A DNA stretch of 64,000 nt from Leifsonia shinshuensis (GTDB lineage: Bacteria > Actinomycetota > Actinomycetes > Actinomycetales > Microbacteriaceae), in the NCBI RefSeq assembly GCF_022606355.1, contig NZ_JAHHZQ010000002.1, positions 248,001 through 312,000 on the forward strand. Reading direction: 5' to 3'. The translations under genes were made by a program, and so were the position numbers. Shown one piece after another: positions 1 through 64,000 of this stretch (position 1 is the first letter of the stretch; every line of letters begins with the position of its first letter). Below the pieces are notes generated by a model that did no database searches, had not been told where the DNA came from, and worked only from the letters and a program-made list of their open reading frames with translations.

Positions 1-149
1 TGGAGGCCCGCCAGCCGAGCGGCCGGCTGGTGCAGCCGCAGGAGGTCGCGGATGCCGTCGCCTACCTCGCGTCGCCGCGCTCGACCTCCACGAACGGCGT
101 CATCCTCGCCGTCGACGGCGGCATGTACTCCCTCCGCCCGCGCCGCTGA
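1..149 (+). CDS. SDR-family oxidoreductase, C-terminal fragment
   Basis: This is the last 48 codons of a gene that begins before the window; the reading frame starts at base 3 and stops at 147-149. The tail has the pattern that closes most short-chain dehydrogenases: a Gly-Arg-Leu segment, a PQEVADAVAYLASP helix, then a TNGVILAVDGGMYS segment matching the usual 'G..l.vDGG' strand and turn. The Rossmann N-terminus and the YxxxK site lie outside the window. Beside L-fuconate dehydratase, a likely role is the 2-keto-3-deoxy-L-fuconate 4-dehydrogenase step, but this is inferred from context only. It is convergent with fucD, and a hairpin lies between them. Confidence 0.85.
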   Translation, partial: EARQPSGRLVQPQEVADAVAYLASPRSTSTNGVILAVDGGMYSLRPRR

Positions 150-170
150 CGCACCCCGCTCACCCTCGAA

Positions 171-219
171 GGGCACGCAAACGCCCCTAAAACCGCGCTT
201 TGGGGGCGTTTGCGTGCCC
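171..219. terminator. Conserved palindromic hairpin between convergent genes (copy 1)
   Basis: A 17-bp perfect inverted repeat: the left arm GGGCACGCAAACGCCCC is at 171-187 and the right arm at 203-219, with a 15-nt loop. It lies between the SDR stop (149) and the fucD stop (231), so it can end transcription from both sides. Nearly the same sequence recurs at 11374-11424, also between convergent genes. Confidence 0.75.
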
Positions 220-230
220 CTCGGCCGTCG

Positions 231-1511
231 TCAGGGGAGGTAGCGGTGGCGGGAGAGCGAGTCGGCGAGCATCTCCATGCCGGCGCCCGGCGTCAGCGGA
301 GCACGGTAGCGGCCGCCGACCAGCTCGACCGGCGCGACGAAGTGCTCGTGGAGGTGCTTGGTGTACTCGATCATCCGGCCGTCCCTGCTGCCGGAGACCG
401 CGACGAAGTCGAACATCGAGAAGTGCTGCACCGCCTCGCACAGCCCCACACCGCCCGCGTGCGGGCAGACCGGGATGCCGGACTTCGCGGCCAGCAGCAG
501 GATGGCGACGTTCTCGTTCACCCCCGCGACGCGCGTCGAGTCGATCTGCACGATCGCCGCGGCGTCGGCCTGCAGCAGCTGTTTGAACAGCACCCGGCTC
601 ATCGCGTGCTCCCCCGTCGCGATGCGTACGGGCGCCACCGCGCGCGCGATGGCGGCGTGGGCGAGCACGTCGTCGGGACTGGTGGGCTCCTCGACCCAGG
701 CGAGTTCGAACGGCTCGAGTGCGCGGATCCACTCGATCGCCTGGTCGCGGTCCCAGCGCTGGTTCGCGTCGATGGCGATCCGGATGTCGGGGCCGACCTC
801 GTCGCGGGCGATCCGGAGGCGACGCAGATCGTCCTCCAACCGGTCGCCGACCTTGAGTTTGATCTGCAGGAAGCCCTCGTCGACGGCCTCCCGTGCCAGT
901 CGGCGCAGCTTGTCGTCGGAGTAGCCGAGCCAGCCCGGTGTCGTCGTGTAACCGGGATAGCCGGTCGCCAGAAGCTCCGCCTCGCGCTCGGCACGGCCGG
1001 GCTCTGCCGCGCGCAGGATCGCGAGAGCGTCCTCCGGCGTCAGCGCGTCACTGAGGTAGCGGAAGTCGACCAGCGCGACCAGCTCCTCTGGCGTCATCCG
1101 CGCGAGGAGCTGCCACAGCGGGAGCCCGGCGCGCTTGGCCTTGAGATCCCAGAAGGCGTTGACCACCGCTCCGATCGCCATGTGCATCACGCCCTTCTCT
1201 GGGCCGAGCCAGCGCAGCTGCGAGTCGTAGACGAACTCGCGCCAGAAGCCGCCGAGGTCGCCGAGGATCGCCTCCACGTCACGGCCGATCACGCGCTGCG
1301 CCAGCGCTTCGATGGCCGCGACCTGCACGTCGTTGCCTCGGCCGATGGTGAAGACGAAGGAGTGGCCTTCCAGCCCGTCCGGAGCGTCGGTCCTCACGCG
1401 CAGGTAGGCGGCGGAGTAGTCGGGGTCGGGATTCATCGCGTCCGAGCCGTCGAGGAGCGCCGACGTCTCGAAGCGCACGTCCAGGGTCTCGAAGCCGATC
1501 ACGATACTCAT
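231..1511 (-). CDS. fucD: L-fuconate dehydratase (enolase superfamily)
   Basis: A 426-residue enolase-superfamily protein predicted to dehydrate L-fuconate to 2-keto-3-deoxy-L-fuconate in the cytosol. The KxK motif is at Lys218/Lys220, metal ligands are at Asp248, Glu274 and Glu301, and the general base His351 sits in a [11 protein letters not shown] segment. These are the same numbers as I recall for the characterised Xanthomonas FucD. The end, with [10 protein letters not shown] and [11 protein letters not shown], is also typical of the ENOSF1/FucD clade. The start at 1511 (MSIVIGF) is chosen because it reproduces this numbering; an ATG nine bases upstream at 1520 is possible. It is last in a minus-strand group after the GntR gene, with its own 138-bp upstream gap holding an operator-like motif. 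Confidence 0.92.
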
Positions 1512-1520
1512 AGGCAACAT

Positions 1521-1532
1521 CCTATTGGATAT
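1521..1532 (-). promoter_or_regulatory. Candidate GntR operator, copy 1
   Basis: Read on the minus strand this is ATATCCAATAGG, ten bases upstream of the preferred fucD start. The same 12-mer with one change is found at 4555-4566, in the divergent gap at the other end of the cluster. The near-palindromic core (CCWATAGG) suits a dimeric regulator, and the GntR-family gene at 1650-2366 is the obvious candidate. Binding is inferred. Confidence 0.5.
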
Positions 1533-1552
1533 AGCCATTGTGATGCCAGCCC

Positions 1553-1592
1553 GAACACACCCGCACACACCCGTGCGCACCCGTGCGCACAC
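1553..1592. repeat. Short CA/CG-rich imperfect tandem repeat
   Basis: In the gap between the GntR and fucD genes the plus strand runs through repeated ACACCCGCAC / ACACCCGTGCGC units. It is low-complexity sequence without a good coding frame. It may reflect slippage or a structured leader; no function is evident. Confidence 0.45.
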
Positions 1593-1649
1593 GAGAAAAC
1601 GCCCAAGAGGTCGTCAGGACCACGAACGCGATCGCGGGCCTCGCGTGAG

Positions 1650-2366
1650 CTAGCGGGCCTCGGCGGCCTTCAGGCTCGACGAGATGCGCTTGTACGACTT
1701 GGTGATGTGATCGAGCATGGCCTTCTCGGCCCGAGCCCCGTCCCCGGACCGCAGCGCCTCCAGCACCGCCTCGTGCTCTCCGGACGTCTCGTCGACGACA
1801 CCGTGCGTGAAGTAGATGCGGTACTGGTGCAGGTGCGGGCGCAGTCGCACGATCGCGTCCGCCAGCAGGCCGTTTCCGCAGTGCACCGCGATCAGGCGGT
1901 GGAACTCGGCGTCCTGGTTGGCGAAGTCCTTGTAGTCCTCGAACCGGTCGTCGCCGGTCTGCGACGCCTCGCCGCTGCGGTGCATGTCGTCGCACAGCCG
2001 CTCCAGCTGGTCGAGCGTCTCCGCGTCGATCTCGCCCGCCGCGTGGCGGGAGGCGTACGGCTCCAGCAGTCGCCGCATCTCGAAGAGCTCCCGGAGGCCG
2101 TCGCTGTCGAGCAGGGGAGCAGCGGTGTAGCCCTTGAGCGGCTTCTTAACCACGAGACCCTCGGACTCCAGGCGAGCGAGCGCCTCCCGCACCGGCGTCG
2201 GGGAGACGCCGAGCTGACGCGCGATCCCGTCGATGCTGGCACGGCTGCCCGGCTCGATCACCTGGTCCATGAGCAGCCCGAGCACAGCGTCGTAGACGTC
2301 GTCGGCCAGTGCGCGCCGGGCCGGCAGCACGTGCCGGCCGGCGGAGGGTTCGATGCTCATGTGCAC
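1650..2366 (-). CDS. GntR/FadR-family transcriptional regulator (FCD domain)
   Basis: A 238-residue regulator. The N-terminal winged helix-turn-helix (about residues 18-85) includes GIARQLGVSPTPVREALARLESEGLV, the GntR signature. The C-terminal all-helical FCD domain carries the usual metal-binding positions (EFHRL, RPHLH, EHEAV, LDHI). FCD regulators sense carboxylates or sugar acids, which suits a cluster encoding sugar-acid dehydratases. The gene lies inside the minus-strand cluster between the AKR and fucD. The likely operator is the ATATCCWATAGG motif at 1521-1532 and 4555-4566. The effector may be L-fuconate or a related aldonate; this is inferred from context. Confidence 0.9.
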   Translation of the reverse strand: MHMSIEPSAGRHVLPARRALADDVYDAVLGLLMDQVIEPGSRASIDGIARQLGVSPTPVREALARLESEGLVVKKPLKGYTAAPLLDSDGLRELFEMRRLLEPYASRHAAGEIDAETLDQLERLCDDMHRSGEASQTGDDRFEDYKDFANQDAEFHRLIAVHCGNGLLADAIVRLRPHLHQYRIYFTHGVVDETSGEHEAVLEALRSGDGARAEKAMLDHITKSYKRISSSLKAAEAR

Positions 2367-2416
2367 ATCCTAGGCTCGCGAGCCCCCTGGCTAGAGGAAA
2401 GAGGATGCAGGATCGA

Positions 2417-3373
2417 CTACGGGGTCAGACCCGATGCGTGCAGCTCCGCCCAGAGCTCCTCCGGCACCGCGGGGCTGCCCAGTGCCGCGTTGCGGACGAT
2501 CTGCTCCGGGGTGTCCGCGCCGAGGACGACGGTCGAGACGGCGGGATGCCTGGTCGGGAACTGGACCGCCAGCTGCGGGAGGGTCACGCCGTACGGTGCA
2601 GCGATGTCGGCGATCCGGTCGACGCGTCGGACCAGGGCCTCCGGGGCCGCGGCGTAGTCGAACGTCGCCCCGGCGGCCGGGCGGTCGCCGGCCAGGATGC
2701 CGGAGTTGAACACCGACGCCACCACCACCTGCACCCCGCGCTCCTCCGCCGCCGGAAGCAGGTCGGTCGCAGCGGTGCCGTCCAGGAGTGTGTACCTGCC
2801 CGCGCACATGACGAGGTCGAGGTCGGTCTCCCGGACGAACCGGGTCAGCATCGCCGATTGGTTCATCCCCGCGCCGTAGGCGCGGATCACCCCCTGCGAC
2901 CGCAGCTCGGCCAGGGCCGGGAAGGCGCCATCGAGCGCCTCGCGTTCGTGGTCGTCTGGATCGTGGACGAACAGGATGTCGATGCGGTCGAGGCCGAGCC
3001 GGTTCAGCGAGTCCTCCACAGAGCGCAGGACCCCGTCGCGGGAGAAGTCGAACCGGCGCCGCAGCGTGGACGGGACGTCGAAGAGGTTGCCGATGTCGGT
3101 CTGGCCCGGCCGGTGGTCCGGGTTGGGCTCCAGCAGCCGGCCGACCTTGGTCGACACCACGTACTCGTCACGCGGCAGACCCCGCAGGCCCTCGCCGAGC
3201 CGCTCCTCCGCCAGCCCCAGCCCGTAGTGGGGCGCCACGTCGAAGTAGCGGATCCCGGCCTCCCAGGCGGCGGGGATGATCGCGGGCCACACGTCGTCCG
3301 GGCGAGCGGAGTACAGGTTCCCGAGCGCGGCGACGCCGTATCCGATCGTCCCCAGCTCCACGGTCGCCATCAT
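2417..3373 (-). CDS. Aldo/keto reductase, probable L-fucose (D-threo-aldose) 1-dehydrogenase
   Basis: A 318-residue AKR of the pyridoxal/D-threo-aldose dehydrogenase type. The AKR tetrad is visible: Asp in YFDVAPHYG, Tyr in the same segment, Lys in VVSTKVGR and His in ILFVHDPDD. The substrate loop LLEPNPDHRPGQTDIGNLFDVPS and the following FDFSRDGVLRSVEDSLNRLGLDRID are typical of this subgroup, which oxidises L-fucose or D-arabinose to the 1,5-lactone. Its start ATGA overlaps the stop of the upstream enolase-superfamily gene, so the two are probably translationally coupled; a second ATG lies one codon downstream. It would catalyse the first step, before the amidohydrolase at 4630 and FucD. Confidence 0.85.
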   Translation of the reverse strand: MMATVELGTIGYGVAALGNLYSARPDDVWPAIIPAAWEAGIRYFDVAPHYGLGLAEERLGEGLRGLPRDEYVVSTKVGRLLEPNPDHRPGQTDIGNLFDVPSTLRRRFDFSRDGVLRSVEDSLNRLGLDRIDILFVHDPDDHEREALDGAFPALAELRSQGVIRAYGAGMNQSAMLTRFVRETDLDLVMCAGRYTLLDGTAATDLLPAAEERGVQVVVASVFNSGILAGDRPAAGATFDYAAAPEALVRRVDRIADIAAPYGVTLPQLAVQFPTRHPAVSTVVLGADTPEQIVRNAALGSPAVPEELWAELHASGLTP

Positions 3374-4503
3374 GCCACGCGACGGTCGTCGATCGCGTCG
3401 AAGTCCCAGTCGATCCCGAGGCCCGGCGCGTCCGGCGCGACCCCGTGCCCGTCGCGGATGACCAGTTCCCGCTTCGTCACGGCGCGCAGCTGCGGGATGT
3501 GCTCCAGATAGAGCGCGTTCGGCACCGCGCAACTGAGCGACACGTGCAGCTCCATGAGGAAGTGCGGCGCTACCGCGACGTTGAACGACTCGGCGAGGTG
3601 CGCGACCTTCAGCCACGGCGTGATTCCGCCGACCCGTGCGACATCGACCTGCACGATGGAGGCCGCACCCGCCTGCAGGTACTCGCGGAAGTGCCCGACC
3701 GAGTACAGGGACTCGCCGACCGCGACCGGCAGCGTCGTCGACTCGGCCAGCCGGCGATGGCCCGCGACGTCTTCCGCCGGAAGCGGCTCCTCGAACCAGA
3801 AGATGTCCAGCGGCTCGAACAGCGCCGCCCGGCGGATGGCCTCCGCCGCCGTCATCGACTGGTTGGCGTCGACCATGATGTCCATGCCCGGCCCGACCGC
3901 GGCGCGCACGGCGGCCAGACGCTCGGCGTCCTCGTGACCGCGGGGCTTGCCGGCCTTGATCTTCACACCGCCCAATCCGCGCCGCTGCGACTCGACCGCC
4001 TGGGCGACCAGTTCGTCGGTGTCGAAGTGCAGCCAGCCTCCCTCGGTGTCGTAGAGCGGGATGCTCGGCCGCGTCCCGCCCGCAGCCACCCACAGCGGGA
4101 GTCCGGACGCCGTGCAGCGCGCATCCCACACGGCGGTGTCAACGGCGGCGAGCGCCAGCGACGTGATCGCACCGACCGTGGTCGCTCGCGTCGCTGAGAA
4201 GAGAGCGCGCCAGACGGCCTCCGGACGGTGGGCGTCCAACCCGATCAGCACGTCGAGCAGGCACGTGCGCAGCAGGCTGAGCACGGCCTGCCCTCCCGTG
4301 CCGATGGTGTAGCTGTAGCCGATACCCTCCACGCCACCCGCGGTGCGAAGGCGCACGAAGATCGTCTCCTGCTTGAGGAAGGACTGCACGGCGTCGGTGC
4401 GGACGGTCTCGACCTCGAGATCGCTCAGCCACGCCTCGGCGCTGACGATCGTGCCGTCGAGGGCGCGGGTGGCGGGGGCGGGGTGGGGCTGCGCGGGCGT
4501 CAC
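3370..4503 (-). CDS. Mandelate racemase/muconate lactonizing enzyme family protein (sugar-acid dehydratase?)
   Basis: A 377-residue enolase-superfamily enzyme distinct from FucD. Visible catalytic positions are Lys181 and Lys183 (VKIKAGK), metal ligands Asp212 (VDANQ), Glu238 (FEEPLP) and Glu264 (GES), and His314 (APHF). This is the mandelate racemase-group arrangement, with a KxK base and an opposing His. The GTG start at 4503 is preceded by AAGGAGAG. It heads the minus-strand cluster, and its 3' end overlaps the AKR start. Acid-sugar dehydratases such as galactarate/talarate dehydratase share this layout, but substrate cannot be assigned from sequence alone. It may widen the cluster to a second sugar acid or act as an epimerase. 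Confidence 0.85.
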   Translation of the reverse strand: MTPAQPHPAPATRALDGTIVSAEAWLSDLEVETVRTDAVQSFLKQETIFVRLRTAGGVEGIGYSYTIGTGGQAVLSLLRTCLLDVLIGLDAHRPEAVWRALFSATRATTVGAITSLALAAVDTAVWDARCTASGLPLWVAAGGTRPSIPLYDTEGGWLHFDTDELVAQAVESQRRGLGGVKIKAGKPRGHEDAERLAAVRAAVGPGMDIMVDANQSMTAAEAIRRAALFEPLDIFWFEEPLPAEDVAGHRRLAESTTLPVAVGESLYSVGHFREYLQAGAASIVQVDVARVGGITPWLKVAHLAESFNVAVAPHFLMELHVSLSCAVPNALYLEHIPQLRAVTKRELVIRDGHGVAPDAPGLGIDWDFDAIDDRRVA

Positions 4504-4554
4504 GGGCGGACTCTCCTTGATGTGGATCGCGGATCTTTCAGTGCAAACCTATTG

Positions 4555-4566
4555 CCTATAGGATAT
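4555..4566 (-). promoter_or_regulatory. Candidate GntR operator, copy 2, in divergent promoter region
   Basis: Read on the minus strand this is ATATCCTATAGG, matching 11 of 12 bases of the site upstream of fucD. It lies in the 126-bp gap between the divergent enolase-superfamily gene (start 4503) and amidohydrolase gene (start 4630), where one dimeric repressor could control both transcripts. The role is inferred from position and repetition. Confidence 0.5.
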
Positions 4567-4629
4567 GGGGAGCCTGCGCGATCCACAATCGATGCCGCGA
4601 CCGCCCGTGCTCCGAAGGAGGATCCGACC

Positions 4630-5460
4630 ATGACCGTCGACGCCCACCTCCATCTCTGGGACCTGGAGCGGGTCGCGTACCCGTGGTTGACCGACGCGCT
4701 GGCGCCGATCGACCGCACGTTCGCATTCGCGGAGGTGCAGCCGCAGCTCGAGCGGGCGGGCGTCGACCGGGTCGTCCTCGTGCAGGCCGCGAACTCCGTG
4801 GAGGACACGGCGGCCATGTTCGCGGTCTCCTCCCCGATGGTCGCCGGCGTGGTCGCCTGGGTCGACCTGCTCGACCCGGCCACGGCCTCCCGGCAGCTCG
4901 ACGGGTGGTCGGGGCATCGGTCGTTCGTCGGCGTGCGGCATCTGATCCACGACGAGCCCGATCCCGACTGGCTCGGCCGGCAGGAGGTGCGCTCGTCGCT
5001 CGGGCTGCTGGCGGCACGCGACCAGGCCTTCGACGTGATCGGGGTGCTCCCCCGGCACCTGGAGCACGCGGTAGCGCTGGCCGACGAGCTCCCGTCGCTG
5101 CGGCTCGTGGTCGACCACCTCGGGACGCCGCCGGTCGGCACCCCGTCGGCCGAGCCGTGGGCGAGCCTGCTCTCCGACCTCGCCCGCCGCCCGAACGTCT
5201 TCGTGAAGCTCTCCGGCCTGACCACCCTCGGCGGCGGTTCGGGCGCCGCGCGGCTGCGGCCGTACGTCGAGCACGCGCTCGACGTGTTCGGGCCGTCCCG
5301 CGTGCTGTACGGCGGCGACTGGCCGGTGTCGACGCTCGCAGGATCCTATGCCGAGACCTGGACGGTCATGGAGGAGCTGCTCGCCGGGGCGTCCGCGAGC
5401 GAGCGAGCGGAGGTGCTCACGCACTCCGCGGAGCGGGCGTACCGGTTGCCGACGGGCTGA
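4630..5460 (+). CDS. Amidohydrolase family protein, probable L-fuconolactonase
   Basis: A 276-residue amidohydrolase-2 family (COG3618-like) TIM barrel. The N-terminus MTVDAHLHLWD carries the metal-binding HxH, VVDHLGTPP supplies a further His, and YGGDWPVS supplies the C-terminal Asp. Members of this family next to FucD hydrolyse L-fucono-1,5-lactone to L-fuconate. A strong Shine-Dalgarno sequence (GAAGGAGGA) precedes the ATG. It is divergent from the rest of the cluster and shares the putative operator at 4555-4566. With the AKR and FucD it completes the first three steps of non-phosphorylating fucose breakdown. Other sugar lactones remain possible. Confidence 0.85.
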   Translation: MTVDAHLHLWDLERVAYPWLTDALAPIDRTFAFAEVQPQLERAGVDRVVLVQAANSVEDTAAMFAVSSPMVAGVVAWVDLLDPATASRQLDGWSGHRSFVGVRHLIHDEPDPDWLGRQEVRSSLGLLAARDQAFDVIGVLPRHLEHAVALADELPSLRLVVDHLGTPPVGTPSAEPWASLLSDLARRPNVFVKLSGLTTLGGGSGAARLRPYVEHALDVFGPSRVLYGGDWPVSTLAGSYAETWTVMEELLAGASASERAEVLTHSAERAYRLPTG

Positions 5461-5498
5461 GGTCCCGCCCGACGGCGATCTGCGCCGAGAATGGTCGA

Positions 5499-6179
5499 AT
5501 GGATTCCGACCCGTCGCCGGCCGACCCGGCCGCCCTCGCTCGCCGCGCGCTCGCCCTCACGCCGCCGGAGGGGCGGACGATCGTCGGCATCGCCGGCAGT
5601 CCCGGGTCGGGCAAGACCACGCTGGCCCGCGCGGTCGTGGCCGCGGCCAACGCGGAGGCCGGCGCGGAGGCCGGGGCAGAGGTCGCCGCGTATCTCCCGA
5701 TGGACGGCTTCCACCTCGCCGATGCGACCCTGGAGGCCCTGGGCCGTCGCGAGCGCAAAGGCGCCATCGACACCTTCGACGGCTGGGGCTTCCTCGCGCT
5801 GCTGCAACGCGCCCGCGCGGATCGCGCCAACACCGTGTACGCACCCGCGTTCGACCGGACCGTCGGCGAACCCGTCGCCGGCAGCATCGCGATCGACCCC
5901 GGCGTGCGGCTCGTGGTGGTCGAAGGCAACTACCTCCTCGCTCCCGTCGAGCCGTGGGCGCGCATCCCCGGCCTCCTGGCCGAGAGCTGGTTCGTAGCGA
6001 CCCCCGAAGCCGAACGGCTGCGGAGGCTGATCGAGCGCCACGTCCGGCACGGCCGCACCCCGGAGGCGGCCCGGGCGTGGGCGATCGAGGTGGACGGCGC
6101 CAACGCCCGCCTCATCGAGCCGACGGCCACGACCGCCACGCTGATCGTGGACGGCGGACTCCCAGTCGCCGCTGCTTAG
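5499..6179 (+). CDS. P-loop nucleoside/nucleotide kinase family protein
   Basis: A 226-residue protein of the uridine kinase/pantothenate kinase-like P-loop family. The Walker A motif GIAGSPGSGKTTLARAV is near residue 30, YLPMDGFHLAD is near residue 65 (the phosphate-acceptor strand), and LVVVEGNYLLAPVEPWARI follows near residue 150. RRLIERHVRHGRTPEAARAWA is the typical lid with arginines. Relatives are annotated only as nucleoside/nucleotide kinase family; the substrate is unknown and could be a sugar or nucleoside. The repeated AEAGAEAGAE insert after the P-loop looks like slippage. The gene begins 38 bases after the amidohydrolase, so it may be co-transcribed with the fucose genes, possibly by chance. 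Confidence 0.8.
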   Translation: MDSDPSPADPAALARRALALTPPEGRTIVGIAGSPGSGKTTLARAVVAAANAEAGAEAGAEVAAYLPMDGFHLADATLEALGRRERKGAIDTFDGWGFLALLQRARADRANTVYAPAFDRTVGEPVAGSIAIDPGVRLVVVEGNYLLAPVEPWARIPGLLAESWFVATPEAERLRRLIERHVRHGRTPEAARAWAIEVDGANARLIEPTATTATLIVDGGLPVAAA

Positions 6180-6188
6180 GCTGGAGGG

Positions 6189-6437
6189 ATGACCGACTCG
6201 TTCGAAACCGTCACCATGTTCGGCGCCGACTGGTGCCGCGACTGCATCCGCTCCAAGGCCCTCCTCGACCGTCTCGGCGCCGACTATGAGTACATCGACC
6301 TCGTCGCGCGCCCGGAGGAGGCCGACCGCGCGCAGGCGATCAGCGGCCGCACCAACATCCCCGTGATCGTGTTCCCCGACGGCCGCCACCTGGTCGAGCC
6401 GACCGACCCCGAGCTCGAGGCGGCGCTGGCGCTCTAG
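6189..6437 (+). CDS. Glutaredoxin/mycoredoxin-like protein
   Basis: An 82-residue thioredoxin-fold protein with an N-terminal redox motif WCRDC (Cys-Arg-Asp-Cys), the cis-Pro segment TNIPVIVFPDG and the C-terminal Gly-less helix LVEPTDPELEAAL. In mycothiol-producing actinobacteria such proteins (mycoredoxins) reduce protein-mycothiol mixed disulfides. The active-site CRDC differs from the more common CxYC form, so the partner is uncertain. It starts 9 bases after the kinase stop. It ends only three bases before the convergent HelR-type gene stop, with no room for a conventional terminator. Confidence 0.85.
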   Translation: MTDSFETVTMFGADWCRDCIRSKALLDRLGADYEYIDLVARPEEADRAQAISGRTNIPVIVFPDGRHLVEPTDPELEAALAL

Positions 6438-6440
6438 CTG

Positions 6441-8627
6441 CTAGCCCAGCACCACCAGCTCCCGCGTCGATCGCGTCATCGCCACATAGTGGTCGACGGC
6501 GCCCGCGATCCCCTCACCGAAGGCCTCGGGGGCGACCAGCACGACCAGGTCGAACTCGAGCCCCTTCGACTGCGCGGGCGTGAGCACGCGCACACGATCG
6601 GAGCGCGGGACGACCGCCGCCACGGCATCCGTCTCGCCGTCGGCCGCGATGACGCAGCCGATCCCGGCCGGGTCGCCGGAGAGCCACGCGGCGACGATCG
6701 CGGCGAGGTCGCCACGCGTCCCGTGCACGACAGGGAGCCCACTCGTGCGCACCGACGTCGGCACGTTCGCGTCCGGGATGGCCGCCCGGATCACCGGCTC
6801 CGCCTCGGTCATGATCTCCTCCGGCGTGCGGTAGTTGATGCTCAACGTCGAGACCCGCGCGTCCGGGATCCCCACCCCAGCGAGCCTCGTCGACCATGCC
6901 TCCGTGAAGCCGTGCCGCGCCTGCGCCCGGTCGCCCACGATCGTGAAGCCGCGCGACGGACAGCGCCGCAGCAGCATCCTCCACTCGGCATCCGTGAGTT
7001 CCTGCGCCTCGTCCACGACGATGTGCGCGAACGGCCCGGCGAGCACGTCAGGATCGAGCGAGGGGAGCGCCGCCTCGTCGATCAGAGAGGTCTGCGCGTC
7101 CGACCCGCGCAGCATCGTCACGAGTCCCTCGCCGTCGTCGGCCGCGATCAGGTCGTCGACCACACGGTTCCTGCCCTCGCGCTCGAACGCGAGCACGGCC
7201 TCCCGCTCGCGACGCACGCGGTTCGCGGTCGGGTCGCCGATGCGCTGGCGCGCGGCGTCGAGCAGCGGGAGGTCGGAGAGCGTCCACGCGCGCGGGTCGT
7301 CGCGCTGCAGCAGCGCGACCTCCTCCGCGGTCAGCCCGGGTGCGCACGCCTGCAGGTAGGCGGGAACCGAGAACAGGTCGGCGAGCACGCCGGCCGGGTC
7401 GAGGAGCGGCCAGGCCCGGGTGAACGCGCTCCGCAGCGCGGCGTTCTGCGTGAGCTGACCGCGCAGGGCGCCCGCCGGGACGGAGTCTCCGGCCTTCGTC
7501 TCCAGGATCGTCAGCAACTCCTCCCACACCTCGTCGCGCGCTTCGTCGTGCGGGGTTGCGGCGCCGGCCACGTCGAACGCGTCCGCCCAGTCGCCGGGCG
7601 TGAGCGGGAGGTCGGCCCACTCGGTCTCGACGACCATCCCGCGCGAGGGCGGCACCTCGTAGTGGCGCACGGCCTGCTCGACGGCTGCGACCATCGCCGA
7701 CGACGCCTTGAGGCGGGCGACCTCCTCGTCGGCTTCGGTCCCGGCGGTCGCGCCTTCGGCGAGCAGGTCGCGCAGGGTGCAGAGCTGCACCCCTTCCTCC
7801 CCCAGGCTCGGGAGCACGTCGGACACGTACGCGAGGTACGCCGGGCTCGGTCCCACGAACAGCACGCCGCCGTGCCCGCGCGACAGCCGCGGGTCGGCGT
7901 ACAGCAGATAGGCGGCGCGGTGCAGCGCGACGACGGTCTTGCCCGTCCCTGGTCCGCCGTCCACGACGAGCGCGCCGCGGGAGCGATCGCGGATGATGGC
8001 GTCCTGATCGGCCTGGATGGTCGCGAGCACGTCGCGCATCCGCGGTGAGCGGCTCGCCCCGAGGCTCGCGATGAACGCGGACTGGTCGTCAAGCGCCGCG
8101 CGGGACGCTGCGTCGTCCAGCGCATCCGGGGCGAAGGCCTCGTCCCAGTAGTCGGTGACGCGACCGTTGGTCCACCGATAGCGCCGCCGGCTGACGAGCC
8201 CCATCGGGTCACCGAGGGTCGCGCCGAAGAACGGCTCGGCGGCGGGCGACCTCCAGTCGACGAGCAGCTTGCGACCGTCGCCGTCGGTGAGCCCGAAGCG
8301 CCCGATGTAGGTCGTCTCCTCGCTCGCCGCACCGCCGTCAGGGGCGGCCGGGACCATGCGCCCGAGGCAGACGTCGCGCCCGAACCGGCCGAGCGCGCGC
8401 AGCCGGGCGCTCAGGCGGCGGACCTCGGTGTCGCGGTCGAGCGCCTTCTGGCCGTGCCCTCCCGGGGCACGCAACTCGGCGGTGAGCTGATCGGACAGCT
8501 CCGCGATGGTCCGGCGGAGGGTCTCGTCGATGGCGGCGAAGTGCTGCTCATCCTGGGCGATGAGGGCGGGATCGCCTTTGAAGCGGAGATTTTCGGGCAG
8601 GGCGAAGGCAGTGGAGGTCGCAGTCAC
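6441..8627 (-). CDS. HelD/HelR-type RNA polymerase-associated UvrD-like ATPase
   Basis: About 728 residues of a superfamily-1 helicase-like ATPase. Walker A GGPGTGKTVVALHRAA is near residue 225, the DEAQ Walker B (IVVDEAQELTDAEW) near residue 538, and the UvrD-type C-terminal motif (YVAMTRSTREL) closes it. The N-terminus (DEQHFAAIDETLRR) and the TYIGRFGLTDGDGRKLLVDWRSPAAEPFF block are characteristic of HelD proteins, which recycle stalled RNA polymerase; the HelR subgroup displaces rifamycins. A rifamycin-associated element sits just upstream, supporting HelR. The GTG at 8627 is preferred because the longer frame to 8702 would translate through that element. No clear ribosome binding site is seen. 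Confidence 0.88.
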   Translation of the reverse strand: MTATSTAFALPENLRFKGDPALIAQDEQHFAAIDETLRRTIAELSDQLTAELRAPGGHGQKALDRDTEVRRLSARLRALGRFGRDVCLGRMVPAAPDGGAASEETTYIGRFGLTDGDGRKLLVDWRSPAAEPFFGATLGDPMGLVSRRRYRWTNGRVTDYWDEAFAPDALDDAASRAALDDQSAFIASLGASRSPRMRDVLATIQADQDAIIRDRSRGALVVDGGPGTGKTVVALHRAAYLLYADPRLSRGHGGVLFVGPSPAYLAYVSDVLPSLGEEGVQLCTLRDLLAEGATAGTEADEEVARLKASSAMVAAVEQAVRHYEVPPSRGMVVETEWADLPLTPGDWADAFDVAGAATPHDEARDEVWEELLTILETKAGDSVPAGALRGQLTQNAALRSAFTRAWPLLDPAGVLADLFSVPAYLQACAPGLTAEEVALLQRDDPRAWTLSDLPLLDAARQRIGDPTANRVRREREAVLAFEREGRNRVVDDLIAADDGEGLVTMLRGSDAQTSLIDEAALPSLDPDVLAGPFAHIVVDEAQELTDAEWRMLLRRCPSRGFTIVGDRAQARHGFTEAWSTRLAGVGIPDARVSTLSINYRTPEEIMTEAEPVIRAAIPDANVPTSVRTSGLPVVHGTRGDLAAIVAAWLSGDPAGIGCVIAADGETDAVAAVVPRSDRVRVLTPAQSKGLEFDLVVLVAPEAFGEGIAGAVDHYVAMTRSTRELVVLG

Positions 8628-8652
8628 GATCGTCGATTCTGCGCCCCCACCA

Positions 8653-8671
8653 CCCCCTTGCCGCAAGCCCC
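8653..8671 (-). promoter_or_regulatory. Rifamycin-associated element (RAE) upstream of the HelR-type gene
   Basis: On the minus strand the 19-mer GGGGCTTGCGGCAAGGGGG lies 26 bases upstream of the helicase start. From memory, the published RAE consensus is GGGGCTTGCGGCAAGGCCC, so 16 of 19 positions match, including the whole CTTGCGGCAAG palindrome. RAEs precede rifamycin-inactivating genes and helR in actinomycetes and mediate induction by rifamycins. Confidence 0.8.
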
Positions 8672-8705
8672 GCCCCGTCGCATATCCTGGAATTGCAGGC
8701 ACACG

Positions 8706-8745
8706 CCGCCGAGCACGCGAACTTTCCGCGTAGTCGGCGGTTTTT
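8706..8745. terminator. Hairpin with T-tract between MBL-fold gene and helicase gene
   Basis: The arms are CCGCCGAGCACGCG (8706-8719) and CGCGTAGTCGGCGG (8727-8740), followed on the plus strand by TTTTT. The upstream minus-strand gene (8771-9400) would read into it before the helicase promoter, so it probably separates the two units. In that direction the T-tract is on the entry side, so termination would rely on the stem alone. Confidence 0.45.
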
Positions 8746-8770
8746 CACTGATTTCGGGCGTACTCGCGGG

Positions 8771-9400
8771 CTACGCGGTCAGGCGGGCGGGGGCGCCGTG
8801 ACCGGGGCAGACGAGCCGCGGGGTCGAGGCAGTGAGCGCGGAGAGCGTCGCGTCGGCGGCTGGGCGGTCACTGATCAGGAAGCCGGGGAAGTGTACGAGC
8901 CGACCCTTCGAGACGAGAGCGGCATCGCCGATGAAGGCGACCCCGCGCCAGCGCACGATGTGATGGCCGGGTGTGTGGCCCGGCGCCGGCTCCGCCACGA
9001 CCGCTGGAGCGATCTGCACGCCGGTGGTGCCCGGCAGCGCGGTCAGCTCGGGAAGCTCTGCACGTCCCAGCCACCCCGACCGGAACATCGCGCGACGCAT
9101 CCGCGTCGGCGCCTCGGTGTCGCCGCGAAGGATGCGGATGTCGTGGTCGCCCAGCCAGACTCTGGCGTCGGTCGCGCGCTGAACGGCGGTCGCACCCCCG
9201 ACATGGTCGGGGTCGTAGTGCGTGAGCACGATGTCGGTGAGCTTCGGGATGCGCGCAGCGGACAGCTCCTCGACCACGGCGTCCGCGCTCGAGGGCAACC
9301 CGGTGTCGACGAGGACGGCCCGGTCGTCCTCCTCGATCAGGTAGGCGTTGCCGCCGCGGGTGGAAGTCAGCCGGTGGACCCCGGGGATCACGTCGCGCAT
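8771..9400 (-). CDS. MBL-fold metallo-hydrolase
   Basis: A 209-residue metallo-beta-lactamase-fold hydrolase starting at MRDVIPGVHRLTS. The metal motif THYDPDHVGG is near residue 65, followed by PAPGHTPGHHIVRW, FIGDAAL and a closing VCPGHGAP, so all zinc-binding histidines and the bridging Asp are present. Such stand-alone proteins include glyoxalase II-like thioesterases, lactonases and hydrolases of unknown substrate. The start at 9400 is preferred over upstream codons because family members begin with this strand. It is divergent from the AKR at 9516. No substrate can be named. Confidence 0.88.
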   Translation of the reverse strand: MRDVIPGVHRLTSTRGGNAYLIEEDDRAVLVDTGLPSSADAVVEELSAARIPKLTDIVLTHYDPDHVGGATAVQRATDARVWLGDHDIRILRGDTEAPTRMRRAMFRSGWLGRAELPELTALPGTTGVQIAPAVVAEPAPGHTPGHHIVRWRGVAFIGDAALVSKGRLVHFPGFLISDRPAADATLSALTASTPRLVCPGHGAPARLTA

Positions 9401-9515
9401 GAGTGGGATGCTAGCCCGCGTACGCGCTGCTGACGTGCGATCCATCACCGCCGGCGCACAATCCCATCACGACCTCCTGTTGGACTTCTCGCCGCGCCGG
9501 GCGGAGGCTGGCGGC

Positions 9516-10496
9516 ATGACAGACATGCAGTACACCCACCTGGGGCGATCGGGCTTGTCGGTGTCGCGACTGGTTCTCGGCACGATGAACTTCGGGCCGG
9601 AGACCACGTCGGAGGACTCCTTCGAGATCATGGATGCCGCCCACGCGGCCGGCATCAACTACTTCGACACCGCGAACGTCTACGGACGCAGCAAGGGCCG
9701 CGGCGCGACCGAGTCGATCATCGGCGACTGGTTCGCGAAGGGCGACGGGCGCCGCGAGCGCACCGTCCTCGCCACCAAGCTGTACGGCGCGATGGGCGAC
9801 TGGCCGAACGAGGGCAAGCTGTCGGCGCTCAACATCCGCCGCGCGCTCGACGCCAGCCTGAGGCGGCTGCAGACCGACTACATCGACATCTACCAGTTCC
9901 ACCACGTGGACAGGGAGACGCCGTGGGACGAGATCTGGCAGGCGATCGAGGTCGCCATCACCCAGGGCAAGATCCTCTACGCCGGCTCGAGCAACTTCGC
10001 CGGCTGGCACATCGCGACGGCACAGGCCGAAGCCCGCAAGCGTGACGCCCTCGGGCTCGTGAGCGAGCAGTCCATCTACAACCTCCTCACCCGGCAGGTG
10101 GAGCTGGAGGTGCTGCCCGCCGCCCGGGCGAACGGTGTCGGCGTGATCGCCTGGTCGCCGCTCCACGGCGGCCTGCTCGGCGGGGTGCTGCGCAAGCAGA
10201 ACGAGGGCAGGCGCCGCCTGGAAGGGCGCGCGGCCGAGACGCTCGCCACGCACCGCGACGCGATCGAGGCCTACGAATCGTTCGCGGCCGAGCTCGGCCA
10301 CGAGCCGGGCGACATCGCGCTCGCCTGGCTGCTCACCCGCCCGGGCGTCACCGGCCCGATCATCGGACCCCGCACCCGCGAGCAGTTGGAGGCCGGCATC
10401 CGCGCCCTCGACGTCCACCTGGATGGCGCAGCGCTCGACCGTCTCGACGAGATCTTCCCGGGCCACAAGACGGCGCCCGAGGATTACGCCTGGTAA
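9516..10496 (+). CDS. Aldo/keto reductase (YdhF/voltage-gated channel beta-like)
   Basis: A 326-residue NADPH-dependent AKR. It begins MTDMQYTHLGRSGLSVSRLVLGTMNFG, with the tetrad Asp/Tyr in NYFDTANVYG, Lys in VLATKLYG and His in YQFHHVD. The C-terminal cofactor-binding segment GPIIGPRTREQLEAG is present. Ribosome binding site GGAGG lies eight bases before ATG 9516. It resembles the AKR group acting on aldehydes or methylglyoxal; substrate unknown. It is followed 14 bases later by a second, different AKR, so the two are probably one transcript. Confidence 0.9.
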   Translation: MTDMQYTHLGRSGLSVSRLVLGTMNFGPETTSEDSFEIMDAAHAAGINYFDTANVYGRSKGRGATESIIGDWFAKGDGRRERTVLATKLYGAMGDWPNEGKLSALNIRRALDASLRRLQTDYIDIYQFHHVDRETPWDEIWQAIEVAITQGKILYAGSSNFAGWHIATAQAEARKRDALGLVSEQSIYNLLTRQVELEVLPAARANGVGVIAWSPLHGGLLGGVLRKQNEGRRRLEGRAAETLATHRDAIEAYESFAAELGHEPGDIALAWLLTRPGVTGPIIGPRTREQLEAGIRALDVHLDGAALDRLDEIFPGHKTAPEDYAW

Positions 10497-10510
10497 CGAA
10501 AGGACCCTGA

Positions 10511-11407
10511 GTGAAGAACCGCAGAATCGGCGATGTCGAAGTCTCCGCGATCGGCCTGGGCGGCATGCCCATGTCGATCGAGGGCCGACCCGACCGCAAG
10601 CGCTCCATCGACACCCTCCACGCCGCCCTCGACGCCGGTGTGACGCTGCTCGACACCGCCGACGCATACCACCTCCACGCCGACGAGGTCGGCCACAACG
10701 AGGAGCTGTTCGCCGAAGCGCTGCGCACCTGGAGCGGCGACGCCTCCACGGTGCTGGTCGCCACCAAGGGCGGCCACCTGCGCCCCGGCGACGGCAGCTG
10801 GTACGTGGACGGTCGCCCGGAGTATCTGAAGGAGGCCGCCAAAGCGTCCCTGGCACGCCTCGGCGGGGATGCGCTGGGCCTGTACCAGTTCCACCGGCCC
10901 GACCCCGCTGTCGCGTACGAGGACTCCGTCGGCGCGATCCGTGACCTCCTCGACGAGGGTGTCATCCGGCTGGCCGGGATCTCCAACGCGAACCCGGATC
11001 AGATCCGCCAGGCTCAGAGCATTCTCGGCGGTCGCCTGGCGTCGGTGCAGAACCAGTTCTCGCCGGCGTTCCGCTCCAGCGAGCCCGAACTGCGACTCGC
11101 GGACGAGCTGGGCATCGCCTTCCTGCCGTGGAGCCCGCTCGGCGGCATCAGCCGCGCCGGTGACCTCGGCGACCGGTTCGCACCGTTCGCAGAGATCGCG
11201 TCGGCGCGCGGAATCACCCCCCAGGTGGTCGCGCTCGCGTGGGAGCTGGCCCAGAGCCCGCACGTCATCCCGATCCCCGGCTCCTCCCGCCGGGAGACCA
11301 TCCTGGACTCGATCACGGCGGTGGATGTCGAACTCACGCCCGAGGAACTCGCCCGCCTCCGGCTCTCCACCGAGGGGCACGCAAACGCCCCTAAAACCGA
11401 GTTTTAG
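10511..11407 (+). CDS. Aldo/keto reductase
   Basis: A 298-residue AKR with a GTG start after an AAAGGACC ribosome binding site. The tetrad residues are in LLDTADAYHLHAD (Asp, Tyr), VLVATKGGH (Lys) and LYQFHRPDP (His); the NADP-binding loop is IPIPGSSRRETILDS. It is only distantly similar to its upstream neighbour. Its last codons (STEGHANAPKTEF) are translated from the conserved hairpin at 11374-11424, and the stop codon itself is inside that hairpin, so the natural C-terminus may once have been shorter. Convergent with the LysR gene at 11432. Confidence 0.9.
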   Translation: MKNRRIGDVEVSAIGLGGMPMSIEGRPDRKRSIDTLHAALDAGVTLLDTADAYHLHADEVGHNEELFAEALRTWSGDASTVLVATKGGHLRPGDGSWYVDGRPEYLKEAAKASLARLGGDALGLYQFHRPDPAVAYEDSVGAIRDLLDEGVIRLAGISNANPDQIRQAQSILGGRLASVQNQFSPAFRSSEPELRLADELGIAFLPWSPLGGISRAGDLGDRFAPFAEIASARGITPQVVALAWELAQSPHVIPIPGSSRRETILDSITAVDVELTPEELARLRLSTEGHANAPKTEF

Positions 11408-11424
11408 GGGCGTTGGCGTGCCCC
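11374..11424. terminator. Conserved palindromic hairpin between convergent genes (copy 2)
   Basis: The left arm GGGGCACGCAAACGCCCC plus TAAAAC is at 11374-11397 and the right arm GTTTTAGGGGCGTTGGCGTGCCCC at 11401-11424, with one mismatch and a 3-nt loop. It shares 24 or more consecutive bases with the element at 171-219. It contains the AKR stop codon and precedes the LysR stop at 11432. It probably acts as a bidirectional terminator. Confidence 0.75.
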
Positions 11425-11431
11425 TCGACGC

Positions 11432-12322
11432 TCAGGCGGGCGGCACCGGCGCCTCCACGCGCGCGAGCTGGCGCAGGAAGGCCGCCGCGGCCGGGCTCGA
11501 CTCATCGGAGACCGCCACAGCGACGGTCCACTCGGGAACGTCGCCGTTGAGCGCGACGGCTCGGAGCTGGTCCGGGCGCTTGCGGGCGAAGCTCTGCGGC
11601 ACCACGGCCACGCCGAGGTTGTAGCCGACGAGGTCGAGCAGCGGGTGCACGTCGTTGACCTCCATCGCCGCGCGATAGTCGAACCCGGCGCCCGCGAAGG
11701 CTCGGCGGGCGAGCGCCTGGGCGCCCCAGCCCTCCTGGAACCCGACGAGCGGCTCGCCGCGGAGCGCCTCGATCGGGATGCCGGTCTCGGCTGCGAAGCG
11801 GTGGTCGGGGTGGCAGAGCACCAGCAGCTGCTGCGTGCTCAGTCCGCGCAGCCGCACGCCGTTCGGCGCGTGGCCGGTGTCGACCACCACGGCGACGTCG
11901 GCGCGACCGCCGGCGACCGCGTCCACCAGCTCCTCCGAGCCCGAGTACCGCAGCCGCACCTCCACGCCGGGGTTCGCCGTGCGGAACGCCGCCAGCTCCG
12001 CGGGCAGGTCCACCGATCCGAGGCAGGGCTCGGCTCCGATGGTGAGCCGGCCGCGCAGCAGCCCGCGCACCGCTGCCACGGCGTTGCGCGCTGCTGCGGC
12101 GCTCGCGAGCGTGCGCACCGAGTCGGCGAGCAGTGCCTGGCCGGCCGTCGTCAGCTCGACGCGACGCGTGCTGCGGATGAAGAGGGAGGTGCCGAGCTCC
12201 TGTTCGAGCGACCGGATGGAGGCCGACAGGCCGGATTGCGAGATCTGCAGCAGCTCGGCGGCGCGAGTGAAGTGCCGCTCTTCGGCGACGGTCACGAAGT
12301 GTTCGAGCTGGCGGAGTTCCAT
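11432..12322 (-). CDS. LysR-family transcriptional regulator
   Basis: A 296-residue LysR regulator. The helix-turn-helix MELRQLEHFVTVAEERHFTRAAELLQISQSGLSASIRSLEQELG is textbook, followed by a linker helix and a periplasmic-binding-like effector domain beginning near residue 90 (GRLTIGAEPCLGSVDLP). It is convergent with the AKR pair and divergent from the saccharopine dehydrogenase-like gene at 12427, with a 104-bp gap between them. By the usual LysR habit it may control that divergent gene. The effector is unknown. Confidence 0.9.
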   Translation of the reverse strand: MELRQLEHFVTVAEERHFTRAAELLQISQSGLSASIRSLEQELGTSLFIRSTRRVELTTAGQALLADSVRTLASAAAARNAVAAVRGLLRGRLTIGAEPCLGSVDLPAELAAFRTANPGVEVRLRYSGSEELVDAVAGGRADVAVVVDTGHAPNGVRLRGLSTQQLLVLCHPDHRFAAETGIPIEALRGEPLVGFQEGWGAQALARRAFAGAGFDYRAAMEVNDVHPLLDLVGYNLGVAVVPQSFARKRPDQLRAVALNGDVPEWTVAVAVSDESSPAAAAFLRQLARVEAPVPPA

Positions 12323-12426
12323 TCAGCAAGGATACTGGTCAATCCAGCCTGCATCATCGACGCGGGCGGATAGGTGGGTGCCGCACCCGTCTGCCGCTCT
12401 GCCGCGCGGCTCGCCGATCGAGCACA

Positions 12427-13704
12427 ATGAGCCTCATGCGTATCCTGCTGATCGGCGCCGGTGGCGTCGGAAACGCCATCGCGAAGATCGCCGCCCGCCG
12501 CTCCTTCTACGAGACGATCGTGGTCGGCGACTACGACCCGGCCCGCGCGGAAGCCACCGTGGAGTGGATCCGGGCCCGGCACGGCCAGCACGTCGCGTCC
12601 CGATTCACCGCGACCCGCATCGATGCCTCCGACCCGGACTCCGTCGCCGCCGTCGCCCGCGAGCACCGGGCCACGCATGTGATGAACGCGGTGGAACCGA
12701 AGTTCGTCGAGTCGATCTTCGCCGGCGCGTTCGCCGCCGGAGCCGACTACCTCGATATGGCGATGAGCCTGTCCCACCCACACCCCACCGACCCCTACGC
12801 CCGAACCGGGATCAAGCTCGGCGACGCCCAATTCGCGCAGGCCGGCGTTTGGGAGGCCGCCGGCCGCCTCGCCCTGGTCGGCATGGGAGTCGAGCCCGGC
12901 CTCTCCGACGTGTTCGCCCGCTACGCCGCCGACGAACTCTTCTCGCACATCCAGGAGCTCGGCACCCGCGACGGCGCCAACCTCGTCGTCCGCGACGACG
13001 AGGGCAACGAGATCTTCGCCCCGTCCTTCAGCATCTGGACCACTATCGAGGAATGCCTCAACCCGCCCGTGATCTGGGAGAAGGACCGCGGTTGGTACAC
13101 GACCCCGCCGTTCAGCGAACCGGAGGTCTTCGACTTCCCCGAAGGCATCGGCGAAGTCGAGTGCGTCAACGTCGAACACGAGGAAGTCCTCCTCATGCCC
13201 CGCTGGCTCGACGCCGAACGCGTCACCTTCAAATACGGGCTCGGCGACGAGTTCATCGGCGTCCTCAAGACCCTTCATCTCCTCGGCCTCGACTCCACCG
13301 ACCCGATCCGCGTCCGCAGCACGGCCGGCCCGGTGGAGGTCGCCCCCCGCGACGTCGTCGCCGCGGCTCTCCCCGACCCGGCCACCATCGGCCCGCGGAT
13401 GACCGGCAAGACCTGCGCCGGCGTCCAGGTCACCGGCACCGGAACGGACGGCCTCCCCCGCAGCGTCTACCTCTACCACGTCGCGGACAACGAATGGACC
13501 ATGCGCGAATACGACGCCCAATGCGTCGTCTGGCAGACCGCCCTCAACCCCGTCATCGCCCTCGAACTCCTCGCCACCGGCACCTGGTCAGGCACCGGCA
13601 TCCTCGGCCCCGAAGCCTTCCCCGCCCGCCCGTACCTCGAACTCATGCAACGCCCAGAGGCCGACGGCGGCTACGGACAGGCCTGGGGGCTCCGCGAACC
13701 TTGA
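12427..13704 (+). CDS. Saccharopine dehydrogenase family protein
   Basis: A 425-residue protein with an N-terminal NAD(P)-binding Rossmann motif (RILLIGAGGVGNAIAKIAAR), a central AGADYLDMAMS segment and the saccharopine dehydrogenase-type C-terminal domain (GVEPGLSDVFARYAADELF). Members in actinobacteria act on lysine-derived or carboxynorspermidine-like opine adducts, or have unknown substrates. The ATG at 12427 and a second ATG three codons downstream at 12436 are both plausible; no strong ribosome binding site decides. Divergent from a LysR gene that may regulate it. No lysine pathway partner is nearby, so the substrate is open. Confidence 0.8.
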   Translation: MSLMRILLIGAGGVGNAIAKIAARRSFYETIVVGDYDPARAEATVEWIRARHGQHVASRFTATRIDASDPDSVAAVAREHRATHVMNAVEPKFVESIFAGAFAAGADYLDMAMSLSHPHPTDPYARTGIKLGDAQFAQAGVWEAAGRLALVGMGVEPGLSDVFARYAADELFSHIQELGTRDGANLVVRDDEGNEIFAPSFSIWTTIEECLNPPVIWEKDRGWYTTPPFSEPEVFDFPEGIGEVECVNVEHEEVLLMPRWLDAERVTFKYGLGDEFIGVLKTLHLLGLDSTDPIRVRSTAGPVEVAPRDVVAAALPDPATIGPRMTGKTCAGVQVTGTGTDGLPRSVYLYHVADNEWTMREYDAQCVVWQTALNPVIALELLATGTWSGTGILGPEAFPARPYLELMQRPEADGGYGQAWGLREP

Positions 13705-13738
13705 CCTCCCGCCGAAGTGGCAACGGTGGAGTCCCGGG

Positions 13739-14059
13739 TCACGCGTCGGACTGCTGCGGCTTCCAGACGAGCCACTTGCGTGCGACTTCCGCTTCCAGGT
13801 CCACGTCGAACCGCCGCGCGATCAACAGCACCTGCGCCAGCACGTCGGACAGCTCCGCACGGAAGTCCTCCACTCGCTGCAGCTCGGTGCGGCCCTTGTC
13901 GCGCGTCTGACCCGACCTCGCGAGATACGCCTGCATCAGCTCGCCGACCTCCTCGCCGAGCTTGAGCAGGAACCAGTCGTCCGTCCGGGTGATGTCGTGG
14001 CGCTGCGCGTAGAACGCCGACACCTCTTCCACCTCGTCTTGCAATGCCACGATCTCCAT
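13739..14059 (-). CDS. MazG-like nucleotide pyrophosphohydrolase domain protein
   Basis: A 106-residue all-alpha NTP pyrophosphohydrolase-fold protein. The metal-binding pair is visible as KLGEEVGELMQAY near residue 34 and ELSDVLAQVLLIA near residue 69 (the E-E-x-x-E and E-x-x-D motifs). Such small MazG-like proteins hydrolyse abnormal or excess (d)NTPs. The start MEIVALQDEVEEV at 14059 is chosen as the first ATG matching domain length. The gene follows the DUF302-like gene at 14104 on the same strand with a 44-base gap. Confidence 0.85.
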   Translation of the reverse strand: MEIVALQDEVEEVSAFYAQRHDITRTDDWFLLKLGEEVGELMQAYLARSGQTRDKGRTELQRVEDFRAELSDVLAQVLLIARRFDVDLEAEVARKWLVWKPQQSDA

Positions 14060-14103
14060 GCTCCGATCCTGGCAGCGACCGCGGACGCCCCAGGGCCGAC
14101 GCT

Positions 14104-14634
14104 CTACCGCCGCAGCACGCTCGGCCGCGGCAGTCCCAGGTCTTCGAGGAGGTCGCCGAGCATGCGGTCGAGCTCGTAGCCGGCCTGCGTGATCTTGTTG
14201 TTGCCGAAGCCGAGCAGCGGTGCGCTGGGCTGGTCGGCGCTCAGCACGGTCCGGCCCTCCCCCGCCGCGTGCAGCTCGACGCGGAACGGCGTGTAGAGCG
14301 CGGTGCCCGCGTCGTGCCGATACATCCTGGCCGCGGTCGCGTAGTCGCCGACGAGATAGCCGATGCCCGGGCGGTCGATGCCGCCCACCCGCATCACCGC
14401 GGTCGCGTCGCCGCGCCAGAAGCACACCAGCCGATGCGATTCGGGCCCGGCGAGCGACCGCGTCAGGGTCGTCCAGTCCGCCCCGGAGTCGAGCAGTCTG
14501 CGCAGGAGGTCGCGGTCGAGCTCCGGGACCTCCGCCTCGAATGCGGCGCGCAATGCGGCGAACGGCACCTCGGCCTCCAGCTCGATGCGGGTCCCGTCGA
14601 TCGGGTGGAGGCGCTCGGTGGCGCGGTAGGTCAC
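14104..14634 (-). CDS. DUF302-like domain protein
   Basis: A 176-residue soluble protein. The C-terminal part ([34 protein letters not shown], then [34 protein letters not shown]) resembles the DUF302 fold as found in actinobacterial proteins of similar length. The N-terminal 80 residues are less familiar. Its GTG start overlaps the panD stop as GTGA, so translation is probably coupled to panD. No biochemical role is known for this family; I infer none beyond co-expression with panD. Confidence 0.7.
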
Positions 14635-15083
14635 GCGGCCCCGGCAGAAGGCGCAGCCGCCGGGCCACCGGCCGGCACGGCGAAGGGCGGCGCACCGACG
14701 CCTTCGGCGAGCGCCTCTGCGGGGTCGGCGCCGATCGCGACGATGCGGTTCGCGCCGTCTACGTGGACGACCGACGGCACGAACGTGCGCGCCTCCGCGT
14801 TGTCGAGCTGCGCGTAGGAGATGACGATGACGGTGTCGCCCACGTCGGCCAGGTGGGCCGCCGCGCCGTTCACCCCGATGACGCCGCTGCCGCGCTCCCC
14901 GGCGATCAGGTAGGTCTCGAACCGGGAGCCGTTGGTGACGTCGACCACCGCGACCTGCTCGCCCGGCAGCAGGTCGGCGGCCTCCATCAGGTCGAGGTCG
15001 ACGGTCAGCGAGCCGATGTAGTGGAGGTCGGCGTGGGTGACCGTCGCGCGGTGGATCTTGGACTTGAACATGGTGCGGAGCAC
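14631..15083 (-). CDS. panD: Aspartate 1-decarboxylase
   Basis: Pyruvoyl-dependent decarboxylase making beta-alanine from L-aspartate for pantothenate and CoA. The N-terminus [29 protein letters not shown] places the self-cleavage bond at Gly24-Ser25, the classical numbering, which supports the start at 15083. Lys9 and the Tyr/Arg processing residues are also visible. The frame is 150 residues, about 15-25 longer than most PanD, because of an Ala/Pro/Gly-rich tail ([19 protein letters not shown]). Downstream, a DUF302-like gene starts within its stop codon. No panB or panC is nearby. Confidence 0.95.
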
Positions 15084-15157
15084 GGCCGGTCCTTTCGTGG
15101 TCTCCCTCCATTGTCCCGCGGGTTCGGAGGCGCCGGCCCGCCACGGGAGAATGGGGC

Positions 15158-16063
15158 GTGCACAATCTCGGTCTCCTCTTCGATGTCGACGGCCCGATCG
15201 CCAGCCCCGTCACGCGGACCATCGCCATCCGCAGCATCGTCACCGACCTGGTCGCGATGACTGCGGCCGGCGTGCCGATCGCCTTCATCACCGGCCGCTC
15301 CGGCGACTTCATCCGCAATCAGGTGGTCGCTCCGCTGTGCGATGCCGGACTCGGCGACGCGCTCGCGTCGCACGGCGCGCGGATGTTCGGCGTGTTCGAG
15401 AAGGGCGGCGCGTGGGCGCCGATCACGGGCGATGGGATGGGAGAGGTCGCCGTCGACGCTTCGGTCGCCCTGCCCGAGGCTGCGGTCGACGGCATCCGGC
15501 AGCTGGTCGGGGACCGCTTCGCCGACACGATGTTCTACGACGAGACCAAGCGCGCGATGATCTCGGTCGAGCAGCGCACCGACGTCGACACCGAGACCTA
15601 CACGGAGGCCCAGGACCGTTTCCAGGACGCCGCCTTCGGCCTCCTCACCGGCCTCGGCCTCGGCCTGCGGTACGGCGACCGCGTCGCGCCCGACGCCGAC
15701 GGCGCCGTGCCGTTCCGCATCGACCCGACGATCATCTCCACCGACATCGAGTCGGTGCTGCTCGACAAGGACCGGGGCGCCCAGCGTGCGTTCGACTACT
15801 TCGCCGAGCGCGGGCCGCTCCCGCACCGCTGGCGTTCGGTCGGCGACTCGCGCAGCGACTACAAGATGGCCGACTTCGTGCACAGCACCGGCCGGGAGGT
15901 CGCGCACGTCGACGTGCGCCCGGCCGACGGTTTGCTCGATCGCCCCTATGAGGTGATCACGATCGGCGACGCCGTCCACGACACCGCGGGCGCCGAGTTC
16001 CTCGCCCACTGGAGGCGCGAGCTGGGTCTCGACGAGGGCGACGAGGGCGACGGAGAGGCCTGA
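15158..16063 (+). CDS. HAD-like hydrolase, conserved hypothetical
   Basis: A 301-residue protein with haloacid dehalogenase signatures. Motif I is [12 protein letters not shown] at residues 7-13, a Thr in FITGRSGD near residue 50 is motif II, and [12 protein letters not shown] near residue 235 is motif IV. The layout is like trehalose- or sucrose-phosphate phosphatases, but I do not recognise the exact family. GTG at 15158 is taken as the start because motif I follows directly. It is divergent from panD and convergent with the MOSC gene, six bases away. The acidic tail ([10 protein letters not shown]) is low complexity. Confidence 0.7.
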
Positions 16064-16069
16064 GCGGTC

Positions 16070-16732
16070 TCACGCGGCCCGGCCGCGCACCTTCGCGATC
16101 GACTCGGTCATCGCGCGGTAGAGCTCGAGCCGGCCGTCCGCCTCCGCGGCGAGCAGCGCCTCCGCCTGCTCGGCGTCCGCTCCGGCGAACCACGACGCGA
16201 CGGTGACGCCGTGCCCCGGCCTTCGGACGACCTCCACCGCGTCGCCCGCACCGACGGTACCCGGGTGCACGACCGCGAGGTAGGCGCCGACGCGTCCCGC
16301 CTCGGTGAAGCGCCGCACCCACTGCGGCTCGCCCATCCTGCGCTGGAAGGTCGCGCACGGCGTCCGCGGGCAGGTGACCTCGACGACGAGGTCGCCACCG
16401 ATGCGCCAGCGCTCGCCGATCTCCGCGCCGTCGACATCCAGGCCGGCCGTTCGCAGGTTCTCGCCGAACAACCCGGGCGGGATCGGCCGGCCGAGCTGTG
16501 CCGCCCAGTAGTCCGCGGCCTCGTCCGCGTACGCGTAGAGCGCCTTGCCGACGCCGCCGTGGTGCTTGCGGTCGGCCTGCACGTCGCCGTAGAGCCCGAG
16601 AGCGCGCGCCTTCAGCCGTGGCGTGACCGGCTGCTTGTCGATCGCGGTCACGCCGACGTTGCCGCTGTCGGGTCGCAGCTGGGCGACGCGACAGACGGCG
16701 AGGATGCGCGCGGTGCTGTCGTGCGGAGCCAT
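16070..16732 (-). CDS. MOSC domain protein (YiiM-like)
   Basis: A 220-residue MOSC-domain protein. It has VGVTAIDKQPV, then GLYGDVQADRKHHGGVGKALYAYADEAADYWAAQLG and FGENLRTAGLD typical of the YiiM/MOSC fold, and the conserved Cys-containing VTCPRTPCATFQRRMG. These proteins bind molybdenum cofactor or catalyse N-hydroxylated compound reduction; the exact role here is unknown. The C-terminal helical pair (ADAEQAEALLAAEADGRLELYRAM) matches the 3-alpha extension of YiiM relatives. Convergent with the HAD-like gene. Confidence 0.85.
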   Translation of the reverse strand: MAPHDSTARILAVCRVAQLRPDSGNVGVTAIDKQPVTPRLKARALGLYGDVQADRKHHGGVGKALYAYADEAADYWAAQLGRPIPPGLFGENLRTAGLDVDGAEIGERWRIGGDLVVEVTCPRTPCATFQRRMGEPQWVRRFTEAGRVGAYLAVVHPGTVGAGDAVEVVRRPGHGVTVASWFAGADAEQAEALLAAEADGRLELYRAMTESIAKVRGRAA

Positions 16733-16795
16733 GCCCTCCAGTATGGCAACCGGCCGTCGGAGGCCGCTATCGCACCCTGCCGCGGCTTGCAGGCC

Positions 16796-17083
16796 TCACG
16801 CCGGACGAGGCCGCCGCACGAACGCAGTGACGGCGCCGGCCAGGAGGACGAGGGCCCCGATGACGGTAACGATGAGAGCGAGCCACAGGCCCGTGTAGTC
16901 GGGCACGATGCTGCGCTGCGTGTACTGGGTGTAGACGCCCACCGGCAGGGTCATCATCGGGCCGGAGCCCGCCGCCGACCGCCCCGCCGCCTCGATCGCC
17001 GCGAACGCCCAGACGACGCCGACGACCGTCACCAGCCCGCCGATCCCGAGCAGCCACACGAGGTACGGGCGGTGAGATCGCAT
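16796..17083 (-). CDS. Small two-TM membrane protein, unknown
   Basis: A 95-residue hypothetical protein with two hydrophobic segments (about residues 8-30, YLVWLLGIGGLVTVVGVVWAF, and 66-87, GLWLALIVTVIGALVLLAGAV) separated by a polar loop, and a basic tail RRPRPA that should be cytosolic. No known family is recognised. It is isolated, on the same strand as its neighbours MOSC and POT but with gaps of 42-63 bases. The length, start ATG and hydrophobic pattern make a real gene likely. Confidence 0.65.
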   Translation of the reverse strand: MRSHRPYLVWLLGIGGLVTVVGVVWAFAAIEAAGRSAAGSGPMMTLPVGVYTQYTQRSIVPDYTGLWLALIVTVIGALVLLAGAVTAFVRRPRPA

Positions 17084-17126
17084 GACAAGACCCTAGACCC
17101 CGCCGCCTCCTTTGCCCGGCAGCCAG

Positions 17127-18632
17127 CTAGCGCACGCCGCGCATCATCCTCAGCACCCAGGGGCTCAGCAGGGCGAGGATGAGACCGATGACCACGGCGA
17201 CCGCCCCGATCACCCCGAAGTAGACGCCTTCCGTCGCCGGCGAGTACAGCTTGGCCAGCTGGCCGGACATGGCCGTCCCGAGTGCCACGGAGAGGAAGTA
17301 CAGGGCGACCGTCTGAGCCCGGAACGCGTGCGGCGCCAGCTTGGTCGACGCCGAGAGCCCGACCGGCGAGATCAGCAGCTCGGCGACCGTGAACACCAGA
17401 AGGATGCCGACCATCGCGAGCAGAGGCGTGCTGTGCTCGCCGCCGCCCGCCCAGAACAGGAACAGGAAGAACGCCAGGCCCATGATGACCGTGCCCGCCG
17501 CGAACTTCAGCGGCGTCGACGGCTGCTTGTCACCCCACTTCGTCCAGATCGCGACGAAGACGCCCGACAGGATGATGATGAAGATCGGGTTGATGGACTG
17601 CACCCAGGAGACCGGGAACTCCCAACCGAACAGGTTGCGGTCGAGCCGCTTGTCCGAGTAGATCGTCACGACGGTGAACTGCTGCTGGTACAGCGACCAG
17701 AAGGCCGCGTTGGTGATGAACAGCGGGATGAACGCGATGATCCTGCTGCGCTCGTCGCTGTTCAGCAGCCGCGAGCCGAGGATGACGACGAAGTACGCGA
17801 TCGCCGCGACGATGGTGATGCCGATCACCCAGAGCGCCAGGTTGATCGCGTTGATCACGCCGGTGAGCACGAGGGCGACGATCACGATGATCCAGGCGAC
17901 CCCGATTGCGATCACCAGCGGATAGCGGCCGGAGGGCAGCGGGTTCGGCACCTCGCGCGCGGCGTCGGGGAGCCGCTTGCGGCCCAGCGAGTACTGGACG
18001 AGGCCGATCGCCATTCCGACCGCGGCCAGACCGAAGCCCCAGTGGAAGCCGAGCGTCGACTGCAGCAGCCCGGTGAGCAGCGGTCCGAAGAACGCGCCCA
18101 GGTTGATCCCGAGGTAGAAGAGCGAGAAGCCTGCGTCGCGCCGGGAGTCGTGCTCGTCGTAGAGGGTGCCGACGATGCGGGTGGCGTTCGCCTTGAGGCC
18201 TCCGCTGCCGACCGCCACGAACAGGAGGCCGACGATGACTCCCGCGTAGCTCGGCAGCAGGGCGAGCGAGATGTGCCCCGCCATGATGACCACGGCGCTC
18301 CAGAACAGCACCCGCTCCGACCCGAACAGCCGGTCGGCCAGCCAAGCGCCGAGGATCGTCGACAGGTAGACCGCACCGCCGTAAGCCCCTACTATCCCCG
18401 CCGCGGTCGCCTGGTCGACCCCGAGACCGCCCCGCTCCGCGGAGTAGTAGAGGTAGATCAGGAGGATGCCCTGCATCCCGTAGAACGAGAACCGCTCCCA
18501 CATCTCCACGCCGAAGATGTTGGCGAGCGAGCGCGGCTGCCCGAAGAAGCCCCGATTCGCCTCGACCGTGGTGGTCGTGCCCGCGCCGCGGGTCTGGCCT
18601 TCCGGCCCGTTGCTGCTTCCCGTGTCGGTCAT
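17127..18632 (-). CDS. POT/PTR-family proton-dependent oligopeptide transporter
   Basis: A roughly 501-residue membrane protein of the POT branch of the major facilitator superfamily. The helix-1 signature EMWERFSFYGMQGILLIYLYY (ExxERF) is near residue 45, and GAYGGAVYLSTILGAWLADRLFG and FYLGINLGAFFGPLLTGLL follow. It imports di- and tripeptides with protons. Start MTDTGSS at 18632 is preferred; an ATG nine bases upstream is possible. It lies 59 bases downstream of rocD on the same strand, so it is likely expressed with the arginine/ornithine genes, consistent with nitrogen scavenging from peptides. Confidence 0.9.
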   Translation of the reverse strand: MTDTGSSNGPEGQTRGAGTTTTVEANRGFFGQPRSLANIFGVEMWERFSFYGMQGILLIYLYYSAERGGLGVDQATAAGIVGAYGGAVYLSTILGAWLADRLFGSERVLFWSAVVIMAGHISLALLPSYAGVIVGLLFVAVGSGGLKANATRIVGTLYDEHDSRRDAGFSLFYLGINLGAFFGPLLTGLLQSTLGFHWGFGLAAVGMAIGLVQYSLGRKRLPDAAREVPNPLPSGRYPLVIAIGVAWIIVIVALVLTGVINAINLALWVIGITIVAAIAYFVVILGSRLLNSDERSRIIAFIPLFITNAAFWSLYQQQFTVVTIYSDKRLDRNLFGWEFPVSWVQSINPIFIIILSGVFVAIWTKWGDKQPSTPLKFAAGTVIMGLAFFLFLFWAGGGEHSTPLLAMVGILLVFTVAELLISPVGLSASTKLAPHAFRAQTVALYFLSVALGTAMSGQLAKLYSPATEGVYFGVIGAVAVVIGLILALLSPWVLRMMRGVR

Positions 18633-18691
18633 GGCGCCCATGCTCCCACCGCGACCCGCCGAGGTGAACACTCCGTTCTACGTCGGCGGGC

Positions 18692-19957
18692 TCAGGAGCG
18701 CGCGGCGAGGTCCTCCAGCACGGCCTCCAGCTGGTCGACGGCCCAGTCGAGGTCGGCCGGTTCGACCACGATCGGCGGCGCGAGCCGGATGGTGGCGCCG
18801 TGGGTGTCCTTCGCGAGCACGCCCCGCTCCATCAGCAGCTCGCAGACCTCCCGGCCGGTGGCGAGGGCCGGGTCGATGTCGATTCCGGCCCACAGACCGG
18901 CGCCACGCACGCGCAGCACGCCGTGACCGATGAGTCGCTCGAGGTCGGCGCGGAGGCGGCGGCCGAGGAGCTCGGCCCGTTCCTGCGGCTCCCCGGTGGC
19001 GAGCAGCGCCACGACCGCGCGGCCCACGGCAGCCGCCAGCGGGTTCCCGCCGAAGGTCGACCCGTGCTCGCCCGGGCGCAGCACACCCAGCACCTCCCGG
19101 TTGCCGACCACCGCCGACACCGGCACGATACCGCCGCCGAGCGCTTTGCCGAGGAGGTAGAGGTCGGGCACGACGCCGACCAGGTCGCACGCGAACGTCG
19201 AGCCCGTCCTCCCCAGGCCCGACTGGATCTCGTCGGCGATCAGGAGCACACGACGCTCGTCGCACAGCGCCCGCAGCGCCGGCAGGAACTCCGGAGGCGG
19301 AACCACGATCCCCGCCTCCCCCTGGATCGGTTCCACCAGCACGGCGACCGTGTCCGCGTCGATCGCCGCGGCGACGGCCTCGGCATCGCCGTACGGCACG
19401 GTCCGGAATCCCGGGGTGTACGGGCCGAACCCCTCGCGCGCGTCCGGGTCGTCGGAGAAGCTCACGATGGTCGTGGTGCGGCCGTGGAAGTTCCCGGCCA
19501 TGACGATGATGTTCGCCCGGCCGTCCGCGACACCCTTCACCCGGTAGCCCCAGGCGCGCGCGACCTTGATGGCGGACTCCACCGCCTCAGCGCCGGTGTT
19601 CATCGGCAGCACCAGATCCTTGCCGGCGAGCGCCGCGAGCTCGGTGACGAAGGGGCCGAGCTGGTCGTTGTGGAAGGCGCGACTCGTCAGCGTGATCCGT
19701 TCGAGCTGAGCGCGGGCGGCGTCCAGCAGCAGTGGGTTGGAGTGGCCGAAGTTGACGGCGGAGTAGGCGGCGAGGCAGTCCAGATACCTCCGGCCGTCGA
19801 TGTCGGTGACCCACGCTCCGGTTCCTTCGGCGACGACGACGGGGAGCGGGTGGTAATTGTGCGCCGCGTGCTCGTCCTCGAGCGCGATCGCCTGTGCCTG
19901 GCGGTCCGTCGGGGCGGCGCTCGACGGGTGGATCCGGTGGGCGACGGTGTCGGTCAT
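18692..19957 (-). CDS. rocD: Ornithine--oxo-acid transaminase
   Basis: A 421-residue class-III PLP aminotransferase moving the delta-amino group of ornithine to 2-oxoglutarate, giving glutamate semialdehyde. Key features are NYHPLPVVVAEGTGAWVTDIDGRRYLDCLAAYSAVNFGHSNP, LPMNTGAEAVESAIKVAR, NFHGRTTTIVSFS, LIADEIQSGLGRTG and the PLP lysine in LLGKALGGGIVPVSAV. The product feeds proline and glutamate metabolism, and a putA gene handling the same intermediate lies at 25081. It sits 42 bases after the guanidino-hydrolase gene and before a peptide transporter, forming a minus-strand operon divergent from an Lrp-type regulator. Confidence 0.95.
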   Translation of the reverse strand: MTDTVAHRIHPSSAAPTDRQAQAIALEDEHAAHNYHPLPVVVAEGTGAWVTDIDGRRYLDCLAAYSAVNFGHSNPLLLDAARAQLERITLTSRAFHNDQLGPFVTELAALAGKDLVLPMNTGAEAVESAIKVARAWGYRVKGVADGRANIIVMAGNFHGRTTTIVSFSDDPDAREGFGPYTPGFRTVPYGDAEAVAAAIDADTVAVLVEPIQGEAGIVVPPPEFLPALRALCDERRVLLIADEIQSGLGRTGSTFACDLVGVVPDLYLLGKALGGGIVPVSAVVGNREVLGVLRPGEHGSTFGGNPLAAAVGRAVVALLATGEPQERAELLGRRLRADLERLIGHGVLRVRGAGLWAGIDIDPALATGREVCELLMERGVLAKDTHGATIRLAPPIVVEPADLDWAVDQLEAVLEDLAARS

Positions 19958-19999
19958 GGTCGTCCTCTCAACGTTTCTGTCTCATCGTGGGGTGCGGCG

Positions 20000-20860
20000 T
20001 CATCGCCGGAGTTCGAGCGTGCAGCACTTGACGCCTCCGCCGCCGAGCAGCAGCTCGGAGAGGTCGACGCCGATGGGTTCGTAGCCGTGATCGCGCAGCT
20101 GGCGGGCGAACCCGATGGCACGGGAGGCGATCACCACGTGGTAGCCGTCGGAGAACGCGTTGAGGCCGAGCACGGCGGCGTCGGCGTCGTCGACGAGGAT
20201 CGCGTCCGGGTACCGATCGGCGAGGAGGGCGCGACTGTCCGCGTCGAACGCGCGCGGTAGGTACGCGATGTGCTCCCGTCCGGGAGCGTCGTCCAGCACC
20301 GCGAGCGCGGTGTCCAAGTGGTAGAAGCTGGGATCGACGAGGCGCAGCGTGAGCACCTCCCGCCCGAAGACGCCGGCCAGCTCACGATGGCTGGCGTCGC
20401 TGCTGCGGAATCCGGTTCCGGCCAGGATCGTCTCGCCGACCAGGAGGAAGTCGCCCTCGCCCTCGTTGACCTCGTGCGGCGCCACGACCTCGAAGCCCGC
20501 AACGCGAAGCCACTCGCGGTAGGCGGGTCCTTCCGGCTGTCGTTCCGGGTAGGCGAAGCTCGCGCCGTAGGCGACGTTGCCGATCACGAATCCGCCGTTG
20601 GCCGCGTAGACCATGTCGGGGAGGCCGGCGAGCGGCTCGATGAGCTGCACGTCGAAGCCGAGTGCGACGTACCGGCGGTGCAGCTCGTCCCACTGCCGCA
20701 TCGCGAGGGGCGTGTCCGTCGGGAGACCGGGATTCATCCACGGGTTGATCCGGTACACCACGTCGAAGTGCTCTGGCGGGCACATCAGGACCGACCGCGC
20801 CCGGGGAGTGCGCAACGGGCGGACGGCGCGGGCGCGCTCCTCCTCGTCGGTGATGGACAT
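20000..20860 (-). CDS. Guanidino-group hydrolase (dimethylargininase / arginine dihydrolase-like)
   Basis: A 286-residue pentein-fold enzyme of the amidinotransferase/DDAH family. Diagnostic segments are VLMCPPEHFDVVYRINPWMNP, GLPDMVYAANGG, NEGEGDFLLVGETILAGTGFRS, the catalytic His in DPSFYHLDTAL and the catalytic Cys in GGGGVKCCTLELRR. Streptomyces homologues are called dimethylargininase, which would yield citrulline. The INPWM...QWDEL region and FYHLDT also resemble cyanobacterial ArgZ/AgrE arginine dihydrolase, which yields ornithine; ornithine is what the next gene, rocD, uses. Sequence alone does not settle this. It is first in the operon, divergent from the Lrp-type gene. Confidence 0.82.
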   Translation of the reverse strand: MSITDEEERARAVRPLRTPRARSVLMCPPEHFDVVYRINPWMNPGLPTDTPLAMRQWDELHRRYVALGFDVQLIEPLAGLPDMVYAANGGFVIGNVAYGASFAYPERQPEGPAYREWLRVAGFEVVAPHEVNEGEGDFLLVGETILAGTGFRSSDASHRELAGVFGREVLTLRLVDPSFYHLDTALAVLDDAPGREHIAYLPRAFDADSRALLADRYPDAILVDDADAAVLGLNAFSDGYHVVIASRAIGFARQLRDHGYEPIGVDLSELLLGGGGVKCCTLELRR

Positions 20861-20931
20861 GACGACAGTGTCACACACGATTGTCGGCGATTGGCTGCGT
20901 CTGCACGCACGAAATCGCCGCCCATGATGCC

Positions 20932-21044
20932 TTCGCGCACGGTTCTTGCAAACCCGGGGCGCTGTGTGCTGAAGGGCCGGCCCCCGCGCGCATCCTTTGC
21001 GCACGGGCGCACGATCCTCGCGTAATCTTCCCCTTCGCGCAACG
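20932..21044. promoter_or_regulatory. Three TTYGCGCA repeats in the Lrp/guanidino-hydrolase divergent region
   Basis: TTCGCGCACGG (20932-20942), TTTGCGCACGG (within 20996-21007) and TTCGCGCAACG (21034-21044) recur in one orientation in the 204-bp gap. Spacings of about 64 and 38 bp approximate multiples of a helical turn. Lrp proteins typically bind several such sites and control the divergent gene plus themselves. Assignment is inferred. Confidence 0.45.
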
Positions 21045-21064
21045 ATCCACCGTATGCTTGCGCC

Positions 21065-21502
21065 GTGGACAACCTCGATCGCAGCATCCTCGACCTGCTC
21101 CGCCAGAACGCGCGCGCCGGCTACGGCGACATCGGCGGCGTCGTCGGCCTGTCGGCCTCGGCGGTCAAGCGCCGCGTCGACAAGCTGGTCGCCGACGGGG
21201 TGATCCGCGGCTTCACCATCCAGGTCGACCCCGCGATCGACGGCATGAGCACGGAGGCCTATGTCGAGCTGTTCTGCCGGGGGACGGTCTCGCCCGAAGA
21301 GCTGCTGCGCATCCTCTCCGCGGTTCCCGAGGTCGTGGACGCCGGCACCGTCACGGGCAGCGCCGACGCGATCGTCCACATCCGCTCCCGCGACATCCCG
21401 AGTCTGGAGGCCGCACTCGAGAAGGTGCGGCTGGCGCCCAACGTCGACCACACCCGGAGCGCGATCGTGCTCTCGCGACTCATCAACCGCGGCAACAACT
21501 GA
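21065..21502 (+). CDS. Lrp/AsnC-family transcriptional regulator
   Basis: A 145-residue Lrp-type regulator with GTG start. The helix-turn-helix is DNLDRSILDLLRQNARAGYGDIGGVVGLSASAVKRRVDKLVADGVIRGF, and the C-terminal RAM ligand-binding domain follows (TEAYVELFCRG, ILSAVPEVVDAGTVTGSADAIVHI). It is divergent from the arginine/ornithine operon at 17127-20860, which it probably regulates in response to arginine, ornithine or a related amino acid. Three TTYGCGCA repeats lie in the shared promoter region. Confidence 0.92.
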   Translation: MDNLDRSILDLLRQNARAGYGDIGGVVGLSASAVKRRVDKLVADGVIRGFTIQVDPAIDGMSTEAYVELFCRGTVSPEELLRILSAVPEVVDAGTVTGSADAIVHIRSRDIPSLEAALEKVRLAPNVDHTRSAIVLSRLINRGNN

Positions 21503-21668
21503 CGATCCCGGGCCCCGTCGACGCCGTCGCACGGCCTCCGGCGTCGCGCCGACTCCGGACCGCGATAGAGCAAACCTGACGGTCGTTCTGCGAGAACATT
21601 CAGCAGACGCTCAGTGAGCGAGGCCGTGATCCGAGCGCGGACACGGCGATCAGTGGCACGATGGGCGC

Positions 21669-22385
21669 ATGAAGCTCCTCGTTGTCGAAGACGATCCGGA
21701 CATGGGAGGCCTCGTCGAGCGCGGCCTGGCTGCTGAGGGTTACGACGTCACTCTGGTCACCAACGGCGTCGACGCCCTCATCGCCCTGCGCGGCGACGCG
21801 TTCTCCGCCGCCGCGATCGATGTGATGCTGCCCGGCATGAGCGGCTTCGAGCTGTGCCGTCACATCCGCGAGGCCGACAACTCGATGCCGATCCTCCTCC
21901 TCACGGCGCGCGACGCGATCGAGGACCGCGTGCACGGCCTCGACTCGGGCGCAGACGACTACCTGACCAAACCGTTCGCGTTCGCCGAGCTGGCCGCCCG
22001 GGTCCGCGCGCTGCTGCGCCGCGAGCCCAGCGGCATGCGCCCCCAGGTGAGCGTCGGCCGGCTGACGATCGACTCGCACGAGCACCAGGCGCTCGTCTCA
22101 GGACACGAGATGCCGCTGAGCCGCCGGGAGTTCACGCTGCTGCGGCTCTTCGCCACGAACCCCGACAAGACACTGTCGCGCTCCGACATCCTCGAGTCGG
22201 TCTGGGGCACCACGGACAACATCGGGACCAACGTCATCGACCAGTACGTCTCGTACCTCCGCAAGAAGCTCGACCTCGCCGGCGCCGGTCTGTCGATCGT
22301 CACCGAGCGCGGCCGCGGGTACCGGCTCGACGCGAAGAACGCGCTCGACGCGAAGCAGCCGTCGGCGGAGGCTCCGGCGCCGTGA
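21669..22385 (+). CDS. OmpR-family response regulator
   Basis: A 238-residue two-component response regulator. The receiver domain has acidic residues VEDDPD (8-11), phosphoacceptor Asp51 in AIDVMLPGMSGF, Thr in LLLTARD and Lys in LTKPF. The winged-helix OmpR/PhoB domain (about 130-225) ends YLRKKLDLAGAGLSIVTERGRGYRL. A C-terminal low-complexity tail follows. The cognate kinase starts within its stop codon, giving translational coupling. No stimulus can be inferred from neighbours. Confidence 0.95.
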   Translation: MKLLVVEDDPDMGGLVERGLAAEGYDVTLVTNGVDALIALRGDAFSAAAIDVMLPGMSGFELCRHIREADNSMPILLLTARDAIEDRVHGLDSGADDYLTKPFAFAELAARVRALLRREPSGMRPQVSVGRLTIDSHEHQALVSGHEMPLSRREFTLLRLFATNPDKTLSRSDILESVWGTTDNIGTNVIDQYVSYLRKKLDLAGAGLSIVTERGRGYRLDAKNALDAKQPSAEAPAP

Positions 22386-23815
22386 CCTGGTTGCGGCGCC
22401 TGTCGATCACCGCGCGCATCACGATCGGCAGCCTCGTCGTCGCCACCCTCTTCGGCCTCGTCGCCGTCGTCGTGATCCGGGTCGGAGTGGCCTCCATCCT
22501 CCACAACGCGACCAATACCCTGCTGACCAACGACGTGACCGCGCCCGCGGCGTCCGTGGAGGCGAAACCGGCCGGTCCGTTCGACCTGCCGGGCGGCGGC
22601 CAGGAGCTGGCCGTCGTCGACGCCAACGGCGACATCCTCGCCTCGACGCTTCCGGAGTCGCTGGAGGATCGGATCCCCCGGCTCCTCGCGCTCGGCCCCT
22701 ACCCGTCGACGTTCTCGGTCAACGGCAACACCTACGACGTGCTGGTGCGCAGCGTGGCGACGACGGCGGGCGAGATGCACGTGATCGCGGCCCGCAACGA
22801 CGAGACGACGTCCCTGATCCTCGACCGGCTCACGCTCGCCCTGCTGGTGGGGGCGCTGGTGCTGATCCTCGGTTTCGGCGCTGCGTCGTGGTTGCTGGCG
22901 CGCACGGCGTTGCGCCCGGTGAGCAGGATGCGCGAACAGGCCGACCGCATCGCCGGCGGCGAGCGCAGCGGCTCGGGAGACGATCGGGAGGGGCTGCTCA
23001 CGGTCGGCCCCGCCCAGGACGAGCTCTCCGAACTGGCGACGACGCTGAACGACCTGATCAGGAGGCTGCGTGCCTCGGCGGATCGCGAGCGGCAGATGGT
23101 GTCGGACGCCAGCCACGAGCTCCGCACGCCGTTGGCGGTGCTGCGCGGGCAGCTCGAACTCGCCGAGCTCGACGCCGGCGACGCGGACGCGTTGCTCGAC
23201 GACATCCGCTCGTCGCATTCGACGGCACTGCGACTCGGTCAGCTGGCCAACAACCTCCTGGAGCTGTCCCGCATCGAGGCGGGCCCATCGAGCGGCCGCA
23301 TCGACTGGCGCACGCTCGTCGACGAGCTCACCGACGCCATCGACCGCGCCCGCCTGCTGGTGAGCAGCGATGAGGACGCCCGCCCGATCTCGGTCGACTT
23401 CGACTACGACCCCAAGAGCCGCCCGGACCCGGCGTCCCGGGTCGCCCTCTCGCCGACGGACTTCGGGCGCATCCTCGACAACCTCCTGGGCAACGCCATC
23501 ACCGCGATCCGCGGCCAGAAGGCGGGTGCGGGCCCGGAGGACGTGGTGAGCGCGACCCTCCACGTCGAGACCCGCTCGGTGGTGTTGACGGTGCACGACT
23601 CGGGCCCGGGAATGCCGGAGGACTTCATCCCGGTCGCTCTGGACCGTTTCACGCGCGCCGACGGTGCCCGCACGTCGACGTCGGGAGGCAGCGGCGGGCT
23701 CGGTCTGGCGATCGTCGCGGCGCTGGCGGGCGCCGCGGGAGGCTCTGTGCAGCTCGCGAACGCGCCGAGCGGCGGCCTCGTGGTCAGCGTGCGGCTGCCG
23801 CTCGTGCGAGTGTAG
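22382..23815 (+). CDS. Sensor histidine kinase
   Basis: A 477-residue membrane kinase partnered with the response regulator upstream (GTGA overlap). TM1 is at about residues 11-36, an extracytoplasmic sensor region follows to about 145, and TM2 is near 148-172 (LALLVGALVLILGFGAASWLL). A HAMP segment follows, then the HisKA motif SDASHELRTPLAVLRGQ with phosphoacceptor His245. The ATPase has N-box NLLGNAITAI, G1 DSGPGM and G2 GGSGGLGLAIVAALAGAAGG. The sensor domain has no recognised ligand family. The N-box uses NAI rather than NAL/NAV. Confidence 0.95.
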   Translation: MTWLRRLSITARITIGSLVVATLFGLVAVVVIRVGVASILHNATNTLLTNDVTAPAASVEAKPAGPFDLPGGGQELAVVDANGDILASTLPESLEDRIPRLLALGPYPSTFSVNGNTYDVLVRSVATTAGEMHVIAARNDETTSLILDRLTLALLVGALVLILGFGAASWLLARTALRPVSRMREQADRIAGGERSGSGDDREGLLTVGPAQDELSELATTLNDLIRRLRASADRERQMVSDASHELRTPLAVLRGQLELAELDAGDADALLDDIRSSHSTALRLGQLANNLLELSRIEAGPSSGRIDWRTLVDELTDAIDRARLLVSSDEDARPISVDFDYDPKSRPDPASRVALSPTDFGRILDNLLGNAITAIRGQKAGAGPEDVVSATLHVETRSVVLTVHDSGPGMPEDFIPVALDRFTRADGARTSTSGGSGGLGLAIVAALAGAAGGSVQLANAPSGGLVVSVRLPLVRV

Positions 23816-23912
23816 GCACCCGCTGCAGCACTGTCGCGCGATCCGTCGCGGGCGCGGCTGGCGCGACGCCGTCGCGTCCCGGCCGGCGGCACCCGCTGCA
23901 GGTGCGGTCTCC

Positions 23913-24764
23913 TCAGTGCCCGGTGTGGTCGGAGTCGACGCCCGCGTCGGGGCCCTGGTCGAGCCCGTCGAGCGTTGCGAGGTCGTCGGCGTCGAGTTCG
24001 AAGTCGAAGACCGCGAGGTTCTCGGCCATCCGCTGAGGGTTGCGCGACTTGGGGATCGCGACGAGCCCGTTCTGCACGTGCCAGCGCAGCACGATCTGGC
24101 CGGGGGTGCGCCCGTGCTTGTCGGCGAGGGAAGCGAGGACGGGCGACGCGAGCAGGTCGCCCGAGCCGCCGATCGGGCTCCACGACTCGGTCACGATTCC
24201 GTGGGCGGCGCCGTACGCACGCTGTTCGAGCCGCGGGATGGCGGGGCTGAGCTCGATCTGGTTGATCGCCGGCGTCACTCCCGTCTCGGCGATGAGCCGG
24301 TCGATGTGGGCCGGCTTGAAGTTGGAGACGCCGATCGCCCGCGCTCTGCCGCTCTGCTGCAGCGCGATGAAGGTCTGCCAGGTGGAGACGTACTGGTCGC
24401 GCGCGGGCAGCGGCCAGTGGATGAGCAACAGGTCGACGTAGTCGAGCCCGAGCCGCTGCAAGCTGGCGTCGAGTCCGGCGATCGCACGGTCGTCGCCCTG
24501 GTATCCGCCGTCCAGTTTGGTGGTCACGAACCAGTCTTCACGTGCGATCCCGCTGGCCTGCAGGCCGCGGCCCACGCCGGTCTCGTTGCCGTACTTGGCC
24601 GCAGTGTCGACGTGCCGGTACCCGATCTCGGCCGCCGCGACGATCGCACGCTCGACCTCCGCGTCGTCGAGGGGCCAGGTGCCGAGACCGAGCTGAGGGA
24701 TGGTGGTTCCGGAGTTCAGTGCGATCGCGGGCACGGCCGTGGAGAGGGACGGATTCTCGGTCAT
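23913..24764 (-). CDS. Aldo/keto reductase (2,5-diketo-D-gluconate reductase-like)
   Basis: A 283-residue AKR5-type enzyme starting MTENPSLSTAVPAIALNSGTTIPQLGLGTWPLDD. The tetrad is Asp/Tyr in YRHVDTAAKYGNE, Lys in FVTTKLDG and His in LLLIHWPLP, with the NADPH loop VAIPKSRNPQRMAENL. Members reduce 2,5-diketo-D-gluconate, methylglyoxal or prochiral ketones. Convergent with the histidine kinase across a 97-bp gap that contains a 13-base direct repeat (GCACCCGCTGCAG). Fourth AKR gene in the first 25 kb. Confidence 0.92.
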   Translation of the reverse strand: MTENPSLSTAVPAIALNSGTTIPQLGLGTWPLDDAEVERAIVAAAEIGYRHVDTAAKYGNETGVGRGLQASGIAREDWFVTTKLDGGYQGDDRAIAGLDASLQRLGLDYVDLLLIHWPLPARDQYVSTWQTFIALQQSGRARAIGVSNFKPAHIDRLIAETGVTPAINQIELSPAIPRLEQRAYGAAHGIVTESWSPIGGSGDLLASPVLASLADKHGRTPGQIVLRWHVQNGLVAIPKSRNPQRMAENLAVFDFELDADDLATLDGLDQGPDAGVDSDHTGH

Positions 24765-24813
24765 GCGTCTCAGCGTACGCCCGGGTAAGGTGGCGCTCGT
24801 CGGAAGGAGCGTC

Positions 24814-25059
24814 ATGACCGTCATCCCACCCGTCCCGTCCGATCCGGACGAGATCGCCCTCGCGGTGGAGGCCGCGATCGAGAGCGAGGACCTCGCCGGG
24901 CTGCGTCGCCTGGCGGACGCCGGCAGCACCGACGCTGAGGACGCCCTCGTCGAGCTCGCGGCCGAACGCGGCGATCTCGAGGAGCTCCGCCGCCTCGCCG
25001 CCGCCGGCAATACGGACGCCGCAGACGAGCTCCTCGAGCTGGAGGAGGAAGAGGAGTAG
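24814..25059 (+). CDS. Small acidic Sel1/TPR-like helical-repeat protein
   Basis: An 81-residue acidic protein containing a visible internal duplication: LAGLRRLADAGSTDAEDALVELAAERGD is followed by LEELRRLAAAGNTDAADELLELEEEEE. The pattern of paired short helices with A/G at turns resembles Sel1-like repeats. RBS AAGGAGCG precedes ATG 24814. It is divergent from the AKR and convergent with putA, 21 bases away. It has no catalytic motif and no known partner; it probably acts by binding another protein. Confidence 0.7.
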   Translation: MTVIPPVPSDPDEIALAVEAAIESEDLAGLRRLADAGSTDAEDALVELAAERGDLEELRRLAAAGNTDAADELLELEEEEE

Positions 25060-25080
25060 CCCGCTACCGGCGCCGGGCCT

Positions 25081-28000
25081 TCAGATCACCCCCTCCGACA
25101 GCCGCGTCGGGTTGCCGAAGCGGTGGTTGGTGATCGAGATCGCCTGCTCGTGGACGAACGGCAGCACCTCGATCCGGCCGGACGGGGTGACGGCGCCGCT
25201 GTAGACCGCGACGTCCGGGGTCCCGCCGAGCGCTGCCGCGAGTGCGGCGGGGTCGCCGCCGATGAGGCGGATGCGGTGGGCGGTGATGCGGCGTCCGCGC
25301 ACCCGGGAGAGCCAGTGCGCGTCGGTCTCGACCACGACCTCCACCTCTCTTGCCTTGAGCACCTGCAGTGTCGCGCGCGGGAGGGCGATGCTCGTGCTCA
25401 CCGTGAACGGCGAGCGAGCGACCGTGCCCGCAGCGAGCACCCGGAGCAGCTCCGGCAGCCCGCTGCCCTCCGACAGCCGGATCGCCACGGGGACGGGCCG
25501 GTACCGGAAGACGTTGCGCTCGACCCCGAGTCCCGAGACGTCTTTCGCCTGGTGGTACTCGGTGGCGACGGCGATCGCATCGCTGAGGGCGGACCGCCGC
25601 ACGAGATCGAATGCGGGGTAGTCCATGGCGGACTGTCCCGACTCGATGAGCTCCGTCACCCGCGGTTCCAGGCCCCGCAGGTGCAGGCTGGAACTCGAGG
25701 CGCCCGTCTCCGCCTCCCACGAGCCCAGCCCGATGAGGTAGTTGGGCCCGCCGGCCTTGGCGCCGGCTCCGACGGAGGATCGCTTCCAGCCGCCGAACGG
25801 TTGACGTCGCACGATGGCCCCGGTGATTCCGCGGTTCACGTAGAGGTTGCCGGCCTCCACGGTGTCCAGCCACTGCGCCAGCTCCTCGGAGTCGAGGGAG
25901 TGCAGGCCGGCCGTGAGGCCGTACTCGATCGCGTTCTGGTACCGGATCGCGTCATCCAGCGTGCGCGCCGTCATGATGCCGAGCACCGGACCGAAGAACT
26001 CGGTGAGGTGGAAGTACGACCCCGGCTGCACGCCCGTGCGGATGCCCGGCGACCAGAGCCGGCCGCTGTCGTCGAGCGGCTGGGGGCGGACGAGCCACTC
26101 TTCGTCGGCACCCAGCGTGGTGAGCGCGTGCAGGAGCTTGCCGGAGGCCGGCTCGATCAGGGGACCCATCTGAGTGACCGGATCGTTCGGGTAGCCGACG
26201 CGCAGGCTCTTCGTCGCATCCACGAGCTGATTGCGGAATCGCTCGGACCGCGCGACCGACCCGACCAGGATGACCAGGCTCGCCGCCGAGCATTTCTGAC
26301 CGGCGTGGCCGAAGGCGCTCTTCACGATGTCGGCGACGGCGAGGTCGTAGTCCGCGCTCGGCGTCACGATGATCGCGTTCTTGCCGCTGGTCTCTGCGAG
26401 CAGGGGGAGGTCGGGCCGCCACGAACGGAACAGCTTCGCCGTCTCGTAGGAGCCCGTGAGGATGACCCTGTCGACGCGCGGATCGGAGACCAGCTGCTGC
26501 CCGAGCTCGTTCTCGGCGACGTCGATGAGCGCCAGGATCTCCTGCGGGATGCCGGCCTCCCACAGGGCCTCGACCATGACCGCTGCCGCGCGCCGCGCCT
26601 GCGGCGCCGGCTTGATGATCACCCCGCTGCCCGCGGCGAGCGCGGCCAGCACTCCCCCGGCCGGGATGGCGACCGGGAAGTTCCAGGGCGGCGTGATGAC
26701 GGTCAGCGCCGACGGCACGAACCGCGCTCCCTGCACCACGTCGAGCTCACGGGCGAGCGAGGCGTAGTAGTGGGCGAAGTCGACCGCCTCGCTCACCTCC
26801 GGGTCCGCTTCGGCGATGGTCTTGCCGGTCTCCGCCGCCATGACCTCGATGAGCCGATCACGGTTGGCCTCGAGAGCGTGGCCGGCCCGGTCGAGCATCG
26901 CGCCGCGTTCGGCGCCGCTGCGTGCTCCCCATGCCAGTCCTGACGCGCGCACCGCGGCGATGATGCGGTCGAGGTGCCCGGCGTCGATCACCTGGGCGTC
27001 CGCGATGGTCCTCGCTCCGAGCTCGCTCGACACCGATCGAGCCAGGATGCGGCGGCCCCACGCGCGATTCGCCGCAAGTGATGGGTCGGTGTCCGCCGTG
27101 TTGTGGAACCCCGTCGCCGTCCCAGCCGGCGCACCCGGAGCACCCGACGCACCCGACGCGGAACCGGGCGCCGCCCCAGGAGGCGCCGCCGCCTCCGTCG
27201 GCGGCTCGAGCAGCCCGCCGCCCGACCCGCGGCTGAGCCCGAGCACCACGCTCGTCAGCCCCTCAGCCGCTGCCGGTTCGGCCTCGACTGCGGGCGGCCG
27301 GAGGAACGACTCAGCGGTCTCCTGCTCCCACTCGCGCGTGCGGTCCTGCCTGCGGTTGGGCAGGGGCGCGGCACCGTACGGCAACGGGTCCGCCTCGAGG
27401 TCGGCGACCGACGCCAGGAACCGGTTCCGCTCCCGATCGAAGAGCGCGGGGTCGGAATCGAGCTCGAAGACCGCCGACATGAAGTTCTCGTGACTGGCGT
27501 TCTCTTCGAGCCGACGGATGAGGTAGGAGATCGCGACGTCGAACTCGCCGGGGTCGACGACGGGCGTGTAGAGCAAGAGCCCGCCGACGGTGCGCTTGAC
27601 GGCCTCCGCCTGCGCGGTCGCCATGCCGAGCAGCATCTCGAAGTCGATGCGGTCGGTCACTCCACGACGCGAGGCGAGCAGCCACGCGTACGCGACGTCG
27701 AACAGGTTGTGCCCGGCGACACCGATCTTCACCGCGTCGGTGTGCTCGGGTGTGAGCGCCCAGTCGAGCACGCGCTTGTAGTCGGCGTCGGTCGCCTGCT
27801 TGCTGTCGTAGGTGGCGAGCGGCCAGTCGTGCAATGCCGCATCGACGCGCTCCATCGCGAGATTGGCGCCCTTGACCACGCGGACCTTGATGGCGGCTCC
27901 GCCCTGGATGCGGCGCTGCGTCGCCCACTCCGTCAATCGCTGGAGGGCGTCCAGCGCGTCGGGCAGATACGCCTGCAGCACGATTCCGGCCTCGAGGCCG

Positions 28001-28788
28001 AGCAGCCGCGGGCGGCTCAGGATGCGTTCGAAGACCGCGATCGTGAGATCGAGGTCGCGATACTCCTCCATGTCGAGGTTGATGAACTTGGGTGCCGGCG
28101 ACGACGCCGCGAACTCGTAGAGCGGGACGAGTCGCTCGACGACCCGATCGACGGTCTCGTCGAACGACCACATCGAGAGCTGCGATGCGATCGATGAGAC
28201 CTTGATCGAGACGTAGTCGACGTCGTCTCTGGTGAGCAGGGCGCGCGTGCCGTCGAGACGCCGCGCGGCCTCCGTCTCGCCGAGCACGGCCTCCCCGAGC
28301 AGGTTGAGGTTGAGCCGTGCCCCGTGGCCGGCGGGGTCGCGGGGGGCGCGCAGGTGAGCGATGGCCGGGCCGAGCTTCTGCGGAGTGGCGTCGACCACGA
28401 GGTGGCCGACCATGGCGCGCAGCACGCGCCGCGCGATCGGGATGACCACCCAGGGCAGGACGGGCCCGAAGACGCCGCCGAGCCAGATCGCCGCACGCAT
28501 GTACCACGGCAGCAATCGCGGGATCTTCTTGGCGACGCGCTGGAGGTTGTATCCGGCCACGAAGAGGTCTTGAGGGCGGGCGACGCCGTCGACGAATCCC
28601 ACCGCGAAGTCGAGGCCGTCGGGGTCGCGCAGCACGCCGGCGAGGCGCTCGGCGGCAGGATCGCGGCGCGCCTCCGCGCCGTCACCGCTCCCGGCACCGC
28701 TCCCGCTTTCGGCCAGCCAGCGCCGAACGAGCTCGACCGCCTCCTGGGCCAGCGCCGCGGGCCGCACCTCGTCCGTGTGTTCAACCAT
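25081..28788 (-). CDS. putA: Bifunctional proline dehydrogenase / L-glutamate gamma-semialdehyde dehydrogenase
   Basis: A 1235-residue protein oxidising proline to glutamate in two steps. The N-terminal proline dehydrogenase barrel ends with ISYLIRRLEENASHENFM (near residue 424). An Ala/Pro/Gly-rich linker lies around residues 525-560. The aldehyde dehydrogenase follows, with PPWNFPVAIPAGGVLAALAAG, LAETSGKNAI and catalytic Cys833 in HAGQKCSAASLVIL. There is no N-terminal ribbon-helix-helix DNA-binding domain, so it is not a self-repressing PutA. Start MVEHTDEV matches the expected domain boundary. A LysR-type gene is divergent, with a palindrome in the shared gap, and is its probable regulator. 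Confidence 0.95.
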   Translation of the reverse strand: MVEHTDEVRPAALAQEAVELVRRWLAESGSGAGSGDGAEARRDPAAERLAGVLRDPDGLDFAVGFVDGVARPQDLFVAGYNLQRVAKKIPRLLPWYMRAAIWLGGVFGPVLPWVVIPIARRVLRAMVGHLVVDATPQKLGPAIAHLRAPRDPAGHGARLNLNLLGEAVLGETEAARRLDGTRALLTRDDVDYVSIKVSSIASQLSMWSFDETVDRVVERLVPLYEFAASSPAPKFINLDMEEYRDLDLTIAVFERILSRPRLLGLEAGIVLQAYLPDALDALQRLTEWATQRRIQGGAAIKVRVVKGANLAMERVDAALHDWPLATYDSKQATDADYKRVLDWALTPEHTDAVKIGVAGHNLFDVAYAWLLASRRGVTDRIDFEMLLGMATAQAEAVKRTVGGLLLYTPVVDPGEFDVAISYLIRRLEENASHENFMSAVFELDSDPALFDRERNRFLASVADLEADPLPYGAAPLPNRRQDRTREWEQETAESFLRPPAVEAEPAAAEGLTSVVLGLSRGSGGGLLEPPTEAAAPPGAAPGSASGASGAPGAPAGTATGFHNTADTDPSLAANRAWGRRILARSVSSELGARTIADAQVIDAGHLDRIIAAVRASGLAWGARSGAERGAMLDRAGHALEANRDRLIEVMAAETGKTIAEADPEVSEAVDFAHYYASLARELDVVQGARFVPSALTVITPPWNFPVAIPAGGVLAALAAGSGVIIKPAPQARRAAAVMVEALWEAGIPQEILALIDVAENELGQQLVSDPRVDRVILTGSYETAKLFRSWRPDLPLLAETSGKNAIIVTPSADYDLAVADIVKSAFGHAGQKCSAASLVILVGSVARSERFRNQLVDATKSLRVGYPNDPVTQMGPLIEPASGKLLHALTTLGADEEWLVRPQPLDDSGRLWSPGIRTGVQPGSYFHLTEFFGPVLGIMTARTLDDAIRYQNAIEYGLTAGLHSLDSEELAQWLDTVEAGNLYVNRGITGAIVRRQPFGGWKRSSVGAGAKAGGPNYLIGLGSWEAETGASSSSLHLRGLEPRVTELIESGQSAMDYPAFDLVRRSALSDAIAVATEYHQAKDVSGLGVERNVFRYRPVPVAIRLSEGSGLPELLRVLAAGTVARSPFTVSTSIALPRATLQVLKAREVEVVVETDAHWLSRVRGRRITAHRIRLIGGDPAALAAALGGTPDVAVYSGAVTPSGRIEVLPFVHEQAISITNHRFGNPTRLSEGVI

Positions 28789-28906
28789 GTCCACGACTGT
28801 ATTCCTCGCTCCTGAGGCGACGCGGGACCACTCCCGATCGGTGGAGAAGTCACAGCCGACGACGCCTGTGGATACATTCTCGATGGGCGCTACTATCAGC
28901 AAAAGC

Positions 28907-28930
28907 GAACGTTTCCGAACGATATCGTTC
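28907..28930. promoter_or_regulatory. LysR-type operator palindrome between putA and its regulator
   Basis: A perfect 14-bp palindrome GAACGATATCGTTC (28917-28930) is preceded by another GAACG half-site at 28907, so the GAACG half is seen three times. It lies 12 bases upstream of the LysR gene start and about 130 bases from the putA start, as expected for an autoregulated divergent LysR operator. Confidence 0.55.
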
Positions 28931-28941
28931 ACCTCAATCGA

Positions 28942-29889
28942 ATGGTCACCGTGCTCGACATCCGCAAGCTGCGCCTGCTTCACGAACTGAGGATCCGCGG
29001 CACGGTCACCGCGGTCGCGGCAGCCCTCTCGTACAGTCCCTCGTCCGTCTCGCAGCAGCTCGCCGCGCTCGAACGGGAGACCGGCGTCGTCCTCCTGGTC
29101 AAGTCGGGGCGGCGCCTGCAGTTCACCCCGCAGGGCGAGCTCCTCGCGCTGCGGGCCGCAGAGCTCATGGATGCGCTCGACGCCGCCGAGTCCGCCGTCG
29201 CCGGTTCCGGCGCCACCGTCTCCGGCGTCGTCCGGGTCGCGGTGTTCCAGTCCGCTGCTCACGCGATCCTGCCCGCCGCCATCGACGCCCTCGCGCGCGA
29301 CTACCCCGCGCTGCGGGTGGAGGTCACTGAGCGCGAACCCGAGCAGGGCCTCTTCGAAGTGTCCGCGCGCGACTTCGACCTGGCGGTCGCCGAACAGTAC
29401 CCGGGCAGCACCCGGCCCCTGCGTTCAGACCTCGACCGGGCGGAGCTCGCCGCCGACAGCATCCATCTGGCGGTCTCGACCGACGCGAACGCCCGCATCC
29501 GTGCTGCCGACCTGTCGAGCGCCGCCGGTCTCCCGTGGGTGCTCGAACCCGTCGGCACGGTGTCGCGCACCTGGGCCGTTCAGCTGTGCCGTGCCGCGGG
29601 TTTCGAGCCCGATGTCCGTTTCGAGACCGCCGATCTGGTCACCCATATCCGGCTCATCGCGTCGGGCAACGCCGTCGGGTTGCTCCCCGGTCTGGTCTGG
29701 GCCGGCGGCCGCCCCGATGTCGAGCTCCTCCCGCTTCCCGGAACCCCGCGCCGCACGATCTTCACGTCCGCCCGACGCGCGGCGGCGACGAGCCCCGGAG
29801 TGGTCGCGGTGCGCGCCGCGCTCACCGCGGCGGTGCCCGCCGACCACGCCCGCCACCCCCGAACCCGTACCGTAGGCTCTGACGCATGA
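28942..29889 (+). CDS. LysR-family regulator, probable proline-responsive activator
   Basis: A 315-residue LysR regulator. The DNA-binding domain is MVTVLDIRKLRLLHELRIRGTVTAVAAALSYSPSSVSQQLAALERETG, and the effector domain starts about residue 90 (GVVRVAVFQSAAHAILPAAI). It is divergent from putA with a 153-bp gap containing a palindromic operator, so it probably controls proline use; the effector is inferred, not shown. Its last codons overlap the FAD-oxidoreductase start (ATGA), so regulator and oxidoreductase are co-translated. Confidence 0.9.
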   Translation: MVTVLDIRKLRLLHELRIRGTVTAVAAALSYSPSSVSQQLAALERETGVVLLVKSGRRLQFTPQGELLALRAAELMDALDAAESAVAGSGATVSGVVRVAVFQSAAHAILPAAIDALARDYPALRVEVTEREPEQGLFEVSARDFDLAVAEQYPGSTRPLRSDLDRAELAADSIHLAVSTDANARIRAADLSSAAGLPWVLEPVGTVSRTWAVQLCRAAGFEPDVRFETADLVTHIRLIASGNAVGLLPGLVWAGGRPDVELLPLPGTPRRTIFTSARRAAATSPGVVAVRAALTAAVPADHARHPRTRTVGSDA

Positions 29890-31472
29890 CCGACCCCGCA
29901 GCCTCCTCCGCCGCGTCCCACGATGTCGTGATCGTCGGCGGCGGGCACAACGGCCTCACCGCTGCCGCCTACCTCGCCCAGGCCGGACGCAGCGTCATCC
30001 TGCTCGAACGCCTCGACGACGTCGGCGGAGCGGCGGTCAGCACCCAGGCCTTCCCCGGCGTCGAGGCGCGGCTTTCGCGCTACTCGTATCTGGTCAGCCT
30101 CCTCCCGCAGCGGATCATCGACGAGCTCGGTCTCGACATCCGCCTGGCCCGACGGCGCTACTCCTCTTACACGCCGGTCCCCGGCGACCCGGACGGCGCG
30201 GGGCTCCTGATCGACAACACCGATCCCGAGGCGACGGCCGCCTCGTTCGCACGTATCGGGGCCGCAAGCGACGCAGAGGGGTTCACCCGCTTCTACGAGT
30301 CGACGGGCGCCGTCGCCCGTGCGCTCTGGCCGACCGTCACGGAGCCCCTGCTCACGCGCACGGAGGCCAAGGCGCTCGTCGGTGACGACGAGCTGTGGGA
30401 TGCCCTCATCGAACGCCCGATCGGCGCCTTCATCGAGTCGCGCCTCAGCGACGACCTCGTGCGCGGCGTCGCGGCGACCGACGCCCTCATCGGCACCTTC
30501 GCCAGCGTCTCGGACCCCGACCTCGCGCAGAACCGCTGCTTCCTCTATCACGTGATCGGTCAGGGCACCGGGGAGTGGGACGTCCCGGTGGGCGGCATGG
30601 GCTCGGTCACCGGCGAGCTCGCCCGCGTCGCCCGCGAGGCCGGCGCCCGCATCGTCACCGGTGCAGAGGTCACGTCGATCCGGCCCGACGGCTCTGTGGC
30701 GTACACCCGCAACGGGCACGAGCGCCGAGTGGAGGGGCGGCACGTCCTCGTCAACGTCGCGCCAGACGTCCTCGACGCACTGCTCGGGGAGCCCGCCGAC
30801 CCGCCGCGACCGGGCGCGGAGGGCGCGCAGGTCAAGGTCAACCTGCTGCTGAAGCGGCTGCCGCGCCTGCGCGACGCCTCGATCGATCCGGCCGCCGCGT
30901 TCGGCGGGACGTTCCACATCAACGAGACCTACACGCAGCTGGAGGCCGCCCACGACGGCATGCTGCGCGGAGTGATGCCCGAGCTCCTCCCGTGCGAGAT
31001 CTACTGCCACACGCTCGCCGACCCCAGCATCCTCGACCCCGATCTCGCCGAGAGCGGCGCCCAGACCATCACCGTCTTCGGCCTCCACACACCCGACCGG
31101 TGGCTGACCGACGACAACAACGACGCGACGAGGCAGCGCCTGCAGGATGCCGTGCTCGCGTCGCTGAACTCGGTCCTCGCCGAGCCGGTGGAGAGCCTCT
31201 TGCTCACCGATGGGGAGGGCAACCCCTGCATCGAGACGAAGACCACCCGCGACCTCGAGCACGCGCTCAACATGCCGGGCGGCAACATCTTCCACGGCCC
31301 GCTCTCGTGGCCCTTCGCCGAGGACGACGACGCGCTCGGCACCCCCGCCGAGCGGTGGGGCGTCGCCACGCGCCACGCGCGCATCCTGCTGTGCGGCTCT
31401 GGCGCCCGGCGCGGCGGTGCGGTGAGCGGACTCGGCGGGCACAACGCCGCGATGGCGGTCCTGGAGGATTGA
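29886..31472 (+). CDS. FAD-dependent oxidoreductase (PYROXD2/phytoene desaturase-like)
   Basis: A 528-residue flavoprotein of the phytoene dehydrogenase-like NAD(P)/FAD superfamily. The N-terminal dinucleotide motif DVVIVGGGHNGLTAAAYLAQAGRSVILLERLDDVGGAA is complete, and the C-terminal FAD-binding segment ILLCGSGARRGGAVSGLGGHNAA is present. Bacterial members resemble human PYROXD2, whose reaction is not defined. There are no carotenoid genes around, so a carotenoid role is unlikely. It starts inside the stop codon of the putA-linked LysR gene, suggesting a linked or autoregulated unit, but no metabolic link to proline is evident. Confidence 0.85.
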   Translation: MTDPAASSAASHDVVIVGGGHNGLTAAAYLAQAGRSVILLERLDDVGGAAVSTQAFPGVEARLSRYSYLVSLLPQRIIDELGLDIRLARRRYSSYTPVPGDPDGAGLLIDNTDPEATAASFARIGAASDAEGFTRFYESTGAVARALWPTVTEPLLTRTEAKALVGDDELWDALIERPIGAFIESRLSDDLVRGVAATDALIGTFASVSDPDLAQNRCFLYHVIGQGTGEWDVPVGGMGSVTGELARVAREAGARIVTGAEVTSIRPDGSVAYTRNGHERRVEGRHVLVNVAPDVLDALLGEPADPPRPGAEGAQVKVNLLLKRLPRLRDASIDPAAAFGGTFHINETYTQLEAAHDGMLRGVMPELLPCEIYCHTLADPSILDPDLAESGAQTITVFGLHTPDRWLTDDNNDATRQRLQDAVLASLNSVLAEPVESLLLTDGEGNPCIETKTTRDLEHALNMPGGNIFHGPLSWPFAEDDDALGTPAERWGVATRHARILLCGSGARRGGAVSGLGGHNAAMAVLED

Positions 31473-31568
31473 GAGGACTCGCACGCGACACCCAGGCACG
31501 GCCCACTGCCTTAATCGAACCGGTGTGACTATGGTGAGGTTCAGGAGGGGCTCTTCAGGGAGGTCACC

Positions 31569-32123
31569 ATGCTGCCGCAGCCGACGGGACGACTGGTTCG
31601 CAAGGAAGACGGGGTCTATGTGGTCCTCGACCGCATCTTCAAGGCTCCGATCGAGGAGGTGTGGTCGTACTTCACGAGATCGCCGCGACTCGCGCAGTGG
31701 ATCGGCGAGTACACCGGCACCGGGTCGACCGGTGCGGTCAAGTTCCGCATGAACGCGGAAGGAGACGGCGCAGAGTGGCAGAACGTGGCGGTCATGCTCT
31801 GCGAGTCACCGCACCGCCTCCACGTCGACGTCGGCAAGGCTCCCGATTCCCTCGTGATGTTCGTCCATCTGACCGAGGCGAGCGGCCACACCACCGTCAC
31901 GTTCGGGCAGCGGCTGCGTTCGGTCGCCGGCTCCGCCGACTACTGCGTGGGCTGGGACTACTACCTCGATCGGCTCGTCGCCGCCCACGATGGCAAGGCG
32001 ATGCCGAACTGGGACGACTACTACCCGTCGATGCGCGACCACTACCAGACGCTGTGCCGTGACCTCGACCACGACCTCCGGCTCGAGCACGCCACAGCGC
32101 AGCGGGACGGCACGACCGGCTGA
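31569..32123 (+). CDS. SRPBCC/AHSA1-family protein
   Basis: A 184-residue START-like fold protein: VYVVLDRIFKAPIEEVWSYFTRSPRLAQWIGEYTG is the usual opening, followed by strands ending HTTVTFGQRL and helix CVGWDYYLDRLVAAHDGKAMPNWDDYYPSMRDHY. Such AHSA1-type proteins bind hydrophobic ligands or act as accessory factors, sometimes paired with an ArsR-type regulator, which is absent here. A GGAGG-like ribosome binding site is at 31558-31563. Function unassigned. Convergent with the AlkA-type glycosylase gene. Confidence 0.85.
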   Translation: MLPQPTGRLVRKEDGVYVVLDRIFKAPIEEVWSYFTRSPRLAQWIGEYTGTGSTGAVKFRMNAEGDGAEWQNVAVMLCESPHRLHVDVGKAPDSLVMFVHLTEASGHTTVTFGQRLRSVAGSADYCVGWDYYLDRLVAAHDGKAMPNWDDYYPSMRDHYQTLCRDLDHDLRLEHATAQRDGTTG

Positions 32124-32154
32124 GCGCGCGAACGATCGCCGCAGCGGTCGGCGG

Positions 32155-33117
32155 TCAGTGCCAGCGGTGGTCCTGGAGGGCGACGCGCGGCCCGCGGCGC
32201 TGGAACCGGAAGCCGCTCGCGAGGATCAGCCGCACCACACGCTGACGGTTGCCCCGCCACGGCTCGAGCAGTTCGAGCATCCCGTCGTCGTCGACGCGCG
32301 ACCCGGTGAGGGCCTCCCCGACCTGGTGGGCGAGGTGGTAGTCGCCGACGCTGACCAGATCCGGGTGGCCGTGCGAACGCTGCAGCGTCTCGGCCGCCGT
32401 CCACTGTCCGACGCCGGGGACGGTTCGCATCGCCGTCTCGGCGTCGTCGAGGGCGGCCGCGGTCCCGATCGCCCGTTCGAGTGAGGGCGCGACGGCGAGC
32501 ACGGCCTGGATCGTGCGGGCGCGGCGCGGGTCGACGCCGGCCCTGTGCCAGTCCCACGAGGGGATGCCCCGCCACTGCTGGAGTGTCGGCACCACGCGCA
32601 TGCCTTCCGGGGCCGGCCCCGGCGCGGGTTCGCCGTACCAGCGCAGCAGGCGCGCCCACGAGCGGTACGCCTCCAGGCTGGTCACTCGCTGTTCGACGAT
32701 CGCCGGGATGAGCGCCTCCAGGACGAGGCCGGTGCGCGTGAGACGCAACCCGGGGTTGCGATGCAGGCTGTCTCGCAGGAGCGGATGCGATCGCACGTCG
32801 AGGCCCGACCAGTCGTCACCCTTGCCGAGCAGGCCGGGAACGGCGTCGATCGCCCAGTGCGCCCCGGCACCCCAGGCGACGGCTCGGACACTGCCGTCGG
32901 CCGAAGCGCGGAGGATCCGCAGCGTCGCCGCCCCTTCGGGCGTGCGCCAGGTGCGCCACATCCCCTGCAGGTCCCACGAGGTGGTCGGGTCGTACGGGCC
33001 GCGACCGAGCTGGCCGATCGTCCCCGCGAGGTCGAGAGCGCCCGCCGGGCGGTAGACCGTCTCCACCGCGCGCCCGGAGTGCGCGTCGACGGGGAGCAGA
33101 GCGGTCATGAACGGCAT
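32155..33117 (-). CDS. AlkA-type DNA-3-methyladenine glycosylase
   Basis: A 320-residue base-excision DNA glycosylase. The helix-hairpin-helix-GPD motif is TVPGVGQWTAAETLQRSHGHPDLVSVGDYHLAHQVG near residue 250, with the catalytic Asp in VSVGDYHL. The N-terminal region is longer than in some AlkA but has the usual beta-rich part (RILRASADGSVRAVAWG). It removes alkylated bases. The first Met at 33117 or the Met at 33108 may be used. Divergent from the FAD-linked oxidase gene. Confidence 0.85.
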   Translation of the reverse strand: MPFMTALLPVDAHSGRAVETVYRPAGALDLAGTIGQLGRGPYDPTTSWDLQGMWRTWRTPEGAATLRILRASADGSVRAVAWGAGAHWAIDAVPGLLGKGDDWSGLDVRSHPLLRDSLHRNPGLRLTRTGLVLEALIPAIVEQRVTSLEAYRSWARLLRWYGEPAPGPAPEGMRVVPTLQQWRGIPSWDWHRAGVDPRRARTIQAVLAVAPSLERAIGTAAALDDAETAMRTVPGVGQWTAAETLQRSHGHPDLVSVGDYHLAHQVGEALTGSRVDDDGMLELLEPWRGNRQRVVRLILASGFRFQRRGPRVALQDHRWH

Positions 33118-33189
33118 GCTACGTCACACGGCTGACCGGCGGGCGGACAGGAGCGGCCGAGTGTCGGTGGTCTCCCCTACGTTCTCCCC

Positions 33190-34560
33190 ATGGGAATCGA
33201 AATCCAAGCCGATGCCCTCGCGCGCCTGCGCGAGCGCGTTCAGGGAACCGTCTACCTCCGCGGCGACGAGGGGCTCGCCGCCGAAGTCGCCTGCTTCAAT
33301 CCGGCCATCCGGCACGATCCTGACGTCGTGGTCGCCGTCGCAGACGAAAGCGATGTCGCCGAGGCCGTGCGCTTCGCGCGCGAGCACGACCTCCCGGTGC
33401 GCGTGCAGGCCACCGGGCACGGGTCGGAGTCGCCGATCGCAGGAGGGCTCATCGTCTCCACGCGGGCGCTCGACTCGATCGTCGTCGATGCTCCCGCACG
33501 CCTCGTCCGGCTCGGCGCCGGCGTTCGGTGGGCACCCGTCATCGAGCAGACGGCCCAGTACGGGCTCGCCCCGATCACCGGGTCCTCCACGAGCGTCGGG
33601 GCCGTCGGCTACACCCTCGGCGGCGGTCTCGGGCCGCTGGCCCGCACGCACGGCTTCAGCGCCGACTGGGTCCGTGGCTTCCGGGTGGTCACCGCCCAGG
33701 GCGACATCGTCACCGCCGATGCCGACTCGCACTCCGAACTCTTCTGGGCCCTGCGAGGAGGCAAGGGCGGCTTGGCGATCGTCACCGAGATGACGCTCGA
33801 GCTGGTCCCGCTCACCACGCTGTACGCCGGCAGCGTCTTCTTCGAGGGCGACGCCATCGAGCCGGCGTTCCGCGCCTGGGTCGACTGGGCTGCCGGTCTG
33901 GGCGAGGAGGCCACGACGTCCGTCGTGCTCCTGCGGATCCCCGATGTCGACGGGCCGCCTCCGCCCCTGCGCGGGCGCACGGTCCTCAGCGTGCGATTCG
34001 CCTACCCGGGCGACAGTGCGACGGGCGAGCGCCTCTTCGCTCCGATCCGGGAGGCCGCCCCCGTCTTCCTCGACGCCGTGGCCGAGATCCCGACGACCGC
34101 GGTCGCGAGCATCCACAACGACCCGGAGCAGGGATCGCCGTCGTGGATCCGGGGGTTCATGCTCGACGACTTCGACGCCGCCGACGGAGACACGCTCCTG
34201 GAGGTCGCCGGCCCGCGCGTCGACAGCCCGTTCCTCGCGCTCGAGATCCGGCAGCTGGGAGGCGCCGCCCGCCGCGACACCCCAGACGGCACCGCGGTCG
34301 GCGGGCGCGACAGCGGTTACACGCTGAGTGCGATCGCCGCCGATCCCACGACGTTCGACAGCGCCGCACCGGCTGCGGCCGAAGCGCTCTCACGCGCGCT
34401 GAAGCACCGCGTCTCCGCCGTCACCAACGTCAACTGGGCGTCCGACCTCAGCGACCCGTCGACCTTCGAGAGCGCGTGGCCGGCCCCTGTGTACGCCCGG
34501 CTCACCGAGGTGCGTGCCTCCTACGACCCCGATCGCGTGTTCGCGTTCGGGCCGAGCTGA
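33190..34560 (+). CDS. FAD-binding (PCMH/BBE-type) oxidoreductase
   Basis: A 456-residue flavoprotein. The PCMH-type FAD domain shows NPAIRHDPDVVVAVADESDVAEAVRFAREHDLPVRVQATGHGSESPIAGGLIVSTRALDSIVVD, then SVGAVGYTLGGGLGPLARTHGFSADWVRGFRVVTAQGDI, and the C-terminus has a BBE-like region. The bicovalent Cys typical of some BBE enzymes is not seen in the GGGLG segment (LGPLARTHG), while a His is present at VQATGHGSES, so mono-covalent FAD is likely. Substrate unknown; family members oxidise sugars or secondary metabolites. Confidence 0.85.
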   Translation: MGIEIQADALARLRERVQGTVYLRGDEGLAAEVACFNPAIRHDPDVVVAVADESDVAEAVRFAREHDLPVRVQATGHGSESPIAGGLIVSTRALDSIVVDAPARLVRLGAGVRWAPVIEQTAQYGLAPITGSSTSVGAVGYTLGGGLGPLARTHGFSADWVRGFRVVTAQGDIVTADADSHSELFWALRGGKGGLAIVTEMTLELVPLTTLYAGSVFFEGDAIEPAFRAWVDWAAGLGEEATTSVVLLRIPDVDGPPPPLRGRTVLSVRFAYPGDSATGERLFAPIREAAPVFLDAVAEIPTTAVASIHNDPEQGSPSWIRGFMLDDFDAADGDTLLEVAGPRVDSPFLALEIRQLGGAARRDTPDGTAVGGRDSGYTLSAIAADPTTFDSAAPAAAEALSRALKHRVSAVTNVNWASDLSDPSTFESAWPAPVYARLTEVRASYDPDRVFAFGPS

Positions 34561-34591
34561 GCCGCGCGCCGCTCTCCGCGAGCGGGCGTCG

Positions 34592-35143
34592 TCACTCGCT
34601 CCAGACGCTCGGGGCCTCCGCGCGCGTGGAGGGGAGTGCGGCGTCCGCTCCCCACTCCAGCAGCCATTCCGGAACGGTCATGTCGGTCGGGGTCGGTCCG
34701 ACCGCGTCGAGCAGCTCGGCGATCGAGACCACACCGCCTGACCGCTTCAGGAAGCGCCCGCGGATGAAGGCCTGGGTGTAGATCTCACCATCGACGGTGA
34801 ACCGCTGCTCCACATAGACGGCCTTCTCGTCGAAACCGAGGATGCGCGACTCAACGACGAACGGCTGCCAGAGCTCCAGCGACTTGCGGAACGAAATGGT
34901 CTCCGACGCGACGACGGGATACCAGCCGCGCTTCTCGAAGATCGCCCAGACCCCGTTCCGGCGGAGCAGGTCGAACCGTCCGATGTCCGCGATCGACAGG
35001 TAGACCCCGTTGTTCATGTGCTTGAGGATGTCGAGGTCGGTCGGCAGCACCCGGAAGCGGGTCCGTGCCACGTCCCAGTGATCGAGCCGCGGGCCGAACC
35101 GGGAGAGGAACGCGTGGAGCATCGTCCGGAAGATCATGTGCAC
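34592..35143 (-). CDS. Acyl-CoA thioesterase family protein (hotdog fold)
   Basis: A 183-residue hotdog-fold thioesterase. The diagnostic segment RFRVLPTDLDILKHMNNGVYLSIADIGRFDLLRRNG is near residue 28, followed by strands VVASETISFRKSLELWQPFVVESRILGFDEKAVYVEQRF. It resembles the 4-hydroxybenzoyl-CoA-type thioesterases with catalytic Asp in PTDLD. Start is GTG at 35143 or the internal ATG two codons later. It probably hydrolyses acyl-CoA or acyl-carrier substrates; the exact one is unknown. Divergent from the LysM lipoprotein gene. Confidence 0.85.
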   Translation of the reverse strand: MHMIFRTMLHAFLSRFGPRLDHWDVARTRFRVLPTDLDILKHMNNGVYLSIADIGRFDLLRRNGVWAIFEKRGWYPVVASETISFRKSLELWQPFVVESRILGFDEKAVYVEQRFTVDGEIYTQAFIRGRFLKRSGGVVSIAELLDAVGPTPTDMTVPEWLLEWGADAALPSTRAEAPSVWSE

Positions 35144-35229
35144 GCGGTCATGTTAGTGATCCGTCAACGCGACCTCATCTTCATTGTCGACGGCCTCCAA
35201 GCCCGCTAGGGTTCTTCGAGGGGGAAATC

Positions 35230-36144
35230 GTGTCGTTTCGAACAAACCACGGCCGTCGTCGGCTGTCGGACCATTCAGCACGCGCGCGGAGGGGCTGGGC
35301 GGCGCTCGTCGCCGCTGTGACCGTGGCTTCGCTGCTCACCGGCTGCGCACTCTTCGGCGGAGGCGCGAAACCGACCGCGTCATCGACCCACACCAAGACC
35401 CCCAAGCCGACGAGCACGCCGCTGGGCCAGAGCAGGAGCCTCGCGACGGTCACCCCCGTGCCCACGAGCACACCGGTCCCTGCGGCGACGCTGACTCCGG
35501 TGCCGCAGGGCACGGTCGTCGCGGAGGGCAACGTGGCGTCGCCCCTGGGCAGCATCCACTTCCATTACCGCATCGTCTCCAACGGCAACAACACGTACTC
35601 CGCCCAGTACACGAACTTCACGTCGACCGTCCCGGTGCCGGTGTCCGTCACCCTCATCGAGGTCGCGCCGAACGTGGGCGACGGGCTCACGTACCACGGC
35701 GTCGGCGATCACCTGCTCGGCGGCCCGACATCGGCGGCGCAATCGTCGACGGGGCTGATCGGTGACAGCCAGCCCTCCTACCTGGCCGCGCTGGTGACCT
35801 ATTCGTCGGCCGCCTCCTTCGACGGCGTGCCCCAGGAGCTCGGCCCCAACAAGGTCCTCGCCGTCAACACGGTCCACTGGTCGGTGCCGGTCCGGCAGTC
35901 GAACGTCCACCCGGTGGACGGCGGAGCCCGCACAAACGCGGCGGGAAGCGTCACGGCGAAGACCGCGAGCGGGGCACCCAAGAGCTACGAGGTCGCGCAG
36001 GGTGACACGACGACCGCCGTCGCCGATCGTTTCGGCATCCCGGTCGAGTGGCTCCTGTGGCTCAACCCCGACCTCCCCGGCGACGGCGGCAACCAGTTCC
36101 TGTACGCGTCGACGAAGCTGAACCTCGATCCCGACAGCCTCTGA
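35230..36144 (+). CDS. LysM-domain lipoprotein, unknown function
   Basis: A 304-residue predicted exported lipoprotein. The signal peptide is RARRGWAALVAAVTVASLLTGCALFGG with the lipobox LTGC near residue 38. A Thr/Pro-rich stretch follows (STHTKTPKPTSTPLGQSRSLATVTPVPTSTPVPAATLTPVP), typical of a wall-spanning stalk. A middle domain of beta strands is unassigned. A C-terminal LysM module (KSYEVAQGDTTTAVADRFGIPVEWLLWLNPDL) should bind peptidoglycan. GTG at 35230 is preferred because it begins the signal peptide. Divergent from the thioesterase gene. Confidence 0.85.
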   Translation: MSFRTNHGRRRLSDHSARARRGWAALVAAVTVASLLTGCALFGGGAKPTASSTHTKTPKPTSTPLGQSRSLATVTPVPTSTPVPAATLTPVPQGTVVAEGNVASPLGSIHFHYRIVSNGNNTYSAQYTNFTSTVPVPVSVTLIEVAPNVGDGLTYHGVGDHLLGGPTSAAQSSTGLIGDSQPSYLAALVTYSSAASFDGVPQELGPNKVLAVNTVHWSVPVRQSNVHPVDGGARTNAAGSVTAKTASGAPKSYEVAQGDTTTAVADRFGIPVEWLLWLNPDLPGDGGNQFLYASTKLNLDPDSL

Positions 36145-36162
36145 CCCGCCCCGCGTGCCGGT

Positions 36163-37962
36163 TCACCGCGGCAGCGGGACCTCCAGGATGCTCGGCCCGG
36201 GAGGCGGCGCCGAGAGCGCCTGATCCAGCTCGCCCTTCGTGCGGGCCACGCTGTGCTCCCACCCGTAGGCTCGCGCGAGCGCGGCCAGGTCCACCGATTG
36301 CGGCGTGTACAGCACTCGGTCGAATGCGTCGGCGGGAGCGGTCGCCGCGACTTCGAGGCCGTCGAAGATCGTGCCGCCGCCGTCGTTGCCGACGACGACC
36401 TGCAAGTGCGGCCGCTCTTCGCCCGGCGCGCCGAGCAGCGCGCCGACATCGTGCAGCAATGCCAGGTCTCCGAGCAGCACGCGGGTGACGCCCGACGCTC
36501 CGCCCTCCGCTCGTGCCGCCGCCGCGCTGGCGAGCGCGATCCCCGTCGCGGTCGCGATCGTTCCGTCGATTCCAGCGAGCCCGCGGTTGGAGTGGACCAC
36601 GACCTTCTTGCCGGGGACCAGCCGGTCGGCGTCGCGGATCAGCCGAGAGGCGCCGAGCACCAGGCGGTCATGAGGCCAGGTGTATCGCCACATCGCCTCG
36701 GCGAGCAGCGGACGCGTGATCGGTGCCCGCACGGCCGCCAGTTCTGCGCGCGCGAACGCGAGGGCGTCGGACGGCGCGTACGAGCGCGCCTTCTGCACGT
36801 CGGGGGCGGTGGCGGCCGGATCGGCGGAGCGCTCTGCCTCCTCGGTGAGCCTGCGGCTCGCGAACACCCAGCTGCCCACCCACGCGCGGACCTCCGGGCT
36901 CCGGAGGTCGACCGTCGCCGGAGCGCCCGCTCCCCCGACGACGCGGGCACGATGACCGGGGTTGTACGCCTCGGCACCGGTCGGGGCGACGACGATCACC
37001 TCGACGTCCGCGCGCTGCAGCAGTGAGGGGACCTCCCTGCTGAGCGTGGGATGTCCGAACACGATGGCCCGTTCGATGCGGCCGCCGAAGTCGTCCTCCC
37101 GGAGGAGGTCCCGGTACGCGACCACCAGTTCCGGCCCGAAGCGCGAGCCGCTCGACACCTCGGCGAGCAGCGGATACCCGCCGGCGCGCGCGAGGTCGGC
37201 CGCGGCGGCACCGGCGTCGGCGCCGGCGATGACCACGGTCAGTGGACCGTCCTCGAGCTCGATGACCGGTCGGCCCAGGGCGTCAGGTCCGGCGGTCGCG
37301 GGGAGTTCTCCGCGCTCGAGGCCGGCGAGGCGTGGAACGGCCACCGAGAGCGGTTCGCGGAACGCGACGTTGAGGTGCACGGGGCCGGGGTCGGCGGTCG
37401 CGGCTCCGACAGCCTCCTCCACCGCCGCGTGCGCGATCGACCGGGCTGCGTCCTGTTCGTCTGCGGCGCCGACCGGAGCGGGGATGTCACGCGTGGATCG
37501 CACCGCGGTCCCGTACAGCCCGTCCTGCCGAGTGGTCTGGTTGGACCGGATGCCGCGCAGCTCGGCGGGGCGGTCGGCGGTGACCACGATCATCGGAACG
37601 CCAGCCTCGTGGGCCTCCAGCACGGCGGGGTGGAGGTTGGCGGTCGCCGTTCCGCTGGTAGTGACGATGACCGTCGGTGCTCCGGTCTCCCGGGTGAGCC
37701 CGAGCGCCAGGAACCCGCCGACCCGCTCGTCGATGCGGACGTGGAGCCGCGCCGCGCCGGAGCGCTCCAGCTCGGCCGCGGCGAGCGCAAGAGCCTGCGA
37801 ACGGGAGCCGGGGCTCACCACGAGGTCGACGACGCCGGCCTCCACGAAGCCCGCCAGCAGGGCGAGCGCATAGTCGGTCGCTGGGCTGTCGACGCGCGGC
37901 AGTCGACCGGCTGTGCCGGCTTCGAGGTCCGCGGGCTCTTCCGAGACCCGCGGGTCACCCAT
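36163..37962 (-). CDS. menD: 2-succinyl-5-enolpyruvyl-6-hydroxy-3-cyclohexene-1-carboxylate synthase
   Basis: A 599-residue ThDP-dependent enzyme of menaquinone synthesis, joining 2-oxoglutarate to isochorismate. Visible motifs are [20 protein letters not shown] near the start, the catalytic Glu in [52 protein letters not shown], and the ThDP-binding [16 protein letters not shown] with [15 protein letters not shown]. It starts inside the last codons of the upstream PLDc_N gene (8-base overlap) and ends just after the LysM lipoprotein gene. Part of the dispersed men locus with menA/E/B and menC. Confidence 0.96.
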
Positions 37963-38311
37963 CCCGTCGGCCGGCCTGGTCGTCTGGACCGTTGTCGTCG
38001 AGCTCGGCGAGCTCCTTCTCGAGCCGCTTGATGCGCTCTTCCTGGTCGTGGTCGACCCGGAGCTTGCCGAGGAACTCCGGGTCGTCGTCCGGAGCGCTGA
38101 CGCGTCGCGCCGACTCGGCTCTGGCGCGCCGGCCGCGGCCGACGAGGAACCAGAGGACCCCGCCGATGATCGGGAACAGGATGATGATGAGGAGCCACAC
38201 GGGCTTGGGTAGGCCACGCACCCGGGAACGGTCGAAGAGGGCGCAGTCTGCCACCGAATAGATGTAGAAAACCGCGGCTGCGACGCCGAGGACTATCCAG
38301 AGGCGAACCAT
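37955..38311 (-). CDS. PLDc_N-domain small membrane protein
   Basis: A 118-residue protein with two N-terminal hydrophobic segments ([25 protein letters not shown] and [27 protein letters not shown]) typical of the PLDc_N / cardiolipin synthase N-terminal domain, then an acidic-basic coiled tail ([16 protein letters not shown]). It has no phospholipase catalytic domain. In actinobacteria a similar gene commonly accompanies menD. Its stop overlaps the menD start, so the pair is co-expressed. Confidence 0.8.
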
Positions 38312-38353
38312 GGCTACATCGTAACTCTCAGAGAGCGTGCCTAAGCTGGGAGG

Positions 38354-38749
38354 GTGAAGCGGATTCCCTCTTGGTTGACCTACACCGTGCTGCGCCTGGT
38401 GGTGTTCGTCGTGCCGCTGATCATCCTTCTCGTGATCGGCATCGTCTGGTGGGCTGCGGTCATCGCCGCTGCTCTGATCGGGCTGTGCCTGTCGTACATC
38501 CTGCTCAGCAAGCCGCGCAACGCGGTCTCGTCAGACCTGTACGCCGCTCGCCACCGCGACAAGCCGGCCCCCTCGGCCGACGACGAAGAGGACGCCGCGA
38601 TCGACGCAGCGCAGTCCGAGGCAGGTCACGTCCCGGGCGGGTCGTCCGAAGGTCCTGAGCCCGACGCGACACGGTCCGATGCAACGCGGTCCGACTCGAC
38701 ACAGTCCGAGGTCGAGCGGGGCGGTACCGCTTCCGGTCAGAAGGCGTAG
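38354..38749 (+). CDS. DUF4229-domain membrane protein
   Basis: A 131-residue protein with two membrane segments (SWLTYTVLRLVVFVVPLIILLVIGIVWWAAVIAAALIGLCLSYILLSKPRNAV) matching DUF4229, and an acidic, repetitive tail (ATRSDATRSDSTQSE). GTG start. Members commonly sit next to menaquinone genes in actinobacteria, with no assigned role. Divergent from PLDc_N; its 3' end overlaps the convergent menA 3' end by 13 bases. Confidence 0.8.
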   Translation: MKRIPSWLTYTVLRLVVFVVPLIILLVIGIVWWAAVIAAALIGLCLSYILLSKPRNAVSSDLYAARHRDKPAPSADDEEDAAIDAAQSEAGHVPGGSSEGPEPDATRSDATRSDSTQSEVERGGTASGQKA

Positions 38750-39720
38750 GCCGCGCCCAGCGCGATCGCCACGAGCAGCCCCGTGATGCTGGTGAGCTGC
38801 AGGGCGGTGATCAGCTCGCGCGGCGTCTTGCCGAACAGCGTGATGACGCAGGCGGGAAGGGCCGCGAGCAAAGCGAACATGCCGAACCACGCGAACGGGT
38901 AGAACAGCGCCAGCACGGCCAGGATGCCGAACGGCACCAGCAGGAACACGCAGAACACGATGCGCGAGGCCACGTTGCCGAGGAGGACGGCGAGCGTGCG
39001 CTTGCGCGCCTGCTTGTCGGGGCCGATGTCGCGGATGTTGTTCACCATGAGCACGGCGCACGCGATCAGTCCGGCGATCACTCCGCCGAACCAGGCCTCC
39101 TGGTTCACCGACCCGGCCAGCATGTAGGTCGTGCCGGCGGTGGCGACCAGACCGAAGAAGACGAACACGAAGACTTCGCCGAGCCCGTAGTAGCCGTAGG
39201 GACGCTTGCCGCCGGTGTAGAACCAGGCCGCCGCGATGGCCGCCGCGCCGACGATGAGGACCCACCAGTACTGCGTGAGCAGGACGAGGATGAGGCCGGC
39301 GACGGCCGCCAGTCCGAAGAACGTGAGGGCGACGGCGAGCACCTTCTTCGGTGCCGCCTTGCCCGACCCGGTGAGTCGGCCCGGTCCGACACGGAACTCG
39401 TCGGTGCCGCGGACGCCGTCGGAGTAGTCGTTGGCGTAGTTCACGCCGATCTGGAGCAGGACGGCGACCGCGAGGCAGAGCAGTGATCGCACAGGGTGCC
39501 AGATACCCACCCCCTCGATCACCTTGGCGGCCCCGACGCCGATGAGCACGGGCGCGACGGCGAGCGGGAGCGTGCGGAGGCGTGCACCGGCTATCCAGTC
39601 CGACGTCGTCGCCGGTCGCACCGCCGATGCCTTTGCCCCAGGGCGCCCGCTCCTGCCGCCACGTGGTCCTCGCGCCGGCGGTGGCGCCATCCGCTGCATC
39701 CGGGAGTTGTTCTGGCTCAT
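38737..39720 (-). CDS. menA: 1,4-dihydroxy-2-naphthoate polyprenyltransferase
   Basis: A 327-residue UbiA-family integral membrane prenyltransferase that attaches the polyprenyl chain to DHNA. It has an Arg/Pro/Gly-rich N-terminus, the first Asp-rich motif NYANDYSDGVRGTDE, then several transmembrane helices and the second motif NIRDIGPDKQARKRTLAV. Start MSQNNSRMQ at 39720 is preferred; later Met codons are possible. It is 26 bases downstream of menE and overlaps the convergent DUF4229 gene 3' end. Confidence 0.95.
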   Translation of the reverse strand: MSQNNSRMQRMAPPPARGPRGGRSGRPGAKASAVRPATTSDWIAGARLRTLPLAVAPVLIGVGAAKVIEGVGIWHPVRSLLCLAVAVLLQIGVNYANDYSDGVRGTDEFRVGPGRLTGSGKAAPKKVLAVALTFFGLAAVAGLILVLLTQYWWVLIVGAAAIAAAWFYTGGKRPYGYYGLGEVFVFVFFGLVATAGTTYMLAGSVNQEAWFGGVIAGLIACAVLMVNNIRDIGPDKQARKRTLAVLLGNVASRIVFCVFLLVPFGILAVLALFYPFAWFGMFALLAALPACVITLFGKTPRELITALQLTSITGLLVAIALGAAYAF

Positions 39721-39746
39721 CACAGAGCGAATCGTAACAACAACGG

Positions 39747-40952
39747 CTATGTCTCCGACGACGCGGAGCCGTCGACGCGCGCGAGACGTGCGGCGCTCAC
39801 GCGGTCGGGCTTGCCGTTGCTGAGGCGTGGCAGGTCGGCCACCGTGACGATGCGCGCGGGTGCGGCGGCGCGTCCCAGCTCCCGGACGACCAGGTCGCGG
39901 AGGTCGGCGATGCTGTCGCTTCCCGTCGCGACGACGACCGGCACCTGCCCCCATTCGTCGTCGTCCGCCGCGACCACGACCACTTCGCCGAGCGCCGGCA
40001 CCCCCCGGACGATGCGCTCGACGGAGTCGAGGAGCACCTTCTCGCCCCCGGAGATGATCACGTTGTCCGAGCGCCCGCGCACCATCACCCGCCCGTCGAC
40101 GACGTCGCCGAGGTCGCCCGTGCGATACCAGCGGACGCCTCCGTCTTCGTGGAAGGACGCCGCGGTCCGTTCGTCGTCGCCGACGTATCCTTCGGCCAGC
40201 GTCGGCCCGCTGATCTCGAGCAGACCGTCCACGGCGCGCACGACCGTCGTCCCGATGGGGACGCCGTCGTAGACGCAGCCGCCCGCTGTCTCGCTGGAAC
40301 CGTACGTGGTCAGGAGCCGAGCGCCGAGCGTCTCCGCGCGTTCGCGAAGGCGAGGATCGAGCGATTGGCCGCCGACCAGGATGCCGTCGAACCGCCGCAG
40401 CGCAGTTCCGGCCCCCCGGGCGCCCGCCTCTGCGGCTTCGACGACCCGCGCCAGCTGCACCGGTACGAGCGAGGTGTAAAGCTGATCGTCGTCGAGCTCT
40501 GCCGTCAGCTCGGCGAACCGCAGCGGGTCGAAATGCCCGTCGCCGTAGTACACCGGCTCCGTGCCCGCCGCGAGTGAGCGCACGAGTACCTGTGCCCCCG
40601 CGACGTAGTGCGCCGGAAGCGCCAGCAGCCACTGCCCCTGACCTCCCATGGCGCCGGCCGAGGCCGCCGCGCTCGCAAGAAGGGCGTCGACGGAGAGCGC
40701 GACCCGCTTCGGAACACCGGTCGACCCCGAGGTCTCGATGACGAGCGCGACATTCTGCGGCGCCCGGTCACCGTGCCCCGGCCACGCCTGCCGCTCCCCT
40801 GAAACGCCCTCCGCCGAAACACCCTGCGGTGAAACCCGCTCCGCTGTGCTCCGCGGAACGACCGCCGAACCCCCGTCGGTGAGCGCCGCACGAAGCGCGA
40901 CGTACACCTCGTCGGGCCGCCCCGCGTCGACCACCCGGTACTCCCGCGTCAC
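39747..40952 (-). CDS. menE: o-Succinylbenzoate--CoA ligase
   Basis: A 401-residue adenylate-forming ligase making OSB-CoA. The motifs VIETSGSTGVPKRVALS, TYGSSETAGGCVYDG, WYRTGDLGDVVDGRVMVRGRSDNVIISGGEKV and the Lys in SNGKPDRV are present. It is shorter than the roughly 480-500 residues of full-length acyl-CoA ligases, as usual for actinobacterial MenE, which lacks much of the N-terminal subdomain. GTG 40952 is chosen; the upstream frame would run into menB. It lies between menB (40-base gap) and menA (26-base gap), forming the operon menB-menE-menA. Confidence 0.93.
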   Translation of the reverse strand: MTREYRVVDAGRPDEVYVALRAALTDGGSAVVPRSTAERVSPQGVSAEGVSGERQAWPGHGDRAPQNVALVIETSGSTGVPKRVALSVDALLASAAASAGAMGGQGQWLLALPAHYVAGAQVLVRSLAAGTEPVYYGDGHFDPLRFAELTAELDDDQLYTSLVPVQLARVVEAAEAGARGAGTALRRFDGILVGGQSLDPRLRERAETLGARLLTTYGSSETAGGCVYDGVPIGTTVVRAVDGLLEISGPTLAEGYVGDDERTAASFHEDGGVRWYRTGDLGDVVDGRVMVRGRSDNVIISGGEKVLLDSVERIVRGVPALGEVVVVAADDDEWGQVPVVVATGSDSIADLRDLVVRELGRAAAPARIVTVADLPRLSNGKPDRVSAARLARVDGSASSET

Positions 40953-40992
40953 ACGCCCACCCCGCCGCCGAGAGCCGGCACCGCCGGCTCCG

Positions 40993-41904
40993 TCAGTACT
41001 GCCACGGGAACGGTGACCAGTCCGGCTCGCGCTTCTCGAGGAACGCGTCACGCCCCTCGACCGCCTCGTCGGTGCCGTAGGCCAGGCGTGTCGCTTCGCC
41101 CGCGAACACCTGCTGACCGACGAGCCCGTCGTCCACCGCGTTGAAGGCGAACTTGAGCATTCGGATGGCCGTCGGAGACTTGGTGAGGATCTCCTCCGCC
41201 CACTCGACGGCCGTCTCCTCCAGTTCGGCGTGGGGCACGACAGCGTTCACCGCTCCCCGTTCGTAGGCGCGCTGCGCGGAGTACTCCCGAGCCAGGAAGA
41301 ACACCTCCCGCCCGAACTTCTGCCCCACCTGGCGCGCGAAGTAGGCGCTGCCGTAGCCGGCGTCGAACGACCCGACGTCCGCGTCGGTCTGCTTGAACCT
41401 GCCGTGCTCCGCGCTCGCGATCGTGAGGTCGCAGACCACGTGGAGCGAGTGGCCTCCGCCGGCGGCCCAGCCAGGGACCACCGCGATGACGACTTTGGGC
41501 ATGAACCGGATCAGCCTCTGCACCTCCAGGATGTGGAGGCGACCGCTCCGCGCACTGTCGATCCCGGAGGCCGTCTCGCCGTCGGCGTACTTGTAGCCGT
41601 CGCGGCCGCGGATACGCTGGTCGCCGCCCGAGCAGAAGGCCCAGCCGCCGTCTTTGGGGCTCGGCCCGTTGCCGGTGAGCAGCACCACGCCGATGCGCGG
41701 GTTGGTTCGTGCATCGTCGAGTGCGGCATAGAGCTCGTCGACCGTGTGCGGGCGGAACGCGTTGCGCACCTCTGGCCGGTTGAAAGCGACACGCGCGATC
41801 CTTCCGGTGAGGTCGTGGTGGTAGGTGATGTCGGTGAGCGCCCCGAATCCCGGGACGTCCTTCCACACCTCGGAATCGAAGAGCTCTGATACTGCCGAAG
41901 ACAT
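40993..41904 (-). CDS. menB: 1,4-dihydroxy-2-naphthoyl-CoA synthase
   Basis: A 303-residue crotonase-fold enzyme that cyclises OSB-CoA. Landmarks are DITYHHDLTGRIARVAFNRPEVRNAFRPHTVDELYAALDDAR, the oxyanion-hole segment CSGGDQRIRGRDGYKYADG, VVPGWAAGGGHSLHVVCDLTIAS, KQTDADVGSFDAGYGSAYFARQVGQKFGREVFFLAREYSA and the C-terminal FLEKREPDWSPFPWQY. These are strongly conserved in MenB. It is first of the menB-menE-menA operon and divergent from menC, 57 bases away. Confidence 0.97.
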   Translation of the reverse strand: MSSAVSELFDSEVWKDVPGFGALTDITYHHDLTGRIARVAFNRPEVRNAFRPHTVDELYAALDDARTNPRIGVVLLTGNGPSPKDGGWAFCSGGDQRIRGRDGYKYADGETASGIDSARSGRLHILEVQRLIRFMPKVVIAVVPGWAAGGGHSLHVVCDLTIASAEHGRFKQTDADVGSFDAGYGSAYFARQVGQKFGREVFFLAREYSAQRAYERGAVNAVVPHAELEETAVEWAEEILTKSPTAIRMLKFAFNAVDDGLVGQQVFAGEATRLAYGTDEAVEGRDAFLEKREPDWSPFPWQY

Positions 41905-41961
41905 GCCCCAAGCCTACGATCGTGCCGATCCCGGCGGAGGCCCGCGTGCCAAACTTGTGGA

Positions 41962-42954
41962 ATGCTGGCGCACCTCGACGACCTGTTAGGGACGGCTCGC
42001 GTCGTCCAGCTCCCGATGCGGGCGCGGTTCCGCGGAATCACGCTCCGCGAGGCCGTTCTCTTCGAGGGGCCGGAGGGCTGGACTGAGTTCTCCCCGTTCG
42101 TCGAGTACCGCGACGAGGAGGCCTCTGCCTGGCTGCACGCCGCCATCGACTTCGGATGGCGCGCCCAACCCGCTCCACTGCGGGAGCTGATCCCGGTCAA
42201 CGCGACGGTGCCCGCGGTCGCCGCCGAGGCCGTGGCGATGATCCTCGACCGCTACCCCGGAGCACGCACGGCGAAGGTCAAAGTCGCCGAGCCGGGCCAG
42301 ACGCTCGCCGATGACATCGCTCGCGTTCGAGCCGTCCGCGATCGGCTGGGGCCGGAGGGGCGCATCCGGATCGACGCGAACGCCCTGTGGAACGTGGACG
42401 AGGCCGAGCACGCCATCCACGCGCTTGCCACATTCGACCTCGAGTACGTGGAGCAGCCGTGCGCGACCGTCGAGGAACTCGCCGAGATCCGCGCCCGCAC
42501 GCGCTACATGGACATCCCGATCGCCGCAGACGAGAGCGTTCGCAAGGCGAGCGATCCGCTCGCCGTGGCCCGCGCCGGTGCTGCCGACCTGCTCGTGATC
42601 AAGGCGCAGCCGCTCGGCGGAGTTCACGCGGCCCTCCGGATCGTCGCCGAGGCCGGCCTCCCCGTCGTCGTCTCCAGTGCGTTGGACACCTCCATCGGCA
42701 TCGCGATGGGCGCTCGGCTGGCGTCCGCGGTCCCTGCGCTCGACTTCGATTGTGGACTCGGTACCGTGGCGATGTTCGAAGAGGATGTCGCGGTGGAGCC
42801 GATCGTTCCGGTGGATGGCGCCATCCGTGTGGAGCGCCCGGAGGTCTCGGCTGCTCAGCTCGATCGGCTCAGCGCACCGGCGGACCGCCGTGACTGGTGG
42901 CTCGATCGCGTCCGCCGCTGCTACCGACTGGTCGAACGCGCGACGGCGCTCTGA
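41962..42954 (+). CDS. menC: o-Succinylbenzoate synthase
   Basis: A 330-residue enolase-superfamily OSB synthase. The catalytic KxK is KVKV in ARTAKVKVAEPGQ, the metal ligands are in RIDANALWN, YVEQPCA and IAADESVR, and the second Lys is in LLVIKAQPLGGV. The N-terminal capping domain is short, as in actinobacterial MenC (GWTEFSPFVEYRDEEA). It converts SHCHC to OSB. Divergent from menB; convergent with the HAD-IIA gene 20 bases away. Confidence 0.95.
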   Translation: MLAHLDDLLGTARVVQLPMRARFRGITLREAVLFEGPEGWTEFSPFVEYRDEEASAWLHAAIDFGWRAQPAPLRELIPVNATVPAVAAEAVAMILDRYPGARTAKVKVAEPGQTLADDIARVRAVRDRLGPEGRIRIDANALWNVDEAEHAIHALATFDLEYVEQPCATVEELAEIRARTRYMDIPIAADESVRKASDPLAVARAGAADLLVIKAQPLGGVHAALRIVAEAGLPVVVSSALDTSIGIAMGARLASAVPALDFDCGLGTVAMFEEDVAVEPIVPVDGAIRVERPEVSAAQLDRLSAPADRRDWWLDRVRRCYRLVERATAL

Positions 42955-42974
42955 CGCCGCCCGCGGCAGGCCGG

Positions 42975-43994
42975 TCAGGCGTAGAGGCGTTCCGGGACCT
43001 CGAGGCCGTAGATGGCACGTCCCGAACTCCAGATCACCGCGCACGCGGCTCTCAGCAGGTCGAGCTCGTCGTCGCCCTCGTCGATGATGCGGACGTCGTT
43101 GCCCTCGATCGCGACCGTCGACTTTCCGACGGTCACTGCGCCGTTTCGTGCGGTCTTCGCCTCGGGATACGGCTCGCCGAGGCCCCGCAGGTCGCGCAGG
43201 ATGTAGGTCGGCCGGGAGTCCGCGTCGGCCGCGAGAAGCTGTTTCGCGCGATCGATCCCGGTCAGGACGAGCACGGAGGCGATCCCCGCGCGGTTCGCAC
43301 CGAGGATGTCGGTGTCGAGTCGGTCTCCGATGAACAGGGGTTTGCTCGCCTGGAACCGAGCGATGGCCTCGTGGAAGATCGCCACCTCCGGCTTGCCCGC
43401 CACCAGCGGCAGGCGGCCCGCTGCGGTGTGCACCGCCGACACGAGTGTGCCGTTGCCAGGCGCGATCCCGCGCGCGACGGGGATCGTCCAGTCGGTGTTC
43501 GTCGCGATCCACGGGCGCTCGCTGTCGCTGCGGCCTTGCAAGGCGAACGCCGCTTCGGCCAGCTGCGCCCAGCCGACCTCCGGCGCGAAGCCCTGGATCA
43601 CTGCGGCAGGGTCGTCGTCGGCGGAGCGGGTGACAGCGAATCCGCCCTTCTGCACTTCATCGACGAGGCCGTCGCCGCCGACGACGAGGATCGTCGACCC
43701 CGCCGGCACGTGCTCGCTCAGCAGCCGGACCGCAGCCTGCGGCGACGTCACCACGTCTCGCGGCTCCACTCGGAGACCGAGGTCGCTCAGGTGTGCGGCG
43801 ACGGATGCGTCGGTACGGGAGGCGTTGTTCGTGATGTAACCGACACGAATGGTTTCGGCGACTCCGTTGAGGCTGTCGACCGCGTGTGGGATCGCATTCG
43901 GTCCGGTATAGACCACGCCATCGAGATCGGCCAGCACGAGGTCGACGCCGGTCAGCGGCGACGCGACCTCACTCGTCCGTCGAAACAGCGCCAT
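42975..43994 (-). CDS. HAD-IIA-family phosphatase
   Basis: A 339-residue NagD/phosphoglycolate-phosphatase-like HAD hydrolase. Motif I is LVLADLDGVVYTG near residue 20, motif II is YITNNASRT, the cap contains AVIQGFAPEVGWAQLAEAAFAL and IATNTDWTIPVARG, and motif III/IV is LVAGKPEVAIFHEAI with FIGDRLDTDILGANRAGI. In mycobacteria a similar gene lies in the tlyA region downstream of a TPR-like gene, as here. It overlaps the preceding TPR-like gene by 26 bases, so the two are coupled. The extra C-terminal domain of about 80 residues is unassigned. Confidence 0.88.
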   Translation of the reverse strand: MALFRRTSEVASPLTGVDLVLADLDGVVYTGPNAIPHAVDSLNGVAETIRVGYITNNASRTDASVAAHLSDLGLRVEPRDVVTSPQAAVRLLSEHVPAGSTILVVGGDGLVDEVQKGGFAVTRSADDDPAAVIQGFAPEVGWAQLAEAAFALQGRSDSERPWIATNTDWTIPVARGIAPGNGTLVSAVHTAAGRLPLVAGKPEVAIFHEAIARFQASKPLFIGDRLDTDILGANRAGIASVLVLTGIDRAKQLLAADADSRPTYILRDLRGLGEPYPEAKTARNGAVTVGKSTVAIEGNDVRIIDEGDDELDLLRAACAVIWSSGRAIYGLEVPERLYA

Positions 43995-45570
43995 CGTCCG
44001 GCTCACCCTCCAGCTCGAAGTCCTCTTCGATGACCTGGATGGTCTCGAGCTCCGCGTCGGCGTGCGCCTCCTCGAGGGCGATCTCGGCACGCTCCGCGCG
44101 CTCGCGCCAGGTGGCGGCGTCGGCGTCGCGGCCGAGGGCTTCGAGCACCTCCGCGTAGGCGTGGAACAGGTCGGGGCTCCAGCTGAACGCACGGTTCGGG
44201 TCGAGCTGCGGGATCTCCAGCTCGGCGAGCGCCGCCTCGTCCTGGCCGAGGTCGAGGCGGGCGCCCGACATCGCGATCGCCAGCGAGACCTGCACGTCGC
44301 TCGGGAGGCTCGCCCGGTCGACGGATCGCCCGAGCTCGAGCGCACGGTCAGGCCTGTCGACGCCGCGCTCACTGTCGACCATCAGGGCGATCTGGTCGTT
44401 GGACCCGGTGATCCGGCGGTAGGTGCGCAGCTCCCGCAGGGCCAGCGCGAAGTCGCCGGTCGCGTACGCCGTGATCGCGAGTGTCTCCCGGACGACTCCG
44501 ATCCGACCGGCTCGACGGGACGCCGACAACGCGTGACGGTGCGCGAGCTCCGGATCGGTGTCGATGAGCCGTGAGGCCATGATCAGGTGTTGTGCGACCC
44601 ACTCCGCGTTGTCCTTGCTCAGCGTCTTGAGCTCGATGCGCGCCTCCTTCGGGAGGTCGCGGGCATCGACATCGGCGGGGAGGTCGGGGTCGTCGTGCCG
44701 GGGGCGAACCGAGCGCAGCTCACGAGCGCGCTTCTCTTCCTCGGTCAGCTCGTACTCGTGGTCACGCGCGTCCCGGTCGCCGCGCGCCGGCCGGCCGCCC
44801 TTCGTCCAGAGCTTGTCGTCGGAGCGTCCAGCGCCCGATCGTCCAGCGCCCGAACGCGCTCCTCCTGATCGCGCTCCGCCCGGACGTCCGTCCTGGCCGC
44901 CGGACCGACCGCCGTATCCGCCGCCGGCAGTGGGCTTCCGGTTCGAATCCCATGATCCGCCCTGACGCGAGCCACTACCCCGACGCGGAGCACCATCACG
45001 CTGCGGCCGATCACCGCGCGGAGCACCATCACGCTGCGGCCGATCACCGCGCTGGCCACCGCGTGCGTCGCCACTATCACGGCCGTACCGACCACTGCCA
45101 CCCTGGCCGTCGCGGCGGTACTGTCCACCGCCACCCTGGCCATCGCGGCGATACTGTCCACCACTCTGGCCGTCCCGGCTGTGCTGCCCGCCGCGGCCTC
45201 CGCCGCTGGCGCCGCCGCGCTGACCGTCTCGGTTCCAGCTGCCCTCTCGCTGCTGGTCCCGATCGCCCGAACGGGACGCTCCGCTCGAGCGAGACGGCCC
45301 GCCAGTGCTGTTCCGTCGCGGAGATCCGTCGCCCGTGTCGGGACGCCCGCGTCCCTGTCCGGACGAGTCACGTCGCGGCCCTCCGTCGGAGGCGCCGCCC
45401 CGGCCGGAGCCGCCGCGATTGGTCGACCCACCCCGGTCGTACGAGCGGCCGCCACTCTGCGAACGCCCTCCGCTGGAGGAGTCGTCGCGTCGCCCACGAC
45501 CGGTCCCGCGGCCGCGGTCGTCGCCGCGGGACGCGGACGTCCGGTCGTCGTCTGCCGGTGTATCGCTCAC
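43969..45570 (-). CDS. Protein with Arg/Gly-rich disordered N-terminus and TPR-like C-terminal domain
   Basis: A 533-residue protein in two parts. Residues 1 to about 265 are an RGG/GGR, Gln- and Asp-rich disordered region with tandem units (GDRPQRDGAPR twice, QYRRDGQGG variants), resembling RNA-binding RGG tails. Residues about 275-533 are helical and TPR-like (HLIMASRLIDTDPELAHRHALSASRRAGRIGVVRETLAITAYATGDFALALRELRTYRRITG), ending in an acidic tail. Actinobacterial relatives of the C-terminal half usually accompany the HAD-IIA gene. It lies directly downstream of the rRNA operon. GTG start after GGGAG. RNA binding is my inference. Confidence 0.8.
   Translation of the reverse strand: MSDTPADDDRTSASRGDDRGRGTGRGRRDDSSSGGRSQSGGRSYDRGGSTNRGGSGRGGASDGGPRRDSSGQGRGRPDTGDGSPRRNSTGGPSRSSGASRSGDRDQQREGSWNRDGQRGGASGGGRGGQHSRDGQSGGQYRRDGQGGGGQYRRDGQGGSGRYGRDSGDARGGQRGDRPQRDGAPRGDRPQRDGAPRRGSGSRQGGSWDSNRKPTAGGGYGGRSGGQDGRPGGARSGGARSGAGRSGAGRSDDKLWTKGGRPARGDRDARDHEYELTEEEKRARELRSVRPRHDDPDLPADVDARDLPKEARIELKTLSKDNAEWVAQHLIMASRLIDTDPELAHRHALSASRRAGRIGVVRETLAITAYATGDFALALRELRTYRRITGSNDQIALMVDSERGVDRPDRALELGRSVDRASLPSDVQVSLAIAMSGARLDLGQDEAALAELEIPQLDPNRAFSWSPDLFHAYAEVLEALGRDADAATWRERAERAEIALEEAHADAELETIQVIEEDFELEGEPDDGAVSTDE
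44985..45050. repeat. Perfect 33-bp tandem duplication inside the RGG-rich coding region
   Basis: Two identical 33-bp copies, 44985-45017 and 45018-45050, encode GDRPQRDGAPR twice in frame. A looser array of about 36-bp units follows at roughly 45080-45180, encoding QYRRDGQGG variants. Copy number probably varies between strains by slippage. Confidence 0.85.
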
Positions 45571-45664
45571 GACTTCTCCCTGTCGAGGTGGCGGGTCTCT
45601 GCCCAGCCTAGGTGCGTGGATCGCGCAAGGAACCGCTCGCGCGAAATTGTCCTGTTAACGCGAA

Positions 45665-45690
45665 ATGGCCACCCATCACTGGGTGGCCAT
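45665..45690 (-). terminator. rRNA operon terminator
   Basis: A perfect 11-bp stem, ATGGCCACCCA (45665-45675) and TGGGTGGCCAT (45680-45690), with a 4-nt loop. It lies 12 bases past the 5S 3' end in the direction of rRNA transcription and is followed by a short TTTCG run on the minus strand. Confidence 0.85.
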
Positions 45691-45701
45691 CTCACAAAGA
45701 A

Positions 45702-45819
45702 GTCCGGCGGTGTCCTACTCTCCCACAGGGTCCCCCCTGCAGTACCATCGGCGCAGAGAGTCTTAGCTTCCGGGTTCGGAATGTAACCGGGCGTTTCCCT
45801 CTCGCTATGGCCGCCGAAA
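45702..45819 (-). rRNA. rrf: 5S ribosomal RNA
   Basis: About 118 nt on the minus strand, beginning GTTTCGGCGGCCATAGCG and ending GAGTAGGACACCGCCGGAC, with the internal CCCGGTTACATTCCGAACCC and GATGGTACTGCAGGGG blocks of 5S rRNA. Ends are estimated to within a few bases. Confidence 0.95.
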
Positions 45820-45881
45820 CACAATTGATGTATCAAAGTGAACGATCAAGCTTCGCTTGAATCAGTTCTCGACCGTACATC

Positions 45882-45902
45882 GAGAACCACATAGTGGACG
45901 CG
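45882..45902 (-). other. 3' arm of the 23S precursor processing stem
   Basis: In the 23S-5S spacer transcript this segment reads CGCGTCCACTATGTGGTTC and continues. It is complementary to 49204-49224 in the 16S-23S spacer, allowing one or two mismatches. The two arms flank 23S and would form the long helix cut by RNase III. Confidence 0.7.
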
Positions 45903-45952
45903 TGCAATCTCATGGCCCCTCATACCAGCCTTACAACAGTATGAGAGTGGTG

Positions 45953-51027
<5,075 letters not shown>

Positions 51028-51298
51028 AAATGTTTAGCTCCAAGACGCAAGCGTCTGGAAACATAGTGCAGGATCGGAGAGGAATATCTCTTCTCACTGC
51101 GAGTTTGTCTTGACTAAATTCGAATGTCTGACATTCGTTATCTAATCCAAAGGAATCTCTTGCATCGACTTTCAGACCGAGGTCTTCGGGTCAATGCCGA
51201 GGTTTTTGGCATTTGACATTGTGCACGCTGTTGAGTTCTCAAGGATCGGACGCTCTCACCTTCAACCCTCTCGGGCTTCTCTGTGAGGCAACTTCTCT
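51028..51298 (-). promoter_or_regulatory. rRNA operon leader with 16S processing stem arm
   Basis: The transcribed leader between promoter and 16S. At 51221-51240 the transcript reads GAGAACTCAACAGCGTGCAC, complementary over its 3' half (CAACAGCGTGCA) to the spacer at 49320-49340. This pairs across 16S for RNase III processing. No open frame in the leader looks real. Confidence 0.75.
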
Positions 51299-51326
51299 AC
51301 CTTACCACTCTCAGTCAGTTTGTCAA
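51299..51326 (-). promoter_or_regulatory. rrn promoter (sigma-70-type)
   Basis: On the minus strand a perfect TTGACA -35 (51321-51326) is followed after 16 bases by TAAGGT (51299-51304) as the -10. It lies about 270 bases upstream of 16S. Further promoters upstream, toward 51470, are possible but not clear. Confidence 0.75.
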
Positions 51327-51646
51327 GTTGGCCGTTTCGCGCTCTTTCGTTCATCCATCGTGGGATACATCCGATTTGCACGAACCGAACCGGTTAGACC
51401 TGCTCAGTGAGTGGGGTGTTAATCCTAAGCGCAGCAAAGCAACTCTTTCAAGTTGAGATTTGCCGCTAGGCTAAGGATTCGGTCCCGCTTGAGGCCGGGG
51501 AGCTCTTCCGCTCTCCCGCACCTTTGGGGTGACAAGTAAGTACTTTACGCAGGCCCCCGGGACGTCGCAAATCCCGCTTACATCCCGGGCGTGTCGCGAC
51601 ATCGCTTCCGCGAGATTCCGCGGGACTCGACCCCGGAGACGCAGAA

Positions 51647-51675
51647 ACGCGGCCGCCCGAGAGGGGCGGCCGCGT
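51647..51675 (-). terminator. Terminator after the ccs operon
   Basis: A 12-bp perfect stem, ACGCGGCCGCCC (51647-51658) and GGGCGGCCGCGT (51664-51675), with a 5-nt loop. On the minus strand it is followed by TTCTG. It lies 22 bases past the ccsB stop and insulates the rrn promoter from ccs transcription. From here to 51326 I see no gene. Confidence 0.85.
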
Positions 51676-51697
51676 CTGACAACGGATGCGGATCGGG

Positions 51698-52783
51698 TCA
51701 GGATCCGAGACCCGAATAGGCGTGCAGTCCGTGGAAGAACACGTTGACGATGCCGAAGTTGAACAGCACCGCGGCGAAGCCGATGATGGCGAGCCAGGCG
51801 GAACGCGATCCGCGCCAGCCGCGCGTCGCCCGCGCGTGGATGTAGCCGGCGTAGATCACCCAGATGATGAACGTCCAGACTTCCTTCGTGTCCCAGCCCC
51901 AGTAACGACCCCAGGCCTTCTCGGCCCAGATGGCTCCGGCGATGAGCGTGAACGTCCAGGCGATGAAGCCGACGATGTTGATCCGATACGCGAGGTTCTC
52001 GAGCGCGACCGCGCTCGGGAGGGTCTCCAGGAACCTGAACTGCTGCGGACGCGACTCCGCCACCTGCCGCTCGCGCCGGTACTGCAGCAGCTGCAGCCCC
52101 GACAGTGCGAACCCGAGCGCGAAGAACGCCGTGCCCAGCACGGCCACGATGATGTGGATCACCAGCCAGTACGACTGGAGCGCCGGCTGCAGCGGGACGA
52201 CGGGGACGTAGTACCGCAGCAGCGCGATCCCCTGGAGCACGAGCACCAGACCGACGATGAACGTGCCCAGGTACTTGATGTCCCACTTGAGGTTGACGAC
52301 GAGGAAGACGCCGATGATGACCAGCGTTCCCGTCATCGAGAACTCCCACATGTTCGCCCACGGGACCCGGTCGGCGGCGATGCCGCGGAACAGCGTGGCG
52401 ATGAGGTGGGCGACGAAACCGGCGATGGTGAGCCCGAACGCCCAGCGGATGGACGCCGACGACGCGTCGCCGTTCATCACGTCGTCCTCGACCCGGGAGC
52501 TGATCCGTGACGACAACCGCCCCAGCGCTGACGACGGCCGGGTCGAAGCGGATGGCGGAGCCCCCGGCCCTCCCGCCGCCGTGAGCGTGGTGGTCGACGC
52601 CCCGACGGGCGCCGCGACCTCGGCCCGGCGGGCGACGGCACTGGGTACCACGGCGGCCTCGTCGGCCGTCGCCCTCGCCCCGCGCCGGGCGAGATCGAGG
52701 GCGAAGGCGATGAAGGCCGCGGCGTAGAACCCCATCGCCACGTAGATGAAGACCGTGGACAGCTGGGACAGGGTATCGGTCAC
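51698..52783 (-). CDS. ccsB: Cytochrome c biogenesis protein CcsB (ResC/CcsA family)
   Basis: A 361-residue polytopic membrane protein of system II cytochrome c maturation, carrying haem to the outer side and ligating it together with ResB. The haem-handling WWD-type motif is seen as WGRYWGWDTKEVWTFIIWVIYAGYIHARATRGWRG. Conserved membrane histidines are in FVAHLIATLFRG, VIHIIVAVLGTAFF and VNVFFHGLHAYSG. A long Ala/Pro/Ser-rich loop (residues about 38-100) follows the first helix. Last gene of the operon phosphatase-resA-ccdA-resB-ccsB, nine bases after resB. Confidence 0.95.
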   Translation of the reverse strand: MTDTLSQLSTVFIYVAMGFYAAAFIAFALDLARRGARATADEAAVVPSAVARRAEVAAPVGASTTTLTAAGGPGAPPSASTRPSSALGRLSSRISSRVEDDVMNGDASSASIRWAFGLTIAGFVAHLIATLFRGIAADRVPWANMWEFSMTGTLVIIGVFLVVNLKWDIKYLGTFIVGLVLVLQGIALLRYYVPVVPLQPALQSYWLVIHIIVAVLGTAFFALGFALSGLQLLQYRRERQVAESRPQQFRFLETLPSAVALENLAYRINIVGFIAWTFTLIAGAIWAEKAWGRYWGWDTKEVWTFIIWVIYAGYIHARATRGWRGSRSAWLAIIGFAAVLFNFGIVNVFFHGLHAYSGLGS

Positions 52784-52792
52784 GATAAGACT

Positions 52793-54418
52793 CTAATTCG
52801 TCGGTTGTCGGGTGAGGAGGGCGATGTGCTCGTCCGCGACGGCGGAGACGGCGGCAAGCAGGTTGGGGTCCTCGCCTCGTGCGAGGCCAGCGTACTCCAG
52901 CGTCAGGGATCCGTCCGGGTTCTCGACGGCCTTGACCCAGATGCGCCTGCGCGGGACGAACAACGCTATGAGCAGTCCGCCGAAGATGAGCACGGCGAAG
53001 ATCAGCACCCAGATCTGGGCGGGGTCGTGGTGCACGTCGAGCGACGCGTACCGCTTGACGTCGCCGAGCGAGATGGTGCCGAGGCCGTTCGGGAGCTCGA
53101 CGGTCTGCCCCGGCTTCAGCTGGAGCGCCTTGGTCTTCGTGCCGGCGCCGGCGAGCTGGGTCATCTTGTCGGTGTTCAGGCTGTAGACCGACTGCGGGAC
53201 GCCCGTGTCGACGCCGAGGTCGCCCGCGTAGACGTTGAGGCTCAGCAGCGGGTCGTCGAGGCCCGGGAAGGTCGACGTCAGAGCTCCCGCCGCCGTTTGG
53301 CTCTTGCCGACCGTGGGATAGAAGAAGCCGACCATCCCGACCTGCTCGCGCAGCCCGTCGGGGATCTTCACCCAGCCGAGCGACGTGAGCCGCGCGTCCT
53401 GCGCGATGAACGGCACGGAGTCGCTGAAGACGACCTTGCCCTCCGGATCTTTCACCGTGATCGTCGGCGCGTACCCGTTGCCGAGGAGGTAGACGTTGGT
53501 GCCGCCGATCGCGAGCGGGTCGTTGACCTTGATGGTCGCGGAGCCCGAGGTGTCTCCGGGCCCGGTCGTCGTCACCTTGGCGGTGTAGTCGAGCGGCGTG
53601 CCAACGGCATTCGGGTTCTTGGTCTCGTAGGCGACGTCGAGGCTGTCGACCCTGATCGAGAACGGCTCGAGCGAGCCGTCGGAGAAGAACCGCCCCGGGT
53701 TGAACGAGTTGTACGAGGGGAGGCTGTTCACGAAGCTCTGCCCGACGACCACGACCTTCTGCCCGGTGTAGCCGAAGCCTCCGCCGATGCCGACCGCGAC
53801 CAGGACGCCGAGGAGCGCGATGTGGAACACCAGGTTGCCGGTCTCGCGCAGGTAGCCGCGCTCCGCCGAGACCGAGGTGGATCGCGCGTCCTGGTAGAGA
53901 GAGACCCGATAGCGCGACCGGCGCAGGATCTGCCGCGCCGACTCGATCGGGTTCGGTGCGTCGTCGCGCAGCTCGGCGGGCAGGATCCGCGACTGGAAGC
54001 CGGACATGCGGGTCAGTCGAACCGGCGTCTTGGGCGGCCGCGCTCGCAGTGCCTTGGCGTGGTGCACGGTGCGCGGGATGATGCAGCCGATCAGCGAGGC
54101 GAACAGCAGCAGATAGATGGCCGAGAACCAGAAGGACGTGTAGACGTCGAACAGCTGGAACTTGTCGAGCACCGGAGCCAGCTGCGGGTGCTCGTTGAAG
54201 TACCTGGTGACACCGCTGGGATCCGCCCCCCGCTGCGAGAAGAGCGAACCGGGGACAGCCGCGATCGCGAGCAGCAGCAGCAGGAACAGAGCCGTCTTCA
54301 TGCTCGTGAGCTGGCGCCAGGCCCAGCGCAGCCAGCCGAGCGGTCCGAGCTTGGGCTGGGCGACGTCCGGGTCTTCGCGCGGCGGCGCGGAGTCGATGTG
54401 ATCAGATGGCCGGGACAA
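52793..54418 (-). CDS. resB: Cytochrome c biogenesis protein ResB
   Basis: A 541-residue ResB/Ccs1 protein. After a cytosolic N-terminus, membrane helices include AWRQLTSMKTALFLLLLLAIAAVPGSLFSQ, FWFSAIYLLLFASLIGCIIPRTVHHAKAL and NLVFHIALLGVLVAVGIGGGFGYTGQ. A large extracytoplasmic domain follows to a last helix IWVLIFAVLIFGGLLIALFVPRRRIWV, with conserved His in helices and near the end (DVHHDPAQ). With CcsB it attaches haem to apocytochromes. Its start overlaps the ccdA 3' end by 17 bases. Confidence 0.95.
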   Translation of the reverse strand: MSRPSDHIDSAPPREDPDVAQPKLGPLGWLRWAWRQLTSMKTALFLLLLLAIAAVPGSLFSQRGADPSGVTRYFNEHPQLAPVLDKFQLFDVYTSFWFSAIYLLLFASLIGCIIPRTVHHAKALRARPPKTPVRLTRMSGFQSRILPAELRDDAPNPIESARQILRRSRYRVSLYQDARSTSVSAERGYLRETGNLVFHIALLGVLVAVGIGGGFGYTGQKVVVVGQSFVNSLPSYNSFNPGRFFSDGSLEPFSIRVDSLDVAYETKNPNAVGTPLDYTAKVTTTGPGDTSGSATIKVNDPLAIGGTNVYLLGNGYAPTITVKDPEGKVVFSDSVPFIAQDARLTSLGWVKIPDGLREQVGMVGFFYPTVGKSQTAAGALTSTFPGLDDPLLSLNVYAGDLGVDTGVPQSVYSLNTDKMTQLAGAGTKTKALQLKPGQTVELPNGLGTISLGDVKRYASLDVHHDPAQIWVLIFAVLIFGGLLIALFVPRRRIWVKAVENPDGSLTLEYAGLARGEDPNLLAAVSAVADEHIALLTRQPTN

Positions 54419-55139
54419 AGCCGGAGATCACCCCCAGGAACTGGGACATCATGGCGGTCCAGAGACCGGTCGCCATCAGGACGCCGATGACCACGAGCAG
54501 TGCGCCTCCGATGATGTTGATGACACGGATGTGCCGCTTGATGAACGCGACCGATCCGGCGACCCAGTCGAAGCCGAGCGCGACGAGCAGGAACGGGATG
54601 CCGAGGCCGATGCAGTAGAACAGCCCCAGCAGCGCGCCGCGCCACGGGGAGCCGCTGCCGACGCTCAACGCGCTGATCGCGGCGAGGGTCGGGCCGATGC
54701 ACGGCGTCCAGCCGAGGCCGAAGACGATGCCGAGCAGCGGAGCGCCGATGAGCCCGGTCGCGGGCCTCCAGGTCGGCTTGATCGTGCGCTGCAAGAACGA
54801 GAACTGGCCGATGAACACGAGCCCCATCAGGATGACCAGCACCCCGAGCACCCGGATGACCACCTCCTGCCAGCGGACCAGCCAGAGGCCGAGGGCGCCG
54901 AAGGCTGCACCGTAGGCGACGAAGACGACGGCGAAGCCGAGGACGAACAGGGCGACGCCGAGGAGCACACGGCTTCGGTCACGCTTGGCGCCGGGGTCGC
55001 TCATGCCGCCGACGTAGGCCAGGTATCCCGGCACGAGCGGTAGTACGCACGGCGACGCGAACGACACCAGCCCGGCGAGGAGCGCGATGGGAAGCGCGAG
55101 GAGGAGTTGCCCGCTGAAGACGATCTGGCCGACGTCCAC
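54402..55139 (-). CDS. ccdA: Cytochrome c biogenesis protein CcdA (thiol:disulfide transporter)
   Basis: A 245-residue, six-helix membrane protein that carries reducing power from cytosolic thioredoxin to ResA. The two redox cysteines are in SFASPCVLPLVPGYLAYVGGM near residue 29 and in FGLGWTPCIGPTLAAISAL near residue 145, the canonical pair. The start is GTG 55139, two bases after the resA stop. Overlaps resB downstream by 17 bases, so translation is coupled. Confidence 0.95.
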   Translation of the reverse strand: MDVGQIVFSGQLLLALPIALLAGLVSFASPCVLPLVPGYLAYVGGMSDPGAKRDRSRVLLGVALFVLGFAVVFVAYGAAFGALGLWLVRWQEVVIRVLGVLVILMGLVFIGQFSFLQRTIKPTWRPATGLIGAPLLGIVFGLGWTPCIGPTLAAISALSVGSGSPWRGALLGLFYCIGLGIPFLLVALGFDWVAGSVAFIKRHIRVINIIGGALLVVIGVLMATGLWTAMMSQFLGVISGFVPAI

Positions 55140-55141
55140 GG

Positions 55142-55765
55142 TCACTTCCCGGCCACGGCGTCGGAGATGAGCGAGTCGAGGATGCTCTTGTCCGGGATCG
55201 CGCCGAGGATGCGGGCGGCCACACGGCCCTGCTTGTCGATCACGAGGGTGGTCGGCGTCGCCTTGGGCGGGACGGTCTTGCTGAACGCGAGCAGCACCGA
55301 GCCGGTATCGCGGTCGAGGACCGACGGGTAGGTGATGCCCTTGTCCTTCTCGAAGCTGGCAGCCGTGCTCTCGGAGTCGTACAGGTTGACGCCGAGGAAG
55401 CTCACTCCCTGCGATGCGTACTTCTCGGACAGCGACTGGAGAGCGGGAGCCTCCACCCGGCATGGCGGGCAGCCGGCGTACCAGAAGTTGACCACGAGGA
55501 CCTTGCCCGCGTAGTCCTTCGACGACACCGCGGTGCCGTCGGCCAGCGTTCCGGAGAACGCGACGGGGGCTCCACGGTTGCCCGCTGCGTACTCGCTCAC
55601 ACTGCCATCGCCCGCGATGTAGTTCTGGCCGGAGCCGGAACGGTACTGGTTGGCGAGCGCGTCATTGGAGGTGCAGCCGGAGAGGAACAGAGCGGCCGCC
55701 GCCGCGATGGCCGGGACGACGAGAGCGAACCGCGCGCGAGCGGAGAGCGGGGAGCGGGCGTTCAC
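55142..55765 (-). CDS. resA: TlpA/ResA-like thioredoxin lipoprotein
   Basis: A 207-residue exported thioredoxin-like protein that reduces apocytochrome c thiols. The signal peptide RFALVVPAIAAAAALFLSGCTSND has a lipobox SGC near residue 31. The thioredoxin domain has KVLVVNFWYAGCPPCRVEAPALQSL with the CPPC active site near residue 98, and the cis-Pro in KATPTTLVID. GTG start overlaps the phosphatase stop as GTGA. Receives electrons from CcdA. Confidence 0.93.
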   Translation of the reverse strand: MNARSPLSARARFALVVPAIAAAAALFLSGCTSNDALANQYRSGSGQNYIAGDGSVSEYAAGNRGAPVAFSGTLADGTAVSSKDYAGKVLVVNFWYAGCPPCRVEAPALQSLSEKYASQGVSFLGVNLYDSESTAASFEKDKGITYPSVLDRDTGSVLLAFSKTVPPKATPTTLVIDKQGRVAARILGAIPDKSILDSLISDAVAGK

Positions 55766-56469
55766 ACGGCCCCCACATCGGACGCGGTGGCGATCAGGCT
55801 GCCCGCGGGCTCGGCGTAGCCGACCTCGACGAGGCGGAGCACCGGCGGCGCGGACGGATCGGCCGGTGTCTGCTCCTCGCCCGGGCGGGGCTGCGGGGCA
55901 GGAGACGGCTCGGAGACGCGCTCGAAGGTCGTGACGCTCGAGAGCGCGCACCGCCGCTTGCGCGGGTCGTGCGGGAAGCTCTCGCCCGCGACCGACAGGT
56001 GCGTGACCCAGATCGGCAGCTGGTGGCTCACCAGGACGACGTCTCCGGACTCGACGGAGTCGAACGCGTCGTCGATCGCGGCCAGCATGCGCTTCTCGAT
56101 GCTCGTGTAGGCCTCGCCCCAACTGGGCCGCGGCGGGTAGATCAGAAACGGCCAGTTGACCGGGTTCTTCAAGGCACGCCGCATGTTCGTGCCCTCGAAG
56201 TGGTTGGTGGGCTCGATGATCCGGTCGTCGATGATGGGCTCGAGGTCGAACGCCGCAGCGATCGGGGCGGCGGACTCGCGCGTGCGCTGCAATGGGGAGA
56301 CACGCAGCGACGACATCGGGCGGCCGCGGGTTGCCAGGTCGTCTGCCGCCGCAGCGGCCATCCGGTGACCGAGCTTGGAGAGGCCGAAGCCCGGCAGCCT
56401 GCCATACAGGATGCCGTCGGGATTGAACACCTCTCCGTGACGGACGAGATGCACTTGGCTTGCTACCAC
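55762..56469 (-). CDS. Histidine phosphatase family protein
   Basis: A 235-residue phosphoglycerate mutase-like phosphatase. The catalytic motif VHLVRHGEV is at residues 7-15, the second Arg in LRVSPLQRTRESAAPIAAAF, and the second catalytic His in VVLVSHQLPIWVTH. The C-terminal 60 residues are Pro/Glu-rich. In mycobacteria, as I recall, an equivalent gene (Rv0525) heads the same cytochrome c maturation cluster, so the association is conserved, but its substrate is unknown. First gene of the operon; its stop overlaps the resA start. Confidence 0.9.
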   Translation of the reverse strand: MVASQVHLVRHGEVFNPDGILYGRLPGFGLSKLGHRMAAAAADDLATRGRPMSSLRVSPLQRTRESAAPIAAAFDLEPIIDDRIIEPTNHFEGTNMRRALKNPVNWPFLIYPPRPSWGEAYTSIEKRMLAAIDDAFDSVESGDVVLVSHQLPIWVTHLSVAGESFPHDPRKRRCALSSVTTFERVSEPSPAPQPRPGEEQTPADPSAPPVLRLVEVGYAEPAGSLIATASDVGAV

Positions 56470-56575
56470 GGCTCCAGTCTACGGAGCGCTTTGCCTTGAA
56501 TTCACTGAGCGCCGGGCTGGGAGGCAGTGACTCGGCCCAATGCGGCGGTAGATGCGGGCGGTAGGCTTGTCGATC

Positions 56576-57904
56576 GTGACCGCACGCGTTTTGATCAAGG
56601 ACCTCGCCGCTCTTCCCGACGGCCCCGTCAGTGTCGCCGGATGGGTCGAGACCGTCCGCGACCAGAAGAAGGTGCAGTTCGTCGTGCTGCGCGACGAGTC
56701 GGGTGCTGTGCAGCTGGTGAACCCGCGCACCGTCGCCGACGACGGCACGGTGGTCGCCGACGAGCCGGCCACGACCATCTCGGGGCTGTCGCAGGGCTCG
56801 TTCGTGCGCGCGACGGGCGAGCTCAAGCACGACGAGCGGGTCAAGCTCGGCGGCATCGAGATCAAGCTGAGCACCCTCGAAGTCGAGACGGCCGCCATCC
56901 CGGAGACCCCGATCGCGGCGGACAGCGGCATCGACAAGCGCATGGACTGGCGCTTCCTCGACCTCCGCGAACCGAAGCACAACCTGATCTTCCGCGTGCA
57001 GACCACTCTCGAACACGCGATGCGTCAGTACTGGGTCGACAACGGCTTCATCGAGATCCACACCCCGAAGCTGATGGCGTCGGCGTCCGAGTCGCGTGCC
57101 GAGCTCTTCGAGCTCCCGTACTTCGAGACGACCGCCTACCTCGCCCAGAGCCCGCAGATCTTCAAGCAGATGGCCCAGGCGGCCGGATTCGGCCGGGTGT
57201 TCGAGATCGGGCCGGCGTTCCGCGCCGACCCGAGTTTCACGAGCCGTCACGCGACGGAGTTCACGAGCGTCGACACCGAGCTGAGCTGGATCGACAGCCA
57301 CGAGGACGTCATGAAAGTGCACGAGGACCTCCTCGTCGCCGGTTTCACCGCGGTCAAGGAGAAGCACGGCGCGGAGATCGAGGCGCTCTTCGGCGTCGAG
57401 GTCACCGTTCCGACCACGCCGTTCCCGCGCATCCCGCTCGCCGAGGCCAAGCGCATCGTCGCCGAGCAGGGCTACGAGGTGCCGCGCGCCGACGACGACA
57501 TGGACCCCGAGGGCGAGCGCCGCATCTCCCAGTACGTCAAGGAGACCTACGGACACGAATTCGTCTTCCTGACGGACTACGCGTCGAGCATCCGCCCGTA
57601 TTACCACATGCGTCACGCCGACGACCCGTCGCTCACCAAGAGCTACGACCTGATCTTCAACGGTGTGGAGATCTCGACCGGCGCCCAGCGCGAGCACCGC
57701 GTGGACATCCTCGAGAAGCAGGCCGCCGACAAGGGCCTGTCGGTCGAGGAGCTGGAGGACGTGCTCGCGACCTTCCGGTACGGCATCCCGCCGCACGGCG
57801 GCTTCGGAATGGGCCTCGCCCGCGTGCTCATGCTGATGCTGCACCTGTCGAACCTGCGCGAGACGACCTACCTCTTCCGCGGCCCGACGCGACTGACCCC
57901 GTAG
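56576..57904 (+). CDS. aspS: Aspartate--tRNA ligase, archaeal-type (likely nondiscriminating)
   Basis: A 442-residue class II synthetase of the shorter archaeal/eukaryotic-type AspRS lacking the bacterial GAD insert. An OB-fold anticodon-binding domain ([23 protein letters not shown]) is followed by motif 2 in [30 protein letters not shown] and motif 3 in [35 protein letters not shown]. Such enzymes are often nondiscriminating and aspartylate tRNA-Asn for later amidation. GTG 56576 is used; an ATG at 56552 in frame is possible, without a clear ribosome binding site for either. Its 3' end overlaps radC by 77 bases in convergent orientation. Confidence 0.92.
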
Positions 57905-58580
57905 CGGACAGCGCGGTCCAGCGTTCACCCGCGACGAGGATGTGCCCCAGGAAGCGGAGCCCGATCGTCGCGGCGGCCTGATCGAGCCTGCGGGTGAGCA
58001 CCGTGTCGGCGACCGAGGGGTCGAGCGATCCGGACGGATGGTTGTGCGCGACGGCGAACGAGCGTCCGCCGCGGGTGAGGACCGCCTGCAGGATGTCGGC
58101 CGGCTGGATGGAGCGCTCGTCGACGCCGCCGTCACGGAGCATCACGAGCTCGAGCGGGCGCGCTGCACGGTCGGCGACCACGACGACGAAACGCTCGCTG
58201 TCGCGATGCAGCAGCTCGGGGCGCACGACATCGGCGACGGCGGTGTGGTCCACCAGGCGCGTCCAGGCCGACGAGCGCCCGGCGCGCCGCCAGATCTCGA
58301 TGATGGCGACGAGACGGCCTGCGGTCGCCGGCCCGACTCCCGGGAGGTTCTCGAGCCGCGCGAAATCCATGGTCGCGAGCCCGGGGAATCCGCCGCAGCT
58401 GCCGAGGATCGACCGCGCCAGCGACAGAACGCTGCGGCCGGTCTGACCCGACCCGAGGATGAGCGCGAGCACCTCGTCGTCGGTGAGGGAGCCGACACCG
58501 AGGCGGCGCATCCGCTCGCGCGGCCGATCGTGGCTCGGTACATCGGCGAGGGACTGCTCGGCTTCTTCCACGACAGACAT
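57828..58580 (-). CDS. radC: RadC/JAB-domain protein
   Basis: A 250-residue RadC-family protein. A helix-hairpin-helix region (ARLENLPGVGPATAGRLVAIIEIWRRAG) is followed by a JAB1/MPN metalloprotease-like domain with AVAHNHPSGSLDPSVAD, the His-x-His...Ser...Asp metal motif. The role of RadC in bacteria is unclear despite its old name as a DNA repair gene. The last about 25 residues ([26 protein letters not shown]) are Arg/Gly/Ser-rich and antisense to the aspS coding end, suggesting that the original stop was lost. Divergent from the thiolase gene. Confidence 0.88.
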   Translation of the reverse strand: MSVVEEAEQSLADVPSHDRPRERMRRLGVGSLTDDEVLALILGSGQTGRSVLSLARSILGSCGGFPGLATMDFARLENLPGVGPATAGRLVAIIEIWRRAGRSSAWTRLVDHTAVADVVRPELLHRDSERFVVVVADRAARPLELVMLRDGGVDERSIQPADILQAVLTRGGRSFAVAHNHPSGSLDPSVADTVLTRRLDQAAATIGLRFLGHILVAGERWTALSATGSVASGRGRGRSSRAGSTGAASA

Positions 58581-58710
58581 GGACCCACGGTACGAACAGC
58601 AGGGTGGTGCGACGGGCGGGCCCGACCAATCTGTGGACAACTGCCTCCGGGCCCCATCCTGTGGATGACAATGGATGGAGAGTATCCGGCAACGAAGGAG
58701 TCGCCCCGCA

Positions 58711-59916
58711 ATGACCAGTCCCCTCCCCGATCCCCAACCGAACGACGTCGTCATCCTGTCGGCGGCGCGCACCCCGCAGGGCAAGATCCTGGGTTCGCTC
58801 GCCAGTCAGAGCGCCCTGCAGCTGGGGGCCGTCGCCCTCCGCCGCGCCCTGGAGCAGTCCGGTGTCGGCGCCTCGGACGTCGATGCCGTGATCTTCGGCC
58901 AGGTGCTGCAGGCCGGCGCCGGCCAGAACCCCGCCCGGCAGACCGCGATCGGCGCGGGCATCGGCTGGGACGTCCCTGCGACGACGATCAACAAGGTGTG
59001 CCTCTCCGGTCTCGCGGCCGTGATCGACGCCGCCCGCCTCATCCGCGCCGGCGAGGCGACCGTCGTCGCGGCCGGCGGCCAGGAGTCGATGACCAACGCC
59101 CCGCACGTCCTGCCCGGCTCGCGGAAGGGGTGGACCTACGGCTCGATCGAGGCGGTCGACTCCGCCGCGTACGACGGGCTGACCGACGCCTTCGACAAGA
59201 TCTCGATGGGCGCCTCCACCGAGCGGTACACCGAGAAGCTCGGGCTCACGCGCGAAGCCCAGGACGCATTCGCGGCCTCCTCGCACCAACGGGCCGGCGC
59301 CGCCGCGGCCTCCGGAGTCTTCACGGACGAGATCGCGCCCGTCAGCATCCCGCAGCGCAAGGGTGACCCTGTGGTCGTCTCCGTCGATGAGGGGGTGCGC
59401 CCGGACTCCACAGTGGAGGTACTGGGCAAACTCCGGCCGAGCTTCGCCACCGACGGCACGCTCACGGCGGGCAACTCCTCGCCGCTCAGCGACGGAGCGG
59501 CGGCCCTCATCCTCACCTCGCGCGAGAACGCCGAGCGGCTGGGACTGGACTGGCTCGCGGTCGTCGGCGCGAGCGGGCAGGTCGCCGGCCCGGACAACTC
59601 ACTGCACTCGCAGCCGTCGAACGCGATCCAGGCGGCGCTCGCACGCGCGGGCTGGGACGTGGACGACCTCGATCTGGTCGAGATCAATGAGGCCTTCGCC
59701 GCCGTCGCCGTGCAGTCGACGGCCGACCTCGACCTCGACCCGGAGAAGGTCAACATCCACGGCGGCGCGATCGCGCTGGGACATCCGATCGGTGCCTCCG
59801 GAGCGCGGCTCGCGGGTCATGCCGCGCATGAGCTGGCACGGCGCGGATCCGGGCGTGCGGCTGTCGCACTGTGCGGTGGCGGCGGGCAGGGGGACGCGCT
59901 GCTGCTCTGGCGCTAA
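58711..59916 (+). CDS. Acetyl-CoA C-acetyltransferase (thiolase)
   Basis: A 401-residue biosynthetic-type thiolase joining two acetyl-CoA to acetoacetyl-CoA, or the reverse. Catalytic Cys97 is in INKVCLSGLAAV, and EINEAFAAVAV, GGAIALGHPIGASGARL (catalytic His) and VALCGGGGQGDALLL (second Cys) follow. Start ATG 58711 is preferred over an upstream ATG that lacks family similarity. There are no other beta-oxidation or PHB genes around it. Convergent with citrate synthase across a structured terminator. Confidence 0.93.
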   Translation: MTSPLPDPQPNDVVILSAARTPQGKILGSLASQSALQLGAVALRRALEQSGVGASDVDAVIFGQVLQAGAGQNPARQTAIGAGIGWDVPATTINKVCLSGLAAVIDAARLIRAGEATVVAAGGQESMTNAPHVLPGSRKGWTYGSIEAVDSAAYDGLTDAFDKISMGASTERYTEKLGLTREAQDAFAASSHQRAGAAAASGVFTDEIAPVSIPQRKGDPVVVSVDEGVRPDSTVEVLGKLRPSFATDGTLTAGNSSPLSDGAAALILTSRENAERLGLDWLAVVGASGQVAGPDNSLHSQPSNAIQAALARAGWDVDDLDLVEINEAFAAVAVQSTADLDLDPEKVNIHGGAIALGHPIGASGARLAGHAAHELARRGSGRAAVALCGGGGQGDALLLWR

Positions 59917-59998
59917 CGGAGGAGATCCGGAAGCGGGGCAGCCCGATCCGCAGTGAACGGAGGAGATCCGGCCCGGGATGGGGCGGATCTCCTCCGTT
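59915..59998. terminator. Bidirectional terminator with a duplicated arm
   Basis: AACGGAGGAGATCCGG occurs at 59915-59930, starting within the thiolase stop codon, and again at 59956-59971. Its complement CGGATCTCCTCCGTT lies at 59984-59998. The second copy gives a 15-bp perfect stem; the first could compete for the same arm. It lies between convergent thiolase and citrate synthase genes. Confidence 0.75.
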
Positions 59999-60021
59999 GT
60001 CGGCGCGTCGGTGGCCGCAGG

Positions 60022-61149
60022 TCAGCGGGTCAGGTGGCGCTCGGCGGGGCCGGTGTACTGCGAGAGCGGGCGGATCAGCGAGTTGGCGGCGTACTGCTCG
60101 AAGACGTGCGCCGTCCAGCCGGTGACGCGCGCCGCGGCGAACAGCGGCGTGAAGGTCTCGGTGTCGAACCCCATCAGGTTGTAGGCCGGCCCCGAGGGGT
60201 AGTCGAGGTTGGGCTTGATGTTCTTGCGCTCACCCATCGCGTTCTCGAGGGCGTCGTAGAGGTCGAGCATGTCCTGGCGGTCGTAGTGCTCGACCAGGCC
60301 TTCGAGCGACGCGCGCATCGTCGGCACCCGGGAGTCGCCGTTCTTGTAGACGCGGTGGCCGAAACCCATGATCTTGCTCTTCTGGGCCAGCGCGTCGTCG
60401 AGCCACGCCTCCGCCCGGTCGGCGCTGCCGATCTCGTCGAACGCGTGCATCACGGCCTCGTTGGCGCCGCCGTGCAGCGGCCCCTTGAGAGCGCCGATCG
60501 CGCCGGTCACGGCGGAGTACACATCGGAGAGGGTGGAGGCGATCACGCGTGCAGTGAACGTCGAGGCGTTGAACGAGTGCTCGGCGTACAGCACGAGCGA
60601 GACCCGGAAGGCGTCGACGACCACGTCGTCCGGCACCTCCCCGAACGTCAGCCAGAGGAAGTTGCGCGCATAGTCGAGGTCGTCCCGAGGCTCCAGCACG
60701 TCGAGCCCGCGACGGCGACGCTGGATGTACGCCACGATCGTCGGCAGCTGTGCGAAGAGGTAGACGGCCCTGCCGAGGTTCAGCTCGGGGTCGAGGATGC
60801 CGTTCTCCTGCTCCAGCGTCGGGTCGAGCCCGCCGAGCTGGCTGACCGCCGTGCGCAGCGCGTCCATCGGGTGCGCGGAGGCGGGGATGTCGTCGAGCGC
60901 ACGACGTGTGCGGTCGTCGAGTCGACGCAGCCCCCGCTCCAGCTTCTCGAAGACCTCGAGCTCCTCGGCCGTGGGCAGCTCACCGTGCCACAGCAGCCAG
61001 GCGACCTCCTCGAACGAGCACTGCGCGGCCAGCTCTTGCACTGGGTAACCGCGGTAGAGCAACGAATTGGTCTGCGGGTTGACGGATGAGATGGTCGTGG
61101 TGTCGACCACGACGCCGGCGAGGCCCTTGTGGATCTCGGGGTCGGTCAT
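60022..61149 (-). CDS. Citrate synthase (possibly citrate/2-methylcitrate synthase)
   Basis: A 375-residue type-I-like citrate synthase of the short actinobacterial 2-methylcitrate/citrate group. It starts MTDPEIHKGLAGVVVDTTTISSVNPQTNSLLYRGYPVQELA and contains LYAEHSFNASTFTARVIASTLSDVYSAVTGAIGALKGPLHGGANEAVM with the catalytic His, MGFGHRVYKNGDSRVPTMR, and a terminal RPLSQYTGPAERHL. Such enzymes use both oxaloacetate with acetyl-CoA and with propionyl-CoA. No prpB or prpD gene is adjacent, so I leave the symbol open (gltA or prpC). A 179-bp gap separates it from the divergent LysE gene. Confidence 0.92.
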   Translation of the reverse strand: MTDPEIHKGLAGVVVDTTTISSVNPQTNSLLYRGYPVQELAAQCSFEEVAWLLWHGELPTAEELEVFEKLERGLRRLDDRTRRALDDIPASAHPMDALRTAVSQLGGLDPTLEQENGILDPELNLGRAVYLFAQLPTIVAYIQRRRRGLDVLEPRDDLDYARNFLWLTFGEVPDDVVVDAFRVSLVLYAEHSFNASTFTARVIASTLSDVYSAVTGAIGALKGPLHGGANEAVMHAFDEIGSADRAEAWLDDALAQKSKIMGFGHRVYKNGDSRVPTMRASLEGLVEHYDRQDMLDLYDALENAMGERKNIKPNLDYPSGPAYNLMGFDTETFTPLFAAARVTGWTAHVFEQYAANSLIRPLSQYTGPAERHLTR

Positions 61150-61327
61150 GTGTGCTGCTCCTTCGCTGCTGTGGCGGGTGCCAGCGGCGCACCCCGATGT
61201 CGTGCGCCGAGGTGTCGAACGCGTCGTCTCACTCGTAGTCAATCAGGTCGCGGAGGTCGGCGCGATGTCGCATCTGCGGGTGCGCCGCGCTTCACACGGC
61301 GAACGTCCTTCGCCTACGCTCCTCTTC

Positions 61328-61966
61328 ATGGTGCCCGTTCCGTCCCTGCTCGCGTTCGCGCTCGCGGCGATCGCCCTCATCGTCATTCCCGGGCCGAGCG
61401 TGCTGTTCGTGATCGGGAGGTCACTGGCGCTCGGCCGGCTGGGCGGCCTCCTGAGCGTTCTCGGCAACGCCCTCGGGATGCTGCCGCTCGTGCTCGCGGT
61501 CGCGCTCGGGATCGGCGCCCTGATCGCGCAGTCGCTGGTGGCGTTCACGATCATCAAGTTCGCCGGGGCGGCGTACCTGATGTACCTCGGCGTGCAGGCG
61601 ATCCGTCACCGCCGTCACACCGCGGTCACGCACGAGGCGACGCCGTCTCGACGGTCCTGGGTGCGGATCCTCGGCGAGGGCTTCCTGGTGGGGCTGACCA
61701 ACCCCAAGTCCCTGGTGTTCTTCGTCGCGGTGCTGCCGCAGTTCGTCGACTACCGGGCCGGTGCCATCCCCGTGCAGCTCTTCGAGCTCGGCGTGGTCTT
61801 CCTGCTGCTGGCGCTGACGTTCGACAGCATCTGGGCGCTCGTCGCCGGCACCGCCCGGGCGTGGTTCGGCAAGTCGCCGAAGCGCGTCGAACGGCTCGGC
61901 GCGACCGGGGGCGTGCTCATGATCGGGCTCGGCGGGGTGCTGGCGCTGACCGGGAACAAGCACTGA
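61328..61966 (+). CDS. LysE-family translocator
   Basis: A 212-residue membrane exporter of amino acids or related metabolites with five to six helices. It begins MVPVPSLLAFALAAIALIVIPGPSVLFVIGRSLALGRLGGLLSVLGNALG, carrying the family's P-G-P pattern, and has FLVGLTNPKSLVFFVAVLPQFVD. The specific substrate is unknown (RhtB/LysE branch). ATG at 61328 starts the first helix. Its last codons (LTGNKH) lie in a short tandem repeat that continues past the stop. Confidence 0.9.
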   Translation: MVPVPSLLAFALAAIALIVIPGPSVLFVIGRSLALGRLGGLLSVLGNALGMLPLVLAVALGIGALIAQSLVAFTIIKFAGAAYLMYLGVQAIRHRRHTAVTHEATPSRRSWVRILGEGFLVGLTNPKSLVFFVAVLPQFVDYRAGAIPVQLFELGVVFLLLALTFDSIWALVAGTARAWFGKSPKRVERLGATGGVLMIGLGGVLALTGNKH

Positions 61967-61997
61967 CCGGAAACAAGCACTGACCCGGCAACCAGCA
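61946..61997. repeat. 17-18-bp tandem repeat across the LysE gene stop
   Basis: CTGACCGGGAACAAGCA (61946-61962), CTGACCGGAAACAAGCA (61963-61979) and CTGACCCGGCAACCAGCA (61980-61997) follow in tandem, with a fourth start at 61998. The first copy encodes the LysE C-terminus and the stop falls at its junction. Confidence 0.85.
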
Positions 61998-62014
61998 CTG
62001 ACCGCGATGCGCGG

Positions 62015-62545
62015 CTAGATGTCCCCCGCCGTCGCCACCGGCACGAGCACTGCGCGCGCGAGCGAGTGGAAGTGGGCGTTGAAGCCCAGCACCGCCGGGG
62101 TCGACTCGGGATCGAGCTCGAGGTGGTCGACGTCGAGGGCGTGGACCACGATGTAGTAGTGGTGCGTGCCCGTTCCCGGGGGCGGCCCCGCACCGGTGAA
62201 GCTCTTGGACCTCAGCTCGTTGGAGAGCATCGCCGCGCCCTGCGGGAGGGCGGCCCCGCCCTCGGCTCCCGCGCCGGCGGCCAGCGAGGTCACCGAGGCG
62301 GGGATGTCGTAGACCGCCCAGTGCCAGAACCCGGAGCCCGTCGGCGCATCGGGGTCGTGGATCGTGACGGCGAAGCTCTTGGTCTCTGCCGGGAACCCGC
62401 TCCAGGAGAGCTGCGGCGAGACGTCTCCGCCGCCACCGCCCGCTCCCCACTGGGCCCGCGCCAGCGGCCGGTCGTCGGCGACGTCGTCGCTCGTGAGGGT
62501 GAACAAGGGGACGGCGCCGAAGCGCTCGAGCGGATCTCTCGACAT
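62015..62545 (-). CDS. YbhB/YbcL-family PEBP (Raf kinase inhibitor-like) protein
   Basis: A 176-residue phosphatidylethanolamine-binding-like protein. The ligand-pocket motifs [42 protein letters not shown] and the [11 protein letters not shown] segment are typical. It usually binds small ligands or phospholipids, with no defined bacterial role. Convergent with the LysE gene; separated by 10 bases from the ppm1-like gene on the same strand, so possibly co-expressed. Confidence 0.92.
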
Positions 62546-62555
62546 GGAGGCAACG

Positions 62556-63350
62556 CTACGCGCGCTGCGTCGACTCCGTCAGTGCCGATCGCTCCGGCCG
62601 CTTGCGGAAGCGTTTGGGCAGACCCACGATCCCCCAGCCGGTCACCCGCAACATCGCCTCCGCGACGATGCCTCCGGTCATCTTCGAGGCCCCGTGCTCG
62701 CGCTCGACGAAGGTGATGGGCACCTCGACCACAGCCAGGCCGGCATCGTATGCGCGCCGCAGCATGTCGATCTGGAAGCAGTAGCCCTGGCTCTCGACGG
62801 CCTCGAAGTGGATGCGACGCAGCGCATCCGCCGTGAAAGCCCGGTAGCCGCCGGTGACGTCGCGCGCCCGGACGCCCAGGCAGAACCGCGAATAGGTGCT
62901 GCCACCGCGGGAGATGAGGCGCCGGTGGATCGGCCAGTTGACCACGCTGCCACCCGCCACCCAGCGGGAACCGAGTACCAGGTCGGCGCCGTCTGCTCCG
63001 TCGCCCGCCGGAACGGCGCGCAGCGCGGCGAGCAGCGACGGGAGCTCCTCCGGACGGTGCGACCCGTCGGCGTCCATCTCGACGACCGCGTCGTAGCCGC
63101 CGTCAAGCGCCCACGACATCCCCGCGCGGTACGCGGCGCCGAGGCCTTCCTTGCCCGCCCGGTGCAGGACGTGCACGTTGGCGTCGGTCGCGGCGAGCGC
63201 GTCGGCGATCTGGCCGGTGCCGTCCGGCGATCCGTCGTCGACGACGAGGATGTCCACCTCGGGTGCGGAGGCGCGGATCCGTCCGACGACGGACCCGATG
63301 TTCTCGCGCTCGTTGTACGTCGGAAGGATCACGATGGTTCGCATACTCAT
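62556..63350 (-). CDS. ppm1: Polyprenol monophosphomannose synthase
   Basis: A 264-residue GT2 glycosyltransferase transferring mannose from GDP-mannose to polyprenyl phosphate at the inner membrane face. The sequence [48 protein letters not shown] opens it, EMDADGSH carries the DxD-like metal site near residue 95, and [37 protein letters not shown] is typical of DPM synthases. The product supports glycolipid and protein mannosylation. Start MSMRT at 63350 or MRT at 63344. It lacks the N-acyltransferase half seen fused in some mycobacterial Ppm1. Confidence 0.92.
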
Positions 63351-63425
63351 ACCATCATCCATTCTGCTGAACGGGAGGCGAACGAATCTGTCTGTATTCG
63401 CAGTCGACGCTGCTACCATCCCCCG

Positions 63426-64000
63426 ATGCCCGTCGCCAAGGTACTGCTCTTCTATGTCTTCGCGCCCCTCCCTGATCCCGACGCGGTGCGGCTGTGGCAG
63501 CGCGACCTCTGCGAGTCGCTCGGACTGCGTGGTCGGATCCTGCTGTCGAAGGACGGCATCAACGGAACCCTCGGTGGTGAGCTCGGCGCGCTCAAACGCT
63601 ATGTGCGCAAGACGAAGGACTACTCCGCGTTCCACGATCTCGACGTCAAGTGGAGTGAGGGTTCCGGCCTCGACGACGAGGGAGGGAGTCTCGACTTCCC
63701 GAGGCTCTCGGTGCGCGTGCGCGACGAGATCGTCTCGTTCGGCGCCCCGGAGGAGCTTCGCGTGGAGGCCGGCGGCGTCGTCGGCGGCGGCGAGCGGCTC
63801 GACCCTGACGGCCTCCACACGCTTCTCGAACAGAGGGACGACGTGGTCTTCTTCGACGGGCGCAACCGTTTCGAGGCCGGCATCGGGCGCTTCCGCGACG
63901 CGGTCGTCCCCGACGTCGCGACGACGCGGGAGTTCGTGGCCGAGCTGGACAGCGGCCGCTACGACCACTTGAAGGACAAGGCGGTCGTCACCTACTGCAC
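63426..64000 (+). CDS. trhO: tRNA uridine(34) hydroxylase (rhodanese-domain), truncated by the window end
   Basis: The first 191 codons of a TrhO/YceA-type protein that hydroxylates wobble uridine to ho5U in tRNA. An N-terminal ferredoxin-like UPF0176 domain ([47 protein letters not shown]) is followed by the rhodanese domain ([32 protein letters not shown]). The window ends at VVTYC, at the expected catalytic Cys loop (YCTGGIRCE in relatives). The usual Asp-Val-Arg-Asn signature is DGRN here. Divergent from the ppm1 gene. Confidence 0.92.

Follow-up and report, generated by a model that had tools for sequence, protein, structure and literature searches.

The window, that is, the whole 64,000-nucleotide stretch of Leifsonia shinshuensis DNA analyzed here, carries on its minus strand a helR gene preceded by a rifamycin-associated element (RAE), with promoter-like features on both sides of the element (Table 1). 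HelR and HelD proteins displace rifampicin from RNA polymerase, and genes behind an RAE are induced by the drug through a mechanism left unexplained in the portions covered of two studies, from 2022 and 2026 (PMC10719064, PMC12802891). A glutaredoxin-family gene (PF00462) lies tail to tail with helR, 3 bp from its stop codon; upstream of helR and on the same strand is a gene for a metallo-beta-lactamase-fold hydrolase (PF00753), the best NCBIfam match of which is a beta-lactamase model at 46.6, far below the cut-off of 240.

Table 1. Genes and observed or proposed sequence features around helR (positions in the window)
Feature	Position	Strand	Remarks
Glutaredoxin-family gene	6189-6437	+	
helR	6441-8627	-	ATPase for recycling of RNA polymerase / protection from rifamycin; 728 aa from a GTG start; coordinates include the stop codon
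Start codon	8625-8627	-	GTG, 8 nt past the -10 box; leaderless or nearly leaderless mRNA predicted
Proposed sense (helR) -10, CAGAAT	8636-8641	-	19-nt spacer
RAE 19-mer, GGGGCTTGCGGCAAGGGGG	8653-8671	-	Exact, unique in the window
RAE core, CTTGCCGCAAG	8657-8667	+	Inside the 19-mer
Proposed divergent -35, TTGCCG	8658-8663	+	Other RAE half; position checked
Proposed sense (helR) -35, TTGCGG	8661-8666	-	Inside the RAE; position checked
Proposed divergent -10, TATCCT	8683-8688	+	19-nt spacer
Predicted divergent short RNA	8695-8746	+	5' end inferred; terminator-like hairpin and T-run
Hairpin stem	8705-8712 / 8734-8741	+	Followed by TTTTT
Metallo-beta-lactamase-fold hydrolase gene	8771-9403	-	

An earlier note on this DNA had described the gene as HelD/HelR-like, and the 728-residue product indeed scored 1132.9 bits against the NCBIfam profile motor_HelR (NF041254), the cut-off of which is 750, placing it within the HelR family, the Class II HelD proteins of actinobacteria. 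Its nearest solved structure is HelD of Mycobacterium smegmatis (6YXU, 311 bits). In an alignment of 61 proteins, which covers the loop check that the note had proposed, the primary-channel loop with an acidic tip, which reaches the RNA polymerase active site, was found to be kept. In the match to the M. smegmatis structure, read by eye, an Asp aligns with Asp485 and an Ala with Gln490. A gap was seen at the loop position in 9 of 10 HelD paralogues from the family, one of the same genome included, with L222 as the exception. The housekeeping HelD paralogue of this genome (G000 C7:323646-325820) belongs to the same superfamily, scoring 455.3 bits against NF041254, but unlike the window HelR it lacks the loop tip, and, unlike the window helR, its gene is preceded by no RAE core within 1 kb (closest site at 2 mismatches, L209). 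The family paralogues at L214-L221 and L223 are without the active-site loop tip common to M. smegmatis-type HelD and HelR, and it is possible that such loop-less proteins form a third functional type.

The 19-mer that the note had placed 26 bases upstream of the HelR gene was found exactly there, with GTG 8627 standing 26 bases downstream of it, and it is the sole window site at up to 3 mismatches, shuffled sequences averaging 0.07 sites. In the whole 4.78-Mb (4,775,750-base) genome, the core CTTGCNGCAAG occurs at 2 sites, and its reversed pattern is found at 9. The second core copy, at C1:1283042, lies upstream of a rifampin-monooxygenase-like open reading frame (L210:3501-4964 (-), G000 C1) that falls just short of the rifampin monooxygenase cut-off (790.9 bits versus 800); because one gene is helR and the other is rifampin-monooxygenase-like, both core copies precede rifamycin-resistance-type genes. 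We derived a reference palindrome, GGGNCTTGCNGCAAGNCCC, from related loci. The window element matches its inner part, with the last (right) arm reading GGG in place of CCC, so that the description of the element as near-perfect holds for the inner part and core and fails for that arm. The same full arm flip was seen in 1 of the 51 Microbacteriaceae HelR upstream regions with an RAE (L027), and a half flip in another 1 of the 51 (L028). As a 19-bp palindrome upstream of the rifamycin-resistance gene helR, with an exact core and one outer arm altered, the element is an RAE.

A profile search found HelR above the cut-off in at least 58 of 299 sampled genomes of the family, the window genome included, and in 2 of the 5 congeners among the matches listed (G178 and G267). 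For analysis of upstream regions, 58 HelR loci were used, comprising 57 other genomes above the cut-off and G281, which is below it; these loci were chosen by HelR and not by the RAE. The element was present at 51 of the 58, with an exact core in 45 and one mismatch in 6, and was not recognizable in 7; the 1 kb examined upstream of the HelR gene of the congener G267 (L204) had no core even at 2 mismatches. No RAE core was found upstream of family HelD paralogues (L209 and L211-L213), where the best sites had 2 to 3 mismatches. In a class-wide search of 296 genomes, an exact core preceded 7 of 13 genes above the mycobacterial HelD cut-off among the matches listed, while none of 17 next-best, lower-scoring HelDs in the matches listed had a core at up to 1 mismatch. 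The earlier note had called for a search upstream of orthologues, and these counts, in the family, in the mycobacterial HelD/HelR clade, and among lower-scoring HelDs, bear out its expectation that the motif is conserved. They do not make the finding new for Microbacteriaceae, as that note had supposed, since Larsen et al. (2021; PMC8655204) already list two genes of this same bacterial family, Microbacterium mip_00070 and mhos_01135, among the "(potential) helR variants" of an RAE-bearing group, the likeness here being by listing and not by sequence. The gene and its RAE are a further example of a type already described, and the lineage too has been reported before. It is very improbable that the window RAE is a relic, i.e., that the gene is real and the element is no longer inducible through its altered outer arm. 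The right arm reads GGG, and such flips are rare; a HelR gene of the same genus (L204 of G267) has no recognizable RAE; against this, the core, both boxes, both spacings, the start codon and the terminator-like hairpin are all in place in the window.

That an RAE lies upstream of helR was correct in the note, but its symmetric flanking by two promoter-like boxes had been missed. In the family set, a divergent TANNNT box stands 19 nt from the RAE hexamer in 46 of the 51 modules and a sense box of the CAGAAT kind at 19 nt in all 51; of the 5 modules without a divergent TANNNT, four read GATAAT or CATAAT, and L200 shows no fit. TANNNT occurs additionally at 17 nt in 5 of the 51. In the divergent box, positions 1, 2 and 6 are constant in 47, 51, and 50 of 51 modules, respectively, and positions 3 to 5 are variable; constancy at these three positions alone is the signature of a -10. 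The sense box has invariant positions 2 and 6 in all 51 modules, and C or G, never T, at position 1. A larger set (n = 64), with L082 and L145 left out as sites at which TANNNT matches on either strand, gave C 60, G 3, A 1 and T 0 at this position. The mycobacterial set has a T at sense position 1 in 1 of 7 modules (L227) and a divergent TANNNT at 19 nt in 6 of 7. The sense box therefore keeps away from consensus, and the divergent box is TA...T. In the class-wide HelD sample, the divergent strand of L229, L230, and L233 carries a recurring CCTTGACA-like stretch farther upstream; it is absent from L226 and L227 and may be an additional promoter element.

An unbiased scan for GGNCTTGCNGCAAGNCC returned at least 118 stretches, from which 81 sites of 80 titled loci were used, so the counts that follow are those of a sample, with sites labeled actinobacterial or other by hand from their titles. 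On the strand opposite the gene, TANNNT stood exactly 19 nt from TTGCNG at 45 of the 47 actinobacterial RAE sites among the matches listed, the misses being L077 and L111; of the remaining 20 spacers between 10 and 30 nt that were tried, 19 gave no such box at these sites, and 25 nt gave it at 1 site. The looser pattern [CG]ANNNT, on either strand, was present at 19 nt in 43 of the 47 sites listed, and also at 21 nt (13 sites) and 25 nt (23 sites). Among the 34 non-actinobacterial sites listed, 2 had TANNNT at 19 nt (L082 and L084). Both are contigs labeled Gemmatimonadaceae MAG, with RAE modules adjoining rox-like genes outside Actinomycetota, through either horizontal transfer or mis-binning of contigs. 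A chance origin of the window element was rejected, given the shuffle average of 0.07, the presence of only 2 cores genome-wide, and the box at a fixed 19 nt in 45 of 47 listed sites. A generic promoter and terminator scan returned no site at the helR RAE, because it needs TTGACA/TATAAT-like hexamers with a 16- to 18-nt spacing and accepts no loop above 8. A sense -10 box upstream of the RAE, corresponding to a P1, was also sought and rejected, as there is no TANNNT on the sense strand from the GTG to 8800.

The outer G/C arms of the RAE, which lie outside the -35 hexamers, are themselves conserved, with 0 A/T in 408 cells of the family set. When 30 CTTGCNGCAAG sites from family genomes were compared, 25 had no box pair, and none of these 25 had both GGG and CCC arms; of the 5 sites with a box pair, 4 had both arms.

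Among 119 scanned sites in the matches listed, the divergent box was present at 66. A rifamycin-resistance-type gene was found on the sense side at 64 of these 66 boxed sites versus 3 of the 53 unboxed sites listed. The references for typing the genes were those of the window and of the same-sample loci L086, L105, L119, L109, L066, and L065; each reference therefore necessarily matches its own site, and the single MFS case likewise holds by construction. The sense genes at the 64 sites were rox (27), helR (23), arr (5), rph (4), rgt (4) and an MFS transporter gene (1). No rifamycin-resistance-type gene was found at the boxed sites L102 and L145, both near locus ends; the 3 unboxed sites with such a gene were L080, a distant PEP-synthase-like match, L135 and L147. 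Ten proteins, nine from RAE-preceded genes elsewhere and one from this genome, were further checked against family models. Cut-offs were passed by Rox of L086, Arr of L105 and L073, Rph of L119 and L127, and HelD/HelR of L065 and L122, and missed by Rgt of L109 (507.6 versus 800), the MFS protein of L066 and the rox-like gene product of this genome. The MFS gene, at 229-1794 (+) of L066 from Actinoplanes aureus, encodes a DHA2/EmrB-like, efflux-type transporter behind a complete RAE module, and scores below all cut-offs; its product is a candidate rifamycin exporter.

On the sense side, a GTG stands at the window's offset, a fixed 14 nt from the start of the sense box, in 29 of the 51 family modules; in other modules, the start codon lies about 40 to 60 nt further on. 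Such a constant distance between box and start codon is the pattern expected of a leaderless mRNA, and the helR mRNA of the window is likewise predicted to be leaderless or nearly so. The preference of the earlier note for GTG 8627 over a longer frame agrees both with this spacing and with the HelR profile match, which begins at residue 8 of the frame starting there. The longer frame, from 8702, was rejected because it crosses the RAE and adds 25 residues outside the family profile.

On the divergent side, the window has a G+C-rich hairpin followed by a T-run, which scored as an intrinsic terminator (L002); it folds at -24.7 kcal/mol (z -4.15), and none of 200 shuffled sequences folds as well. 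It lies outside the stricter loop limit of the generic terminator scan (3 to 8), and begins 16 nt past the divergent box, not 6. We examined 104 modules chosen for having both boxes, and thus informative on the hairpin only. A hairpin with a T-run was present on the divergent strand in 35 of these versus 4.55 in shuffles (maximum, 8); as controls, the opposite strand of these modules had one in 2 cases of 104, and the sequence downstream on the sense side in 1 of 104. Without the T-run condition, a hairpin near the start was found in 62 of 104 modules versus 23.0 in shuffles (maximum, 33), and 34 of these 62 begin at the seventh base past the divergent box. With the hairpin at about the expected transcription start, the predicted divergent RNA would be little beyond a terminator. 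Even by the loose count, 42 of the 104 modules have no hairpin, and none is present at the second RAE of this genome (L001). The divergent RNA as a member of a known RNA family was rejected, since Rfam 15 gave no match in 16 loci at gathering scores and none in window positions 8400-9000 at E values up to 1.

These data also bear on a reading in which the TANNNT and CAGAAT-like boxes belong to the periphery of an extended regulator site instead of being -10 boxes. A2 and T6 are symmetric at ±22 and ±26 from the center, as such a site would have them, but the two sides have different bases at position 1 and in the middle of the box, a GTG stands at a fixed distance on one side and a hairpin with a T-run on the other, and a mapped M. 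smegmatis promoter has the RAE as its -35 (PMC10719064). We consider this reading improbable.

We instead favor, at a probability of about one half, a reading in which a weak sense promoter and a stronger divergent promoter use the RAE as a common -35 region, and rifamycin tips the balance between them. The promoter geometry, comprising both boxes, their fixed 19-nt spacing and their conservation, is well supported by the sequence comparisons above; that both boxes are live promoters in competition, with rifamycin acting on the polymerase as the signal, is what we infer from it. The sense promoter, TTGCGG-19-CAGAAT, would be weak and would yield the leaderless helR mRNA, and the divergent promoter, TTGCCG-19-TATCCT, with its better -10 box, would yield a short RNA closing in the terminator-like hairpin. 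Because the two TTGC half-sites overlap, polymerase at one promoter would bar polymerase from the other. As long as no drug is present, the divergent promoter would prevail, its transcripts being wasted; low rifamycin would disable mainly this busier promoter, and polymerase would move to helR, the product of which would enter RNA polymerase and displace rifamycin, as published for relatives. A release of the sense promoter of this sort has been argued for helD of Bacillus subtilis (PMC12802891); it is the weak point of the model, because the geometry differs from that in B. subtilis, where a steric clash abolished induction. Several observations count against the shared -35 model: the conserved G/C arms beyond the hexamers are unexplained by -35 boxes alone, the published M. 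smegmatis sense promoter P1 (PMC10719064) has no place in it, the hairpin is not universal, is absent at the second RAE and begins late in the window, and the 17-nt boxes in 5 of 51 modules and the lack of a site in the generic scan fit it poorly. Its extension to Actinomycetota as a whole, where the RAE would primarily be a symmetric shared -35 and not an operator, linking a resistance-gene promoter kept weak on purpose to a stronger divergent one that runs straight into a terminator, and the polymerase would be the rifamycin sensor with no dedicated regulator, is offered only tentatively.

Nearly as likely as the shared -35 model is that a regulator binds the conserved outer arms, the RAE then being the operator of a dimeric, rifamycin-responsive protein that covers both -35 hexamers and controls both promoters jointly, with the divergent RNA as a by-product or serving the upstream side. 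This is the published view, with the factor unknown in the passages concerned (PMC12802891; PMC10719064). It agrees with the reach of the palindrome past the two -35 hexamers into conserved GGGG/CCCC arms, and with the reported loss of induction in Mycobacterium abscessus upon loss of half of the RAE (PMC10719064). No factor is named in the literature covered, however, and the arms have C replaced by G, or G by C, in L027, L190, L193, mostly L200, and the window, which should not occur under sequence-specific contacts; nor does a regulator account for the constant 19-nt distance of both boxes or for the contrast between the -10 boxes. Sense and divergent transcripts moving oppositely would indicate promoter competition, and transcripts moving together a regulator, so that the fixed geometry common to helR, rox, arr, rph, and rgt makes the question of rifamycin sensing directly measurable. 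The two-promoter geometry is also a sharper signature than the 19-mer for finding rifamycin-response genes. A symmetric promoter geometry with a terminated divergent RNA seems to be a new feature of the RAE: no divergent RAE promoter was found in the literature listings and passages searched, and one may still have been published.

Among known systems, the closest are SVEN_6029 of Streptomyces venezuelae and MAB_3189c of M. abscessus, genes of the same function class with a 19-bp RAE directly upstream that overlaps the -35 of the gene's promoter, as proposed here for helR; in M. smegmatis, likewise, the -35 of promoter P2 overlaps the RAE (PMC10719064). The window helR differs from the two in its predicted leaderless mRNA and in one flipped RAE arm, and a conserved divergent promoter with a terminated RNA, as in the window, is not mentioned for them in the portion of that study covered. 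In M. smegmatis, rox, the gene for the HelD helicase and arr are among the genes most induced by rifampicin, independently of SigB (PMC6529629), and from such published work on relatives, rifamycin induction of the window helR would follow by analogy. In B. subtilis, a strong antisense and a weak sense promoter sense rifampicin at helD and pps, and thereby control HelD and a rifampicin-modifying enzyme; the antisense spacers are 19 bp in both (PMC12802891). A stronger antisense promoter, a weaker sense promoter and the 19-bp antisense spacer are features that the window module shares as proposed. The B. subtilis promoters, however, converge 39 bp apart, and elongating polymerases collide, whereas those proposed here point away from each other out of a common -35; in B. 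subtilis, a shortening by 17 bp, designed to produce a steric clash, abolished induction (PMC12802891), and therefore exclusion alone may not give induction. That paper treats RAE genes as a separate case, for which it has no explanation. By its type of arrangement, two convergent promoters 45 to 100 bp apart, the window module is no alarm of the B. subtilis kind, since its promoters diverge, but it may nevertheless work like one.
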